Source: Mycobacterium sherrisii
Lineage (GTDB): Bacteria; Actinomycetota; Actinomycetes; Mycobacteriales; Mycobacteriaceae
Direction of reading: 5' to 3'
DNA length: 64,000 nt
Assembly: GCF_002102355.1 (NCBI RefSeq)
Contig: NZ_LQPT01000099.1
Location: forward strand, 1-64,000
Shown: positions 1-64,000 of the stretch, piece by piece
How the letters are laid out: the number at the start of each line of letters is the position of its first letter
Position numbering within the stretch: position 1 is the stretch's first letter
Program-made: the position numbers and the translations under genes
Notes under the pieces: model-generated
What the model saw: only the letters and a program-made list of their open reading frames with translations
Database searches by the model: none
Told to the model about the DNA's origin: nothing

Positions 1-86
1 GCCACGTGAGCGATCGGACGATCAGCGCAACGGGCCACGAGTCGACGACGGCCTTCAACGGACAACGGGGCATTACCGTGGGTCAC
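1..86 (-). CDS. IS481-type transposase, N-terminus only (runs off the left edge)
   Basis: Reading leftwards from a GTG at 86, 28 complete codons are open to the window edge. The peptide starts VTHGNAPLSVEGRRRLV and continues to RPIAHVA, which resembles the N-terminus of IS481-family (leucine-zipper/HTH then DDE integrase) transposases, typically M(T/S)HANAxLTxxGR...RPxAHVA. Only the first part of the DNA-binding HTH is visible; the catalytic DDE core would lie outside the window. No ribosome-binding site is obvious, but the GTG fits the usual family start. I cannot tell whether the element is complete. Confidence 0.6.
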   Translation of the reverse strand, partial: MTHGNAPLSVEGRRRLVARCADRPIAHV

Positions 87-164
87 GGACGGGTTCCTTC
101 GGTAGTCAGGACGAGGGGTTTGGCGATTTCTCATCCTGCCGCCGAAGAACCCGTCCCCCGAACA
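1..164 (-). mobile_element. End of an IS481-type insertion sequence (partial)
   Basis: The transposase start at 86 is preceded by a short non-coding lead. On the minus strand, about 78 bases before the start codon, the sequence begins TGTTCGGGGGACGGGTT, and IS481-family ends typically start with TGT. I therefore place the element end near 164, inferred only; the opposite end is outside the window. Directly beyond it lies a broken IS256-type transposase, so the element may have inserted into, or next to, an older IS. Confidence 0.4.
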
Positions 165-166
165 CC

Positions 167-295
167 TCAACCCGTGTCGGCGTCTACAACCTCATGACCC
201 GCAACAGCTAGCATCTCCCGCAGCACGTCGGGGTGGCAGGTGGTGAGTCGTTCGGCCAGCACAGCAGGCAGGTCGATATTGTGGGCAGTGGTCAT
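167..295 (-). pseudogene. IS256-family (mutator-type) transposase, N-terminal remnant
   Basis: Starting at an ATG at 295, the peptide MTTAHNIDLPAVLAERL then TTCHPDVLREML matches the typical N-terminus of actinobacterial IS256-family transposases. After EML the family normally continues into a conserved segment ending in a CGAGYGERS-like motif; here the sequence departs at once and stops about 13 codons later at 167. The DDE domain is missing, so this is a dead fragment of about 30 recognisable residues. The break lies close to the inferred end of the IS481-type element. Confidence 0.6.
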
Positions 296-445
296 CGCGT
301 CGATTCCTTTGCTCGAGAAACTTTGGACGGTCTCTCGAAGAATCACGCGATGACCTTCATCCACTCGGCTACGACACGCCGGTCACCAGAATCAGGTCCG
401 ACTCGTACACCACCTTGGTGGACGCAACCTCAGCCCGACGCTCAC

Positions 446-2260
446 TCAGTGCCGGGTCCACATCCGGGTGACCGGGTCGCATTGCAGCAGATAGCCGTCG
501 TTCGAGGTGGACATCGCGAACACCGGGACGTCGGGCAGGTCGCACGAGCTGCCCGCGGTGTGCACTCCGGCCGCGATCGGCGCCTTGTCCCAGGTGTTGC
601 CCTCGCACACGACCTGCTGGTTACTGGTCGGGTCGTAGGCGAGCTTGTCGACGTCGGTGCACAACCCGCCGAGCACGGCTGGCGCCGGGTGCGCCGGTGC
701 GGTCGAGGTGCTGATCACCTGGTTGGGGTCGGCCAGCGTCACCCCCGCCGGCGCGTCACCGACCCGGGTGGCCACCACCGGCACCCGCACCACGGCGCCC
801 TGCGCGCCGCACTCGTTGCTGAGCACCGTCTCGGTTTCGGTGCCCCGCAGCGTCCCGTCGGGCTGGGGCGCCAACGACCAGGAGAGGGTTTCCTGTTGGG
901 TCGCCCCGAGTTGCCCGTTGGGCTGTCGGCAGCCGACCCGCTCCTGCTGTGGCCCCCCCTGCCAATAGCCGCCGACATAACGCAAGGTGTCCGTCTCGCC
1001 GCCGTCGGCGGTGCTGGCCACCTGGTGGTTGGTGTCGTCCAGCTTGGTGCCGGTGGCCGCGCATCCGTTCGTGGTGCATGCCGAGCGAAATGCCCACCAG
1101 CCCGTGTCCGAGCCGTCGTGGCGGATCGGGATGCCGTTGGTCGTCCGCTTGGTCTGGTCGTAGCTCAATTGATAGGTGCCGCCCAACACCGGTCCACCGG
1201 GCCGCGGGGCGGCGCTGGCGACGGGCGCCGACGGCCGTGACGCCAACGCTGGCTTGGGTTGCGGACTTGCCGGCTCAAAGGAGTACAGCGTCGACCACGT
1301 CGCCGCGACGGCGATCAACACCGCGCAGACCAGCGCGGCCGACCAGCGGACCCGCGATGAGGACCTGCGGTACGCCGCCGGAATCAAACGTCGCCGGTGC
1401 GGCGTGGTCGCAGAGTCTTCGGCGACGGCGTCGACCTGCTCGCTGACGGCGGCGGCGAATAGGCGACAACGCTCGAAGCGCTCGGCGGCTTGCTTGGCAA
1501 GGGCTTTGGCGAACACGTCGTCCAGATACGCCAACTCCGGACGGTAGTCGCTGAGCCGCGGCGGATCCTCGTGGAGATGCTGGCCGATCACCGCGATCGG
1601 GTTGGCGTGCTGGAACGGCGGGGCGCCCGTGAGCAGATGAAATGCCGTGGCCGCCAACGCGTATTGGTCCGCGCGGCCGTCGATGTTGGATCCGGTCAAC
1701 TGCTCGGGCGCCGCGTAGGCGACCGTTCCGACCGCGACATTGGTCTCGGTGATCCCGCTGATATTGCCCAGGTGTCGCGCTACACCGAAGTCCGCCAACA
1801 AGATTCGCTGATCGTCAGCACCGGGATGGGTGAGCAGAATGTTGGCGGGTTTGACGTCGCGGTGCAGCAACCCGCGATCGTGCGCGTAATCGAGTGCGCC
1901 CGCGACGGCTTGGAGAATCGCACACACCTCGCCGACCGGCATCCCTTCGTGGTAGCGCTCTTTCACCAGCCGGGACGCGTCGGTGCCCTCGACGTAGTCC
2001 ATCGAGATCCACAGCCGACCGTCGAATTCGCCGCGATCGTGCACGCCGACGATGTGCGGGTGCCACAGCGTGGCGGCGAGATCGGCCTCCCTGTTGAACC
2101 TTTCGCGGAACTCGCCGTCGGCGGTGACGGGCTCGGCGAGGACTTTGATCACGTCGCGGCGCGGCAGCCGCGGATGCAACGCCAGATAGACCTCGGCCAT
2201 CCCGCCCGCGCCCAGTGGCCGCAGGATGGTGTAGCCCGCGAAGGATGCGCCGTTGGTCAT
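446..2260 (-). CDS. PknF-like transmembrane Ser/Thr protein kinase
   Basis: A 604-residue Hanks-type kinase. The glycine loop LGAGGMAEVYLA (residues 16-27), the ATP-anchoring Lys39 (VIKVL), the catalytic HRDVKPAN and the metal-binding LADFG motifs are all intact, so it should be active. The kinase domain is followed by a basic juxtamembrane stretch, one transmembrane helix (VRWSAALVCAVLIAVAAT) and an extracytoplasmic region of about 280 residues containing several cysteines. It most resembles mycobacterial PknF, but the outer part is longer than in M. tuberculosis PknF (about 476 aa). The start at 2260 is chosen because PknF-type kinases begin just before the glycine loop; an in-frame ATG at 2467, with a GAGGGGG element upstream, would add 69 residues. 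The gene diverges from an FHA-ABC exporter, the expected substrate of a PknF-type kinase. Confidence 0.85.
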   Translation of the reverse strand: MTNGASFAGYTILRPLGAGGMAEVYLALHPRLPRRDVIKVLAEPVTADGEFRERFNREADLAATLWHPHIVGVHDRGEFDGRLWISMDYVEGTDASRLVKERYHEGMPVGEVCAILQAVAGALDYAHDRGLLHRDVKPANILLTHPGADDQRILLADFGVARHLGNISGITETNVAVGTVAYAAPEQLTGSNIDGRADQYALAATAFHLLTGAPPFQHANPIAVIGQHLHEDPPRLSDYRPELAYLDDVFAKALAKQAAERFERCRLFAAAVSEQVDAVAEDSATTPHRRRLIPAAYRRSSSRVRWSAALVCAVLIAVAATWSTLYSFEPASPQPKPALASRPSAPVASAAPRPGGPVLGGTYQLSYDQTKRTTNGIPIRHDGSDTGWWAFRSACTTNGCAATGTKLDDTNHQVASTADGGETDTLRYVGGYWQGGPQQERVGCRQPNGQLGATQQETLSWSLAPQPDGTLRGTETETVLSNECGAQGAVVRVPVVATRVGDAPAGVTLADPNQVISTSTAPAHPAPAVLGGLCTDVDKLAYDPTSNQQVVCEGNTWDKAPIAAGVHTAGSSCDLPDVPVFAMSTSNDGYLLQCDPVTRMWTRH

Positions 2261-2657
2261 CGCCGGGTGCGATTCGCTGACCTGATCAGCGGCGGGTGCG
2301 GGGTTCGGCGTTGAGTTGACCGGAGGGACAAGGCGAAACAAGTTCGCGACGGTCACCGAGGAACGTGGATGAAATCCCGCACGCAGCGCCTCGCGCGCCA
2401 GTCGCGGGTTGGTCAGCAACCGCCGGCCGCGGCCTAGGCGCCAGGTCGGGCGCTTCAGCTCGTCCATGTGTGATGGCCCCCTCGTGTGTCGGCATTCGTG
2501 CGCACGTCGGCACAGCTCCCCGTCACGCATCCTGCCCGACGCGGATGGGCGAAAGGCCGTTCAACGCTATGAACCAGCTATGAGCCGTCGAACGGAAACA
2601 AAGCTAAGTCACAGGCGAATCCAATGGGGAGCACTGTCCCGGCGCACCGATACTTGA
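2261..2657. other. Intergenic region between kinase and exporter genes
   Basis: A 397-base divergent region. The left part may instead be coding if the kinase starts at 2467: the reading frame stays open to 2530, and a GAGGGGG Shine-Dalgarno-like element sits nine bases before the 2467 ATG. The right part (about 2540-2657) should hold the promoter of the FHA-ABC gene. I see no clear -10/-35 pair and no large inverted repeat. Confidence 0.4.
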
Positions 2658-5276
2658 GTGGTGAGTCGACCCGCCCCACCTGTCCTGACAATTCGGCACG
2701 ACGGGTCTCAGAGAACATTCGCCGCCGGTCGAGAAGTGATCGTCGGGCGCGATCGGCATGCCGATCTGCACATTGCCGATCCGCGGATATCCCGCGCCCA
2801 CCTGGTCGTGCGCTTCGATCGGGGCCGCTGGCTGGCCATCGACAACGGCTCGCTGAACGGAACCTACGTCAACGGCTACCGGATGCCGGTCGTCGACATT
2901 CACGACGGCCAGAGCATTCACGTCGGCAATCCCCAGGGACCGCAGCTGACCTTCGCCATCGGCCCGCAGCAGGCCCGGGCCAACCGCCCAGCGCAGGGAC
3001 GACCCACGCCGCAATCCGGCCCACCCACGATCGCCTGGTCCGCGCTGCCCGACCCGCCGACGACAACCTCGCAGCCCGTGCCCCCGCCGCCGCGGCAAAA
3101 CGCGGCGCCTCGCACGCCCCCCGGGCGTCAACAGCCCCGAATGCCCAGCCCGTCAAGGCATCCCGACATGCCCCCGCGGCGCGCGACACCACCCGAGGAA
3201 CTCACCGTCGTCCACGCAGCCCGGGACGCGACACCGCCCGCCGAGTCCACCGTGATCGACGCCAAGACCGCCGACGTGTCGAATTTGGCGACGCGGTTTG
3301 TGAAGTTGCTCTCACCGCGGTCGTCGTCGGCCGCAGGGACGGCGGGCGCGATGACGATCGGGCGCGCCCCGGAGAACGACATCGTCGTGCCCGACGTCCT
3401 GGCCTCCCGTCAGCACGCGGCGCTGATTCCCACCCCGCTGGGTCTGGAGATCCGGGACAACAGCATCAACGGAACGTTCGTCAACGGCACCCGGGTCGGA
3501 TCGGCGATCCTGAGCGACGACGACGTGGTGACCATCGGCAACGTCGACCTAGTCGTGCGCGACGGCACCCTGTTGACACTTGGCGAGACCGCGACCCGCA
3601 CCGGCGGCCTGCAGGTCCGCGACGTCAAGTACGTCGTCGACAACGGCAAACAACTGCTGGACAACATCTCGCTGACCGCCCGCCCGGGCACGCTGACCGC
3701 CGTCATCGGGGGATCCGGCGCGGGCAAGAGCACGCTGGCCCGGTTGATCGCCGGCTACACCAGCCCCAGCTCCGGGACGGTGACCTTCGCGGGCCACGAC
3801 ATTCACGCCGAGTACGCCTCGCTGCGCAGCCGGATCGGCATGGTCCCGCAGGACGACGTCGTGCACCGGCAGCTCACCGTCACCCAGGCGCTCAGCTATG
3901 CCGCCGAGCTGCGGCTGCCCCCCGACACCAGCAAGGCCGACCGGGCCAAGGTGGTCGCCCAGGTGCTGGCGGAACTCGAGCTGACCAAGCACGCCGACAC
4001 CCGCGTCGACAAGCTCTCCGGCGGGCAGCGCAAACGGGCCTCGGTCGCTCTGGAGCTGCTCACCGGGCCGTCGCTGCTGATCCTCGACGAGCCGACGTCC
4101 GGGCTTGATCCGGCGCTGGATCACCAGGTGATGACGATGTTGCGCCAGCTGGCCGACGCCGGCCGGGTGGTGGTCGTCGTGACGCACATGCTGTCGTATC
4201 TCGACCTGTGCGACCAGCTGCTGCTGGTGGCCCCGGGCGGTAAGACGGCCTACTGCGGCCCGCCGGACCAGATCGGCGCGGCGATGGGCACCACCAACTG
4301 GGCCAAGATCTTCACCAAGGTGGGCGCCGATCCCGACGAAGCCAACCGGCGCTTCGTGGAACGCAAGCAGGCCGAGCGGCGGCGGCAAAAACCGTTGCCG
4401 GCCAACGACGATGAGCCCGGAGAACTCGGTGAGCCGGTGCACACCAGCGTGCGGCGTCAGGTCTCGACGATCGCGCGCCGACAGATCCGGCTGGTCGTGG
4501 CCGACCGGGCCTATTTCATCTTTCTGGCGGTGCTGCCGTTCATCCTGGGGTCGTTGTCGTTGACGGTCCCGGGGTCGTACGGATTTCACCTGCCCGGCGC
4601 CAACGCCGGCACCCCCGACGAATCCGCACAGATACTGGCGCTGCTGATGCCGGCCGCGGCGTTCATGGGCACCGCGCTGACGATCCGCGATCTGGTCGGT
4701 GAGCGCGCCATCTTCCAGCGCGAACAGGCCGTCGGGCTGTCCACGACGGCCTACCTACTCGCCAAGACGGCGGTGTTCTGCGGGTTCGCGGTCGTGCAGT
4801 CGGCGATCATCACCGCGATCGTAGTGCTCGGCAAAAGCGCACCGACGCGTGGCGGTGTGCTGCTGGGGCACAGCACGGTGGCCGCCACCGTCGAACTGTT
4901 CGCCACCGTGGCAGCCACCTGCGTCGCCTCGGCCATCCTCGGCCTGGCCATCTCGTCGCTGGTCCGCTCCAGCGAGCAGATCATGCCGCTGTTCGTCGTC
5001 GCAGTGATGGCGCAGCTGGTGCTGTGCGGCGGCATGGTCCCGGTGACGGGCCGGCTCGGACTCGACCAGCTGTCGTTCGTCACGCCCGCCCGCTGGGGTT
5101 ACGCCGCGGCGGCGGCAACGGTCGACCTGCGCCACCTGGTGCCCGACACGCTGCTGCCGCAGGACCGCTTCTGGCAGCACACGACGAAGACCTGGCTGCT
5201 CGACATGGGCATGCTGGCCGGCCTGTCCGTGCTGTATCTGGGCTTCGTGCGGTGGAAGATCCGGTTACGCCGGTGA
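2658..5276 (+). CDS. FHA-domain ABC exporter (Rv1747-like)
   Basis: An 872-residue half-size ABC exporter with two N-terminal forkhead-associated domains. FHA1 (about 10-95) and FHA2 (about 220-300) keep the Gly-Arg, Ser-(Arg/Arg-Gln)-x-His and Asn-Gly-Thr features that read phosphothreonine. A Pro-rich Thr-containing linker (about 100-200) separates them, as in Rv1747, where PknF phosphorylates linker threonines. The ATPase has Walker A GGSGAGKS (about 350), the LSGGQRKRA signature (about 452) and Walker B LLILDEP (about 472). The last 260 residues form an ABC-2 type membrane domain with about six helices. It probably moves cell-envelope lipid or glycolipid (family knowledge; substrate not visible). 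Tandem GTG codons at 2658 and 2661 are possible starts. Confidence 0.9.
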   Translation: MVSRPAPPVLTIRHDGSQRTFAAGREVIVGRDRHADLHIADPRISRAHLVVRFDRGRWLAIDNGSLNGTYVNGYRMPVVDIHDGQSIHVGNPQGPQLTFAIGPQQARANRPAQGRPTPQSGPPTIAWSALPDPPTTTSQPVPPPPRQNAAPRTPPGRQQPRMPSPSRHPDMPPRRATPPEELTVVHAARDATPPAESTVIDAKTADVSNLATRFVKLLSPRSSSAAGTAGAMTIGRAPENDIVVPDVLASRQHAALIPTPLGLEIRDNSINGTFVNGTRVGSAILSDDDVVTIGNVDLVVRDGTLLTLGETATRTGGLQVRDVKYVVDNGKQLLDNISLTARPGTLTAVIGGSGAGKSTLARLIAGYTSPSSGTVTFAGHDIHAEYASLRSRIGMVPQDDVVHRQLTVTQALSYAAELRLPPDTSKADRAKVVAQVLAELELTKHADTRVDKLSGGQRKRASVALELLTGPSLLILDEPTSGLDPALDHQVMTMLRQLADAGRVVVVVTHMLSYLDLCDQLLLVAPGGKTAYCGPPDQIGAAMGTTNWAKIFTKVGADPDEANRRFVERKQAERRRQKPLPANDDEPGELGEPVHTSVRRQVSTIARRQIRLVVADRAYFIFLAVLPFILGSLSLTVPGSYGFHLPGANAGTPDESAQILALLMPAAAFMGTALTIRDLVGERAIFQREQAVGLSTTAYLLAKTAVFCGFAVVQSAIITAIVVLGKSAPTRGGVLLGHSTVAATVELFATVAATCVASAILGLAISSLVRSSEQIMPLFVVAVMAQLVLCGGMVPVTGRLGLDQLSFVTPARWGYAAAAATVDLRHLVPDTLLPQDRFWQHTTKTWLLDMGMLAGLSVLYLGFVRWKIRLRR

Positions 5277-5303
5277 CCGCCGCCGCCGGAGTAAGGTGAC
5301 GCC

Positions 5304-5810
5304 ATCCATCCGCCCAAGCACGAGACGTTCGACCTGCTCGCCCGCACCAACACCGATCCCAAGGGCATCGTGCGGGCGGTCGACGAGTATGCCGTGCGCC
5401 CGTGGGGCCTCTATGTCGCCCGGCCCACCCCCGGCCGAGCCCAGTTCCACTACCTCGAATCCTGGCTGCTCCCGTCATTGGGCTTGCGCGCCACCGTGTT
5501 TCACTTCAACCCCGGCCACGAACGCGACCACGACTACTACCTCGACATCGGTGACTACCGCCCGGGCCTGGACGCGTGGACGTCGGAGGACCACTACCTG
5601 GACATCGAGGTGCGTACCGGCGCCGGCGCGCACCTGGCCGACGTCGACGAGTTGCTCGATGCGGTGCGGCTCGGCCTGCTGCGCCCCGAGACGGCCGAGC
5701 AGGCGATCCGGCGAGCCGTTCACGTGCTCGAGGGGCTGGCCGGCAACGACTATGACTTGGCTCGCTGGCTGGCCGGCGACGGCATCGACCTCACCTGGCG
5801 CGGCCGATGA
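5304..5810 (+). CDS. DUF402-family protein
   Basis: 168 residues if begun at ATC 5304 (peptide IHPPKHETFDLLARTNTDPK). The core contains the DUF402 pattern: FHFNPGHERDHDYYLDIG, then the acidic EDHYLDIEV segment that in relatives binds divalent metal, followed by a C-terminal helical LADVDELLDAVRLGLL stretch. Proteins of this family include nucleoside-diphosphate phosphatases and FomD-like hydrolases; the substrate here is unknown. No ATG, GTG or TTG exists upstream in this frame, the first being GTG 5370, which would delete the conserved HPPK...NTDPKG segment. A good Shine-Dalgarno element (GGAGTAAGG, 5288-5296) ends seven bases before the ATC. It lies 27 bases after the exporter gene and overlaps the frame of the next gene. 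Confidence 0.8.
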   Translation: MHPPKHETFDLLARTNTDPKGIVRAVDEYAVRPWGLYVARPTPGRAQFHYLESWLLPSLGLRATVFHFNPGHERDHDYYLDIGDYRPGLDAWTSEDHYLDIEVRTGAGAHLADVDELLDAVRLGLLRPETAEQAIRRAVHVLEGLAGNDYDLARWLAGDGIDLTWRGR

Positions 5811-5860
5811 CGATGCCGCCCCGCGGTTTTCCCAGGCTGTGCTGGGGTATTTCTCCCGCC

Positions 5861-6436
5861 ATGCCTTTGAGCGAATACCGGCGCAGACCACGGTCCGGGA
5901 AAAGCCCAGAACCGCCCGGGCGGCTGCGGCGCAGACGCCGCGGCACCCCGACCGCGCCGTGTTTCGTCATCCAGCACCACGCCGCCCGCAGCGATCATTA
6001 CGACTTCCGGCTGGAAATCGACGGCGTGCTCGTCTCCTGGGCGGTCCCCCGAGGACCGTCGACGAATCCGAAGGACCGACGAATGGCGCGCCGCACCGAG
6101 GATCATCCCCTGGCCTACGCCGGATTCGAGGCGGTCATTCCCGATGGCGAGTACGGCGCGGGCCCGGTGATCGTCTGGGACCGCGGCGCCTACGTCAACG
6201 CCACCGAGCACGAGATGCGCGAATGCCTGCGCCGCGGCCACCTCTCGGTCCGACTGCAAGGTGCCAAGTTACAGGGCGGATTTACCCTCACCCGGATTCG
6301 TGAGGGTAAGGACGAGACCTGGCTGCTGATCAAACGCAAGGACGCGGACGCCGACGCCCGACGCAAACCCGTCAAGAGTCAACCCGAATCGGTGTTGTCC
6401 GGCCGCACGCTGGACGACCTGACCGCCCCGTCATGA
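5861..6436 (+). CDS. LigD-type 3'-phosphoesterase (stand-alone PE domain)
   Basis: 191 residues matching the phosphoesterase module of bacterial LigD. The diagnostic FVIQHHAARSDHYDFRLE holds the two metal-binding His and the Asp of the active site, and SWAVPRGPS, GVIPDGEYGAG-like and LKGGFTLTRI-like segments follow in family order. It would trim 3' ends (removing 3'-terminal ribonucleotides or 3'-phosphates) before ligation in Ku-dependent end joining. The start at ATG 5861 is used because an earlier in-frame ATG (5807) overlaps the DUF402 gene and adds only an unrelated tail. The stop overlaps the ligase start by four bases (ATGA), so the two are probably co-translated. In M. tuberculosis this domain is part of the single LigD chain. 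Confidence 0.88.
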   Translation: MPLSEYRRRPRSGKSPEPPGRLRRRRRGTPTAPCFVIQHHAARSDHYDFRLEIDGVLVSWAVPRGPSTNPKDRRMARRTEDHPLAYAGFEAVIPDGEYGAGPVIVWDRGAYVNATEHEMRECLRRGHLSVRLQGAKLQGGFTLTRIREGKDETWLLIKRKDADADARRKPVKSQPESVLSGRTLDDLTAPS

Positions 6437-7443
6437 CCGATCTCGCCGGTCTGCCCGACTCGGTGCGCGCCGCCTTGCGCGCCGAGCCGGTGCCGGATTG
6501 GCGGGCGCCGATGCTGGCCACGCTGACCGACAAACGGTTCGACGACCCGAACTGGATTTTCGAGCGCAAGTTCGACGGCATGCGTTGCCTGGCGTTTCGT
6601 GACGGCGATCACATTCGTCTGTTATCGCGAAATCGCCAGCCACTCAATGGAACCTATCCGGAGCTGGTCGACGCGCTTGCCGCCCAGCGCACCACCCGCT
6701 TCGTGGTCGACGGCGAGGTCGTGGCGTTTCAGGGACGCCGCACCAGCTTCGCGCGGCTGCAGGGCCGGCTGGGCATCACCGACGCCGAGGTGGCCCGGGC
6801 ATCGCAAATCCCGGTGTACTACTACCTTTTCGACCTGCTGCACCTCGACGGCGAAGATACGACCGCGTTGCCGTTGCGGTGGCGCAAGCGCCTGCTGCGC
6901 ACCGCCATCAGCTTCGACGATCCGTTGCGTAACACTGCCCACCGCGTCGGCCACGGCCTTGCCGCCTACCAGGCCGCGTGCAAACGCGGGGACGAAGGAG
7001 TGATCGCCAAGCTGGCCGACTCCCCCTACGAGGGAGGCCGGTCGAAGAATTGGCTGAAATTCAAATGCGTGCGCGACCAGGAGTTCGTCGTCGGCGGCTA
7101 CACCAGCCCGAAAGGCAGCCGAATCGAGTTGGGCGCGTTGTTGATCGGCTACTATGCCGGCCCCAAGAAAAACCGAGACCTGGTCTACGCCGGCAAGGTC
7201 GGCACCGGCTTCGACGAGGCCACCCTGCGCGGCCTGCACCAGCGGCTCCGTCCCCTCGAACAGGACACACCACCGTTTAGCCGAGGACTGGTGCGCGAGA
7301 ACGGCGCTCGCTGGGTCCGTCCGGAGATGGTGGTCCAGATCGGGTTTACCGAGTGGACCCGCGACGGCAAGCTTCGCCATCCGCGCTACCAGGGCCTGCG
7401 AACCGACAAGGAACCCGCCGAGGTGATACGGGAGACGCGCTGA
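6433..7443 (+). CDS. ATP-dependent DNA ligase (LigD ligase-domain protein)
   Basis: 336 residues with the nucleotidyltransferase motifs of ATP-dependent ligases: motif I EKFDGMR-like FERKFDGMR with the adenylated Lys46, then SRNRQPLNGTYPEL, motif III VVDGEVVAF, motif IV-like EGVIAK and motif V WLKFKC. An OB-fold follows (DLVYAGKVGTGF, QIGFTEWTRDGKLRHPRYQGLR). Size and order match the C-terminal ligase module of LigD rather than replicative LigA. It would seal the broken ends processed by its neighbours. Its ATG sits inside the previous stop and its own TGA shares one base with the ATG of the next gene. Confidence 0.92.
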   Translation: MTDLAGLPDSVRAALRAEPVPDWRAPMLATLTDKRFDDPNWIFERKFDGMRCLAFRDGDHIRLLSRNRQPLNGTYPELVDALAAQRTTRFVVDGEVVAFQGRRTSFARLQGRLGITDAEVARASQIPVYYYLFDLLHLDGEDTTALPLRWRKRLLRTAISFDDPLRNTAHRVGHGLAAYQAACKRGDEGVIAKLADSPYEGGRSKNWLKFKCVRDQEFVVGGYTSPKGSRIELGALLIGYYAGPKKNRDLVYAGKVGTGFDEATLRGLHQRLRPLEQDTPPFSRGLVRENGARWVRPEMVVQIGFTEWTRDGKLRHPRYQGLRTDKEPAEVIRETR

Positions 7444-8333
7444 TGGCACGCATCATGGTCGACATCACCCACCCGGATCGCGTCCTGTTCCCGAAGGACG
7501 GGATCACCAAGCAACACCTGGCCGACTACTACGGCGATGTCGCCGAGACCATGCTGCCGCATTTGCGGGGCCGGGCGCTGACCGTGCAGCGATTTCCTCG
7601 CGGTATCGGCGAAAAAGGATTCGTGCAACAGGATTTCGCCGACGCACTGCCGGATTGGATGAACGGGGTCAAGGTCGACAAGGAGGGCGGCACGCTGGTC
7701 CATCCGCTGGTCGACCGCCCCGAAGCGCTGCGCTGGCTGGCCAACCAGAGCTGCATCACCCTGCATGTGTGGCAGTCTCGGCAAGACCGGCTGCACCATC
7801 CCGACCGGCTGGTGTTCGACTTCGATCCCACCGGCGGCGACTTCGCGGTGGTGCGGGCGGCCGCCCGCGCGGCGGCCGACGTGCTCGACGAGTTGGGTTT
7901 GGCCCGCTACGTGCAGACGACCGGGTCGCGTGGACTGCACGTGGTGGTGCCGCTACGCCCGGAGACCGACTTCGACACCGTGCGTCAATTCGCCCGTGAC
8001 GTCGCCGAAGTCGTCGCCGCCGACGACCCCGCGCATCGCACGGTCCAGGCCCGCAAGGACAAGCGCGGCGACCGCGTCTACCTCGACATCATGCGCAACG
8101 CCTACGCACAGACCGCGGTCGCGCCGTACTCGGTGCGGGCCCGCGATGGTGCGCCGGTGGCCACCCCGCTGGAGTGGGACGAACTCGACAGCCGGGGGCT
8201 GCGCGCGGACCGGTTCACCCTCCGCGACGTCCCCAAACGCCTGGCCGCCCAAGGCGATCCGTGGGCCGACCTGTACCGGCACGCCCGCTCGCTGACCGGT
8301 CCGCTCGAGCGGTTGGCGAAGCTTCGTGCCTGA
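7443..8333 (+). CDS. LigD-type primase/polymerase (stand-alone POL domain)
   Basis: 296 residues of the archaeo-eukaryotic primase fold found at the LigD N-terminus. The catalytic aspartates are visible as Asp126 and Asp128 in LVFDFDP and Asp215 in RVYLDIMRN; TTGSRGLHVVVPL (about 159-171) is the nucleotide-binding SGSKGLH-type motif. It would add ribo- or deoxynucleotides during end joining. It starts at ATG 7443 sharing one base with the ligase stop, so the three LigD activities form one translationally coupled operon. No Ku gene is in the window. Confidence 0.9.
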   Translation: MARIMVDITHPDRVLFPKDGITKQHLADYYGDVAETMLPHLRGRALTVQRFPRGIGEKGFVQQDFADALPDWMNGVKVDKEGGTLVHPLVDRPEALRWLANQSCITLHVWQSRQDRLHHPDRLVFDFDPTGGDFAVVRAAARAAADVLDELGLARYVQTTGSRGLHVVVPLRPETDFDTVRQFARDVAEVVAADDPAHRTVQARKDKRGDRVYLDIMRNAYAQTAVAPYSVRARDGAPVATPLEWDELDSRGLRADRFTLRDVPKRLAAQGDPWADLYRHARSLTGPLERLAKLRA

Positions 8334-9111
8334 GCTGCCCGACGTCGAGGGGTTCCGGCGCGAACTGGCGAAAACTTTGCCCTGCCGCAAGATCGCGCAC
8401 GTGCGGGTCGACGACCCCGGGATCCTGCGCAACACCTCTGCCACCGAGCTCGGTCGCCGCCTCGCCGGGCACCGCTTCAAGTCCCCACGCCGGCACGGCA
8501 AGTGGCTGATCCTGCCCACCGACGGCCCGACGCTGGTAGTGCACAGCGGCATGACCGGGCACCCGTTCTACGCCGAAACCGGTGCCGAGCCGGAAAAGTA
8601 TGAACGACTGGTGGTCTCGCTGGACAAGGGTGAACTGCGCTACGCCGATCTTCGCAAGCTGCGCGGGGTGTGGCTGGCCGACGACGAGGACGACCTTGCG
8701 GACGTCCTGGGGCGACAGGGGCCCGACGCGTTGGGTATGGGCCTGCGGGAATTTCGCGAGGTTGTCACCGGCCGCCCCCGCAAGGCCGGCCGGCTGAAGC
8801 CGACGCTGATGGACCAGGCGGTGATCGCCGGTCTCGGAAATCTGCTCACCGACGAAATCGCTTGGCGGGCCAGGCTTCGGCCCACGCATCCGGTGGCCGA
8901 CCTCGGCGCCGACGACGTGAAGCGGCTGCACACCGCGGTGACCCAAGTGTTGCGCACCTCGGTGCGGCATGGCCGGGTGCCCGGACTGCCCAACTGGTTG
9001 ACCCGGGTGCGTGACGACCCCGACCCGAGTTGCCCGCGCTGCGGGACACGGCTGCGCCATGACCGGGTGGGCGGCCGAACGTCGTTGTGGTGCCCGCACT
9101 GCCAGCACTGA
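8326..9111 (+). CDS. Fpg/Nei-family DNA glycosylase
   Basis: 261 residues. Translation from GTG 8326 gives MPELPDVEGFRREL, the N-terminal PE(L/G)PE-type helix whose Pro2 is the Schiff-base nucleophile. The helix-two-turn-helix segment (LMDQAVIAGLGNLLTDEIAW) and a C-terminal four-cysteine zinc finger (CPRCG ... WCPHC, about 234-260) are present. It should remove oxidised bases with AP-lyase activity. Which of Fpg or Nei it is closest to cannot be decided by eye; it differs from mutM. It overlaps the polymerase gene by eight bases, and is the last gene of the repair operon, ending nine bases before the convergent coaE. Confidence 0.88.
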   Translation: MPELPDVEGFRRELAKTLPCRKIAHVRVDDPGILRNTSATELGRRLAGHRFKSPRRHGKWLILPTDGPTLVVHSGMTGHPFYAETGAEPEKYERLVVSLDKGELRYADLRKLRGVWLADDEDDLADVLGRQGPDALGMGLREFREVVTGRPRKAGRLKPTLMDQAVIAGLGNLLTDEIAWRARLRPTHPVADLGADDVKRLHTAVTQVLRTSVRHGRVPGLPNWLTRVRDDPDPSCPRCGTRLRHDRVGGRTSLWCPHCQH

Positions 9112-9120
9112 CCGCGCGGG

Positions 9121-10335
9121 TTACGGCCGCCAGCCGGTGAAGTCCGCCCACCCCCACGCGCGGCGGTAGGCCCCGGCCAGCCACGGCTCCTTCGCCTCCG
9201 CGTAGCTGGCCGTGTCGCCTCCGGCCTGCTGTTCGGCCGACTTCTTGGCGGCCAGGTAGTCCGCCCGCTCCTGCGGGTTGGCGGCCAGCCAGTCCACGAA
9301 CAGCAACCCGAACTGCTGGTTGGGCCAGCCATTCACCCGGATGTGCACGTTGGTCGGACGGCCGGGGTCAGCGGAACCATGAATTCGCTTGCGCCACAGC
9401 GCCGCATCGTCGTTGTGGTCGTAATCGGCGACGGTGCTGCGGGCCTCGGTATGCGCCTCATCCCGGTCGATGTGTTCGACGTGCGGGTAGCCTGCCGACA
9501 GCAAGGCACCGGCGAGTTCGTCGGCGACCGCGAGTGATTCGACGGTGACCTGGACGTCGATGACGTCCTTGGCGTCGAATTCCGGCACCGCGGTCGATCC
9601 AATGTGGTCGACGCGCAACGCGTTATGGCCACACGCCGTGGACAGCCGGGCGACGATGCGCCGGGCCTGGTCCGGCCAGGTCGGATCGGCTGCCACCACC
9701 CGCGTCGCAGCGCGGGCGGTTCGACGCTCGGACAGATTGTGTGCAAACGGCACGATCCGGTCGTTCCACACCTCGCGGGCGCGCTTGACCAGTTCCTCCT
9801 GGCTGCCCGAGTTGTCCATCCAGATATCGGCGACGGCACGCCGCTGATCGTCGTCGGCCTGGGCGGCGATCCTGGCCCGGGCGTCTTCCTCCGGCATGCC
9901 GCGGAGCTCGACGAGCCGCCGCACCCGCACCTCGACATCGGCGTACACGATGATCACGAGTGGAAACAGCGGTGCCATACCGGATTCCACCAGCAGCGGA
10001 ATGTCCTCGACCACCACCGCGTCCTCGGGCACCGACGCGATGATCTCCGCGCGCCGCCGAGCCACCAGCGGATGGATGATCCCGTTCAGCTTCTGGCGTG
10101 CCGCGTCATCGGGAAACGCTCTGGCGGCCAACGTCGGACGATCCAGCGACCCGTCGGGCAGCAGGATGTCCTCGCCGAACGCCTCGACGAGCGACGCCAA
10201 CCCCTCGGTGCCCGGTCGGACGACCTCTCGAGCGATGACGTCGCCGTCGACGATGACCCCGCCGCACTCCGCGAACGTGGCCGACAGCGCGGATTTGCCG
10301 GCGCCGATGCCGCCGGTCAACCCGATGCGCAGCAT
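9121..10335 (-). CDS. coaE: Dephospho-CoA kinase fused to a GrpB/UPF0157 domain
   Basis: 404 residues. The first 200 form a P-loop kinase (GLTGGIGAGKS at residues 5-15, then VVEDIPLLVE and the lid region RMPEEDARARIAAQ-like) catalysing the last step of CoA synthesis. The remainder is a GrpB (UPF0157) nucleotidyltransferase-like domain (RVDHIGSTAVPEFDAKDVIDVQV). The same fusion and length (about 407 aa) occur in M. tuberculosis CoaE, where the second domain aids folding of the kinase according to published work. It lies 12 bases after rpsA on the same strand and is probably transcribed with it. Confidence 0.95.
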   Translation of the reverse strand: MLRIGLTGGIGAGKSALSATFAECGGVIVDGDVIAREVVRPGTEGLASLVEAFGEDILLPDGSLDRPTLAARAFPDDAARQKLNGIIHPLVARRRAEIIASVPEDAVVVEDIPLLVESGMAPLFPLVIIVYADVEVRVRRLVELRGMPEEDARARIAAQADDDQRRAVADIWMDNSGSQEELVKRAREVWNDRIVPFAHNLSERRTARAATRVVAADPTWPDQARRIVARLSTACGHNALRVDHIGSTAVPEFDAKDVIDVQVTVESLAVADELAGALLSAGYPHVEHIDRDEAHTEARSTVADYDHNDDAALWRKRIHGSADPGRPTNVHIRVNGWPNQQFGLLFVDWLAANPQERADYLAAKKSAEQQAGGDTASYAEAKEPWLAGAYRRAWGWADFTGWRP

Positions 10336-10347
10336 CCCGGACCGACG

Positions 10348-11793
10348 TTAGGCGTTGCCGGCGAGCTTTTCCCGCAGCGCGGCCAGCTGTGCGTCGCTGG
10401 CCAGCGAACCGCCTGCCGCCTTCTCCGCGGGCGCGCCGTTACCCGGCGCGTGCTCGCCGTCGCCGTGCCCGGCCGCTTCGGCCGCGGCGAACTTCTCCAT
10501 CTGCGCGGTGTGCATCTTGTGCCGGCGCTCGGCCTCGGCGTAGCGGGCCTCCCACTCCTGGCGCTGGGCGTCGAAGCCTTCCATCCACTCGTTGGTTTCG
10601 GCGTCGAAGCCCTCGGGGAAGATGTAGTTGCCCTGCTCGTCGTAGCTGTCGGCCATGCCGTACTTCGCCGGGTCGAACTCTTCGGTGTAGTCCTCATTGG
10701 CCTGCTTGAGCGACAACGAGATTCGGCGGCGCTCCAGGTCGATGTCGATGACCTTGACCATCGCGTCGTCGCCGACCGCGACCACCTGGTCGGGCACTTC
10801 GACGTGGCGCTCGGCCAGCTCCGAGATGTGCACCAGGCCCTCGATGCCCTCCTCGACGCGGACGAACGCACCGAACGGCACCAACTTGGTGACCTTGCCG
10901 GGCACGATCTGCCCGATCGCGTGGGTCCGGGCGAAGTGGCGCCACGGGTCTTCCTGAGTTGCTTTGAGCGACAACGAAACCCGCTCGCGATCCATGTCGA
11001 CGTCGAGCACCTCGACGGTGACCTCGTCGCCCACCTGGACCACCTCGGACGGGTGGTCGATGTGCTTCCAGGACAGCTCCGAGACGTGCACCAGGCCGTC
11101 CACCCCGCCCAGGTCGACGAACGCGCCGAAGTTGACGATCGAGGAGACCACGCCCTTGCGGATGGTACCCTTCTGCAGCTGGTTGAGGAACTCGCTGCGC
11201 ACCTCGGACTGGGTCTGCTCCAGCCAGGCGCGCCGCGAGAGCACCACGTTGTTGCGGTTCTTGTCCAGCTCGATGATCTTGGCCTCGATCTCCTTGCCGA
11301 TGTAGGGCTGCAGATCACGGACCCGGCGCATCTCGACCAGCGAGGCGGGCAGGAAGCCGCGCAGCCCGATGTCGAGGATCAGGCCGCCCTTGACGACCTC
11401 GATGACGGTGCCCTTGACGGCCTCGTCCTTCTCCTTGAGTGCCTCGATGGTGCCCCAGGCGCGCTCGTACTGGGCGCGCTTCTTGGACAGGATCAGACGG
11501 CCTTCTTTGTCCTCCTTGGTGAGAACAAGGGCCTCGACCTCATCGCCGACGGAAACGACCTCGTTGGGGTCGACATCGTGCTTGATGGAGAGCTCGCGGG
11601 CGGGGATGACCCCTTCGGTCTTGTAGCCGATATCGAGGAGCACCTCGTCCCGGTCCACTTTGACGATCGTGCCTTCGACGATGTCGCCATCGTTGAAGTA
11701 TTTGATCGTTTTGTCGATTGCGGCGAGAAAGTCCTCGCTGGAGCCAATGTCGTTGACGGCTACTTGGGGCGAGGTGACGGTGGGACTCGGCAT
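10348..11793 (-). CDS. rpsA: 30S ribosomal protein S1
   Basis: 481 residues with four S1 RNA-binding repeats (about 35-105, 122-188, 207-277 and 294-363), each recognisable by the G-x-V-x-x-I/V and DGLVHVSEL-type segments. The C-terminal tail after about residue 370 is acidic and Ala/Glu-rich, as in mycobacterial S1, the region discussed in connection with pyrazinoic acid in M. tuberculosis. It binds mRNA on the small ribosomal subunit. The ATG at 11793 begins MPSPTVTSPQVAVNDIGS, the normal mycobacterial start. The codon choice is strongly biased to GC-ending codons, as expected for a highly expressed gene. Confidence 0.97.
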   Translation of the reverse strand: MPSPTVTSPQVAVNDIGSSEDFLAAIDKTIKYFNDGDIVEGTIVKVDRDEVLLDIGYKTEGVIPARELSIKHDVDPNEVVSVGDEVEALVLTKEDKEGRLILSKKRAQYERAWGTIEALKEKDEAVKGTVIEVVKGGLILDIGLRGFLPASLVEMRRVRDLQPYIGKEIEAKIIELDKNRNNVVLSRRAWLEQTQSEVRSEFLNQLQKGTIRKGVVSSIVNFGAFVDLGGVDGLVHVSELSWKHIDHPSEVVQVGDEVTVEVLDVDMDRERVSLSLKATQEDPWRHFARTHAIGQIVPGKVTKLVPFGAFVRVEEGIEGLVHISELAERHVEVPDQVVAVGDDAMVKVIDIDLERRRISLSLKQANEDYTEEFDPAKYGMADSYDEQGNYIFPEGFDAETNEWMEGFDAQRQEWEARYAEAERRHKMHTAQMEKFAAAEAAGHGDGEHAPGNGAPAEKAAGGSLASDAQLAALREKLAGNA

Positions 11794-11891
11794 ATTGTTG
11801 GGGTGCTCCGGACAGGTTGGGTCGTAGGGATTAATCAGGGATTTACGTGTTGAGGCTACTCGACTTGGCTCACGCTGGCCAAACTCGGGCT

Positions 11892-11897
11892 CTTATA
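11892..11897 (-). promoter_or_regulatory. Candidate -10 box upstream of rpsA
   Basis: On the minus strand the 207-base gap before rpsA contains TATAAG, a good SigA -10 hexamer, about 100 bases upstream of the ATG. No convincing -35 box is seen 17 bases further up, so this is only a candidate. Confidence 0.3.
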
Positions 11898-12000
11898 ACC
11901 GCTGGGTATCTGACGCGGACGTTACATCCGTGCGAATACGGGGACGCGTGAGCCGCCCCGGTCGGTGTCGCGGTGGCGTCGGGTCGCGCTAGTGCGCGGC

Positions 12001-14742
12001 TTAGTGTGCTGCCGAGTCCCAGGAGTGCCCGTAGCCGACGGAAACCTCCAGCGGGACGTCCAACGGGTAGGCGGACCCCATCTTCTCGCGCGCCAGCGCC
12101 TCGACCTGCTCGCGCTCACCGGGGGCGATTTCGAACAACAATTCGTCGTGGACCTGCAACAACATCCGCGATCTGAGTCCGGCGTCCTTGATCGCCTTGT
12201 CCACCTCGATCATGGCCACCTTGATGATGTCGGCGGCGCTGCCCTGAATGGGTGCGTTGAGCGCGGCGCGTTCGGCGGCCTCGCGGACGTTGCGGTTGCT
12301 GCTGTCCAGCTCGGGGAGATAGCGCCGGCGGCCGAACACCGTGGAGGTGTAGCCGTCCTTGCGGGCCTGCTCCACGACATCGCGCAGGTAGTCGCGGATG
12401 CCGCCGAATCGGGCGAAGTAGGCGTCCATCTGCTCTTTGGCTTCTTCGGTGGAGATCTTGAGCTGCGCGGACAGCCCGTAGGCGCTCAACCCGTACGCCA
12501 GACCGTAGGACATCGCCTTGACCCGGCGGCGCAGCTCGGCGGTGACGTCCAGGATCGGCACCCCGAACGCCCGCGACGCCACGAACGAGTGCAGGTCCTC
12601 GCCGGTGTTGAACGCCTCGATCAGGCCCTCGTCCTTGGACAGGTGTGCCATGATCCGCATCTCGATCTGGCTGTAGTCGGCCGTCATCAGCTCGGCATAG
12701 GCCCCCGACTCACCCGAGCCGACCACGAACGCGTCGCGGATGCGTCGGCCGGCCTCGGTACGGATCGGGATGTTCTGCAGGTTCGGCTCGGTCGAGGACA
12801 GCCGGCCGGTCGCCGCGATGGTCTGGTTGAACGTGGTGTGGATGCGCCCGTCGGAGGCCACCGCGTTGAGCAGCCCGTCAACGGTGACCTTGAGCCGGGT
12901 GGCGTCGCGGTGGGTGAGCAGGTGCTGCAGGAACGGATGACCGGTCTTGTCGAATAGCGACTGCAGGGCGTCCGCGTCGGTGGTGTAGCCGGTCTTGGTG
13001 CGCTTGGTCTTCGGCATGCCCAGCTCGTCGAACAGCACGGTCTGCAACTGTTTGGGCGAGCCCAGGTTGATCTGCTTGCCGATCACCCCGTACGCCGCCT
13101 CCGCCGCGTCGCGGATCTGGTGGGCGAAATCGCTCTGCAGCTCGCTCAGTCGCTCCATGTCCACCGCGATGCCAGTGTGCTCCATCCCGGCCAGCACCCG
13201 CTGCACCGGCAACTCCATGTTCGCCAACAGCGAGGTGGAGTTGATGCGCGCCAGTTCCTCGTCGAGCGCATCGGCGAGATCCAGCACAGCCACCGCCCGC
13301 AGGATCAGCGTCTGCACCGCCTGATCGTCGACGCCTTCGGAGTCGTCGAGCAACGAAAGCTGTTGCTGCTCAGGCGTTTCAGCGCGCAATTCGCGGCGCA
13401 GGTAGCGCAGCGACAGATCGTCGAGGGCGAAGCTGCGTTGCCCCGGCCGCACCAAGTAGGCGGCCAGCGCGGTGTCGGAGGTGACGCCGTTCAGCGTCCA
13501 GCCCCGCCCGGCCAGATCGTGCATCGCCAGCTTGGCTTCGTGCAGCGCCTTGGGCGGACCGGGGTCGGCCAGCCAGGACGCCAGCGCCGCCTCGTCCTCG
13601 GGAGCCAGCGTCGCGGTGTCGATGTAGCGGCCCTCGCCGTCGGCGGAGACGATGGCCAGCGCGGTGGCGTCCGCGTCGTAGGCCAGGTGGGTGCCGACGA
13701 CGGCCAGGCCGAACCGCTTGCCCGAGCTGTGCTCGGCCAGCCAGACGGCCAGCTCGCCGGGCTCCAGCGCGCCGCCGCGCACGTCGAATCCCTCGTCGAC
13801 CTCGGGCTCGACGGCGGCCAGGGTCTCGAACAGCCGGTCGCGCAGCACCCGGAACTCCAGGTCGTCGAACAGGCGGTGAATCTGGTCACGGTCCCATGGC
13901 AGCAGCCGCAGCGTGTCCGGGGTTTGCGCCAGCGGCACGTCCTTGACCAGCTCGGTGAGCTCCCGGTTGCGGATGACGTTGGCCAGGTGCGCCCGCAGCG
14001 CATCGCCTACCTTGCCCCGCACCGCGTCGGCGTTGTCGACCAGACCCTGCAGCGATCCGTATTCGATGATCCACTTCGACGCGGTCTTCTCCCCCACGCC
14101 GGGAATGCCGGGCAAGTTGTCGCTGGGATCGCCCCGCAGCGCGGCGAAGTCGGGGTACTGCGCGGGAGTCAACCCGTACTTTTCGACCACCGCGTCCGGG
14201 GTGAAGCGGGTGAGCTCGCTGACGCCCTTGCGGGGGTAGAGCACCGTGACGTCGTCGCTGACCAACTGCAGCGCGTCGCGGTCGCCGGTGACCACCAGCA
14301 CCCGATAGCCCTCCTGTTCGGCCTGCGTGGCCAGCGTCGCAATCAGGTCGTCGGCTTCGAACCCGGGCTCGGCGAGCACCGTGATGCCCAGCGCGACAAG
14401 CACTTCCTTGGTGATGTCGATCTGGCCGCGGAACTCGTCGGGGGTTTCCGACCGGCCGGCTTTGTACTCCGGGTAACGCTCGAGCCGGAACGTCTGGCGG
14501 GACACGTCGAACGCCGCGGCGACATGCGTCGGCGTCTCGTCGCGCAACAGGTTGATCAGCATGGCGGTGAAGCCGTACACCGCGTTGGTGGTCAGGCCGC
14601 CGCGGGTCTTGAAGTTCTCCGCGGGCAGCGCGTAGAACGCGCGGAAGGCCAGCGAATTGCCGTCCAGCAACATCAGTGTCGGCTTGGTCTGTTGCTCGCT
14701 GGGAATGACGGTCGCGGCAGGCACGGCTCTCACTCTAGGCAT
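12001..14742 (-). CDS. polA: DNA polymerase I
   Basis: 913 residues (about 904 in M. tuberculosis). An N-terminal 5'-nuclease (LLLDGNSLAFRAFYALP, then VVTGDRDALQLV, GIPGVGEKTA) is followed by a degenerate 3'-5' exonuclease-like region lacking the usual catalytic acidic set, and by a family-A polymerase with motif A DYSQIEMRIMAHLS, the O-helix RRRVKAMSYGLAYGLSAYGL and motif C QVHDELLFE. It fills repair gaps and removes RNA primers. The start at 14742 yields MPRVRAVPAATVIPSEQQ; close downstream GTG codons are alternative starts. The gene is monocistronic and diverges from the DUF35/thiolase pair. Confidence 0.97.
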   Translation of the reverse strand: MPRVRAVPAATVIPSEQQTKPTLMLLDGNSLAFRAFYALPAENFKTRGGLTTNAVYGFTAMLINLLRDETPTHVAAAFDVSRQTFRLERYPEYKAGRSETPDEFRGQIDITKEVLVALGITVLAEPGFEADDLIATLATQAEQEGYRVLVVTGDRDALQLVSDDVTVLYPRKGVSELTRFTPDAVVEKYGLTPAQYPDFAALRGDPSDNLPGIPGVGEKTASKWIIEYGSLQGLVDNADAVRGKVGDALRAHLANVIRNRELTELVKDVPLAQTPDTLRLLPWDRDQIHRLFDDLEFRVLRDRLFETLAAVEPEVDEGFDVRGGALEPGELAVWLAEHSSGKRFGLAVVGTHLAYDADATALAIVSADGEGRYIDTATLAPEDEAALASWLADPGPPKALHEAKLAMHDLAGRGWTLNGVTSDTALAAYLVRPGQRSFALDDLSLRYLRRELRAETPEQQQLSLLDDSEGVDDQAVQTLILRAVAVLDLADALDEELARINSTSLLANMELPVQRVLAGMEHTGIAVDMERLSELQSDFAHQIRDAAEAAYGVIGKQINLGSPKQLQTVLFDELGMPKTKRTKTGYTTDADALQSLFDKTGHPFLQHLLTHRDATRLKVTVDGLLNAVASDGRIHTTFNQTIAATGRLSSTEPNLQNIPIRTEAGRRIRDAFVVGSGESGAYAELMTADYSQIEMRIMAHLSKDEGLIEAFNTGEDLHSFVASRAFGVPILDVTAELRRRVKAMSYGLAYGLSAYGLSAQLKISTEEAKEQMDAYFARFGGIRDYLRDVVEQARKDGYTSTVFGRRRYLPELDSSNRNVREAAERAALNAPIQGSAADIIKVAMIEVDKAIKDAGLRSRMLLQVHDELLFEIAPGEREQVEALAREKMGSAYPLDVPLEVSVGYGHSWDSAAH

Positions 14743-14783
14743 CGGGTGTGACGGCCGGCCGCCCCCGACCGGCCGCGGATCAG

Positions 14784-14803
14784 AACTGCAACACGTTTCA
14801 GTT
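14784..14803 (+). promoter_or_regulatory. KstR-like operator
   Basis: The 20 bases read AACTGcAAC-AC-GTTtCAGTT, an inverted repeat with a single mismatched pair. The centre fits the published KstR core TnnAACnnGTTnnA at every fixed position. It lies about 30 bases upstream of the DUF35 start, where a repressor would block the promoter of the DUF35-thiolase pair. KstR controls cholesterol-catabolism genes in mycobacteria. Confidence 0.6.
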
Positions 14804-14831
14804 TTGTGTCCAGGCTGGGTAGTCTGACCGA

Positions 14832-15275
14832 GTGCCAGAGGTCACCAGTACAGAACCCGCGATCGACGGCTGGTTCGCCGTCGACGACGCCGGAAATCCG
14901 CATCTGATCGGCAGCAAGTGTCCCGCCTGCGGCACGTACGTTTTCCCGCCGCGAGAGAACAACTGCCCCAACCCGGCCTGCGCCAGCGACACCCTCGCGG
15001 CCGTCCCGCTGTCGACCCGGGGAAAGCTGTGGAGCTACACCGAAAACCGGTACCCACCCCCGGCCCCGTATCCGGCGGCAGATCCGTTCGAGCCGTTCGC
15101 CATCGCGGCGGTCGAGCTGTCCGACGAGGGGATCATCGTGCTCGGCAAGGTGGTCGAGGGCGCGCTCGCCGCGGACTTGAAGGTCGGCATGGAGATGGAA
15201 CTAACCACCATGCCGCTGTTCACCGACGATGGCGGGGTGCAGCGGACGGTGCACGCGTGGAGGATCTCGTCATGA
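14832..15275 (+). CDS. DUF35 OB-fold acyl-CoA-associated protein (Rv1628c-like)
   Basis: 147 residues. An N-terminal rubredoxin-like zinc ribbon uses Cys30, Cys33, Cys45 and Cys50 (CPACG ... CPNPAC), followed by an OB-fold that in relatives binds the CoA part of acyl-CoA (LWSYTENRYPPPAPY). DUF35 proteins partner SCP2-type thiolases or aldolases and hydratases in sterol side-chain breakdown. The GTG start at 14832 is the only one consistent with the family N-terminus (EPAIDGWF). Its stop overlaps the ATG of the thiolase gene (ATGA), indicating translational coupling and probably a complex. Confidence 0.88.
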   Translation: MPEVTSTEPAIDGWFAVDDAGNPHLIGSKCPACGTYVFPPRENNCPNPACASDTLAAVPLSTRGKLWSYTENRYPPPAPYPAADPFEPFAIAAVELSDEGIIVLGKVVEGALAADLKVGMEMELTTMPLFTDDGGVQRTVHAWRISS

Positions 15276-16471
15276 GTCCTGAGCCGTTGTACATCCTGGG
15301 TGCCGGCATGCACCCATGGGGCAAGTGGGGCCGCGACTTCACCGAATACGGCGTCGTCGCCGCCCGGGCCGCCCTGGCTGAGGCCGGGCTGGACTGGCGG
15401 CAGATTCAGCTGGTCGCCGGGGCGGACACCATCCGCAACGGCTACCCCGGCTTCATCGCCGGTTCGACGTTCGCTCAGAAGCTGGGGTGGAACGGTGTGC
15501 CGGTCAGCTCCAGCTATGCCGCCTGCGCCAGCGGTTCGCAGGCGTTGCAGAGCGCCCGCGCCCACATCCTGGCCGGTTTTTGCGACGTCGCGCTGGTGAT
15601 CGGTGCCGACACCACCCCGAAGGGCGCCTTCGCGCCGGTCGGCGGGGAACGCAGAGGTGACCCCGACTGGCAGCGATTCCACCTGATCGGCGCGATGAAC
15701 CCGGTGTACTTCGCGCTGCTGGCCCGGCGCCGGATGGACCTCTACGGCGCGACGGCGGAGGACTTCGCCGCCGTGAAGGTCAAAAACTCCCAGCACGGGC
15801 TGCAGAACCCGAATGCCCGCTACCGCAAGGAATCCTCGATCGAGGATGTGCTGGCCAGCCCGGTGGTCAGCGACCCGTTGCGGCAGCTGGACATCTGCGC
15901 GACCTCGGATGGCGCCGCGGCGCTGATCGTGGCCAGCGCCGAGTTCGCCCGCAAGCACCTGGGCTCCCTCGAGGGTGTGCCGTCGGTGCGCGCGGTCAGC
16001 ACCGTCACCCCGCAGTACCCGCAGCACCTGCCTGAATTGCCGGACATCGCAACGGATTCCACTGCCGTGGTGGCCGCCCCGGAGCGGGTGTTCAAGGACC
16101 AGATCCTGGACGCCGCCTACGCCGAGGCGGGCATTGGGCCCGAGGATGTGAGCCTGGCCGAGGTCTACGACCTGTCCACCGCGCTGGAACTGGACTGGTA
16201 TGAGCATTTGGGGCTGTGCCCCAAGGGTGAGGCCGAGCAGCTATTGCGCAGCGGCGCGACCACGATCGGCGGCAAGGTCCCGGTCAACCCGTCCGGTGGG
16301 CTGGCCTGCTTCGGCGAGGCCATTCCCGCCCAGGCGATCGCGCAGGTCTGCGAGCTGACCTGGCAGCTGCGCGATCAGGCCACTGGCCGCCAGGTGGAGA
16401 ACGCCACGGTCGGTGTCACCGCCAACCAGGGGCTGTTCGGCCACGGCTCGTCGGTGATCGTCGCCCGCTAG
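15272..16471 (+). CDS. SCP2-type thiolase / lipid-transfer protein (Rv1627c-like)
   Basis: 399 residues of the SCP-x thiolase class. The nucleophile position is Cys85 in YAACASGSQAL, so, unlike Ltp2-type aldolases, the cysteine is kept. NPSGGLACFGEAIPA replaces the usual GHP motif of classical thiolases by GEA, and a C-terminal GHGSS (His391) is present. Likely role: thiolysis or carbon-carbon cleavage of an acyl-CoA, together with the overlapping DUF35 protein. A KstR-like site upstream suggests a role in sterol or related lipid catabolism; the exact substrate is unknown. Confidence 0.88.
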   Translation: MSPEPLYILGAGMHPWGKWGRDFTEYGVVAARAALAEAGLDWRQIQLVAGADTIRNGYPGFIAGSTFAQKLGWNGVPVSSSYAACASGSQALQSARAHILAGFCDVALVIGADTTPKGAFAPVGGERRGDPDWQRFHLIGAMNPVYFALLARRRMDLYGATAEDFAAVKVKNSQHGLQNPNARYRKESSIEDVLASPVVSDPLRQLDICATSDGAAALIVASAEFARKHLGSLEGVPSVRAVSTVTPQYPQHLPELPDIATDSTAVVAAPERVFKDQILDAAYAEAGIGPEDVSLAEVYDLSTALELDWYEHLGLCPKGEAEQLLRSGATTIGGKVPVNPSGGLACFGEAIPAQAIAQVCELTWQLRDQATGRQVENATVGVTANQGLFGHGSSVIVAR

Positions 16472-16480
16472 CCGTACTCG

Positions 16481-16760
16481 GCAGCCGCGGCGCTGGGCCT
16501 CTTGGCGTCGAGTGTGCATCCGTAGCGCTGGGCCTCTCGGCGTCGAGTGTGCATCCGTAGCGTCGAGTGTGCAGCCGCGGCGCTGGGCCTCTTGGCGTCG
16601 AGTGTGCATCCGCGGCGTCGAGTGTGCGGCTACGGCAGGGCGCCGCGGCGTGTCGGCACCCGGAGCACACACGCAACGCCACCGGGTCACACTCAACGCC
16701 ACCGGGTCACACTCAACGCCGTAAGCGCACACGCAACGCCGTAAGCGCCCACTCAACGCC
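16481..16760. repeat. Two-sided repeat array between convergent genes
   Basis: The left half carries five copies of GCGTCGAGTGTGC, starting at 16505, 16540, 16560, 16595 and 16615 (spacings 35, 20, 35, 20), inside an exact 42-base direct repeat (16481-16522 and 16571-16612, period 90). The right half carries five 20-base units ending in CAACGCC (16661-16760), which are the inverted form, GGCGTTGAGTGTG. The array fills the gap between the thiolase stop and the pdtaR stop. Opposed copies could pair as long hairpins and act as a bidirectional terminator. Similar repeats occur between genes in other mycobacteria as far as I recall. Confidence 0.85.
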
Positions 16761-16761
16761 G

Positions 16762-17388
16762 TCAGCCCGAGGCCTCGTCGGGTTGATCGCTCAAGGTCTC
16801 CAACACGACTTCGGCCACGCGTTTCATCGTGGTCCGGCGGTCCATCGCCGCACGCTGGATCCACTTGAATGCCTCGGGCTCGGTCATGCCCTGCTTGGCT
16901 TGCAACAGCCCCTTGGCGCGCTCGACGATCTTGCGGGTCTCCAACCGGTCGCCCAGCGTCGCCACTTCGTGTTCGAGGGCACGAATCTCACCGAACCGGC
17001 TGACGGCCAACTCGATGGCCGGAATGAGGTCGCTGATCGTGAAGGGCTTCACCAGGTAGGCCATCGCCCCGGCATCGCGGGCCCGTTCGACGAGATCGCG
17101 CTGGCTGAACGCGGTCAGCACCACGATCGGCGCGATGCGCTTGCTGGCGATCTCGGAAGCCGCGTCGATGCCGTCACGGCGGGGCATCTTCACATCCATG
17201 ATCACCAGATCGGGCTTATGCTGCTCGGCCAGCTCGACGGCCTCTTGCCCGTCGCCGGCCTCGCCGACGATCTCGTACCCCTCCTCCCGGAGCATCTCGG
17301 CCAGGTCGAGTCGGATGAGCGCTTCGTCTTCCGCGATCAGGACCCGGCGCGGCACATCGACGTTGGTGTCGGTCGTGGAGCCTGTCAT
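16762..17388 (-). CDS. pdtaR: Response regulator with ANTAR RNA-binding domain
   Basis: 208 residues (205 in M. tuberculosis Rv1626). A CheY-like receiver (VLIAEDEALIRLDLAEML; phospho-acceptor Asp in LVIMDVKMP; Lys in YLVKPF) is joined to a C-terminal ANTAR three-helix domain (about 140-200: ERAKGLLQAKQGMTEPEAFKW, then RRTTMKRVAEVVLE). ANTAR domains bind paired RNA hairpins and prevent termination. Its kinase partner PdtaS is not in the window. The start ATG at 17388 gives the family N-terminus; the frame stays open upstream through the tRNA region but that part is not coding. Confidence 0.95.
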   Translation of the reverse strand: MTGSTTDTNVDVPRRVLIAEDEALIRLDLAEMLREEGYEIVGEAGDGQEAVELAEQHKPDLVIMDVKMPRRDGIDAASEIASKRIAPIVVLTAFSQRDLVERARDAGAMAYLVKPFTISDLIPAIELAVSRFGEIRALEHEVATLGDRLETRKIVERAKGLLQAKQGMTEPEAFKWIQRAAMDRRTTMKRVAEVVLETLSDQPDEASG

Positions 17389-17501
17389 GACCGATATTCT
17401 GTCGTGGATCGTCGCGACCAGCCACGTCGGGGCCTGTGAGAACTGACCACCACACGGATCCTCTATGGTGGGAGGCTCGTTTAAGGTAGTAGGCCGGACA
17501 C

Positions 17502-17575
17502 GCCCTCGTATCCCAACTGGCAGAGGAAACGGATTCAAAACCCGTCCAGTGTGAGTTCGAATCTCACCGAGGGCA
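17502..17575 (+). tRNA. tRNA-Leu (anticodon CAA)
   Basis: A 74-base cloverleaf: acceptor GCCCTCG pairs with CGAGGGC (discriminator A at 17575), the anticodon stem ACGGA/CCCGT region encloses loop TTCAAAA with anticodon CAA, and the T arm is GTGAG-TTCGAAT-CTCAC. CCA is not encoded. The variable loop is only about five bases, although leucine tRNAs normally have a long variable arm. I recall that M. tuberculosis has an equivalent tRNA (leuX) at the same place. Confidence 0.85.
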
Positions 17576-17648
17576 CTCTCAATCGAAGGCCAAAACCGCT
17601 GGACTCCGAACCGCCCGCCCGAGACGCGGCCCGAAGACCGCAACCGGG

Positions 17649-18758
17649 TTACCCGGCAGCGAGCACCCCGTGGGGCTCATTCGTTGGTGGACTTTCCGGG
17701 GCGAGGCGGCGGCCGCGGTTTTCCCGGAGTGCTCGCTGGGCCGACTCCAAGGTGATGCGGCGCGGATCGACCCCTTCACGCTCGAAGCCTTCCACCGCAA
17801 CAGGCAAGTAGAGAAACTTCAGCGGCACCAGACGCTCGACGACTCCGTAGAACCGTCGGTACATGCGCATAAAGCGACGCGCCAACTCCTCGTCCTCGGG
17901 GGTCCACTCTAAATTGAACAGCTCCCGCGCGTGGGGCGGAAAACTATTGACAACGATTTGCCGGCGCGCCGCCACCCAGGGCCATACAAATTTTTTCATG
18001 GCCGACGGCCACCATCGCGGCGCCGGGCGAGGATCCATAAATTGTTCCAGCATGACCTGCGTTACCTGTGAGTTCACCAGGTAATTACGCTCGATGTTTT
18101 CCAGATACCGCTCGAAATCGTCGTAGGTGTCCGGCTGAGGAGTATCGTCCACGCCCCACATGCTGTACCACTCCTTAGATTCCTCGAATATCTGCTCCTT
18201 CATCGCCCGGGGCATGGACCCGTCGAAATACAGCTGTTCGGTGATTATTATCAATAAGTGGTAGAAGAAAGTGACATGCGCAAAATAGAAGGTTTCCGCA
18301 TTGAGCGCGTGGTACGTGCCTTCACGCAGTTCGCCCTTGACGGATTTGTGCATGTTTCGCGTCTTCAGTCCGTATTTCTTTGCATCGTCGGCGGCTTCGT
18401 ACACCGTGCCGTAAATGTATTCACGGGATCGCTGCCGTCGCACTTTATATATCTTGGCGCGTGCACCGAAGGAACTGTCGCCGGTAAAAAGAACCGAATT
18501 CGTGGTCGCTTTCGCCATCTGCGGCCAGGCACCCGCAATGGTGCCCACTACCCCGCTGCCGAAAAAGATCACATCAAGGCGGCCCCAATACTTCCAAATC
18601 AGGGAATCAGCGGGAATCGGGTGTTGAGAAAGGTCTTTGCGTGACAAGCTGTTATCGCCGGTGAATTCCGTCACCCTGGCTTCGTCCGGAATCACGAGCT
18701 CTGGATCAAATGTTGTCTGCATGATCTTCTTGAGCGCCCTAAGACCCCGAACCGCCAT
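17649..18758 (-). CDS. MpaB-like oxygenase (DUF2236), lower-GC gene
   Basis: 369 residues of the DUF2236/MpaB family, putative haem- or metal-dependent oxygenases related to latex-clearing protein and the fungal mycophenolate enzyme. Family features are the N-terminal DSLIWKYWGR, the acidic-aromatic YEAADDAKKYGLKTRNMHKSV-type region, and HALNAETFYFAHVTFFYH with a likely ligand His. An AAGGAG ribosome-binding site lies five bases before ATG 18758. The substrate is unknown. Its codons use many more A/T third positions than neighbours (for example 17980-18500), and it sits 73 bases from the tRNA-Leu 3' end, which hints at horizontal acquisition. Confidence 0.8.
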   Translation of the reverse strand: MAVRGLRALKKIMQTTFDPELVIPDEARVTEFTGDNSLSRKDLSQHPIPADSLIWKYWGRLDVIFFGSGVVGTIAGAWPQMAKATTNSVLFTGDSSFGARAKIYKVRRQRSREYIYGTVYEAADDAKKYGLKTRNMHKSVKGELREGTYHALNAETFYFAHVTFFYHLLIIITEQLYFDGSMPRAMKEQIFEESKEWYSMWGVDDTPQPDTYDDFERYLENIERNYLVNSQVTQVMLEQFMDPRPAPRWWPSAMKKFVWPWVAARRQIVVNSFPPHARELFNLEWTPEDEELARRFMRMYRRFYGVVERLVPLKFLYLPVAVEGFEREGVDPRRITLESAQRALRENRGRRLAPESPPTNEPHGVLAAG

Positions 18759-19133
18759 GTCAACTCCTTGCGTTGCAGATTCCCGTTGCCCGGTGAATCA
18801 GTACCCGGCTTCCGCCCCCGGCTTCGGGTAACCGATCGAATGTCCTCATCACCTAACCATCGCTGTGGCGGCGGTGTCTCGGGTTTGGCGGATGCCGCAT
18901 CGCCGGAGTCGGGCTGCGCGCGCCACGCTGTGGCTCATTTGACGGGATCATCTGCCGGACAACGCATTCACCGGTGAAGTTTGCAGACGCGTCAATAAAG
19001 CGACGGAGCCTCGTAGCCATCCGCCAGAATTATTGGCGGACAACGTCGTTGCCCGGGTTGAAGCCGACCGCGAACCCCGGCAGCGAGCCAACGGACCGCC
19101 ACGCTGGGTATATGCCGATTTTGCGGTTACGCT
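18759..19133. other. Intergenic region between oxygenase gene and cya
   Basis: A 375-base divergent region that should hold promoters for both genes. The part next to the oxygenase gene has its ribosome-binding site at about 18764-18769. Near the cyclase there is a seven-base-arm inverted repeat at 19020-19040. I see no further genes; reading frames here are short and unlike known proteins. Confidence 0.5.
19020..19040. promoter_or_regulatory. Inverted repeat upstream of cya
   Basis: TCCGCCA-N7-TGGCGGA, perfect seven-base arms around an AT-rich spacer, centred about 104 bases before the cyclase start. It could be an operator or a small hairpin; the regulator is unknown. Confidence 0.45.
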
Positions 19134-20480
19134 TTGACCGTGGTGGCTAAGAAATGCGGCGCCCCACCGAGTCGGCCGGGCGGGTCGACCCGCCCGGACT
19201 GTAAAGCGGCGGTGCGGGTCGAAACTCGCGCCCGCAGCCAGCACTACGCCGACAGCAACGCCCGACGGGTGCGGGTGCTCAACATCAACGCCTTGATGGG
19301 CGTGCTGGTGTGTTTGACCTTCGCCGTCCTCGGCTTCTGGTCGGGCCCCGGGGCCCACCCCATCCAAGTCGTCAACGTCTGCACCGGCATGATCTTCGCG
19401 TGCGTCCCGTGGCTTCATCGGTTCGGGGAACTGGTTGCGCCACTTACGTTTATCTTCACGGCCTATGCCGCCGTCGTGGTGACCTGCTGGCATGTCGGCA
19501 CCGGCGGCGGAATGCAGTACTACCTGATCACCACGGCCAGCCTGGTGGTCTTGCAGCTCGGCATCGAGCGCATCGGTTTGGCGGCGCTGCTGGCGACGCT
19601 CGGGGCGGCGTTGGTCATCATGCTGCAGTTCCTCGTCCCGCGCACCACCGGTCTGGAACCGCCCTGGGCGATGACGATGAGCTTCGTGATCACCACTCTG
19701 TCGGCGTGCGCGATGGTGGTAGTGACGGTGTGGTACGCGATGCGCGACACCCAGCGCGCCGAGGCCGGGATGGAAGCCGAGTACGAGCGCTCCGAGGCGT
19801 TGTTGGTCAACATGTTGCCGACCAGCGTCGCCGAACGGCTTAAAGAACCCGAGCGCGACGTCATCGCCGACCGATACGACGAAGCCTCGGTGCTGTTCGC
19901 CGACATGGTCGGCTTCACCGAGCGCGCCAGCACCACCGCCCCGTGTGACCTGGTCAAGTTCCTGGACCGCCTCTACGGCGCGTTTGACGAACTGGTCGAT
20001 CGGCACGGCCTGGAGAAGATCAAGGTCAGCGGGGACTCTTACATGGTGGTCAGCGGGGTTCCGCGGCCCCGGCCCCACCATGTGCAGGCCCTGGCGGATT
20101 TCGCCCTCGACATGGTCGCGACGGCGGCCGAACTCAAGGACCCGCACGGCCTGTCGGTGCCCCTGCGGATCGGCTTTGCGACCGGCCCGGTGGTGGCGGG
20201 CGTCGTGGGCTCGCGGCGCTTCTTCTACGACGTGTGGGGCGACGCCGTCAACGTCGCGGCCCGCATGGAATCGACCGATTCCGTGGGACAGATCCAAGTC
20301 CCCGAGGATGTCTACGAACGACTGAAGGACGAATTCGTGCTGCAGGAGCGCGGCCGCATCGAGGTCAAAGGCAAAGGTTTGATGCGGACCTGGTACCTGA
20401 CCGGCCGTCGGCCGGCACCCCGCGACGAGGGCGACCTGGCGGTTGAGACCCCGCGCACAACGCACGGCGCCACGGTCTAA
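19134..20480 (+). CDS. cya: Membrane adenylyl cyclase (Rv1625c type)
   Basis: 448 residues. Six transmembrane helices (about 48-210) precede a mammalian-like class IIIa catalytic domain. Metal-binding Asp257 (FADMVGFTER) and Asp301 (KVSGDSYMVV), the adenine-specifying Lys297 and Asp in DVWGDAVNVA, and the transition-state Asn and Arg of NVAARMES are all there, so the homodimer should make cAMP from ATP. Translation could start at TTG 19134, GTG 19140 or GTG 19143; the last matches the short M. tuberculosis N-terminus (AxKCGAPP). The enzyme sits in the inner membrane and its membrane anchor is reported to act as a receptor. Confidence 0.95.
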   Translation: MTVVAKKCGAPPSRPGGSTRPDCKAAVRVETRARSQHYADSNARRVRVLNINALMGVLVCLTFAVLGFWSGPGAHPIQVVNVCTGMIFACVPWLHRFGELVAPLTFIFTAYAAVVVTCWHVGTGGGMQYYLITTASLVVLQLGIERIGLAALLATLGAALVIMLQFLVPRTTGLEPPWAMTMSFVITTLSACAMVVVTVWYAMRDTQRAEAGMEAEYERSEALLVNMLPTSVAERLKEPERDVIADRYDEASVLFADMVGFTERASTTAPCDLVKFLDRLYGAFDELVDRHGLEKIKVSGDSYMVVSGVPRPRPHHVQALADFALDMVATAAELKDPHGLSVPLRIGFATGPVVAGVVGSRRFFYDVWGDAVNVAARMESTDSVGQIQVPEDVYERLKDEFVLQERGRIEVKGKGLMRTWYLTGRRPAPRDEGDLAVETPRTTHGATV

Positions 20481-20522
20481 AGTCCCTACCCGCCATACCC
20501 AGGGTTATGCCAAAGTGTGGCT

Positions 20523-21098
20523 ATGCAGCCCGCCGCAGTTCCGACCATGTTGCCGCACTTGTGGAAATCCACGCTCGCATCGGGAGCGCTGACCCTGATC
20601 GTCGGCGTCGTGGCGATCGCGTGGCCGGGCATTTCGGTGCTCGCCGCGGCGATCGCATTCGGGGCGTATCTGCTGATCACCGGCGTCGCGCAGGTGGTGT
20701 TCGCGTTTAGCCTGCGGGTTTCGGGGGGCAGCCGCATTTTGTTGCTCGTCAGCGGCGCGGCGTCATTGATCTTGGCGGTGTTGGCATTTCGACACTTCGG
20801 CAATGCTGTTCTGCTGCTGGCCATTTGGATCGGCATCGGATTCATCTTCCGTGGGGTCGCGACGACCGTGTCGGCGATCAGCGACGTGACGCTGCCGGGG
20901 CGGGTGTGGTCGATCGTGCTCGGCGTGCTCACGCTGCTGGCCGGCATCGTGGTGTTGGCGGCGCCGTTCGCGTCGATCATCACGTTGGCACTGGTGGTCG
21001 GTGCCTGGCTGGTGGTCATCGGCGTCTTGGAAGTCGTCGCCGCCTTCGGAATCCGGAAAGCCGCCAAGGTACTCGAACATGGCGCCGACCCCGCTTAG
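20523..21098 (+). CDS. HdeD/DUF308 membrane protein (Rv1624c-like)
   Basis: 191 residues with six predicted helices and the repeated short-loop pattern of HdeD-type proteins (LILGV...WPGISVL, ILLLVSGAASLILAVLAF, IWIGIGFIFRGVA). HdeD is linked to acid stress in enterics; the function in mycobacteria is not established. The start is set at ATG 20523 because the M. tuberculosis homologue begins MQP; a GTG two codons earlier is possible. It lies 44 bases upstream of cydA on the same strand and may share its transcript. Confidence 0.82.
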   Translation: MQPAAVPTMLPHLWKSTLASGALTLIVGVVAIAWPGISVLAAAIAFGAYLLITGVAQVVFAFSLRVSGGSRILLLVSGAASLILAVLAFRHFGNAVLLLAIWIGIGFIFRGVATTVSAISDVTLPGRVWSIVLGVLTLLAGIVVLAAPFASIITLALVVGAWLVVIGVLEVVAAFGIRKAAKVLEHGADPA

Positions 21099-21142
21099 CT
21101 ACTACACTCCGTCGTAGGTCCTGCAGCCATGGGAGATGACCG

Positions 21143-22597
21143 ATGAATGTCGTCGACATTTCGCGGTGGCAGTTCGGTATTACTACCGTCTACCACTTCA
21201 TTTTTGTGCCGCTGACGATCGGCCTGGCCCCCTTGGTCGCGGTCATGCAAACAATCTGGGTGGCGACGGGAAACGCGGCCTGGTACCGGCTGACCAAGTT
21301 CTTCGGCAAGCTGTTCCTGATCAACTTCGCGATCGGGGTGGCGACGGGGATCGTGCAGGAATTCCAGTTCGGCATGAACTGGTCTCAGTACTCGAAGTTC
21401 GTCGGCGACATCTTCGGTGCCCCACTCGCGATGGAGGGCCTGGCCGCGTTCTTCTTCGAATCCACCTTCCTCGGTTTGTGGATCTTCGGCTGGGGCCGGT
21501 TGCCGCGGCTGGTGCACCTGGCCTGCATGTGGGTCGTCGCGATCGCGGTCAACGTGTCCGCGTTCTTCATCATCTCGGCGAATTCGTTTATGCAGCACCC
21601 GGTCGGAGCGCATTACAACCCGGCGACGCGGCGTGCGGAACTGGACAGCATCGGCGCGCTGCTCAGCAATAACACTGCGCGAGCGGCGTTTTCGCATGCC
21701 GTGACCGGCTCCTTGTTGACGGCGGGCACCTTCGTCGCCGCAGTCAGTGCCTGGTGGCTGGTTCGTGCGCAACGCAACGGCGACGTCGACCTCGGCCGCG
21801 TGTTCCGCCCGGCGGCCGTCCTGGGCTGTTGGGTGGCGCTAGTGGCCACCGTCGGACTGTTCTTCACCGGCGATCAGCAGGGTAAGCTGATGTTCCAGCA
21901 GCAGCCGATGAAGATGGCCTCGGCAGAATCGTTGTGCGACACCGAAACCGATCCGGACTTCTCCATCCTGACGGTCGGCACCCACAACAATTGCGACAGC
22001 GTCACCCGCGTCATCGAGGTGCCTTATGTCTTGCCGTTCCTTGCGGAAAGCAAATTCACCGGCGTGACCTTGCAGGGCGTGCGTAACATCCAGCAGGACT
22101 ACGAACAGCGGTTCGGGCCGAACGACTACCGACCCAACTTGTTCGTCACCTACTGGTCGTTTCGCACGATGATCGGGTTGATGGCGATCCCGGTCCTGTT
22201 CGCGCTCACCACATTATGGCTGACGCGACGCGGACGCACCCCGGACAAACCGTGGTACTCCTGGTTTGCGTTGCTGACCATTCCGGCGCCGTTCCTGGCC
22301 AACAGCGCCGGGTGGGTGTTCACCGAAATGGGCCGCCAGCCATGGATTGTCGTCCCGAATCCGACCGGCGATCAGCATGTCCGGTTGACCGTCAGCGCCG
22401 GCGTCTCCGACCACGCCGCCGGCATGGTCGTGACCTCACTGGTGACGTTCACGTTGGTCTACGCCGTGCTGGCGGTCATCTGGTTCTTCCTGCTCAAACG
22501 CTACGTCGTCGAGGGCCCGCTGGAACACGACGCGGAGCCCGCACCGCCGAAGGCCCCCGGCGACGATGAAGTGGCACCCCTGTCCTTCGCCTACTGA
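21143..22597 (+). CDS. cydA: Cytochrome bd oxidase subunit I
   Basis: 484 residues, about nine transmembrane helices. The N-terminal SRWQFGITTVYHFIFVPLT holds His18, the haem b595/d-region ligand, and the short Q-loop has EFQFGMNWSQYSKFVGDIFGAPLAME as a family hallmark in the second helix pair. It is the quinol-oxidising subunit of the bd-type terminal oxidase in the inner membrane, important at low oxygen and under respiratory inhibitors. It begins 44 bases after the HdeD-like gene; a GGGAG element precedes the ATG. It heads cydABDC. Confidence 0.97.
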   Translation: MNVVDISRWQFGITTVYHFIFVPLTIGLAPLVAVMQTIWVATGNAAWYRLTKFFGKLFLINFAIGVATGIVQEFQFGMNWSQYSKFVGDIFGAPLAMEGLAAFFFESTFLGLWIFGWGRLPRLVHLACMWVVAIAVNVSAFFIISANSFMQHPVGAHYNPATRRAELDSIGALLSNNTARAAFSHAVTGSLLTAGTFVAAVSAWWLVRAQRNGDVDLGRVFRPAAVLGCWVALVATVGLFFTGDQQGKLMFQQQPMKMASAESLCDTETDPDFSILTVGTHNNCDSVTRVIEVPYVLPFLAESKFTGVTLQGVRNIQQDYEQRFGPNDYRPNLFVTYWSFRTMIGLMAIPVLFALTTLWLTRRGRTPDKPWYSWFALLTIPAPFLANSAGWVFTEMGRQPWIVVPNPTGDQHVRLTVSAGVSDHAAGMVVTSLVTFTLVYAVLAVIWFFLLKRYVVEGPLEHDAEPAPPKAPGDDEVAPLSFAY

Positions 22598-22628
22598 TCC
22601 GCTAGATAGACCGGAAAGGAGCTCACCG

Positions 22629-23681
22629 ATGGCATTGCAAGAGCTGTGGTTCGGTGTCATCGGGGTGTTGTTCCTCGGCTTCTTCATCCTGGAAGGCTTC
22701 GACTTCGGCGTCGGCATGCTGATGGAGCCGTTCGCACGCTCGACGCGGTCGGGCGCCGGTGGTGACGCGGAAATCCATCGGCGGACGGCGCTGAACACCA
22801 TCGGTCCGGTGTGGGACGGCAACGAAGTGTGGCTGATCACCGCGGGTGCGGGGATGTTCGCCGCGTTTCCCGGCTGGTATGCCACGGTGTTCTCCGCGCT
22901 GTACCTGCCGTTGTTGGCGATCCTGTTCGGCATGATCGTGCGTGCCGTGGCGATCGAGTGGCGCGGCAAGATCGACGACACCGGCTGGCGCAGGCTGGCC
23001 GACCTCGGGATCGCGGCCGGATCGTGGCTGCCCGCCCTGCTGTGGGGCGTGGCGTTCGCCGCGCTGGTGCGCGGCCTGCCGGTGGACGCCGCCGGTCGCA
23101 TCCATCTTTCGATCGGCGATGTGCTCAACGCCTACACCCTGCTGGGCGGCTTGGCCACGGCCGGGCTGTTCCTGTTGTACGGCGCGGTGTTCGTGATGTT
23201 GAAGACGTCCGGTGCGATTCGCGACGACGCGCACCGGTTTGCGCTGCGCCTGTCGCTGCCGGTGACGGGTTTGGTTGCCACCTTTGGGATTTGGACCCAG
23301 CTGGCGCACGGCAAGAACTGGACCTGGGCGGTGCTGGCGGTGGCCGTCGTCGCGCAACTGGGCGCGGTCGCCCTGGTGTGGCGACGCGGATCCGACGGCT
23401 GGGCGTTCACCTGCACGGCGCTGGTGGTGGCGGCGGTGGTCATCCTGTTGTTCGGCGTGCTCTACCCCAATCTGGTGCCCTCGACGCTGAACCCGCAATG
23501 GAGCGTCACGATCTACAACGCGTCGTCGACGCCGTACACGCTCAAGATCATGACGTGGGTGACCGCATTCCTGGCGCCGCTGGCGGTCGTCTACCAGGCG
23601 TGGACGTATTGGGTGTTCCGGCAACGTATTTCGACTGACCGGATCCCGCCACCGATCGGTCTGTCGAGGCGTCCGTCCTGA
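22629..23681 (+). CDS. cydB: Cytochrome bd oxidase subunit II
   Basis: 350 residues (346 in M. tuberculosis), about nine helices. The N-terminal MALQELWFGVIGVLFLGFFILEGFDFGVGML-type segment, GPVWDGNEVWLITAGA and the ATFxGWYA-type region are signatures of CydB. It pairs with CydA. ATG 22629 follows a GGAG element (22617-22620) and lies 31 bases after cydA. Confidence 0.96.
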   Translation: MALQELWFGVIGVLFLGFFILEGFDFGVGMLMEPFARSTRSGAGGDAEIHRRTALNTIGPVWDGNEVWLITAGAGMFAAFPGWYATVFSALYLPLLAILFGMIVRAVAIEWRGKIDDTGWRRLADLGIAAGSWLPALLWGVAFAALVRGLPVDAAGRIHLSIGDVLNAYTLLGGLATAGLFLLYGAVFVMLKTSGAIRDDAHRFALRLSLPVTGLVATFGIWTQLAHGKNWTWAVLAVAVVAQLGAVALVWRRGSDGWAFTCTALVVAAVVILLFGVLYPNLVPSTLNPQWSVTIYNASSTPYTLKIMTWVTAFLAPLAVVYQAWTYWVFRQRISTDRIPPPIGLSRRPS

Positions 23682-23737
23682 GTAGGCAGAGCTCCCGGGC
23701 GCCGCTGGACCCGCGACTGTGGCGGGCATCGGCCGCA

Positions 23738-25351
23738 TTGCGGCGGTATCTGGCCGCCACGGTGAGCTGCGGAGTGCTGATCACCGCCTGCGCGATCGGA
23801 TCTGCAGTCGTGTTGGCGCGCATCGTGGCGGGGGTCATCACCGACCCGTCGACCCGTCACGTGCCCGCGTGGCTGGGCCCGTTGTCGATCCTGGTGGCGC
23901 TGTGGGTGGTTCGCACGGCCGCGCACTGGCTGCAGGCGCGGCTGGGCCAGCGTGGCGCCAGCGCGGTGATCGCCGATCTCAACAGCCAGGTCCTCTCCGC
24001 CGTCACCGCGCGCCAGCCCGGCGAGCTCGCCGCGCAACGCGACGCGGCGACCGCGGTGGTCACCCGCGGCCTCGACGGGCTGCGGCCCTATTTCACCGGC
24101 TATGTGCCCACTCTGCTGCTGGCGGCGGTGCTGACTCCCGCGAGCGTGGCGGTGATCGCCTGCTTCGATCTGAAATCGACGGCGATCGTGGCGATCACGC
24201 TGCCGCTGATCCCGATCTTCATGGTCCTCATCGGGTCAGCGACCGCCGATCGGTCGGCGGCGGCGCTGGCCGCGATGACGACCTTGCAGGGCCGGCTGCT
24301 GGACCTGATCGCCGGCATACCCACGCTACGGGCCCTGGGCCGCGCCTCCGGCCCGGAGCGCCGCATCGCCGAACTGGCTGCGGCGCACCGACGTTCGGCA
24401 CTTGCGACGCTGCGCATCGCGTTCCTCTCCGCACTGGTGCTCGAGCTGCTCGCCACGTTGGGGGTCGCCCTGATCGCGGTCGGCATCGGGTTGCGGCTGG
24501 TGTTCGGCGAGATGAGCCTGACCACCGGGTTGACGGTGCTGCTGTTGGCACCCGACGTGTATTGGCCGCTGCGCCGCATCGGGGTGGAATTTCATGCCGC
24601 CCAAGACGGCCGAACCGCGGCCGACAAGGCGTTCGCATTGATCGGCACACCCACGGACACGGCGGCGCGCGGCCGTACGACCACCGCGGCGGGCGCGCAC
24701 ATCAGGCTGGAGGGGCTCAGCGTTGCCGGGCGGGACGGCCGCGCGCCGTGCGAGCTGACCGCGGTGCTGCCGCCCGCCCGGGTGACGGTGCTGACGGGGC
24801 GCAACGGTGCCGGCAAAACCACCACGCTGCAGGCCATCGCCGGGCTCACCGTCCCGTCGAGTGGCCGGGTCACCGTCGACGGGGTCGACGTCACCGAGCT
24901 GGACCCGGCGCGGTGGTGGCGGCAACTGTCCTGGCTGCCGCAGCGGCCCGTGCTGGTCCCCGGCACCGTCGAGGACAACCTGCACCTGTTCGGTGAGCTG
25001 GACGACATCGAAACAGCCTGCGCCGCAGCCGGGTTCGATGCGGTGCTGGGTGAGCTTCCGAACGGCTTGAATACCGTGGTCGGCCGCGGCGGGGTGGGGC
25101 TGTCGCTGGGACAGCGGCAGCGACTGGGATTGGCCCGGGCGTTGGGAGCCGCCGCGCCGGTGCTGCTGCTCGACGAACCCACCGCGCACCTGGACGCCCG
25201 CACCGAAGAGCACGTGCTGCGGTCCATCGTCGAGCGGGCACGCGCCGGGGCGACCGTCGTGGTGGTCGGTCACCGGGAGTCGGTCATGGCGATCGCCGAC
25301 CAGGTCGTCGAGGTGATGTCCGACGGGCAGGTGCGCTGTGCGCAGGTCTGA
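23738..25351 (+). CDS. cydD: CydD subunit of the cytochrome bd assembly ABC exporter
   Basis: 537 residues: six N-terminal helices and a nucleotide-binding domain with Walker A TGRNGAGKTT, the signature VGLSLGQRQRLGLARAL and Walker B LLLLDEPTAHLD. CydDC exports thiols (or moves haem) and is needed to assemble cytochrome bd. The TTG at 23738 is the first usual start codon. The frame continues upstream to the end of cydB with a plausible leader (SRQSSRAPLDPRLWRAS), and a CTG at 23678 would overlap the cydB stop, so the N-terminus may be longer by about 20 residues. Confidence 0.92.
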   Translation: MRRYLAATVSCGVLITACAIGSAVVLARIVAGVITDPSTRHVPAWLGPLSILVALWVVRTAAHWLQARLGQRGASAVIADLNSQVLSAVTARQPGELAAQRDAATAVVTRGLDGLRPYFTGYVPTLLLAAVLTPASVAVIACFDLKSTAIVAITLPLIPIFMVLIGSATADRSAAALAAMTTLQGRLLDLIAGIPTLRALGRASGPERRIAELAAAHRRSALATLRIAFLSALVLELLATLGVALIAVGIGLRLVFGEMSLTTGLTVLLLAPDVYWPLRRIGVEFHAAQDGRTAADKAFALIGTPTDTAARGRTTTAAGAHIRLEGLSVAGRDGRAPCELTAVLPPARVTVLTGRNGAGKTTTLQAIAGLTVPSSGRVTVDGVDVTELDPARWWRQLSWLPQRPVLVPGTVEDNLHLFGELDDIETACAAAGFDAVLGELPNGLNTVVGRGGVGLSLGQRQRLGLARALGAAAPVLLLDEPTAHLDARTEEHVLRSIVERARAGATVVVVGHRESVMAIADQVVEVMSDGQVRCAQV

Positions 25352-27077
25352 TCCCCTGCTGGCCGCGGCCGGCTTGCTGCGGCCCCGACTCCCCCGCCTG
25401 TTGGCGGCCATCGCGCTGGGGGTGCTGTCGCTGGGTAGCGCGCTGGCGCTGGCCGGGGTGTCGGCGTGGCTGATCACGCGGGCCTGGCAGATGCCGCCCA
25501 TCCTCGACCTGTCGGTCGCGGTCGTCGCGGTGCGGATGTTCGCGATCTCACGCGGGGTGCTGCACTACTGCGAGCGGCTGGCCACTCATGACACCGCGCT
25601 GCGCGCGGCCGGCGTTGCGCGCACCGAGATCTACCACCGGCTCGCCCATGGGCCGACCGCGGCAGCCGCCCGGCTGCACAGCGGCGAGCTGGTGGCCCGC
25701 GTCGGCGCCGACGTCGACGAACTGTCCAACGTCTTAGTCCGCGCGCTGGTGCCGATCGGCGTGGCCGCGGTGTTGGGAGTCGCGGCGACCACCGCCGTCG
25801 CGGTCATTTCCCCGGCGGCCGGTGCGGTGCTGGCCGGGTGTCTGCTCGTCGCGGGCGTGGTGGCACCCCGGCTGGCCGGCAAGGCCGCGGCGACGCAGGA
25901 AGAGGTTGCCCGCCAACATCATTCCGAGCGCGACACGTCGGCCATGATCGCCCTCGAGCACGCCCCGGAGCTGCGGGTCGCCGGCGCCTTGCCCGGCGTC
26001 ATCGCCGACGCGCATCGTCGGCAACTGCAGTGGAGTGATGCCCTGGATGTCGCCGCGAAACCGGCCGCACTCGCCGAGGCCATGCCGACCGCCGCCGTCG
26101 GGATCAGCGTGCTCGGCGCGGTCGTCGCGGGCATCGGGCTGGCCCCGGCGGTCGCCCCCACCACGCTGGCGGTCCTGATGCTGTTGCCGCTGTCGGCGTT
26201 CGAGGCGATGACCCCGTTGCCCGCCGCCGCCATTGCGCTGACCCGGTCCCGCATCGCCGCGCACCGCCTGCTCAGCCTGACGCCGCGCCGCGTTGCGGCC
26301 GAACCCGCAGCGCCGGCACCGATACCCATCGGCACCGCGCGTTTGTCCGCCGACGCGCGCTGCGGCCATGTCGGTGCCGTCGCGGTTCCGATCAGGCTCG
26401 AACTCGAACCGGGCGCGCGCCTGGTCGTCACCGGACCCAGCGGTTCGGGCAAGACGACGTTGCTGATGACGCTCGCCGGATTGCTACCCCCGTTGGACGG
26501 TGCGGTGATGCTGAACGGAATTGACCTCGGCTGCTTCGACGGTGCCGAATTACCCTGCGCCATCGGCTTTTTCGCCGAGGACGCGCACATCTTTGCGACG
26601 ACCGTGCGGGACAACCTGCTGGTCGCCCGGGGTGACTGCGCCGACGATGAGCTGGTCGAAGCCCTGCACGCGGTGGGGCTAGGCGACTGGCTCGATGGTT
26701 TGCCCGAGGGTCTGTCGACGGTGCTGACAGGTGGCGCGCAGGCGGTCTCCGCCGGTCAGCGCCGACGACTGTTGCTGGCCCGCGCGGTGCTTTCGCCGGC
26801 CCGTATCGTGCTGCTCGACGAACCCACCGAGCACCTCGAAACGGCCGATGCCGAGCGGTTTTTGGCGCAGCTGCTAACCCCGGATGCGGGGCTGATGACC
26901 GCGGACCGCACGGTGGTGATCGCCACGCATCACCGGCCCGCGGGCGTGCGGTGTCCCGAACTGCGCGTCGGAGCGGCCGATCGAACGGGCTACAGCGCGC
27001 GTCGACGTGGCATGAATTCCAGTGACAGCAAGACGACGATCAGCGGCAGCACCTGGGTCAGCGAGATGACCGCGTAG
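25338..27077 (+). CDS. cydC: CydC subunit of the cytochrome bd assembly ABC exporter
   Basis: 579 residues with six helices, Walker A GPSGSGKTT, a degenerate signature VSAGQRRRLLLARAV and Walker B IVLLDEP. The Q-loop position reads GFFAEDAHIF, with Glu where Gln is usual. The GTG start at 25338 overlaps cydD by 14 bases. The last 29 codons run 88 bases into the convergent DUF2156 gene, so the extreme C-terminus is longer than needed for the domain. It forms the heterodimer CydDC. Confidence 0.92.
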   Translation: MRRSDPLLAAAGLLRPRLPRLLAAIALGVLSLGSALALAGVSAWLITRAWQMPPILDLSVAVVAVRMFAISRGVLHYCERLATHDTALRAAGVARTEIYHRLAHGPTAAAARLHSGELVARVGADVDELSNVLVRALVPIGVAAVLGVAATTAVAVISPAAGAVLAGCLLVAGVVAPRLAGKAAATQEEVARQHHSERDTSAMIALEHAPELRVAGALPGVIADAHRRQLQWSDALDVAAKPAALAEAMPTAAVGISVLGAVVAGIGLAPAVAPTTLAVLMLLPLSAFEAMTPLPAAAIALTRSRIAAHRLLSLTPRRVAAEPAAPAPIPIGTARLSADARCGHVGAVAVPIRLELEPGARLVVTGPSGSGKTTLLMTLAGLLPPLDGAVMLNGIDLGCFDGAELPCAIGFFAEDAHIFATTVRDNLLVARGDCADDELVEALHAVGLGDWLDGLPEGLSTVLTGGAQAVSAGQRRRLLLARAVLSPARIVLLDEPTEHLETADAERFLAQLLTPDAGLMTADRTVVIATHHRPAGVRCPELRVGAADRTGYSARRRGMNSSDSKTTISGSTWVSEMTA

Positions 27078-28387
27078 CGGCGCGCGTCCAGCGCGTGAAA
27101 CTTTCGCACGTACCGGTACAGCGACTCGAGCGCGATCAACGGGTCGAGCAGATGAATCATCCGGTAGCAGATCCATTGCACCCGGCCACGGTGCTCGTCG
27201 TCGAAAATCTCCGGAAATGCCGCGAAGGCCAACGATACCCGTTGCGCCCCAGCGCTTTTACCGGCCACGATCATGTCGACGCTGAGCCGCTCGTCTATTC
27301 CGTTGGGCGCGCCGCGGCGACGCCACGGCACATCGAGGCTGATGTCGCTGCCGGCCCCGGCCGTCGCATAGCGGTGGAAGCCCTGGACTCGGCCGTCGGC
27401 GTCTCTGGCGATGATCAGCTGTATGCCGGGGAATCGGCCTTCGAGTACGCCGTCGAGGTTCATGTGGAACCCGCGGTCGGCATGGGCACCCCGCGTCGAT
27501 GCCCGCACCACATCGGTCAATTCGGCTAGCAGCGGGCCGCCGAGTTCCTGTTCGGCCACGATCTCGGTGGTGATCCCCGCGTTGTGCGTGCGCTGGACCG
27601 CTTGCCGCAGATTGCGGAACTTGCGTCCCGCCATATCAAACTTCGACACGTCCACCACGACATCGCGGCCGATCGGCACCGCGTGCAGCTTCTGCTTGAG
27701 AACCGTTGAGTCAGTCCATAATTCGAGCTGGCGTTCGCTGCAGCCCACCACCGCTATCCGCCAGCCGCGGGTGCGGCACATCACGGCGAAGTCCGCCACC
27801 AGCTGAGCGAAAGCTGTCTGCTCACCGATCGGGTCGCCACCGACCACCGCGAACCCCATCCGCGTGCGGTAGGCGAGTGCGGCGGTGCCGGTGGCGTTGA
27901 AGAAGTAACTCTTCCCCGTCTGCATGGTGAACGGGGCCAGCGGGTCGTCGGTGGTCGCTTCGATCAACGCCCACGCGCGCGGAAGGTCTTCGGGCCGTGG
28001 ATGCGACGACGTCGGCCACATCAACACCAGTCCGGATCCGGCGATCAGAAAGTTGCCGAGTAGTCCGATGCCCAGCACGTGTGAACCCAGCCCGCCGACC
28101 ACGCACAGCGCGGCCAGCGCGGCGTGCAGGCTGGTCACCGGACGGCCCAGGAAGATGCCGCGCGCGATCAAGGCCGCCGCGGCGAGCACCGTCAACGACC
28201 AATCCAGTCGGTCGGCATAGTGCCACTGCGGCTGATCCCGGTGACGAGCAAGGATCAGGACCAGCCAGCACGTCGCGCTCAGCAGGGCGAATGCGCCGAG
28301 ACAGCGCGCGGCGAGCGAATCGACATGCACCACAACACGTTCGCGCGCGCGGAGCTTCGGGAGGAGGTCGACTGACGGGCTTTTCAC
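26990..28387 (-). CDS. Membrane protein with DUF2156 (LPG-synthase-like) domain
   Basis: 465 residues. About four N-terminal helices (40-140) precede a soluble GNAT-like DUF2156 domain, the catalytic half of MprF/LysX-type lysyl- and alanyl-phosphatidylglycerol synthases (KSYFFNATGTAALAYRTRMGFAVVGGDPIG; FRNLRQAVQRTHNAGI). The full flippase part of MprF is missing. The substrate cannot be read from sequence. It corresponds to Rv1619. Its 3' end overlaps the convergent cydC by 88 bases. Confidence 0.85.
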   Translation of the reverse strand: MKSPSVDLLPKLRARERVVVHVDSLAARCLGAFALLSATCWLVLILARHRDQPQWHYADRLDWSLTVLAAAALIARGIFLGRPVTSLHAALAALCVVGGLGSHVLGIGLLGNFLIAGSGLVLMWPTSSHPRPEDLPRAWALIEATTDDPLAPFTMQTGKSYFFNATGTAALAYRTRMGFAVVGGDPIGEQTAFAQLVADFAVMCRTRGWRIAVVGCSERQLELWTDSTVLKQKLHAVPIGRDVVVDVSKFDMAGRKFRNLRQAVQRTHNAGITTEIVAEQELGGPLLAELTDVVRASTRGAHADRGFHMNLDGVLEGRFPGIQLIIARDADGRVQGFHRYATAGAGSDISLDVPWRRRGAPNGIDERLSVDMIVAGKSAGAQRVSLAFAAFPEIFDDEHRGRVQWICYRMIHLLDPLIALESLYRYVRKFHALDARRYAVISLTQVLPLIVVLLSLEFMPRRRAL

Positions 28388-28524
28388 ACTTCACCTCCCG
28401 ATGGGCTGACACTAGGTGGCGCTGTCGGCGCACCACCTTTCCCACCGCATACCCGGCCGAACCGAATCTACGCTCAATTACCAGCCTGCAGAACCGAAAT
28501 CGGACGGGTGTCAAGTAACTATTC

Positions 28525-28537
28525 GATAACCGTTATC
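28525..28537. promoter_or_regulatory. Perfect 13-base palindrome
   Basis: GATAAC-C-GTTATC, overlapping the tesB stop codon and lying about 138 bases upstream of the DUF2156 gene start. It is AT-richer than its surroundings and could be an operator of the DUF2156 gene; no regulator is known to me. Confidence 0.4.
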
Positions 28538-29444
28538 ACCGGGACCGCGGAAAGTATTTGAGCACACCCTCCTGCACGACGGTCGCGACGAGTTGCCCAG
28601 CGCCGTCGAAGAAGTGGCCGGTCCCCAACCCCCGCGAGTCCGCGGCTACCGGCGACGATGTCGAATACAACACCCAGTCGTTGAAGTTGACCGAACGGTG
28701 AAACCACACGGAATGGTTGGCCGAGGCCGCGAAGATACGGTCAAAACCCCACGACAATCCGTGCGTGGTGATCACCGAGTCCAGCACGGTGGTGTCCGAC
28801 GAATACACCATCGTGGCGGTGTGCAGCACCGGGTCGTCGGGCACCGTGCCCAGGGCCTTGAGCCACACCCGGTTGTGCGCCAGCCGCTCGCCCTTATCGC
28901 GCATCACCCACGCGGGGTCGTTGGTGTAGCGCCATTCGATCGGCTGCAGGGCGTTGACGAAATGCGGGACGGTCTGCTCGTAGCCGCGCAGCAACTCGCC
29001 GATCGGCGGCTGGGTGTGTGGCGGCGGCACCGCCGGCGCATCGACGGCATGCTCGAGGCCGCGCCCGCCGGACATGTAGGAGATCATCGCCGTGGACAGC
29101 AGCACGCCGTCCTGTACGGCGTCGACGCGGCGGTTGGCGAAGCGCCGTTCGTCGCGCAGCCGCACCACGTGAAATTCGATGTCCTTGGCGGTGTCGCCGC
29201 CGTTGATGAAGTGCACCGACAGGGCGCTGGGCGGCAGATCGTCGCGGCGCAGGCTGCGGCTGCTGGCGACGAACGATTGCGCCATCAGCTGCCCGCCGAA
29301 GGTCCGCATCGGGTTCTTGCTGGGGTGAGAACCGACGAATAGGTCGTCACCGAGACGATTGAGGTCCAGCACCGCCAGCAGCTCTTGAAAATCAGGTGAG
29401 CAGTCGGTATTCGGCTCTCGGTCAGATTCCAAGCCGGCCGGCAC
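28536..29444 (-). CDS. tesB: Acyl-CoA thioesterase II
   Basis: 302 residues with a double hotdog fold (TesB type). Catalytic positions matching E. coli Asp204/Thr228/Gln278 are visible as Asp in VYSSDTTVLDS, the serine/threonine-bearing NHSVWFHRSVNFNDW and Gln in VATVVQEGVLKYF. It hydrolyses medium- and long-chain acyl-CoA. It is 15 bases downstream of pykA on the same strand and corresponds to Rv1618 (TesB1). Confidence 0.93.
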   Translation of the reverse strand: MPAGLESDREPNTDCSPDFQELLAVLDLNRLGDDLFVGSHPSKNPMRTFGGQLMAQSFVASSRSLRRDDLPPSALSVHFINGGDTAKDIEFHVVRLRDERRFANRRVDAVQDGVLLSTAMISYMSGGRGLEHAVDAPAVPPPHTQPPIGELLRGYEQTVPHFVNALQPIEWRYTNDPAWVMRDKGERLAHNRVWLKALGTVPDDPVLHTATMVYSSDTTVLDSVITTHGLSWGFDRIFAASANHSVWFHRSVNFNDWVLYSTSSPVAADSRGLGTGHFFDGAGQLVATVVQEGVLKYFPRSR

Positions 29445-29459
29445 GGGCTCTCCTTCGCG

Positions 29460-30878
29460 CTAGAGGTCGTCCTCCCCGATGCGGTGGACGTGGATCAGGT
29501 TGGTCGACCCTACTGTGCCAGGTGGTGCGCCGGCGACGATCACCACCAGGTCACCGCGCTTGTAACGGCCCAGTTCAAGCAGCGATTTGTCGGCCTGGCG
29601 GATCATCTCGTCCGTGGAGTCCACGATCGGGACGATGAACGTCTCGGTGCCCCAGGTCATCGCCAGCTGGCTGCGCACCTCGGGCCAGGCGGTGAATGCC
29701 AACAGCGGCAGCGGGGTGTGCAGGCGGGCCAGCCGGCGCACGGTGTCACCGGACTGGGTGAACGCGACCAGCGCCTTGGCGTCCAGCCGCTCGCCGATGT
29801 CGCGGGCGGCGTAGGAGATCACGCCGCGCTTGGTGCGCGGCACATGGGTCAGCGGCGGGGCGGCCGTGGAGTTCTCCTCGACCGCGGTGACGATGCGGGC
29901 CATGGTGCGGACCGCGGCCAGCGGGTACTTCCCGACCGAGGTCTCACCGGAAAGCATCACCGCGTCGGCGCCGTCGAGGACGGCGTTGGCGACGTCGGAG
30001 GCCTCGGCACGGGTGGGCCGCGAACTGTCGATCATCGACTCGAGCATCTGGGTGGCGACGATGACGGGTTTGGCGTTCTCGCGGGCCACCTGGATGGCCC
30101 GTTTCTGCACCAGCGGAACCTCTTCCAGCGGCAGCTCGACGCCCAAGTCGCCGCGCGCCACCATGATCCCGTCGAAGGCCAGCACGATCGCTTCGAGATT
30201 GTCGATGGACTCCGGCTTTTCCAGCTTGGCGATCACCGGCACGCGCCGGCCCAGCCGATCCATCACCTCGTGCGCCAGCTCGACCTCCGACGGCGACCGC
30301 ACGAAAGACATCGCGACCAGGTCGACGCCCAAGTCCAGAGCGAAAGTGAGGTCGTCAATGTCCTTGTCCGACAACGCCGGAGCGGACACGTTCATCCCGG
30401 GCAACGAGATGCCCTTGTTGTTGCTGACCGGGCCACCCTCGACGACCCGGCACACCACGTCGTCGCCCTCGATGGCCTCGACAACGAGTCCGACCTTGCC
30501 GTCGTCGACCAGGACACGATCGCCCACCGCGGCGTCCTTGGCCAACCTCTTGTAGGTGGTCGACACCCGGTCGTGGGTGCCCTCGCAGTCTTCGACGGTG
30601 ATCCGGACCGTTTCGCCGTCCGCCCAGAAGGTGGACCCGGTGGCGAAGCGCCCGAGCCTGATCTTGGGGCCTTGCAGGTCGGCGAGCACGCCAACCGCGC
30701 GTCCGGTGGCATCCGATGCGGCACGTACCCGCTCGTAGGCCGCCTTGTGGTCCGAATAGTCGCCGTGGCTGAAGTTCAATCGGGCAACGTCCATCCCGGC
30801 CTCGACCAACGCCAACGTCAGCTCATCCGTTTGGGTTGCGGGGCCTAGGGTGCAGACGATCTTTCCGCGTCTACTCAC
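29460..30878 (-). CDS. pykA: Pyruvate kinase
   Basis: 472 residues (472 in M. tuberculosis). The N-terminal KIVCTLGPAT, substrate loop NFSHGDYSDH, the active-site IAKLEKPESIDNLEAI with catalytic Lys and the MVARGDLGVELPLEEVP segment are intact, as is MLESMIDSSRPTRAEASDVANAVLDG. It makes pyruvate and ATP in glycolysis. The GTG start at 30878 is the normal mycobacterial start (SRRGKIVCTLG). Confidence 0.97.
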   Translation of the reverse strand: MSRRGKIVCTLGPATQTDELTLALVEAGMDVARLNFSHGDYSDHKAAYERVRAASDATGRAVGVLADLQGPKIRLGRFATGSTFWADGETVRITVEDCEGTHDRVSTTYKRLAKDAAVGDRVLVDDGKVGLVVEAIEGDDVVCRVVEGGPVSNNKGISLPGMNVSAPALSDKDIDDLTFALDLGVDLVAMSFVRSPSEVELAHEVMDRLGRRVPVIAKLEKPESIDNLEAIVLAFDGIMVARGDLGVELPLEEVPLVQKRAIQVARENAKPVIVATQMLESMIDSSRPTRAEASDVANAVLDGADAVMLSGETSVGKYPLAAVRTMARIVTAVEENSTAAPPLTHVPRTKRGVISYAARDIGERLDAKALVAFTQSGDTVRRLARLHTPLPLLAFTAWPEVRSQLAMTWGTETFIVPIVDSTDEMIRQADKSLLELGRYKRGDLVVIVAGAPPGTVGSTNLIHVHRIGEDDL

Positions 30879-30973
30879 GCCGATCAGCTTAGTCGTGGCG
30901 CGCGCGGCGGGAGTGACCCTCAGGTGACCGCAGGTAAAGCCACAGGGAAATCATCCCGGCGCGTCGCACGCCA

Positions 30974-31414
30974 TCAACCGCTCAGCATCGTCGGAACCAG
31001 CGGAAAGCCGCTTAAATTGCGCAACACCGTCCACCCGATTGTCGTGACAACGATCGCAGTCAGCGCCGCCAGCGGTACCGACCGCCGGGCGCGCCGCCAC
31101 CGGAACAGCAGCCATCCGGCCAGCAGCGGCAGGCCGATGAGCAGAAAGACGTTGTCGTGGACGCTCGCGGCCAGATCGCCGTGCAGCAGGTCGTGGGTCA
31201 TCCGCAGCCCGCCGCAGAACGGACAATCCCAGCCGGTGAGCGCCTTGAACGGGCACTGTGGGTACAGCGAAGCGGCGTTGTGCGGGTCGACCAGCGCGAT
31301 GTAGCCCAGTGCTCCGCCCAGCAGCAGGCCGGTCCCGGCCGCCAGATAGCGGCGCTGCTGGGGTAGAGGCTGGCCCGGTTGTCCCGACGGGCGCGAGGCG
31401 GGTTCAGGTGCCAT
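30974..31414 (-). CDS. DUF2752 membrane protein (Rv1616-like)
   Basis: 146 residues with three predicted helices. DUF2752 has the hallmark CPFKALTGWDCPFCGGLRMTH-type block (two Cys pairs and a GLRM/T-H segment, about 53-75) between helix one and two. Function unknown; the Cys pairs suggest metal binding or redox. It overlaps the upstream TM2 gene by 11 bases, so the two are translated together. Confidence 0.8.
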   Translation of the reverse strand: MAPEPASRPSGQPGQPLPQQRRYLAAGTGLLLGGALGYIALVDPHNAASLYPQCPFKALTGWDCPFCGGLRMTHDLLHGDLAASVHDNVFLLIGLPLLAGWLLFRWRRARRSVPLAALTAIVVTTIGWTVLRNLSGFPLVPTMLSG

Positions 31415-31772
31415 CGCGCAGCGGGCGGCCCTGCGGATCGTTGACTTTGTCGGAGAGGATCAGCACCGCGTCGACGATGCTCCAGATCAATCCGATTCCA
31501 CAGGTCAGCAGGCCCACGAGCAGTTGTGCGACGCCCATTCCGACATCGCCGATGTAGAACCGGCCGATGCCGCCGATGCCGACCAGGCTGAGCAGTTGCA
31601 AGAGACCGGCGATGGTCTTCGATTTGTCCGAATACGGCAGCCCCGTCACCGGGTGGCGACCATAGGGTGCCGACGGATCGGCAAGCGGCGCTGCCGCCGG
31701 ATGGGGCGGATACGGCGGTTGTTGCGGTTGTGCACCTGAGTCTGGGGCATCGCCCCATGACGGATCGGTCAC
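31404..31772 (-). CDS. TM2-domain protein (Rv1615-like)
   Basis: 122 residues. A Pro-rich cytoplasmic N-terminus (about 1-45) precedes a TM2 domain: KSKTIAGLLQLL, then GIGRFYIGDVGMGVAQLL and GLIWSIVDAVLIL, two helices with the GxxRFYxG turn. TM2 proteins are of unknown general function. GTG 31772 is chosen because it starts directly on the family-like VTDPSWGDA. It overlaps the DUF2752 gene. Confidence 0.82.
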   Translation of the reverse strand: MTDPSWGDAPDSGAQPQQPPYPPHPAAAPLADPSAPYGRHPVTGLPYSDKSKTIAGLLQLLSLVGIGGIGRFYIGDVGMGVAQLLVGLLTCGIGLIWSIVDAVLILSDKVNDPQGRPLRDGT

Positions 31773-31953
31773 GGTCTCAGCATGCCAGATCCGCCGGTGA
31801 TACCCCAGCCTCGCGATTGAGGAATCTTCGCTAGGGGTGGCCCTAACGCTGGCTTCTGCGCCGCAGCGACCAGCGCCGTCGCGGTTGTTGAACATCGACG
31901 CCGAGCTCCAATGGTTCGGCGGCGGGTTTGTCGGTGTCCGGTTCCGCGGCCGC

Positions 31954-33234
31954 TTAGGTCTCCGCCTCTTCGGCCCCGGGCTTTTCGGACTCCGGCAGCT
32001 GGGATTCCGGCTCCTCGGCCTCCTCAGGCTCTTCCGCCACCGGTTTTTCGGCTTCTTTGGCCGCTTCGGTCTTTTCGGCTTCTTCGGTCTTTTCGGCCGC
32101 AGGCTCCCCGGCGTCCGGCTCCGAGACTTCCGGCTCGACTATTACCGCTTCGTCTACTACCGCTTCGTCGTCCGCGAGTGACGCGGCTTCGTCGCGCCCC
32201 TCGTCGGCGTCAGCCGATTCCACCGCCTCCTCGGCACTCTTCGGTTCGTCCTGATCGTCAGCACTCGCCGCCACAGCGGGGGACGCCGCGGAAGAGGACG
32301 CCACGGCAACGCTGGTCAGCTCGTCGGCCGGCTTCGCCTCCGCTTCGGATTCAGCGTCGACGACGTAATCCTTGCCGCGCAAACTCTCCGGATCCTCGCG
32401 GCCCTTGGGCGCCAACATGATGTACACCACGGCGCCGATGAACACGAACGTCGACGTGAACGTGTTGATCCGGATCCCGGCGATATGGGTGGCGGTGTCG
32501 TCTCGCAACAGCTCGACCCAGAACCGTCCGACGCAATAAAGGGCGACGTACGCCGCGAAAAGGCGGCCGTGACCCAGCAGGTAGCGCCGGTCGATGAAGA
32601 TCAGGATCGCGAAAACGATGACGTTCCAGATCAATTCGTAGAGAAACGTCGGTTGCACCACGACCGCCAGCTGCCCCGTCGAGACACCATCGAGCGAGTG
32701 CGGGTCGATGTATCCGGACGGGTCGCGGCGATAGAAGATCTCGAGGCCCCAGGGCAGCGTGGTCTCGCGGCCGTAGAGCTCCTGGTTGAAATAGTTGCCG
32801 AGCCGCCCGATGGCTTGGGCCAAGATGATGCCGGGGGCAACCGCGTCGATGAAGGCGGGCAACGGAATGCCGCGGCGCCGGCAACCGATCCACGCCCCGA
32901 GCACCCCGAGGGCCACCGCGCCCCAGATGCCCAATCCCCCGTCCCAGATCCGCACCGCCGCGCTCAGCCCGGCACCGCCCGGTCCCCAGTACGTGCGCCA
33001 GTCGGTGGCCAGGTGGTAGAGCCGGCCCCCGATCAGACCGAACGGCACCACCCACAGCGCAATGTCGTAGATGACCCCCCGCTGCCCGCCGCGCGCGGCC
33101 CAGCGCCGGTCGCCGATCATCAACGCGACCACGATCCCGGCGATGATGAACAGGGCATATGCGCGGATCGGCAACGGCCCAAGATGCCAGACACCCTGTG
33201 GCGGGCTCGGGAAATACGTGGGCAAACTTCTCAT
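31954..33234 (-). CDS. lgt: Prolipoprotein diacylglyceryl transferase with acidic tail
   Basis: 426 residues. The first 270 or so form the seven-helix Lgt enzyme with the H/G-rich signature GRLGNYFNQELYGRET and the essential His, Arg and Tyr region; it attaches diacylglycerol to the lipobox Cys of prelipoproteins. From about residue 285 onwards the chain is an acidic Glu/Ala/Pro-rich cytoplasmic tail without known fold, as also found in mycobacterial Lgt (468 aa in M. tuberculosis). The ATG at 33234 gives [16 protein letters not shown], the normal Lgt start. It overlaps the end of trpA. Confidence 0.95.
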   Translation of the reverse strand: MRSLPTYFPSPPQGVWHLGPLPIRAYALFIIAGIVVALMIGDRRWAARGGQRGVIYDIALWVVPFGLIGGRLYHLATDWRTYWGPGGAGLSAAVRIWDGGLGIWGAVALGVLGAWIGCRRRGIPLPAFIDAVAPGIILAQAIGRLGNYFNQELYGRETTLPWGLEIFYRRDPSGYIDPHSLDGVSTGQLAVVVQPTFLYELIWNVIVFAILIFIDRRYLLGHGRLFAAYVALYCVGRFWVELLRDDTATHIAGIRINTFTSTFVFIGAVVYIMLAPKGREDPESLRGKDYVVDAESEAEAKPADELTSVAVASSSAASPAVAASADDQDEPKSAEEAVESADADEGRDEAASLADDEAVVDEAVIVEPEVSEPDAGEPAAEKTEEAEKTEAAKEAEKPVAEEPEEAEEPESQLPESEKPGAEEAET

Positions 33235-34037
33235 GATGTCGACACTCGCACACCTTGAGCCAATTCCTGGCACAAGGCACGCAAGTGTGGCAGACCGTCG
33301 CCGAGTGCCGACACCAACGCCGAACCCGTGATGACCCCGTCGGCGTAGCTGCCAATTTCGGCGGCCTGCTCACGCGACCGCACGCCCAGCCCCACCCCAA
33401 CCGGAATGTCGGATACCGCCTTGACCCTGCTCACCAGTTCTTCCGCGGCGTTCGACACCGCATCGCGGGCCCCGGTCACGCCCATGGTCGAGGCGGCGTA
33501 GACGAATCCGCGGGACGCCTCGACCGTGCTGACCAGCCGCTCGGGCGTCGACGACGGCGCCACCAGGAAAATACGATCCAGCCGATGTTCCTCGGACGCG
33601 ACGAACCACTCGTCGGCCTCGTCGACGATGAGGTCCGGCGTGATCATCCCGTGCCCGCCCGCTGCTGCCAGATCACGTGCGAAGGCGTCAATCCCGTAGC
33701 GCAGCACCGGGTTCCAGTACGTCATGACGACCGCGCGCCCACCGGCCGAACTGATCGCCTCGACCGCCGTCAGCGCGTCTCGGACCCGCACACCACCGCG
33801 CAGCGCGGCCTCGGTGGCGCGGGCGATCGTCGGTCCGTCCATGCCCGGATCGGAATACGGGATGCCGACTTCGATGAGGTCGCAACCGGATTCGACCAGC
33901 GCAACCATTGCGTCCACCGAGGTGCGCACGTCGGGATAGCCGGTGGGCAGATACCCAATCAGCGCGGCCCGGTTTTCCGACCGGCACGCATCGAACAGCG
34001 GGCTTAGCCGGCTGGCCTGACCTTGCTCGACGGTCAT
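33231..34037 (-). CDS. trpA: Tryptophan synthase alpha subunit
   Basis: 268 residues of TIM-barrel fold. Catalytic Glu and Asp appear in [16 protein letters not shown], and the phosphate loop in [13 protein letters not shown]. It cleaves indole-3-glycerol phosphate to indole, which is channelled to TrpB. ATG 34037 overlaps the trpB stop by four bases, and the stop of trpA overlaps the lgt start by four bases. Confidence 0.96.
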
Positions 34038-35308
34038 CGGCTGCCCTGGTCGTCCAGCAGCCCGAACCACTTCGCGGCCGTCTCGACATCCTTGTCGCCG
34101 CGCCCCGAAAGGTTCACCACGATGATGGTGCCGGGCCCCAATTCGTTGCCGAGCTTTACCGCGCCCGCCACCGCGTGCGCGGATTCGATGGCCGGGATGA
34201 TGCCTTCGGTGCGACACAGCAGCCGGAATGCGTCCATCGCTTCGGAATCGGTGATCGGCCGGTACTCGGCGCGCCCGCTGTCGCGCAGCCACGCGTGCTC
34301 CGGCCCAACGCCTGGGTAGTCCAAACCCGCTGAGATCGAATGGGATTCGACCGTCTGACCGTCTTTGTCCTGCAACAGATACGAGAACGACCCCTGGAAG
34401 GCGCCGGGCGATCCGCCGGTGAATGTCGCCGCGTGCCTGCCGGTCTCGACACCGTCACCACCCGCCTCGTAGCCGATCAACCGCACCGCGGGGTCGTCGA
34501 TGAAGGCGTGAAAGATGCCGATCGCGTTGGATCCGCCGCCGACGCACGCCGTGACGGCGTCGGGCAGCCGGCCGGCCTGCGCCTGAATCTGCGCGCGCGC
34601 CTCCAGGCCGATGATTCGCTGGAAATCGCGCACCATCGTCGGGAACGGGTGCGGTCCCGCCGCGGTGCCGAAGCAGTAGTAGGTGGTGTAGGCGTTGGTG
34701 ACCCAATCCCGGAACGCCTCGTTGATGGCGTCCTTGAGGGTCTGCGAACCCGCATCCACCGAGACGACCTCGGCACCCAGCAGTCGCATCCGCGCCACGT
34801 TGAGTGCTTGACGAGCCGTGTCCACCGCCCCCATGTAGATCAAGCACTCCAGGCCCAGCAGCGCGCACGCGGTGGCCGTGGCCACGCCGTGCTGCCCGGC
34901 GCCGGTCTCGGCGATTACCCGGGTCTTACCCATCCTCTTGGCCAGCAGTGCCTGACCGAGCACGTTGTTGATCTTGTGAGAACCAGTGTGGTTCAAGTCT
35001 TCTCGTTTGAGGAAGATGCGCGCGGACCCGGCGTGCGCACTCAGCCGGGTGGCCTCGTACAGCGGCGATGGCCGGCCCGCGTAGTTGGCCTGCAGGCCGT
35101 CGAGCAGGTCCAGGAACTCCGGGTTGACCCGTTCCTTCTCGTAGGCTGCGGTGACTTCCTCGATCACCGCCATCAATGCCTCGGCGACGTAGCGGCCGCC
35201 ATAGCTGCGCGGGCCGCCGAAATGCCCACGAGCGTCGGGGTCGTGGCGGGTGGGTGTGGAGATGGCCTCGCTGGTAAGCGGCAGGGCGGGGCGAGTGCGA
35301 TCCACCAT
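34034..35308 (-). CDS. trpB: Tryptophan synthase beta subunit
   Basis: 424 residues. The PLP lysine is in [13 protein letters not shown], followed by the Glu of [11 protein letters not shown] and the Gly-rich phosphate site [10 protein letters not shown]. It joins indole with serine. Three overlapping possible starts exist (TTG 35314, GTG 35311, ATG 35308); the ATG was chosen. It lies 64 bases after trpC and is coupled to trpA. Confidence 0.96.
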
Positions 35309-35372
35309 CACCAATGCTCGACGCGGGGACGGCTCATGGGGTTCAACGTTTCACGACGGGGGTTCGTCACAG

Positions 35373-36203
35373 CTATTCGGAAGAATAGCGAGCCGGTTTC
35401 GGACAGGACGGATGGGTGCCGGCGGTCACCAGGTCGGCCACCGCCGCACGCGGGTCGCCACTTTTGACCAGGCCCTCACCGACAAGCACGGCGTCCGCAC
35501 CGGCGCCGGCGTAGGCCAACAGGTCCCCGGTGCCCCGCACGCCGGATTCCGCGATGCGGATTACGTTGCTGGGCAGCCCGGGTGCGATGCGCGCGAAGCA
35601 ATCCCGATCCACGTCCAACGTCGTCAGGTCGCGGGCGTTGACGCCGATCACGTTGGCCCCGGCCTTCAGCGCCCGGTCGGCCTCCTGTTCGGTGTGGACC
35701 TCGACGAGCGCTGTCATACCGAGGGATTCGGTGCGGTCCAGCATCGCCGCCAGCGCGGACTGTTCCAACGCGGCAACGATGAGCAACAACATGTCGGCGC
35801 CATGCGCACGCGCCTCGTGGATTTGGTACGGCTGGACGATAAAGTCCTTGCGCAGAACCGGGATTGACACCGCGGCGCGCACGGCATCGAGGTCGTCGAG
35901 CGAACCCTGAAAACGCCGCTTTTCGGTCAGCACGCTGATGATTCGCGCCCCGCCGTCTTCGTAGGCGCGGGCCAGCTTGGCCGGATCGGCAATGGGCGCC
36001 AACGAACCCGCCGACGGACTGGCACGCTTGACCTCGGCGATGACGCCGATACCGGGCTCGCGCAACGCGGCCATTACGTCCAGCGGTGGCGGCGCCGCCG
36101 CGGCGGCCGCCTTGATCTCAGAAAGTGGGATACGCGCCTCGCGCGCGGCAACATCGGCCCGGACTCCCTCAAGGATGGAGTCGAGGACAGTCGCCGGACT
36201 CAT
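35373..36203 (-). CDS. trpC: Indole-3-glycerol-phosphate synthase
   Basis: 276 residues. IGPS motifs are [13 protein letters not shown] with the catalytic Lys, [21 protein letters not shown] and RIAESGV. It closes the indole ring in tryptophan synthesis. ATG 36203 gives [19 protein letters not shown], matching the family. It is preceded by the TIGR02234-type gene 104 bases upstream. Confidence 0.96.
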
Positions 36204-36307
36204 ACCTGTCGTTTCCCTTCCCGCAGCCACACAGACGGTCACCTCACCGGTTCTGAGCCGATTTCGACGACGTCACGCAAGGGTAGCGACCGTCGGCTTG
36301 CAGCCCG

Positions 36308-36985
36308 TCACCGACCCTCGGTGTCCGCCCCCCCGGGCCGGTCCGTCGGGTCGTGTCCCTCATCGAGTGCGTCCCAGATCATCCGCTCCGACATACCGGG
36401 GGCTCCCGGTTGCTCCAGGATGGCGCCCTCGGCGCCTTCACGTTTCACATTCCAGCGGCGAGTCGCCGGCGCGGCGTACTTGGTGGCGCTGCGGCGGGCC
36501 GCCTCCGCATTCGAAGCCGAGCGCATCAACAGCACCGCCGCGATCAAGGTGCACATCGCGGCGCCCACCGCGACGCCCGCCCCCCAATAGCGCCGCTCGC
36601 TACCCACCAGCGTCACCAGCGAGACGTGGGCGAGTTCGGTTCCGCGCACCGCCACATCGGGCAGCACCCACAGCCCGACACCCAGATAGCCGACCGCCAG
36701 GCTGGCGACGGCCAGCAAACCCGCCAGCACCCGCAACGCCCAGCCGCGCACCGCGAGCGCGGCCACGGCGGTGGCGAGCAACAACAGCGCCAGCGGCAGC
36801 AGTGCCGCCGACCAGGTCCCGCCGGACAGGCTTACCTCCTTGGGCGGCCCCAACTCGTCAAACGACCGGATGATCACCCAGGGCAACCGCGACGACGCCC
36901 ACAGCGCGGCGGCGGCAACGACCAGCAGCAGCTGAGCTACGCCGATCGTCACCCGGGCCTGCCGGTCCGGCCGGGCATCACCCAT
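36308..36985 (-). CDS. Trp-operon-associated membrane protein (TIGR02234 type)
   Basis: 225 residues with about four helices (17-35, 65-84, 88-106 and 137-157). Proteins of this kind are found specifically between trpE and trpC in actinobacteria and are of unknown function; transport or anchoring of the pathway has been guessed only from position. The C-terminus is hydrophilic and ends [20 protein letters not shown], the family's conserved tail. ATG 36985 overlaps the trpE stop. Confidence 0.82.
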
Positions 36986-38540
36986 CGCGCGAGCCACCGC
37001 GAGAGCCCCTGCGCGGCGCGTCCGGCGCGCTCAGCGTCTCTGCGGCCGCGATCGCGTTCAACACCGCGCGCGCCTTGTTGGACGCCTCGTTGTGCTCGTA
37101 GGGGCCGTTGGAGTCGGCCACTACCCCGCCGCCCGCCTGGACGTAGGCCACACCGTTGCGCATCAGCGCGGTGCGGATGGCGATCGCGAAGTCGGCGTTG
37201 CCGGCAAAGTCGAGATAGCCCAGGACGCCGCCGTACACACCGCGACGTGTCTTCTCCACCTCCTCGATCAGCTCCATCGCCCGCACCTTGGGCGCACCCG
37301 AGAGCGTCCCGGCCGGGAAGCACGCGGTGACCGCGTCCAAGGCGGTACGGCCCTCGCCGAGCAGCCCGGTCACGGTCGACACCAGGTGCATGACGTGGCT
37401 GTAGCGCTCGATGTGGCTGTAGTCTTCGACGCGGACGCTGCCCGGCGCGCAGACCCGGCCGAGGTCGTTGCGGCCGAGGTCGACCAGCATCAGATGCTCG
37501 GCCCGTTCCTTGTCGTCGGAGAGCAGCTCCTTTTCCAACAGCTGGTCTTCTTCCTCGGTCTGTCCCCGCCACCGGGTACCGGCGATCGGATGGGTCGTCG
37601 CGCGACCTTCGGAGACGGTGACGAGCGCTTCGGGGCTGGAGCCGACGATCGAGAAGTCCGTTGCGCCAAGGCTATTCGGCACATGCAGCAAATACATGTA
37701 GGGGCTCGGGTTGGTCACCCGCAATATCCGGTAGACCTCGAACGGGTCGACGTCGGTGTCCATCTCGAAGCGTTGGGAGGGCACCACCTGGAAGGCCTCA
37801 CCGGCGGCGATCTGCTCGACGAGGTAGTCGACGATCTTGCCGTACTCCTCGACCGTGCGCTGCGAGCGGAACGACGGCTCGGGGCGGCGGAACGTGGCGA
37901 CCGTGGACGGCAGCGGCTGGCTCAGCGCCTCGGTCATGACGTTCACGCGGGCGACGGCGTCGTCGTAGGCCTCGTCGACGCGCTGGTCGGTGCCGTTCCA
38001 GTTCACCGCGTTGGCGATCAGGGTGATGGTGCCCTCGTGGTGGTCGACGGCGGCCACGTCGGTGGCCAGCAACATCAGCATGTCCGGCAGCCCCAGGTCG
38101 TCGACGGCCAGCTCGGGCAGGCGTTCCAGTCGCCGCACCATGTCGTAGGCGAAGAACCCGACCAGTCCGCCCGACAGTGGCGGCAGCCCCGGGACCGCGG
38201 CCGTGGCCAGCAGCTCCAAAGTTGCCCGCAGCGCATCCAGCGGGTCACCACCGGTGGGCGCGTCCTGCGGCGCGGCCCCCAGCCACACCGCCTGGCCGTC
38301 GCGCACGGTCAGCGCCGACGGCGCGCCCGCCCCGATGAACGACCAGCGCGACCACGACCTGCCGTTTTCCGCGGATTCCAGCAGGAAGGTGCCGGGGCGA
38401 TTGGCGGCCAGCTTGCGGTAGGCCGACAGGGGTGTCTCGCTGTCGGCCAAGACCTTCCGGGTCACCGGCACTACCCGGTGTTCGGCCGCGAGCTGGCGAA
38501 ACTCCTCCCGTGAGGTCGTATGAGCGAGGTCGGGGTGCAC
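36978..38540 (-). CDS. trpE: Anthranilate synthase component I
   Basis: 520 residues (516 in M. tuberculosis). The Trp feedback site is seen in the N-terminal LLESAENG, and the chorismate-binding half has SPSPYMYLL-like [28 protein letters not shown] and [25 protein letters not shown]. It converts chorismate to anthranilate. GTG 38540 ([16 protein letters not shown]) is the family start. It is the first gene of trpE-[membrane protein]-trpC-trpB-trpA-lgt. Confidence 0.96.
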
Positions 38541-38611
38541 CGAACCATCCTCGCAGATCGCTTCGAGCCGACGTCGCGGCAATCCGGCGAGCCCGGCGTA
38601 CCCTGACGCCC

Positions 38612-39076
38612 ATGAAACCTGGTGACACGGTGCCCGACTTCGAACTTCCCGATCAGTCCGGGACACCACGCAGGCTCAGCGCGCAGTTGGCCGACGGCCC
38701 GGTGGTCTTGTTCTTCTACCCCGCCGCGATGACCCCCGGGTGCACCAAGGAGGCCTGCCACTTCCGCGACCTGGCCGCCGAGTTCGCCGCCGTCGGCGCC
38801 AACCGGGTCGGTATCAGCACCGATGCCGTGCAAAAGCAGGCCCGGTTTGCCGACAAGGAAAAGTTCGACTACCCGCTGCTGTCCGACGCCGATGGGGCGG
38901 TTGCCACACAATTCGGCGTCAAACGCGGGTTGCTCGGCAAGCTGCTGCCGGTCAAGCGCACCACGTTCGTCATCGACACCGACCGCACGGTACTCAACGT
39001 GATCTCCAGCGAATTCAGCATGGACGCGCACGCCGACCAGGCGCTGCAAACTTTGCGGGCGCGTTCGTCGGCCTAG
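38612..39076 (+). CDS. bcpB: Peroxiredoxin of the BCP/PrxQ family
   Basis: 154 residues. The peroxidatic Cys is in PGCTKEAC with a second Cys five residues later, the PrxQ arrangement of an intra-chain disulphide; the Arg of the active site and FYPAAMTPG (variant of FYPxxxTPG) are kept. It reduces peroxides with thiol donors. ATG 38612 gives [17 protein letters not shown]. It diverges from trpE by 71 bases and converges on hisI. Confidence 0.92.
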
Positions 39077-39103
39077 ACCTAGACCGCGAACGGCCGGCCC
39101 CGG

Positions 39104-39454
39104 TCAGGGTTCGGGTGCCAGCAGCACGTCCTTGTCGAAACAGCTGTGGTCGCCGGTGTGGCAGGCCCCACCCACTTGATCGACCGTCAGCAGCACGACG
39201 TCACCGTCGCAGTCCAGCCGCACCGAGTGCACGTGCTGGGTGTGCCCGGACGTCGCGCCCTTGATCCACTGCTCGCCGCGGGAACGCGAAAAGTAGGTAG
39301 CCTCACGGGTTTCCAGCGTACGGGCCAACGCGTCGTCATCCATCCAGGCAACCATCAGCACGTCGCCGCTGCTTCGCTCCTGCACGACCGCGGTGAACAA
39401 ACCGTCGCCGTTGCGCTTGAGGCGGGCGGCGATGTCGGGATCAAGTCTGGTCAT
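39104..39454 (-). CDS. hisI: Phosphoribosyl-AMP cyclohydrolase
   Basis: 116 residues. Metal-binding residues are visible in LDCDGD and [10 protein letters not shown], plus [23 protein letters not shown]. It opens the purine ring in histidine synthesis. Its ATG overlaps the hisF stop by four bases. It is the last gene of the histidine operon. Confidence 0.95.
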
Positions 39455-40236
39455 CGCACCGTGATCCCTTCGTCTGCCAGCGCGGCCTTCACCTGTTTGA
39501 TGGTCAACTCACGAAAGTGAAAAACGCTGGCCGCCAACACCGCATCGGCGCCGGCAGCAACGGCGGGCGCGAAGTGGTCCACCGCCCCGGCACCGCCGCT
39601 GGCGATCACCGGAACCGTGACCGCCGCGCGGACCGCCCGCAGCATGCCGAGATCGAAGCCGGCCTTGGTGCCGTCGGCGTCCATCGAATTGAGCAGGATC
39701 TCCCCCACGCCCAGCTCGGCGCCGCGGGCCGCCCATTCGACGGCGTCGATGCCGGTGCCACGCCGCCCCCCGTGCGTGGTGACCTCCCAGCCGGACGGCG
39801 TCGGTGCCGAATCGGGTGGCACGGTGCGCGCATCGACGGACAGCACGATGCACTGCGAGCCGAATTGCCGGGACAGCTCGGCCAATAATTCGGGCCGGGC
39901 GATCGCCGCGGTGTTGACCGAGACCTTGTCGGCCCCCGCGCGTAGCAGCACGTCGACATCGGCGACGGTTCGCACCCCGCCGCCGACGGTCAGCGGAATG
40001 AACACCTGCTCGGCGGTCTGGCGCACCACGTCCAGCATCGTCGCCCGGCCCGACGAGGACGCCGTCACGTCCAGAAAGGTCAATTCGTCGGCCCCCTCGG
40101 CGTCGTAGGCCGCGGCGAGTTCCACGGGATCCCCCGCGTCGCGCAGGTTTTCGAAGTTGACCCCTTTGACGACGCGTCCCCCGTCGACGTCCAGGCACGG
40201 GATCACCCGCACCGCAAGGTCGGTGCCCGTGTGCAT
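39451..40236 (-). CDS. hisF: Imidazole glycerol phosphate synthase, cyclase subunit
   Basis: 261 residues, a TIM barrel with [16 protein letters not shown] (catalytic Asp), [29 protein letters not shown] (second catalytic Asp) and VIASGGAG. With HisH it makes imidazole-glycerol phosphate and AICAR. ATG 40236 is separated from the impA stop by one base. Confidence 0.96.
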
Positions 40237-40237
40237 G

Positions 40238-41038
40238 TCAGTAGTCCTCCGGGCTGCCGACGCTGCGGACGATGTCGAGGACCTGCCCGTACGCGCCGGG
40301 CGCCGCAGCCAGCACCGAGCGCGACTCGGGCGTCCACGGCTGTCCGGCCAGGTCCGTAACGGTGCCACCCGCGGCCCGCACCTGCACGACCCCCGCGGCG
40401 TGATCCCATACATGCCCGCCGAAAGCGATTGCAGCAGAAAGTATCCCGTCGGCCACATAGACGAGGTCGATGCCGGTGGAGCCGTGCATGCGCAAGCGCG
40501 AACACACCGTGCTCAGCTTCTCCAACAACGCAATCCGATAACGCCCGGGGAACCGCCCGCGGGATTCGAAGTTGAACGTGCCGACCCCGATCAAGGTGTC
40601 GGCCAGATCCGTCTGAATCAACGCCGGTCGTGCGACACCGTTCCGGATCAGCGGACCATCGGCGATGGCGGTGTAGTAGTCGTCGGTGAACGGCATCCAG
40701 GTCAGGCCCGCCACCGGTTCGCCGTCGTGCAGCAGAGCCAACAGGATCGCGGCCATCGGCGATCCCGCGGCGTAGTTGAAGGTGCCGTCGATCGGGTCCA
40801 GCACCCACACCCACGACGAATCGACCGGTGCGCCACCGAATTCCTCGCCGTGCACCCCGATTCCGGTCGCCGCGTGCAGCGCGGCCACCACCTGCCGCTC
40901 GATTTCTAGGTCCACCTGGGTGGCGAAATCGTTACCCTTCTTGCGAACCGCCGAATCCGCCCGGTGGCCGGCGACGAACGGTTCTGCGGCGGCGTCGAGA
41001 ATCGCCGACGCCTCGGCCAGCAGCCCGCTGAGGTCCAT
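40238..41038 (-). CDS. impA: Inositol-monophosphatase-family enzyme
   Basis: 266 residues. Metal and phosphate motifs [21 protein letters not shown] and WDHAAG place it in the inositol monophosphatase superfamily. It lies inside the histidine operon between hisA and hisF, as Rv1604 in M. tuberculosis. Histidinol-phosphate phosphatases of this superfamily exist, so a role in the pathway is possible, but M. tuberculosis uses another gene for that step as I recall. Four bases separate it from hisA. Confidence 0.9.
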
Positions 41039-41042
41039 AGGT

Positions 41043-41789
41043 CTAGTCCCGTACCGCGTCCAGTGCCTGCGGCAGCGTGAACCGCCCCGCATACAGCGCC
41101 TTGCCTACGATTGCACCCTCGACGCCGCGCTCGGTGAGCGTGGCGATCGCGCGCAGGTCGTCGAGGCTGGACACGCCGCCCGAGGCGATCACCGGGGCGT
41201 CGGTGCGCTCGGCAACGCGGGCCAGCAGGTCGAGATTCGGGCCGCCCAGGGTGCCGTCCTTGGTGACGTCGGTGACGACGTATCGCGAACAGCCCTCGGC
41301 ATCAAGGCGTTCCAACACATCCCACAGATCGCCACCGTCGGTTTCCCAGCCGCGCCCACGCAGCCGATGCTCGCCGTCTGGATGACTGTTGTCGATCTGC
41401 ACGTCCAGGCCGACGGCGACTTTGTCGCCGTGCGCGGCGATGGCCTGGGCGCACCACCGCGGGTTCTCCAGCGCCGCCGTGCCCAGGTTGACCCGGGCGC
41501 ATCCGGTGGCCAGCGCCGCCGCCAGCGACTCGTCGTCGCGGATCCCGCCGGACAGCTCCACGTGCACATCCAATTTGCCCACCACCTCGGCGAGCAGGTC
41601 GCGGTTAGAACCCCGCCCGAACGCCGCGTCGAGGTCCACCAGATGAATCCACTCGGCGCCGTCGCGCTGCCAGGTCAGCGCCGCGTCCAGCGCGGAGCCG
41701 TACTCGGTTTCGCTGCCGGCCTTGCCCTGCACCAGGCGTACGGCACGGCCTTCAACGACGTCGACGGCGGGAAGCAAAATCAGCGGCAT
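41043..41789 (-). CDS. hisA: HisA/PriA phosphoribosyl isomerase
   Basis: 248 residues, TIM barrel with [39 protein letters not shown] and VIASGGVSS. In actinobacteria this enzyme (PriA) acts in both histidine and tryptophan synthesis; no separate trpF is in the window, which fits. The start codon at 41789 is directly next to the hisH stop. Confidence 0.95.
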
Positions 41790-42406
41790 CTACAGTCCCT
41801 CAACCCAGTTGCTCAATACGGCCGCCCCGGCGTCCCCACTCTTCTCGGGGTGAAATTGCGTGGCGGAAAGCGGCCCGTCCTCGACGGCGGCCAGAAACGG
41901 CACCTGATGGGTGGCCCACGTCAGCACGGCCTCCGGCGCCCCGTCCCAGTGTTGTGCCGCATAAGAATGCACGAAGTAGAACCGGGCGGACGGGTCCAAC
42001 CCCTTGAAAAGCTGGCTGCCGGAACCGGTTTGCACGACGTTCCAGCCCATGTGCGGGATCACCGGGGCGTCCAGCCGAGTCACCGCACCCGGCCACTGCG
42101 CGCAGCCGGTCGACTCCACCCCGAATTCAACACCGCGTGCGAACAGAATCTGCATGCCGACACACACCCCGAGCACCGGCCGGCCGGCGGCCACCCGCTC
42201 GGCGATGATCCGCTCCCCGGCAATCTGGCGCAGTCCGGCCATGCACGCTTCGAAGGCGCCGACGCCCGGGACCACCAACCCGTCGGCGGACGCCGCCGCC
42301 TGAGGGTCGGCGGTGACTTCCACTTTGGCCCCGGCGCGCTCCAGCGCACGCTGCGCCGAGCGCAGATTTCCCGAACCATAGTCCAGGACGACTACGGATT
42401 TCTCTG

Positions 42407-42410
<4 letters not shown>
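41790..42410 (-). CDS. hisH: Imidazole glycerol phosphate synthase, glutaminase subunit
   Basis: 206 residues, class I glutamine amidotransferase: nucleophile Cys in [10 protein letters not shown], and the His/Glu of [10 protein letters not shown] close the triad. It supplies ammonia to HisF. It overlaps the hisB stop by four bases. Confidence 0.95.
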
Positions 42411-45515
<3,105 letters not shown>

Positions 45516-45638
45516 TGTCCCAGAGGAGCTCAAATCAATAACCGACCGGTAGTCTGCCGGTGATCAGGCCTACCGACGCCCCGCAAAGGAGCAGGCAGGT
45601 CGAGCAAGGATCACCCGAACAACGCGCCGGGCATTCCC

Positions 45639-46007
45639 ATGGTGTACCCGACATGGTTCGAGAACTTCCAGGTCAAATACGTCAACCCGGCGCTGAAGCC
45701 GATCGCACGCTTTCTGCCGGGGACGGGAACCATCGAGCACCGCGGACGTACCTCCGCCAAACCGTACAAGACCATTGTCACCGCCTACCGCAGCGGCAAT
45801 GTGCTGTGCATCGCACTGGGCCACGGAAAGACCGATTGGGTGAAGAACGTGCTGGCCGCGGGCCAAGCCGACCTGCGCTTTGGCCGCAAGACCGTGCACC
45901 TCACCAATCCCCGGATCCTGCCCGCCGGCGCCGACGGTACCGGCCTGCCCTGGCTGGTGCGCCTGCAGCTGCACCGGATGGCGGTGCTGGTCTGCGACCT
46001 CGACTAA
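45639..46007 (+). CDS. Ddn-like nitroreductase-family protein (Rv1598c-like)
   Basis: 122 residues of the deazaflavin-dependent nitroreductase (DUF385) fold: GTIEHRGRTSAKPYKTIVTA and the LCIALGHGKTDWVKNVLAAGQA segment match the family's cofactor-binding region. Members use F420 or flavin; substrate unknown. Relatives have about 14 more residues at the N-terminus. Here those codons are visible (SKDHPNNAPGIP) but no start codon is in frame at the expected place, so the start is set at ATG 45639. A strong AAAGGAG (45585-45591) lies far upstream of it. Confidence 0.8.
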   Translation: MVYPTWFENFQVKYVNPALKPIARFLPGTGTIEHRGRTSAKPYKTIVTAYRSGNVLCIALGHGKTDWVKNVLAAGQADLRFGRKTVHLTNPRILPAGADGTGLPWLVRLQLHRMAVLVCDLD

Positions 46008-46055
46008 CCGGGCATGACATGGGCATGACGTGGGCCTAAGCGCCTTGGGACGGGG

Positions 46056-46919
46056 CTACATGTCCAGGCCGATGTCGAGCACACGCACCGAGTGCGTCAG
46101 CGCCCCGACGGCCAAATAGTCCACTCCGGTCGCGGCGTAGTCCGCCGCGGTTTCCAGGCTGAGCCCGCCCGAGGACTCCAGTAGGACGGTCGGCGCACGC
46201 GAATCCCGACGCTGCACCGCGATCTGGGTCTGCCACACCGGGAAGTTGTCCAGCAGGATCAGCTCGGGCCTTTCCGGCAGGACATCGTCGAGCTGGTCGA
46301 GGGAGTCGACCTCGACCTCGCAGGGCAGCTCGGGTGCGGCCGCACGCACCGCCCGCAGCGCCGCGACGACCGAGCCCGCGGCCGCGACGTGGTTGTCCTT
46401 GATGAGCGCGGCGTCGCCGAGGCCGAGGCGGTGGTTGGTGCCGCCGCCGACCCGCACGGCGTACTTCTGCAGGGCGCGCAGCCCGGGCAGGGTTTTGCGG
46501 GTGTCGCGAACCTGCGCCTTGGTGCCGCTGACGGCGTCCACCCAGGCCGCGGTGGCGGTCGCGATGCCCGACAGGTGACAGATCAGGTTCAGCATCGTGC
46601 GCTCCGCGGTGAGCAGGCCGCGGGTCTGCGCCCGCACGGTCAACACCGCCTGCCCCGGTTGCACCCGGGCGCCGTCCTCGACGCGGTCGAGCACCTCGTA
46701 CGCCCCCGCGCCCAACACCTCGTCGAGCACCAGCACCGCGACGTCGAGCCCGGCGATCACGCCCGGTTCACGCGACACCATCGATGCCGAGGCGATGCCA
46801 TCGGAAACCGTTGCGAGCGTGGTGATGTCGGGCCCGTAACGCAGATCTTCCTCGAGACCGCGCCGCACGGTGTCATACGCGGCGGCAAGTTCGGCGTCCG
46901 ACAGTGCCATCCGGGCCAT
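46056..46919 (-). CDS. nadC: Nicotinate-nucleotide pyrophosphorylase
   Basis: 287 residues. Quinolinate-binding Arg and Lys residues are in VRDTRKTLPGLRALQKYAVRVGGG and LGLGDAALIKDNHVAA. It converts quinolinate and PRPP to nicotinate mononucleotide. The ATG overlaps the nadB stop by four bases (ATGA). Confidence 0.96.
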   Translation of the reverse strand: MARMALSDAELAAAYDTVRRGLEEDLRYGPDITTLATVSDGIASASMVSREPGVIAGLDVAVLVLDEVLGAGAYEVLDRVEDGARVQPGQAVLTVRAQTRGLLTAERTMLNLICHLSGIATATAAWVDAVSGTKAQVRDTRKTLPGLRALQKYAVRVGGGTNHRLGLGDAALIKDNHVAAAGSVVAALRAVRAAAPELPCEVEVDSLDQLDDVLPERPELILLDNFPVWQTQIAVQRRDSRAPTVLLESSGGLSLETAADYAATGVDYLAVGALTHSVRVLDIGLDM

Positions 46920-48487
46920 CAGGACACCGCCGCCAACGCTTCCGCGCACACGGTGTCGTCCAGCCGGACCACGATGCTGCGGGCTTGTTCCGGTGCGGTG
47001 TCCGGGAATTCGGCGCGATGGTGACAGCCGCGGCTTTCGTCGCGAGCCAGGGCCGCCGCGGCCACCGCGCGGGCGGTCAGCGTCAACGCCACGTCCTCGA
47101 AATCGCGGCGCCCCTCGACGACGCGCACCCGGGCCCGCGACAGCATGTCGGACAACCGTTGCAACCCCGCGGCGTCGCGCACCACCGAGGCGTCCCTCGT
47201 CATCGCGGTCTGCAGCTCGCGCCGCTTCACCGCGGTGTGGGTGAGCGGCTCCGGCACGACGACGGGCGTCGGCCCGGCGGCCTCGGCATGCGCGGCCGCC
47301 GCCTTGCCGGCTCGACCGCCCACGACCAGACCCTCCAGCAAGCTGTTGGAGGCCAACCTGTTCGCGCCGTGCATGCCGGTGCGGGCCACCTCGCCGGCCG
47401 CGAACAGGCCGGGCAGCTCGGTTTGACCGTGCACGTCGGTGATCACGCCGCCGCAGCTGTAGTGCGCGCCCGGCAGGACCGGAATGGGCTCGGTGACGGG
47501 GTCGACGCCGGCGTCCCGGCACGCGGCCGTGACGTTGGGGAATCGCACCGCGAAGTCCTTGATGTTGCGTGCGTCGAGATAGACGCAGTCGTCGCCGGTG
47601 GCCCTCAGCCGCGCGTCGATGGCGCCGGCGACAACATCGCGCGGCGCCAGGTCGCCCATCGGGTGGACGCCTTCGGTAACCGAATTCCCATGCCGGTCAA
47701 CCAGTCTCGCGCCCTCACCGCGGATCGCCTCGGTGATCAACGGCCGGCGACCGCCGGTGTGGCCGGCGAACAACATGGTGGGGTGAAACTGGATGAATTC
47801 GAGATCGCCGACTCCGACGCCGGCCCACAAAGCCAGCGCGATGCCGTCACCGGTGGATCCGTCGGGATTCGTGGTGGCGCTGTAAAGGTGGCCGAGCCCA
47901 CCCGAAGCCAGAATTACCGACGGTGCGCTGATGATCCCGACGCCGTCCGGGTTCCCGACGGCCACCCCGGTGACCGCGGCACCGTCGTGCAGCACCTGCA
48001 GCGCCACGTGACTGGTCCGGATGTCGAGCTGATGCGCCGCGTGGTCGAGCGTCCGCTGGACCTCGGCGCCGGTGGCATCGCCACCGGCATGCACGATCCG
48101 CCGCCGCGAGTGCCCGCCTTCGCGGCTCAGCGCCCACCGGCCGGGTGTCGATTCGTCGAATCGTGCCCCGTCGCCGACCAAGTCGCGAACCGCGCGGTGG
48201 CCATCGGCGACGATCGAATACACCGCGTCGGCATCACACATACCCGCACCGGCGGCGAGAGTGTCGGCGACATGGGCGTCGACAGAATCGTCGTTGTCCG
48301 GCAACACGACCGCGATGCCGCCCTGCGCGTAGTGCGTAGCGGTGACGGCGTGGGTCTGGTCGGCCTTGCTGAGCACGACGACACTGCGGCCGGCCCGATG
48401 GGCGGCCAGCGCGGCGGCCAATCCTCCGACGCCCGTGCCGATCACCACCACGTCGGCCGCGTGAGTCCAGGCGGGACGGGTGATCAT
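46919..48487 (-). CDS. nadB: L-aspartate oxidase
   Basis: 522 residues, a flavoprotein of the succinate dehydrogenase/fumarate reductase family. FAD-binding [17 protein letters not shown], the [11 protein letters not shown] loop and the HPTMLF plus RLVDRHG segments, and [29 protein letters not shown] are intact. It makes iminoaspartate for NadA. GTG start region overlaps nadA by four bases. Confidence 0.96.
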
Positions 48488-49533
48488 TCGCCGCCGCCCG
48501 GCTGACCGATCGCGATCATCCGCTGCACGCTGCGCCGTCCGGCCGCGGCGACCTCCGGGTCGACGTGCACCTCGTCGGCGCCTTCGACCAGGCAGCGCAG
48601 CAACGCAGCCGGGGTGATCATCTTCATGTATTTGCAGGATGCGCGGTCATTGACGGCGCGAAAGTCGACTTCCGGTGCGGCGCGGCGCAATTGGTGCAAC
48701 ATGCCGACCTCGGTGGCCACCAGGACCTTGCGGGCGTGGGTCTGGTGCGCGGCGTCGAGCATGCCGCCAGTGGACAAAATCTTCACCCGGTCCTCCGGGA
48801 AGGCACCCTCGCCCGCGAGGTACAAGGCCGAAGTGGCGCAACCGCATTCGGGGTGGACGTACAGTTCCGCGTCGGGGTTGGCGCGGGCCTGCTCGGCGAG
48901 TTCATCGCCGTTGATTCCAGCATGCACGTGGCATTCCCCGGCCCAGACATGCACATTCGTGCGGCCGGTCACCCGCCGCACGTGGGCGCCGAGGAACTGA
49001 TCCGGGCAGAACAGCACCTCACGGTCGGGGTCGATTGACTCGACCACATCGACGGCGTTGGCGGAGGTGCAGCAGATGTCGGTCAGCGCTTTGACGGCCG
49101 CCGTGGTGTTGACGTAGGAGACGACGACGGCACCGGGGTGTTCGTCCTTCCAGGTGCGTAACTCGTCGGGCGTGATCGAATCGGCCAGCGAGCAACCGGC
49201 CCGCTGATCGGGGATCAGCACGGTCTTGTCGGGGCTCAAGATCTTGGCCGTTTCGGCCATGAAGTGCACGCCGCAGAACACGATGGTGTCCTCCGGGGCC
49301 TCGGCCGCGATGCGGGACAACGCCAGCGAATCGCCGACGTGATCCGCGACGTCCTGAATGGCCGGCAATTGATAGTTGTGGGCAAGTACCGTGGCACCGC
49401 GCAGTCTGGCCAACCGTCGAATCTCGTTGGCCCACTGCGCATCCGCATCGACACCGTGGTAGCCGACGTCGGAGTTGGTGACGTTGGCGATCATGTCTTC
49501 GGCGAGCGTGTCCATGCGATTAAGAATCGTCAC
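48484..49533 (-). CDS. nadA: Quinolinate synthase
   Basis: 349 residues. A [4Fe-4S] enzyme; the three cluster Cys correspond to [19 protein letters not shown] and [10 protein letters not shown]. It condenses iminoaspartate and dihydroxyacetone phosphate into quinolinate. A GTG start at 49533 follows an AAAGGAG ribosome-binding site six bases upstream. It leads nadA-nadB-nadC and diverges from the Nudix regulator over a shared operator. Confidence 0.96.
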
Positions 49534-49566
49534 GGCGGCTCCTTTCGACCCAGTACTGCCCGAATG

Positions 49567-49589
49567 GTTTTCGACTTATAATCGAAAAC
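49567..49589. promoter_or_regulatory. NrtR-type operator with an embedded -10 box
   Basis: GTTTTCGA-N7-TCGAAAAC, a perfect eight-base inverted repeat directly before the nrtR ATG at 49590 and 34 bases before nadA. TATAAT (49577-49582), an exact -10 hexamer on the plus strand, lies in it; a start seven bases later would fall on the ATG, so nrtR is probably read leaderless. Binding would block both divergent promoters. Confidence 0.75.
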
Positions 49590-50312
49590 ATGGCCCATAC
49601 TAGCACCGCGCACGAAGTGCTTGCGGTCGTGTTCCAGGTGCGCCGGCCCTCCGGGCCGGTTACCGGAACCTCCCCGGCCGGGAAACCGCAGCTTAACGTG
49701 CTGTTATGGCAGCGTGCCCGCGAGCCACAGCGGGGCGCATGGTCACTGCCCGGCGGGCAGCTGCGGACCGACGAGGACATGACCACCTCGGTGCGCCGCC
49801 AGCTGGCCGAGAAGGTGGATCTGCGGGAATTGGCGCACCTGGAGCAGCTGGCCGTGTTCTCCGACCCGCACCGTGTTCCCGGTGCACGGGTCATCGCGTC
49901 GACCTTCCTGGGGTTGGTGCCCTCCCCCGCCACGCCGGAACTCCCGCCGGACACCCGCTGGCATCCGGTGAATGCGTTGCCGCCCATGGCGTTTGACCAC
50001 GGCCCGATGGTTGAGCATGCTCGCACCCGGCTGGTCGCGAAGATGTCCTACACGAACATCGGATTCGCCTTGGCACCAACGGAATTCGCGCTCTCGACGT
50101 TGCGTGACATCTACGGCGCGGCGCTGGGCTACCAGGTGGACGCGACGAATCTGCAGCGGGTGCTGGCGCGGCGCGGCGTCATCACGAAGTCCGGCACCGT
50201 GGCGGCGTCGGGACGCAGCGGCGGCCGGCCGGCGGCGTTGTACCACTTCACCGATTCCCGGTTGCGGGTCACCGACGAGTTCGCCGCGCTGCGCCCGCCC
50301 GGCCAGCCCTGA
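49590..50312 (+). CDS. nrtR: Nudix-family NAD-biosynthesis repressor (NrtR-like, Rv1593c-like)
   Basis: 240 residues. An N-terminal Nudix fold (WSLPGGQLRTDEDMTTSVRRQLAEKVDL) lacks the full GX5EX7REUXEEXGU signature, since the acidic catalytic residues REUXEE are changed to RRQLAEK, typical for effector-sensing NrtR proteins that have lost hydrolysis. A C-terminal winged helix (LRDIYGAALGYQVDATNLQRVLARRGVI) binds DNA. It probably represses nadABC and itself, relieved by ADP-ribose (family knowledge). The start ATG sits directly against the operator. Confidence 0.85.
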   Translation: MAHTSTAHEVLAVVFQVRRPSGPVTGTSPAGKPQLNVLLWQRAREPQRGAWSLPGGQLRTDEDMTTSVRRQLAEKVDLRELAHLEQLAVFSDPHRVPGARVIASTFLGLVPSPATPELPPDTRWHPVNALPPMAFDHGPMVEHARTRLVAKMSYTNIGFALAPTEFALSTLRDIYGAALGYQVDATNLQRVLARRGVITKSGTVAASGRSGGRPAALYHFTDSRLRVTDEFAALRPPGQP

Positions 50313-50423
50313 TCCGCGGCGTTTCCGATAACGCAGCAGACCCGATTCACAGCTTCGGCCATTACGTTTTGGTTACCCGTCGTTCATACGCGAAAATGCC
50401 GGGTGGCCTAGAAGGGACCCTGA

Positions 50424-51764
50424 ATGGTTGAACTCGGCAATTTGGCGGGCACGGACGGTGCGGAGTGGATCGGTCGGCCGCCACATGAGGAATTGCAGCG
50501 CAAGGCGCGACCGCGGCTGCCCTCGGACGACCCGTTCTACCGGCCGCCTGCGGGCTTCCAGCACGCCGAACCCGGTACCGTGCTGCGTTCCCGCGACGTC
50601 GAACTGGCGTTTTTGGGCCTGATCCCGCAACCCGTCTCGGCCGTCCAACTGCTGTATCGGACCACGGACATGAACGGCAAGCCCGAGGCCGGCGTCACCA
50701 CGGTGATCGTCCCGACCGAGCGGGTGGGCGGGCAGCACAGCCCGCTTCTGTCGTATCAGTGCGCGATCGATGCCATGTCGTCGCGCTGCTTTCCGTCCTA
50801 CGCGCTGCGACGCCGGGCCAAGGCCTTCGGTTCGCTGGCCCAGCTGGAGTTCTTCCTGATCGCCGCCGCGGTCGCGGAAGGCTGGACGGTGTCGGTACCC
50901 GACCACGAGGGTCTACTGGGCATGTGGGGCGCCCCGTATGAGCCCGGGTACCGCACCCTGGATGGCATCCGGGCCGCGATGAACTCCGATCGGGTGCCCT
51001 CGACGTCGTCGGCGCCGGTGGGATTGTGGGGATACTCCGGCGGCGGGCTGGCCAGCGCCTGGGCCGCCGAGATGTGTGCGGACTACGCGCCCGAACTCGA
51101 CATCGTTGGGGCTGTGCTGGGGTCGCCGGTCGGCGACCTGGGGCACACCTTCCGTCGGCTCAACGGCAGCTTCCTGGCCGGGCTGCCCGCTATGGTGGTG
51201 GCCGCGCTCGCCCACGTCTACCCCGACCTGGACAGGGTGATCACCGAGCACACCAACGACGAGGGACGCGAGCTGCTGGACCGGCTGCAGTCGATGACGA
51301 CGGTCGAGGCCGTGTTGCGGATGGCCGGCAAGAACATGGGCGACTACCTCGACGAGCCGCTGGAGGGCATCCTGTCGACGCCGGAGGTCTCGCAGGTGTT
51401 CGACAGCATCAAGCTCGGCGTGGCCACCCCGGCGCCGCCGGTGCTGATTGTGCAGGCCGTGCACGATTATCTGATCGACGTCCACGACATCGACGCGCTG
51501 GCGGATGCGTATTCCGCCGGCGGTGCCGACGTCACCTACCACCGCGACGCGTTCAACGAGCACATGTGCCTGCACCCGCTGTCGGCGCCGATGACGCTGC
51601 GCTGGCTCACCGACCGGTTCGCTCGCCGTCCGCTGAAGGACCACCTGATCAGGACGACCTGGCCGACCGCGTTCAACCCGATCACCTACGCCGGCATGCT
51701 CCGGTTGGGCGTGATCGCGGCAAAGGTGCTCACCGGCCGCCGAATCCGCCGCCGGCCGCTCTAG
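50424..51764 (+). CDS. Secretory-lipase-family alpha/beta hydrolase (Rv1592c-like)
   Basis: 446 residues of the LIP (secreted lipase) family. The nucleophile elbow is GYSGGGLAS, a Gly-x-Ser-x-Gly motif; an Asp and His of the triad likely lie in [12 protein letters not shown] and NEHMCLHPL. No signal peptide is seen at the N-terminus, so it may be cytosolic or cell-associated. It is expected to cleave ester bonds of lipids. In the M. tuberculosis relative the gene stands beside the NAD and biotin genes as here. It begins 111 bases after nrtR. Confidence 0.88.
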
Positions 51765-51777
51765 CTCTTGGGCCGCG

Positions 51778-52446
51778 TCAGTGGCTGGAAAACCCTAGCG
51801 AACCGGCCTGGGGTGCCGTCGGCACGGCAGGTGACGGCTGACCAGGCGAGTCCGAAGCACCGAGGTCGTCATGTGGGCTGGCCGCCGCCAGCACGGCGTA
51901 CACCAGCGCCGCGACGCCCGCCGGCCACAACAGCGTGAGGGCGACCTGCAACGCCCCCGATCCGAAGAACACCGGCGGCGCCTGGACGACGTAGGACACC
52001 GATGGGCTGCCCACCAGCGGCACCCGGTCGATGTCCAGCGCGCCGTACCGGGTCAGCACCAGCACCGCCCCCACCCCCGCGGCCAGCGCGGCGGCCAGCA
52101 CCATGCCGGTCACCAGCCCGAGGACCATGCCCGGGCCGCGCAGCCGACGCCACTGCCAGGCCAGAACCGGCGCCGCCACGGCCAGCACGCTCAGCAGACC
52201 CAGCATCAGGCACGGCACGTCGAAGAAATGCTCGGATTCGGTGCCTAGGTACTCGTGCACCCGCTCACCCGCGCGCGTCATCGCCACCACCAAGTGGATC
52301 GGCGGGGCCATCCACGCCCACAGCGCGCCCAGCAGCACCCCACTGGCCGCGAAGCCAAGCGTCGCAAGGACAATCGTGCGCCTGCCCGACGGCGCTGACT
52401 CGCCCGCGGTCGCGGGTGTGGCGGCTAACCCCCCGGGTGCGGTCAC
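51778..52446 (-). CDS. DUF2567 membrane protein (Rv1591-like)
   Basis: 222 residues with about four to five helices (25-50, 75-95, 105-125, 150-195). An N-terminal Ala/Thr/Gly-rich cytoplasmic segment and a C-terminal Pro-rich tail flank them. Function is unknown; it is conserved in mycobacteria next to bioB. The first base of its GTG overlaps the stop of the small auxiliary gene by four bases, so they form bioB-bsaP-DUF2567. Confidence 0.8.
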
Positions 52447-52670
52447 CGCTGCGTCTCCAAGTCTGTCGAGTCCACCTCACCGTGCCGCGAGCACCGTGCC
52501 CGCCAGCCGTCCGGACGGACCTGAACGATCATCCGGCGCCCGCACTGAGCGCAGAACCGCGGGGGCTCAAGGCCCAACTGCGCCGCCGTCGGCACGACGG
52601 TGCCCCCCAACTCTCCGGTATAGACGTTGTACACGCCGGCGCTGACCGGGGCGCCCAGATCGCCAACCAC
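52443..52670 (-). CDS. bsaP: Biotin synthase auxiliary protein (BsaP-like, Rv1590-like)
   Basis: 75 residues. A Zn-ribbon-like CxxC...C-x-x-H set is in [14 protein letters not shown] and [11 protein letters not shown] small protein required together with BioB was recently described in mycobacteria and called BsaP; the position directly after bioB and the size fit. I am moderately sure of the identity. It begins 12 bases after the bioB stop. Confidence 0.75.
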
Positions 52671-52682
52671 GCTTCCAGTGTC

Positions 52683-53732
52683 TTACAGCGTGGCGTTCAG
52701 CGCCTTGATCGGCATCTGCAGATCTTCGAGCAGCTCCAGATCGGATTCGGCGGGACGGCCCAGGGTGGTCAGATAGTTCCCGACGATCACGGCGTTGATG
52801 CCGCCGAGGATGCCCTGTTTGGCGCCCAGGTCGCCCAGGGTGATCTCGCGGCCGCCCGCGAACCGCAGCATGGTGCGCGGCAACGCCAGCCGGAACGCGG
52901 CCACCGACTTCAGCGCCTCGCTGACCGGCATCACCTCAAGGTCGCCGAACGGTGTGCCGGGACGCGGGTTGAGGAAGTTCAACGGCACCTCGTCGGGGCC
53001 CAATTCGGCCAGGTCGGCGGCGAACTCGGCGCGCTGCTCCAGCGTCTCGCCCATGCCCAGAATGCCGCCGCAGCAGACCTCCATGCCGGCGTCCCGCACC
53101 ATCGTCAACGTCTGCCAGCGTTCTTCCCAGGTGTGGGTGGTCACGACGTTGGTGAAGAACGAACGGGCGGTCTCCAGGTTGTGGTTATAGCGGTGCACGC
53201 CCATCGCGGCGAGCTCGGCAACCTGCTCGGCGGTCAGCATGCCCAGCGAGCAGGCGACGTTGATCTCCACCTCGTTGCGGATCGCCTCGATCCCGGCTGC
53301 CACCTGCGCCATCAGCCGCTTGTCCGGGCCCCGCACGGCGGCCACGATGCAGAACTCGGTGGCACCCGACTTCGCGGTCTGTTTGGCGGCCTCGACCAGG
53401 CTGGGAATGTCGAGCCAGGCGCTGCGCACGGGCGACGCGAACAGCCCGGATTGGGAGCAGAAGTGGCAGTCCTCGGGGCAGCCGCCGGTCTTGAGGCTGA
53501 TGATGCCCTCGACCTCCACCTCGGGGCCACACCAGCGCATCCGCACCTCGTGCGCCAGCGACAGCAGTTCCTCGAGCCGCTCGTCGGGCAGCTGCAGCAC
53601 CTGCAGGACCTGGTCGCGCGTCAGCCCGTCGCCACCGTCCAGCACCTGCCGCCGGGCCACCGCCAGGATGTCTTCCGGAATATCTCCGCCGTGGCCGGCC
53701 CCGGCCGCGGGTCGAGTTGCCGCTTGAGTCAC
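52683..53732 (-). CDS. bioB: Biotin synthase
   Basis: 349 residues (349 in M. tuberculosis). Radical-SAM cluster CPEDCHFC (CxxxCxxC) and the [2Fe-2S] Cys and Arg region ([25 protein letters not shown]) are intact. It inserts sulphur into dethiobiotin. GTG 53732, with GGGAG upstream, is chosen over the TTG at 53735. A possible BioQ-like site lies about 75 bases upstream. Confidence 0.96.
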
Positions 53733-53805
53733 CAAGTACTCCCCTGCATGTTGGTCGCGCCCGCCCCTGCGGTCACATCAGCCACGGCGTCGTGGCCGCC
53801 TGAAC

Positions 53806-53818
53806 GAAACGGTGTTCC
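53806..53818. promoter_or_regulatory. Candidate BioQ-like half palindrome upstream of bioB
   Basis: Minus strand GGAAC-ACC-GTTTC resembles the mycobacterial BioQ box (consensus TGAAC-N3-GTTCA, as I recall) with mismatches. It lies between bioB and the small gene at 53870. Only suggestive. Confidence 0.25.
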
Positions 53819-53869
53819 AAGAAGGGTAACGGCCGTAGTACGACGAGCCCGTTGGGGTATACCGCCATC

Positions 53870-54049
53870 ATGTCCGCTTCGCACGTCGAGTACCTGGCAC
53901 ACCACATGCTGCTGCTGGCCGCTCCGGCGTTCCTGCCGGCGGTCGTCGTCGTCGCGGTGATCCTCTACGTGGCGTTGCGGGACCGTCGCGACGGGCAAAC
54001 CGACGAGACCTCTGCGGAGGACGACATTCCGGCCGAAAAGCGTGATTAA
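53870..54049 (+). CDS. Small single-helix membrane protein, unknown
   Basis: 59 residues: MSASHVEYLAHHMLLLAA opens with His/Tyr residues, then one transmembrane helix (about 14-35), then a charged cytoplasmic tail rich in Asp, Glu and Arg. No known family recognised. It lies 93 bases before the membrane-protein operon on the same strand and may be part of it; three His near the outer face are notable given the Cu-like context downstream. The start ATG 53870 is preferred to an in-frame TTG at 53852. Confidence 0.55.
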   Translation: MSASHVEYLAHHMLLLAAPAFLPAVVVVAVILYVALRDRRDGQTDETSAEDDIPAEKRD

Positions 54050-54088
54050 CCGCCCCGGGATTGGGGCATTACACCTTGGACCAGTGAA

Positions 54089-54103
54089 CTTACCTGCCGG
54101 TAA
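54089..54103. promoter_or_regulatory. Small inverted repeat upstream of the membrane operon
   Basis: TTACC-TGCC-GGTAA, perfect five-base arms, about 40 bases before the membrane-protein start. It resembles copper-responsive CsoR/RicR-type sites only in a TACC...GGTA core. Possible operator. Confidence 0.35.
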
Positions 54104-54142
54104 TAAGTGATCTCCCGGGACGTCCCGGCGCAGAGGGAGGAC

Positions 54143-56026
54143 ATGACGGACATGACAATGGTGTCGGAGCTGTCGGAAACGTCGCAGGCGTCAGAAGTCT
54201 CCGGGGCGCTGCAGCTTATCGCCGAACCGGCGGCGCGCGGCGCCGGACTCAATCAAGTGATCGGGCTGTCCGTCGCTGCCCTGGTGATCACGCTGATCAT
54301 GCTGTGGATTGGTTACGCACATCGGACTCATCGGATCACCTGGCTGACCCGCGTCGCCGACAAGCTCGGCGAAAAGTTCCGCCGGCCGAACTGGGTGGCG
54401 CTTCCGGTGCTGATCTTCACCACCTCGATCATCTGCGCCCTATTCGGGTTCATCTGGGACGTCAGCTGGCACATCGGCAACGGCCGCGACCCGGGGCCGC
54501 TGGCCAACCCGGCGCACTACTTCATCATCATCGGTTTATTCGGGGTGTTCCTGGGCGGCGTGGTCTCGATGGTGATCCCGTTCGAAAAGCCCGGTCCGGC
54601 CGCGGTGCGCATCACCCGCAACTGGTACGCGCCGGTCGGCGCCGTGCTGATGGCGGCGTGCGGACTGTACGCGATGATCGGATTCCCGCTCGACGACATT
54701 TGGCACCGAATCTTTGGTCAAGACGTGACCCTTTGGGGCCCAACGCATTTGATGATGATCGGCGGAGCCTGTTTCTCGCTGTTCGCGGTGTTGATGCTGG
54801 AGCGTGAAGGCGAAGCGGTGCAGGCCATCGAGGCCGCCCATGGGGCATTCATCACCTTCCTGCGCTACCTGTCGTTCGGCGGGATGTTCATCGGATTATC
54901 GGTCTACCAAATCGAATACGACTTCGGCGTTGAGCAGTTCCGCCTGGCGTTGCAACCGATGATGATCTCCTTCGCAGCCGCGCTGGCGGCCGTGGCCGCC
55001 CGCATCACCATGGGCCGTGGCGCGGCGATCATCGCGGCGTTGTTCGCCATCGCGCTGCGCGGTGTGGTCGCGTTGCTGGTGGGCCCCGTCCTGGGTGCGC
55101 CGATCAACTGGTTCCCGCTGTACTTGGGCCCCGCCCTCGTGGTCGAGGTGATCGCGCTGACTCCACTCTTCAAGCGCCCCATCGTCTTTGGGGTCGTCTC
55201 CGGTCTGGCGGTGGGCACCGTCGGGCTGTGGCTGGAGTCGCTGTGGATCGGGGCGGTGTACCACTACCCGTGGCCGGTCAGCATGTGGGGCGAGGCCCTG
55301 GCCATGGCGGTGCCGGTGGCGGTGCTCGCCGGAACCTGCGGCGCGCTGTTCGGCATGGTGCTCACCGGTCAGCGGCTGCCGCGGCGTTCGGTCGGCATCT
55401 CCGTGGTGGTGGCGACCGTCCTGGTCGTCGGCGGCGCGGTGGCCAACGGACTGCACATCGTGGTGCCCCAGCACGCCAAGGCGGCGATCACGCTTACCAA
55501 GTTGCCCAGCCCGCCCGGGCAGCGCATGGTGTCGGCCGACATCCAACTGACACCGGCGAATATCGTTGGTGCTCAACCGGATTGGGTGACCGTGTTGTCG
55601 TGGCAGGGCCGAATGGAAAACCAGCGCGGACTGGTCATCGACCGCCTCGAAAAGGTCGGCCCCGGCCACTACCGCACCACCGCGCCGGTGCCGGTCTGGG
55701 GATCGTGGAAGACGCTGCTGCGAATTCAGGACGGCTACACGATGACGGGCGTCCCGATCTACGAACCGGCCGACGACGCCATCCCGGCGGCCGAAGTGCC
55801 CGCCCTGTCGTCGATCGACCGGCCTTTCGTCCCGGAGATCACCATCTTGCAGCGGGAGCGCGACCAGAACACCCCAACCTGGCTGTTCACCGCCGGAGGC
55901 ATCGTGGTGCTCATCCTGTCGCTGCTGGTGATTGCCGGCCTGACCTGGGGCGCGGGCCGCATCAACAATGCCCTGTCCGAGCCGGAACCGGTCGAGCAAA
56001 AGCAGCCGTTACCGCGGGCGGCGTGA
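54143..56026 (+). CDS. Large polytopic membrane protein with duplicated Asp/His motif
   Basis: 627 residues, no family that I can name. About eleven to twelve helices span 35-440, then an extracytoplasmic domain (about 445-585; segments such as [15 protein letters not shown] and [16 protein letters not shown] look like a beta-sandwich) and one last helix (about 580-602). Two copies of a motif D-x2-W-H-x3-G-x-D-x5/8-P-x-H-x3-(I/M)-G occur: [12 protein letters not shown] then [10 protein letters not shown] (Asp106, His110, Asp116, His125), and [12 protein letters not shown] then GPTHLMMIG (Asp184, His188, Asp194, His202). They suggest intramembrane metal sites. ATG 54143 follows GAGGGAGG, though GTG 54107 is open too. 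Followed by a cupredoxin-like lipoprotein and a second membrane protein. Confidence 0.75.
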
Positions 56027-56030
56027 GGCG

Positions 56031-56405
56031 ATGACGTTGCGGACGATGCACGGCACGCTGGTTGCGGTGTGGGTGACGGTGTTGACCTGCGCGCTGGTGG
56101 GCTGTAGCGGCAAAACCGATCAGGCCGGCGCGCCCGGCGCGTTGGACGTCAACGTGACCATCTCGCACGGTCAGGTCGACCCGACCAACGCCACGTTGCA
56201 GGCCAAGGTCAAGCAACCGATCACCCTGCACGTCGCCAGCGACGTCACCGACGAGCTGCACGTCCACTCGGTGCCCGATCACAAGTTCCAAGTCGCGGCC
56301 CAGCCCGACCAGATCTTCCGTTTCACCGTCGACGTCCCCGGCAATGTCGACGTCGAGCTGCACCACCTGGACCGCACGATAGCGACCATTCACGTCCAGC
56401 CGTGA
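56031..56405 (+). CDS. Cupredoxin-like lipoprotein
   Basis: 124 residues. A lipoprotein signal peptide ends in the lipobox ALVGC (Cys25), so after Lgt the protein is anchored to the outer face of the inner membrane. The rest is a small beta-sandwich of cupredoxin type: DVNVTISHGQVDP, ITLHVASDVTDELHVH, FRFTVDVPGNVDVELHH. His77, His79, His84, His111, His112 and His121 could bind copper, but the Cys and Met of blue copper sites are missing. It lies four bases after the large membrane gene and overlaps the next by four bases, so all three are made together. Confidence 0.75.
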   Translation: MTLRTMHGTLVAVWVTVLTCALVGCSGKTDQAGAPGALDVNVTISHGQVDPTNATLQAKVKQPITLHVASDVTDELHVHSVPDHKFQVAAQPDQIFRFTVDVPGNVDVELHHLDRTIATIHVQP

Positions 56406-57751
56406 CGCTGCTCGCGCACGGTTTGGGCGGGTCGAGCGATCTGCCGGTGCCCTACATGTACGCGATGGTGGGCGCGGCCTGGGCGCTGACGTTCACCTTC
56501 GCCCTGGTCGCCTTCGCGTGGAAGCGTCCGCGGTTTGATCCGGACGCACCCGGTCGCCCCCTGCCGGCGTGGGTGACGAAGGTGGTCGACGCGCGCGCCA
56601 CCCGCTGGACGGCGGCAAGCCTGGCCCTGGTGTTCGCGGTGTGGGCGGTGCTGGCCGGCGTGTGGGGTCCGCAAACCCAACGCAATCCCCTGCTGGGGTC
56701 GTTTTACGTGCTGCTGTGGGTCGGGTTGGTGCCGCTGTCGCTGGCCTTCGGACCGATGTGGCGGGTGCTTTCCCCGATCCGCACGGTGTATTTGCTGCTG
56801 CGTCGCGTCATGCCGGAGGCGCTGAGCCGTCCGCGTGCCGCCTATCCGCAGAGTTGGGGGTACCGCCCGGCCGCGGTCGGCTTGCTCGCGTTCGTGTGGC
56901 TGGAGCTGGCGAGCCCGAATTCGGCGTCACTGACGTGGGTGCGCGGCTGGCTGTTGATCTACGCGGTGCTATTGCTGGTCGGGGCGTGGCTGTGCGGGCA
57001 GCGATGGCTGGCCCGGGCCGACCCGTTCGCCGTGTACAGCATGGCGGTGTCGCGGCTTTCGCCGTTTCGCCGCTCGACGGCCAGCGGACGAATCGTCCTG
57101 GGCAACCCGTTCGACCATCTGCCGTCGCTGCCGGTGCGACCCGGTGTGGTTGGCGTGCTCGCGGTGCTGCTCGGTTCGACGGCTTTCGACAGCTTCTCGT
57201 CGTCGCCGACGTGGCGCAACTTCGCCGATGGGCTGTCCCGGTCGGCTCATGTCGTACCGGCGTCGCTGATGCCGTCGGCGTTGCGAACGGCAGGCCTGCT
57301 GGTCTTCATTTCGGTTGTCGCGCTGACCTTTTCGTTGGCAGCGCGGGCGACCGGCGGCGTGGACCGGGCACAGCGTCGCGCGTTGCCCGGGCAGCTGGCG
57401 CACTCGCTGATCCCGATCGTGGTGGGCTACATCTTCGCCCACTATCTGTCCTATCTGGTGGAGCGTGGCCAGCAGACCGTCATCGCCCTCGCCGACCCGT
57501 TCGGGCACGGCTGGAACCTGTTGGGGCTGGCGCATCTGCAGGTGGCCTACGTGCTGTCCCAGCACCCGCCGGTGCTGGCCGCGATCAAGGTGATCTGCGT
57601 GGTGACCGGGCACATCGTCGCGGTCATCGCCGCCCACGACCGAGCGCTGCGGCTGTTGCCGGCCGGTCACCAGCTCACCGGGCAGCTCACCATGATGCTG
57701 GTGATGGTCGGTTACACCTTCACCGGGCTGTACTTGCTGTTCGGTGGCTAA
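56402..57751 (+). CDS. Polytopic membrane protein, third gene of the cupredoxin operon
   Basis: 449 residues, about eleven to twelve helices, no family that I can name. The N-terminus TLLAHGLGGSSDLPVPY and His-containing segments HSLIPIVVGYIFAHYLSYLV, LAHLQVAYVLSQHPP and TGHIVAVIAAHDRALR in the C-terminal half suggest metal or haem ligands in the membrane. GTG 56402 overlaps the lipoprotein stop (GTGA). Its TAA overlaps the TAG of the convergent RNA-ligase-like gene. It is probably the transmembrane partner of the lipoprotein. Confidence 0.75.
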   Translation: MTLLAHGLGGSSDLPVPYMYAMVGAAWALTFTFALVAFAWKRPRFDPDAPGRPLPAWVTKVVDARATRWTAASLALVFAVWAVLAGVWGPQTQRNPLLGSFYVLLWVGLVPLSLAFGPMWRVLSPIRTVYLLLRRVMPEALSRPRAAYPQSWGYRPAAVGLLAFVWLELASPNSASLTWVRGWLLIYAVLLLVGAWLCGQRWLARADPFAVYSMAVSRLSPFRRSTASGRIVLGNPFDHLPSLPVRPGVVGVLAVLLGSTAFDSFSSSPTWRNFADGLSRSAHVVPASLMPSALRTAGLLVFISVVALTFSLAARATGGVDRAQRRALPGQLAHSLIPIVVGYIFAHYLSYLVERGQQTVIALADPFGHGWNLLGLAHLQVAYVLSQHPPVLAAIKVICVVTGHIVAVIAAHDRALRLLPAGHQLTGQLTMMLVMVGYTFTGLYLLFGG

Positions 57752-58254
57752 AGCAGGTGCTCGACGCGCTTGCTGCCGTCCCAACGGCGCAGGCCGGCGA
57801 AGCTGCCGTGCAGTTGGGCTGGTCGCCCGGCGATGCGCAGCGCACGGCCCAGTTGGCCGGCCCCGACGCGGCGCGCCAGCGTCACGTGCGCGGTCCACTG
57901 CCCGGGCAGGCTATTGGGCAGCGCGGCGGGCATCAGATACGGACCGCACAGCCGGTGCACCTCCGCGTGCAGCGCCAGCAGCTCGACGCTGGGCACCAGC
58001 AGCCGGGCGAACACGGCGTCGGACCGGCCGAACAGCAGGGGCGCGCCGATGAGCGCACCGATCGGCAGTCGTGCGGAGACCGGGCGCAGCAGGTCGTCGA
58101 CGTCGGCGGCGATGTTTTCGGCAACCGCAAGCGTGACGTGTGGACGGCTGGCCGGGGCCTGGCTGGGAATGCCGGCGCCGGCCAGCTCGTCCCAGATCCG
58201 GCGGACCGCGTCCTCGGTGTCGCGGTCGAAGATTAACTCGATCGAGTGCACCAT
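57748..58254 (-). CDS. 2'-5' RNA ligase / cyclic phosphodiesterase-like protein
   Basis: 168 residues of the 2H phosphoesterase superfamily. Two His-x-Thr motifs, HVTLAVAEN and HVTLARRVG, lie about 100 residues apart, as needed for catalysis. Substrate unknown (RNA ends or cyclic nucleotides in relatives). ATG 58254 shares bases with the bioD stop, so it is expressed with the biotin genes. It corresponds to Rv1571. Confidence 0.85.
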   Translation of the reverse strand: MVHSIELIFDRDTEDAVRRIWDELAGAGIPSQAPASRPHVTLAVAENIAADVDDLLRPVSARLPIGALIGAPLLFGRSDAVFARLLVPSVELLALHAEVHRLCGPYLMPAALPNSLPGQWTAHVTLARRVGAGQLGRALRIAGRPAQLHGSFAGLRRWDGSKRVEHLL

Positions 58255-58946
58255 CAGCCGGCCAGCGCGGTCACCCAGTCGCGGTCGAACGCCGCGGTGC
58301 TCAGCGCCGCGAACTCGTCGGGGCTCATCGAGCCGGCCCCGGCGGGCAGCACGGCCCGCACTGGCGCCAGCCGGCCCAGCGCCGACCGGTTCGAGGTGTG
58401 CACCGCCCCGGGCTGTGGCGGCCAACTTCCGAGCACCAACCCCGCACACGGAACTCCTTGTCCGGCAAGCGATTCCAGAGTCAGCGCGGTGTGGTTCAGG
58501 GTGCCCAGTTCGGCGGTGACGGTGACCAGGACGACGGCCCCGAGGTCGACCGCGAGATCGCGCAGGGTGACGCCGGCTTGACCGTCTCGTCGGCCGAGCT
58601 CGACCAGTAGCCCGCCGGCCCCCTCGACCACGGTCAGTCGCCCGGGCCGGTCCAAGTCGCGGATTAGGCGCAGCAGGTCGTCGCCGGTGGGCAGCGACAG
58701 CCCGGCCTGTTCGGCCGCGGCGACCGGCGCCAGCGGCTGCGGGTAGCGCGCCAGCCCGGCCGTCTGCGTCACCCCGGACAGCCGCGCGACCTCGGCGAGG
58801 TCGTCGTCACCGCAGGCGGTGCCGGTCTGCACCGGCTTGCACACCGCAACGTCGATCCCGGCCAGCCGCGCGTGACAGGCCAGCGCCGCCACGGCGACCG
58901 TCTTCCCCACCCCCGTGCCGGTTCCGGTGACGACCAGGACGGTCAA
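58254..58946 (-). CDS. bioD: Dethiobiotin synthetase
   Basis: 230 residues. P-loop [16 protein letters not shown] at the N-terminus, CKPVQTG and [11 protein letters not shown] are family motifs. It closes the ureido ring of dethiobiotin. The TTG start at 58946 ([15 protein letters not shown]) overlaps the bioF stop (TTGA), consistent with coupling. Confidence 0.95.
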
Positions 58947-60091
58947 CGGCGCGCCACGGCCAGCACCTCGGTCAGCACGCGGCGCGCCACCGCCAGGTCG
59001 GCGGCATCCAACGAGGCGCGGGCGGACAGCCGCAGCCGCGAGGTCCCGGCGGGAACGGTCGGCGGCCGGAAGCAACCCACCCGCACCCCCGCGTCCAGGC
59101 ACGCCGTCGCCGCGGCCAACGCGACCTCCGGCTGCCCGAGGATCACCGAAACCACCGCGGACTCCGGGGAGTCCGGCACCCCGCAGATGCGGGCCAGTTC
59201 GCGGGCGTGCCGCAGCACCGCCGCGGGGCGCCAGGCCTCGGCCCGCAGCACGTGCAGCGCGGCCAGCGCGGAGCCGACCGCGGCCGGTGCCAGGCCGGTG
59301 TCGAAGATGAACGGGCGTGCCGCGTCGATCAGGTGGGCGCGCACCTCGGGGGGGCCCAGCACCACGCCGCCCTGACTGCCCAGCGCCTTGGACAGCGTCG
59401 TGGTCATCACCACGTCGGGAGCACCGGCGAGTCCGAGTTCGTGCAGCAGGCCGCGGCCGCCGCCGCGCACGCCGAGCCCGTGGGCCTCGTCGACGATCAG
59501 CAGCGCCCGGTGGCGACGGCAGACCTCATGCAACTCGTGCAGCGGGGCCAGGGCCCCGTCGGCGCTGAACACCGAATCGGTGATGACGACGGCCCGCTCC
59601 TCGTCACGGCCGGCCAGCGCCGACGCGACCGCCGCCACGTCGCGGTGCGGCGTCACCACCACGCGGGCCCGGGACAGCCGGCACGCGTCGACCAGCGAGG
59701 CGTGCGAATGCGCGTCGGAGACCAGCAGCGAGCCCGGGCCCGACAGGCCGACGACGACGCCGAGGTTGGCGGTGTAGCCCGACGAGAACAGCAGAGCGGC
59801 GGCGGCGCCGACGTACTCGGCGAGCTCGGCCTCGAACTGCTGGTGCAGCTCGGTATCGCCGGTGACCAGCCGCGATCCGGTGGACCCGGCACCCCAGATC
59901 CGCAGCGCCGCGACGCCCCCGTCGATCACGTCGGCATGCTGTGACAGACCGAGGTAATCGTTGGAGGCCAGGTCCAGCTCGGTGGCCACCGGCGGGCGCG
60001 GCCGCAGCGAACGACGCAGTCCCGCCTTCCGGCGCTGTTGTGCTACCTCGTCCAGCCAGGCCAGCGGGGAAACCTCGATCGGTGCCTTCAT
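58943..60091 (-). CDS. bioF: 8-amino-7-oxononanoate synthase
   Basis: 382 residues, PLP alpha-oxoamine synthase. The Lys is in [38 protein letters not shown], and [15 protein letters not shown] are conserved. It condenses pimeloyl thioester with alanine. ATG 60091 lies four bases after the bioA stop. Confidence 0.95.
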
Positions 60092-60095
60092 CGCC

Positions 60096-61412
60096 CTAGA
60101 GCCTACGAGAGCCGGCACGCGTGGCGACTTCGACCATCGCGGAGGTGATCTGGGCGATCTCGGCGGGCGTGCAGATGTAGGGCGGCATGGCGTAGATCAG
60201 GTTGCGAAACGGGCGCAGCCAGATGCCGTGGTCGAGTGCCGCCGGGGTGGCCACGGCCAGGTCGACGGGCTTGTCGCATTCGATGACGCCGACGGCCCCG
60301 CACACCCGCACGTCGGCGATGCCGGGCTGGGCGCGCGCGGGCTCGAGTCCGGATGCCAGACCCGCCGAGATGTCGGCAACGCGGGATTGCCAGTCCTGCT
60401 CCAACAGCACCTGCACGCTGGCCACCGACACCGCACAGGCCAGCGGGTTGGCCATGAATGTCGGGCCGTGCATCAGCGCACCGGCCTCTCCGGTGCTGAT
60501 GGTGTGGGCGATCCCGGCAGTGCACAGCGTGGCGGCCAAGCTGAGATAACCTCCGGTCAGGGCCTTGCCGACGCACATGATGTCCGGGCTGACCCCGGCA
60601 TGGTCGGCGGCGAAGAGCTGTCCGGTGCGTCCGAAGCCGGTGGCGATCTCGTCGAAGATCAGCAGCACACCGTGCCGGTCGCAGATGTCGCGGAGGTCGC
60701 GCAGGTAGCGCGGATCGTGAAACCGCATGCCGCCGGCGCCCTGCACGACGGGTTCGACGATCACCGCCGCCAGCTCACCGGCGTGCCGGGCCAGCTGGGC
60801 TTCGAACGCCGCGCTGTAGGCCGCGTCGTAGTCACGGGGCACCTGCGGGGCGAACAGCTGGCGCGCCAGGATGTCGGTCCACAGCGAGTGCATGCCGCCG
60901 TCGGGGTCGCAGACGCTCATCGGGGTGAACGTGTCCCCGTGGTAGCCGCCGCGCCAGGTCATCAGCCGGTGCTTTCCCGGCCGGTGCCGGCTGCGCCAGT
61001 ACTGCAACGCCATCTTGACCGCGACCTCGACCGATACCGAGCCGGAGTCGCTGAAGAACACCGTCTCGAGGCCGGCCGGGGTGATGTCGACCAGCAGCTC
61101 GGCCAGCCGGGCGGCCGGCTCGTGGGTCAGGCCGCCGAACATGACGTGATTCATGGTTTTCAGCTGGGCGGCGAGCGCCGCGTCCAGCACCGGATGCCCG
61201 TGCCCGTGGATCGCGGTCCACCACGAGCTCATCGCGTCCAGCACCTCGATCGGCGCGCCATCCCTGATCAGCTTTAACCAGGGGCCGCGGGCCCCGACGG
61301 CAACCAGCGGCGCAAGGCTTTCATTGCCGATGGTGCTGTAGGGATGCCACAGATGTGCGGCGTCGATCGCGCTGATTTGCTCGGGCGTCAACCCGGATCT
61401 TGCCGCAGGCAT
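60096..61412 (-). CDS. bioA: Adenosylmethionine-8-amino-7-oxononanoate aminotransferase
   Basis: 438 residues (437 in M. tuberculosis). PLP class III fold; Lys in [30 protein letters not shown], and [16 protein letters not shown] are characteristic. It makes 7,8-diaminononanoate. ATG 61412 gives [17 protein letters not shown]. The first gene of bioA-bioF-bioD-RNA-ligase-like. Confidence 0.96.
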
Positions 61413-61474
61413 AGAGACCGAGCGTAAAGCAGCCGGCTCGCACAAAACCCCCCCATCGGGGAGCATCTATCGGC

Positions 61475-61969
61475 ATGGCATTGCCCTACCCGTTCGAAGA
61501 CCCGCACGGCGGTGACCGCCCCGACTCCCGGCACGCGCCCCAGCAGCCGGACGGCGCGGTCGACTTTCAACCAATGCCTTACGGCGACAACAACTTTGAC
61601 GCTGCGAAGACGCACGTAGTGCGGGTGCGGGTGGCTCCGTGGGATTTGATCGCGACGGTCACCCTGGTGGTGCTGCTGATCGTCCTGGCGACGGCGACGA
61701 CGTGGCCGACCCGGCTGTACGGCTTCCTTGGCGAGGTGTGCTCGGACGAAACCTGCGGAATGGTGCCGTTTCAGCTCGACGTGTACATCTACCCGGTGGT
61801 GTGGGGCGGTATCGGGGCGGCGATCGCCGCGGCCGGCATCGGTCCGTTCGTTTCGCTGCTCAAGGGCTGGTATATGTCCTTCTGGCCGGTGCTCTCGCTG
61901 GCGATCATCATGGTCAGTTCGGCCATCGGCGACTCGCTGACGGTGTTCAGTTCGCGGTACTGGCACTGA
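61475..61969 (+). CDS. Small membrane protein (Rv1567c-like)
   Basis: 164 residues with a Pro/Asp-rich cytoplasmic N-terminus (about 1-55) and three helices (about 56-78, 105-128 and 130-150). A CSDETCG pair of Cys lies in the first outer loop. Function unknown; M. tuberculosis has a shorter homologue (about 94 aa). It diverges from bioA by 62 bases. The start ATG 61475 (MALPYPFEDPH) is the first in frame. Confidence 0.72.
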   Translation: MALPYPFEDPHGGDRPDSRHAPQQPDGAVDFQPMPYGDNNFDAAKTHVVRVRVAPWDLIATVTLVVLLIVLATATTWPTRLYGFLGEVCSDETCGMVPFQLDVYIYPVVWGGIGAAIAAAGIGPFVSLLKGWYMSFWPVLSLAIIMVSSAIGDSLTVFSSRYWH

Positions 61970-62289
61970 CCGCAACCCATCGCGATCGCGTACCGGCGTG
62001 AGACCGAAATCACAACTGCCGATAAAGATTTGAGCTCGGCGGTCTCCGTCCGGTTACGGTCCGACAAAAAATCTTTCGTGGAGCTCAGCGGCTATTTTCG
62101 GGCGCGCTGTTCTGTTGTAAAAAGTGTCTGCAGTGACTGGTGTGACTCACCGGGTTAACCGACTGATTCACGTCCCCGCAAGGAGGCGGCGTTCGACCCT
62201 CGGGTCGTCGCGAGTCATCGCACGGCGGCCGAGGCGACCTACCGCGCCAAGGCCTTGACCCGACAGAGTTCAGGAAGGGCGGAACTCCC
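61970..62289. other. Leader region upstream of ripD
   Basis: A 320-base gap. It contains an AT-rich part (about 62020-62115, with AAAAAATC and TGTTGTAAAAAGTG), a likely promoter area, then a GC-rich stretch with CGACCC-TC-GGGTCG (near 62193-62206) and other pairings, possibly a structured leader. I looked for a ydaO-type c-di-AMP riboswitch and did not find its conserved blocks. No gene seen. Confidence 0.4.
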
Positions 62290-63027
62290 ATGAAGCGCAT
62301 CTATACGTTTGCTGTCGGCCTCGCCATCTTGGCGGCGCCGATGGCCGCCGCCCCGGTGATCGCCGCGGCCGACCCGGGAATCCGGGCCACGGACTACCAG
62401 CAAGTCACCGACGTGGTGATCGCCCGGGGCCTGTCGCAGCGCGGCGTGCCCTTCTCGTGGGCGGGCGGCGGAATCAACGGCCCCTCTCGAGGCACCGGCA
62501 CCGGCATCAACACCGTCGGCTTCGACGCGTCGGGCCTGATGCAATACGCCTACGCCGGCGCCGGCATCAAGCTGCCACGCTCGTCCGGGGCGATGTACCG
62601 AGTCGGGCAGAAGGTACTGCCGCAACAGGCACAGAAGGGCGACCTGATCTTCTACGGCCCGGAAGGCACCCAAAGCGTCGCCATGTACCTGGGCAACAAC
62701 CAAATGCTCGAGGTGGGTGACGTCGTGCAGGTCTCGCCGGTACGCACCAACGGCATGACGCCCTATCTGGTGCGGGTGCTCGGCGCCCAGTCGCCGCTGC
62801 AAACGCCGCTGCAGCAAGCCCCGGCGCAGCAGGCGCCAACCCAACAGACGCCGCTACAGCAGCTGCCGACCCAGCAGGCCCCGTTGCAGCAGCTTCAGGC
62901 ACAGCAACCGCCGCTGCAGCCCGCCCCGCTGCAGCAGCAGCCGGCCCAACCGCAGCTGCCGCAAATGCCGCAGCTGCCGAACCTGCAGGCACTGCTGCAG
63001 CCGTCCCCGACGGGCACGACGCCGTAG
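62290..63027 (+). CDS. ripD: NlpC/P60-fold peptidoglycan-binding protein, catalytically dead (RipD)
   Basis: 245 residues. A signal peptide (about 1-27) precedes an NlpC/P60 fold. The usual nucleophile Cys is Ala80 (GFDASGLMQYAY) and the catalytic His is Ser129 (TQSVAMYLG), the same two losses as M. tuberculosis RipD (Rv1566c). From about 166 the C-terminus is a Pro/Gln-rich repeat of PLQQ/APTQQ type units. It should bind but not cut peptidoglycan, at the cell surface. The start is ATG 62290 after AGGAAGGGCGGA. Confidence 0.92.
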   Translation: MKRIYTFAVGLAILAAPMAAAPVIAAADPGIRATDYQQVTDVVIARGLSQRGVPFSWAGGGINGPSRGTGTGINTVGFDASGLMQYAYAGAGIKLPRSSGAMYRVGQKVLPQQAQKGDLIFYGPEGTQSVAMYLGNNQMLEVGDVVQVSPVRTNGMTPYLVRVLGAQSPLQTPLQQAPAQQAPTQQTPLQQLPTQQAPLQQLQAQQPPLQPAPLQQQPAQPQLPQMPQLPNLQALLQPSPTGTTP

Positions 63028-63066
63028 GTTCCCAGCCTTCCGAACACCGCTACCTGCTCCGCCAGG

Positions 63067-63085
63067 CCGCCTCGCCGAAAGGCGG
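63067..63085. terminator. Candidate hairpin after ripD
   Basis: CCGCCT-N7-AGGCGG, a GC-rich stem 40 bases after the ripD stop and before the acyltransferase gene. No U tract, as is common in mycobacteria. Confidence 0.45.
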
Positions 63086-63129
63086 GTGGTCAGGCGCAGG
63101 TGGCGGTTTTCGGTAAATTAACGGTGACC

Positions 63130-64000
63130 ATGCAGATCTCGTCGCCGTTCCCGCACTTCGCCGCTGCCGCAAAACCGGCCGCCGGCGGCGCGCCGACCAA
63201 GGGATCTCAGGAGTTCTACCGCTACGACCTGGACGGTTTGCGCGGCATCGCGATTGCGCTGGTCGCGATGTTCCACATCTGGTTCGGCCGGGTGTCCGGC
63301 GGGGTGGACGTGTTTCTGGCATTGTCCGGCTTCTTCTTCGGCGGCAAGATTTTGCGCGCCGCGCTCAACCCGGCGGTGTCGTTGTCCCCGATCGCAGAAA
63401 TCATCCGGCTGATCCGCCGGCTGGTTCCGGCTCTCGTCGTGGTGCTGGCCGGGTGCGCGGTGCTCACCATCCTCGTGCAACCGCAAACACGCTGGGAGAC
63501 CTTCGCCGACCAGAGCCTGGCCAGCCTCGGCTACTACCAGAACTGGGAGCTGGCGAACACCGCCTCGGACTACCTGCGTGCCGGTGAAGCCGTGAGCCCG
63601 CTGCAGCACATCTGGTCGATGTCCGTGCAAGGCCAGTTCTACGTCGCCTTCCTGTTGTTGATCTTCGGCTGCACCGTGGCGTTCCGGCGTCTGCTCAAGG
63701 CGCACCTGCGCACCCTGTTCCTGGTGCTGCTCAGTGTGCTGACCGTGGCGTCGTTCGGCTACGCGATCTACGCGCACGGCGCCGACCAGTCGATCGCCTA
63801 CTACGACAGCTTCGCGCGCGGCTGGGAGCTGCTGCTCGGCGCGCTCATCGGCGCGGTCGTGACCTACATCCGGTGGCCGATGTGGCTGCGCACCGCCGCC
63901 GCCACCGTCGCGCTGGCCGCGATCGTGTCCTGCGGGGCGTTGATCGACGGCGTCGACGAATTCCCCGGCTCGTGGGCCCTGGTGCCGGTCGGCGCCACCA
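63130..64000 (+). CDS. Acyltransferase-3 membrane protein (Rv1565c-like), cut at the right edge
   Basis: Starts at ATG 63130 and is open to the window end (290 residues seen, no stop). It has the acyltransferase-3 pattern: RYDLDGLRGIAIALVAMFHIWF with the catalytic His, SGGVDVFLALSGFFFGG, and RLIRRLVPALVVVLAG, then several helices. Relatives acylate envelope polysaccharides or lipids and often carry a C-terminal SGNH domain, which would be outside this window. A GTG two codons upstream (63124) is an alternative start. Confidence 0.9.
   Translation, partial: MQISSPFPHFAAAAKPAAGGAPTKGSQEFYRYDLDGLRGIAIALVAMFHIWFGRVSGGVDVFLALSGFFFGGKILRAALNPAVSLSPIAEIIRLIRRLVPALVVVLAGCAVLTILVQPQTRWETFADQSLASLGYYQNWELANTASDYLRAGEAVSPLQHIWSMSVQGQFYVAFLLLIFGCTVAFRRLLKAHLRTLFLVLLSVLTVASFGYAIYAHGADQSIAYYDSFARGWELLLGALIGAVVTYIRWPMWLRTAAATVALAAIVSCGALIDGVDEFPGSWALVPVGAT

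Follow-up and report, generated by a model that had tools for sequence, protein, structure and literature searches.

What function is encoded by the compact group of genes between bioB and bioD in Mycobacterium sherrisii was the question raised by this locus, which lies in a 64,000-nucleotide stretch of contig NZ_LQPT01000099.1 (hereafter, the window). The first-pass annotation had described three genes here, M1, Lp and M2, and all three open reading frames were present as it had set out (Table 1). The tight coupling that it had reported was likewise evident, with a gap of 4 bases between M1 and Lp and an overlap of 4 bases between Lp and M2. A further small gene, Sm, was missing from that three-gene description; the operon is real and comprises four genes, Sm, M1, Lp and M2. 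It is bordered on the left by bioB on the opposite strand and on the right by a LigT-like gene followed by bioD. An AGGGAGG sequence precedes the M1 ATG by a short distance. In aligned upstream regions counted by eye, GGGTAT stood right before the Sm start in 13 of 15 and the longer TATAC in 7 of 15, and the candidate −10 box in the window may point to a leaderless layout for Sm.

Table 1. Features of the four-gene operon, given as positions in the window
Feature	Position	Strand	Description
TATACC	53858..53863	+	Candidate −10 box directly 5′ of the Sm start codon; putative leaderless layout
Sm	53870..54049	+	59 aa, single hydrophobic segment; fourth gene of the operon
M1	54143..56026	+	627 aa, polytopic; PmoC-like N-half, PmoA-like transmembrane (TM) bundle (structure only), beta domain, last TM
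M1 first metal motif, residues 106–125	54458..54517	+	D106-x3-H110-x4-R115-D116-x8-H125, aligned with PmoC CuC (Asp156, His160, Arg165, His173)
M1 second metal motif, residues 184–202	54692..54748	+	D184-x3-H188-x13-H202, aligned (low posterior) with CuD (Asn227, His231, His245)
M1 TM bundle, residues 227–437	54821..55453	+	Matched to pMMO PmoA through its predicted model, with the last TM contributing to the match
M1 beta domain, residues 440–563	55460..55831	+	Precedes the last TM (579–611)
Lp	56031..56405	+	124-aa lipoprotein, cupredoxin-like
M2	56402..57751	+	449-aa polytopic protein, GTG start

A set of 100 M1 loci, with the window and duplicates counted in and 85 different M1 translations among them, was searched by tblastn; some of these loci end early. 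Lp and M2 were each recovered in 97 loci and Sm in 94. The closest relatives keep the order Sm-M1-Lp-M2 with bioB nearby, and other loci show the order M1-Sm-Lp-M2 without bioB (e.g., L084, L088, L090–L097, L099 and L100); what is conserved is the module, not its genomic place. Within the module, NG86 dN/dS relative to M. montefiorense ranged from 0.14 (M1) and 0.15 (M2) to 0.20 (Lp) and 0.44 (Sm) (bioB, for comparison: 0.07), and these low values indicate that the module is held by purifying selection, beyond what chance would leave. Full-length M1 was found in 102 of the 148 genomes of the genus. Matches at E ≤ 0.001 extended to 105, the additional three being two weak, distant ones (G043 and G052) and one fragmented by stops (G089); M1 was not found in the other 43, several of which are single-contig assemblies with 99%–100% completeness (e.g., G002, G009 and G016). 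Among 394 Actinomycetes genomes, M1 (profile A1) was detected in 65, in 57 of them strongly by our own cut of 150 bits, and M2 in 127. M2 accompanied M1 in 56 of the 57 strong-M1 genomes vs. 71 of the 337 others (Fisher p 4e-31, a guide only given that the genomes are related), the sole exception (G273) being 86% complete. Co-occurrence in related genomes, the lack of which the first-pass annotation would have taken as a refutation, was apparent in both the tblastn loci and the 394-genome counts of M1 and M2. A distant M1 subfamily of ca. 500 aa (profile A7) occurred in 33 of 296 Actinomycetota genomes and was treated together with M1 as one superfamily because its profile retrieved the M1 of the window at E 6.2e-12. 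Other classes of Actinomycetota contain relatives of M1 as well. Sixteen M1 loci came from beyond the genus or from its margin: Lp and M2 accompanied M1 in seven, Lp stood at a contig edge in one, and neither was nearby in eight.

Searches of Pfam and NCBIfam yielded no match above the cut-off for M1, M2, Sm or Lp. The cupredoxin-like character of Lp, proposed in the first-pass annotation, was retained as a resemblance only, with a sub-threshold match to Cupredoxin_1 (PF13473; 16.7 bits, E 0.0074, cut-off 27 bits). M1 gave no match to the Pfam AmoC family (PF04896; cut-off 26.7 bits), and no AmoC match was found in the window's own genome. When 26 M1 relatives were scanned as single sequences, only two matched AmoC, with E no better than 0.032, and one matched LtrA (E 7.8e-5); the L155 relative reached E 0.23 and 11.2 bits against PF04896, and the N-half of the window's own M1 matched DctQ at E 0.0019, below the DctQ cut-off. 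The predicted model of M2 gave no confident fold match.

Profile comparisons nevertheless support homology between the N-half of M1 and PmoC. With 20 mycobacterial M1 sequences, hhalign comparisons with AmoC/PmoC were not significant (E 0.46 and 0.25); with deeper M1 alignments, E values of 4.4e-4 and 6.8e-5 were obtained, and a more varied set of 11 PmoC sequences gave 1.5e-4 to 4.8e-4. The scores (37.8 and 43.6) exceeded those of the best of 200 decoys per alignment (100 globally and 100 locally column-shuffled; 27.9 and 28.9) and of the reversed controls (17.9 and 14.8). In an unbiased test, a profile of 26 M1 N-halves (A11) was compared with 177,635 distinct PDB sequences, and the one significant match was ammonia monooxygenase subunit C (9cl6_C; E 8.3e-4, best single stretch 0.0078); the next match was unrelated (E 0.26), and other AmoC/PmoC chains were absent from the matches. 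Confidently aligned columns between M1 and PmoC numbered only about 46–50. Extending the alignment (threshold 0.01) or aligning globally brings the second M1 motif into line with the CuD residues of HmoC, with low posterior there, and the global M1–HmoC alignment had E 0.0053 and a probability of 2.9%. The alignment of ligands is good at CuC and of low posterior at CuD.

According to PMC12576850, the PmoC ligands are Asp156, His160 and His173 at CuC and Asn227, His231 and His245 at CuD, with Arg165 in the pocket; the CuC ligands are also given in PMC7584546. Residues D106/H110/R115/H125 and D184/H188/H202 of M1 match these residues in the same order, and D106, H110, R115, H125, D184, W187, H188, G192, D194, P200 and H202 were identical in 58 of 58 distinct M1-family sequences. 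This set was gathered by homology searches and then restricted to sequences carrying the motif pattern at least once (L156 was dropped), so the conservation of one motif partly reflects selection; the eight members admitted on one motif also keep the residues of the other. At the candidate CuC site, D106, H110 and H125 align with the PmoC ligands, with a spacing of x14 in M1 vs. x12 in PmoC; x12 is also found in L153–L155. At the CuD site, both histidines align at the exact PmoC spacing, with low posterior, and the asparagine is replaced by aspartate (D184) in all 58 sequences. The corresponding region of HmoC of Mycolicibacterium chubuense NBB4, the second of two stretches set beside M1, reads NEFGHSFFQAEEVFSAPLHW. 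Overall, M1 and PmoC/AmoC/HmoC (PF04896) share two hairpins bearing D-x3-H-x(12–14)-H and [N/D]-x3-H-x13-H in the same order, with an arginine at +9, and the distance between the motifs is 71 in M. capsulatus PmoC, 73 in NBB4 HmoC, 78 in M1 and 71 in L153 and L155. M1 differs from these proteins in its low identity (ca. 12%–19% in the extended alignment), the aspartate at CuD, its fusion to further domains and its position below the Pfam cut-off.

An independent comparison based on the predicted model of M1 also picked pMMO. The TM bundle aligns in the model with PmoA of pMMO (7s4l chain B), without significant sequence similarity, and forms part of the M1 chain, whereas PmoA is a separate subunit. 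The beta domain, presumably located outside the membrane, showed no significant similarity to PmoB/HmoB, and no equivalent of the PmoB CuB site (His33, His137 and His139) was recognised in it; H509, the one histidine of this domain that was checked, is kept in 15 of 58 M1-family sequences. Lp carries an HVH, but by eye at a fold position other than that of CuB. Taken together, M1 is best read as a divergent copper membrane oxidase or monooxygenase that resembles PmoC and PmoA combined.

The genomic company of Lp and M2 links the operon to CuMMOs in a second way. By eye, Lp has the lipobox ALVGC with C25; the mature protein contains eight histidines, not the six counted previously. Across 18 aligned Lp sequences, D71, H77, H79 and E109 never vary and H111 hardly does; the 21 aligned M2 sequences all keep H6, D263, H347, H404 and H412. 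A plasmid search found M2 homologues in 56 records and HmoC homologues in 10. All four HmoC-bearing actinobacterial records also carry M2, within about 1–10 kb of the CuMMO genes, and the other six (Methylocystis, Nitrosomonas and Methylomagnum) had no M2 homologue among the matches listed. These homologues, 37%–53% identical to M2, accompany the HMO (hmoCAB) clusters of M. chubuense NBB4, M. dioxanotrophicus PH-06 (M2 ca. 1 kb ahead of hmoC) and Rhodococcus WAY2 and ZPP (ca. 7.6 and 9.4 kb from the CuMMO genes, respectively), where a true three-subunit CuMMO is present, in contrast to the window operon with M1 in its stead. An Lp-like ORF precedes M2 in NBB4, PH-06 and WAY2, and in ZPP an ORF of the same size, judged by size only, occupies that place. 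On the NBB4 plasmid, Lp lies 4.5 kb past hmoB and adjoins sigC; the sigC gene precedes Lp by one or two genes on this plasmid and on that of PH-06. By eye, Sm resembles a small protein encoded after hmoB on these two plasmids.

Beyond the plasmids, an Lp-profile match lay beside M2 in 25 of 30 M2 loci from Actinomycetes genomes, and the neighbours in these loci include CopC, SCO1/SenC, a single-chain CopC-CopD-FixH protein and beta-helix proteins. Among 115 neighbours of 20 M2 loci, CopC was counted four times and DUF1775 and CopD twice each, and the commonest were WS/DGAT (8), aldehyde dehydrogenase (5) and TetR (5). An M2 homologue adjoins PCu(A)C in Sulfitobacter, and no annotated copper gene adjoins that of Haladaptatus. 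M2 is not restricted to CuMMO hosts, since only 1 of the 394 genomes matched PF04896, and that below the cut-off. A copper-binding extracytoplasmic protein with a polytopic partner, the likely role of Lp-M2, would resemble CopC/CopD, PCu(A)C, PmoD and other periplasmic copper handlers; unlike these, M2 has no family match above the cut-off and Lp only a sub-threshold one.

The copper theme of the first-pass annotation thus held, given the PmoC-type domain of M1 with both copper motifs and the proximity of Lp-M2 to CuMMO and some copper genes, and its alternative suggestion of an oxidase/monooxygenase-like complex gained support from the same observations. We consider it somewhat probable that these genes specify both a membrane oxidase or monooxygenase that depends on copper, belonging to a new branch within the PmoC/AmoC superfamily, and the proteins that supply its copper. 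M1 would be the enzyme, its PmoC-type N-half holding two putative copper sites on two helical hairpins and joined in one chain to the bundle, PmoA-like by model comparison, and the beta domain. Lp, anchored outside the membrane, may bind copper via its conserved HVH and E-x-H and pass it to M2, which could then load M1, as the linkage to CuMMO and some copper genes suggests. One or two copper sites of the PmoC domain might activate O2 with electrons from quinol, the quinol pool being a proposed electron source for CuMMOs. A small hydrophobic molecule is the probable substrate, and Sm may serve as a single-helix accessory or structural subunit. CuMMOs comprise three subunits, C, A and B, usually encoded in an xmoCAB operon; here, a single 627-aa chain was found with Sm, Lp and M2. 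Owing to the lack of three subunits, the position below the Pfam cut-off and the absence of a recognised PmoB part, M1 was kept apart from the CuMMOs; it has the PmoC domain and copper motifs in common with them and may work like one. More tentatively, and with more doubt than confidence, M1 could be a whole one-chain copper monooxygenase of a new architectural type, in which C, A and beta (B-like) parts follow one another colinearly with xmoCAB. Its gene would be chromosomal in the majority of mycobacterial species and in lineages scattered over Actinomycetota, and a dedicated copper-loading pair, shared with true CuMMOs of actinobacteria, would serve it.

Other readings of the same loci were weighed against this enzymatic one. 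The operon could act in copper acquisition or homeostasis without catalysis, M1 being a PmoC-derived copper store or mover and Lp-M2 capturing copper outside in a role like that of CopC/CopD. The CopC, CopD and SCO1 genes beside some Lp-M2 pairs, PCu(A)C in Sulfitobacter and a CopC adjoining the M1 homologue on the JOB5 plasmid are in keeping with this reading, as is the sigC gene that precedes Lp in NBB4 and PH-06, SigC being described in PMC7924339 as a copper-starvation sigma factor in M. tuberculosis. However, both PmoC-type motifs of M1 are invariant at near-PmoC spacing and the CuC/CuD pocket arginine is kept, which a transport path would not obviously need. We therefore regard a purely homeostatic role as rather unlikely; the copper capture and transfer envisaged in the first-pass annotation now suits Lp-M2 better than M1.

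Signs of an assembly module, in which M1 and M2 would load copper into heme-copper oxidases, come from the JOB5 plasmid, where the genes close to M1 include those for a heme-copper oxidase subunit III, a cytochrome c oxidase assembly protein and a TlpA-family protein, from SCO1 beside one M2 and from a weak match of Sm to a CoxB segment (E 0.011, below the cut-off). This M1 association is confined to one locus, however, no oxidase family appeared among the 25 families listed of 131 (102 neighbours of 27 M1 loci), and the M1-less genomes of the genus, including near-complete ones, presumably still respire with heme-copper oxidases; an assembly role appears improbable. It is more improbable still, if only slightly, that the PmoC resemblance is convergent and M1 belongs to a membrane family with D-x3-H metal motifs unrelated to CuMMOs. 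The short confident alignment, low identity and failure to reach the Pfam cut-off would fit convergence, but no decoy reached the hhalign scores, both motifs are in register, the unbiased PDB search ranked the ammonia monooxygenase C subunit first, the model comparison independently picked pMMO and the partner gene M2 is located near CuMMO operons.

CuMMOs drive methane oxidation and nitrification, and few lineages are known to have them. Searches of open-licence PMC papers, PMC9038741 and PMC8784404 among them, revealed no published account of M1 or of Lp-M2 as a copper loader for CuMMOs. A single-chain relative with the PmoC motifs, present in most of the sampled genomes of the genus and in other classes of Actinomycetota, would widen the CuMMO superfamily, and M1 would offer a simpler protein for addressing the disputed location of the active copper of pMMO. 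Lp-M2 would become a candidate for loading copper into the CuMMOs of actinobacteria. If the enzymatic reading is true, mycobacteria would gain an unsuspected copper-dependent oxidation, carried out by a copper oxidase that has gone unrecognised in many of them.

The intergenic region between bioB and Sm, the 59-aa gene of the module, contained a conserved stretch (see table). The sequence AAAGTAGGGTAACGGCC was found exactly in 10 of the 15 upstream regions, as counted by eye, and the window itself carries a variant. Together with the preceding TGAAC, this stretch resembles an operator of the biotin repressor BioQ and may be one.

Conserved stretch and MerR-type regulators near M1
Feature	Locus	Coordinates	Position	Basis
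Conserved stretch	window	53812-53834	bioB-Sm intergenic	aligned upstream regions, by eye
MerR-type regulator	L137	2157-2927	divergent to M1	Pfam
MerR-type regulator	L138	7196-7960	divergent to M1	start sequence
MerR-type regulator	L144	8261-9109	divergent to M1	Pfam
MerR-type regulator	L147	8189-8998	divergent to M1	start sequence

The tabulated regulators adjoin or lie near M1 in other actinobacterial families. Distant M1 subfamilies (L153-L156) comprised proteins of approximately 400-520 aa, one of which (L155) combined weak FixH and weak AmoC matches. On the Mycolicibacterium vanbaalenii JOB5 plasmid (L102, 14543-31323), the genes near M1 included those for CopC, CbtA, subunit III of a heme-copper oxidase and a protein for oxidase assembly; Lp-M2 lay at a distance of approximately 8 kb.

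In the hydrocarbon monooxygenase (HMO) clusters, hmoB was followed by two small unannotated proteins (L101, 4130-4683; PH-06 plasmid L106, 14643-15280), which are candidate additional HMO subunits. The first contained LAHGGQ and one hydrophobic segment, and resembled Sm of the window module by eye. The PH-06 plasmid also encoded a His-rich lipoprotein-like protein (7338-8396), flanked by sigC and Lp.

M1 remnants with stop codons (approximately 73%-90% identity) were found in G089 (C72:38872-39563), which belongs to the genus of the window, has a genome of 3.2 Mb and retained only M1 fragments; we interpret this M1 as gene decay in a reduced genome. The module may also be broken in M. genavense (L028) and G076 (L003), because the best M2 piece of the former (9197-10093) spans only residues 1-302 and the M1 match in the latter has an internal TGA.

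M2 homologues with approximately 27%-31% identity were present in haloarchaea, Rhizobium and Sulfitobacter (L104, L105 and the plasmid matches listed). The range of M2 homologues extends far outside actinobacteria.
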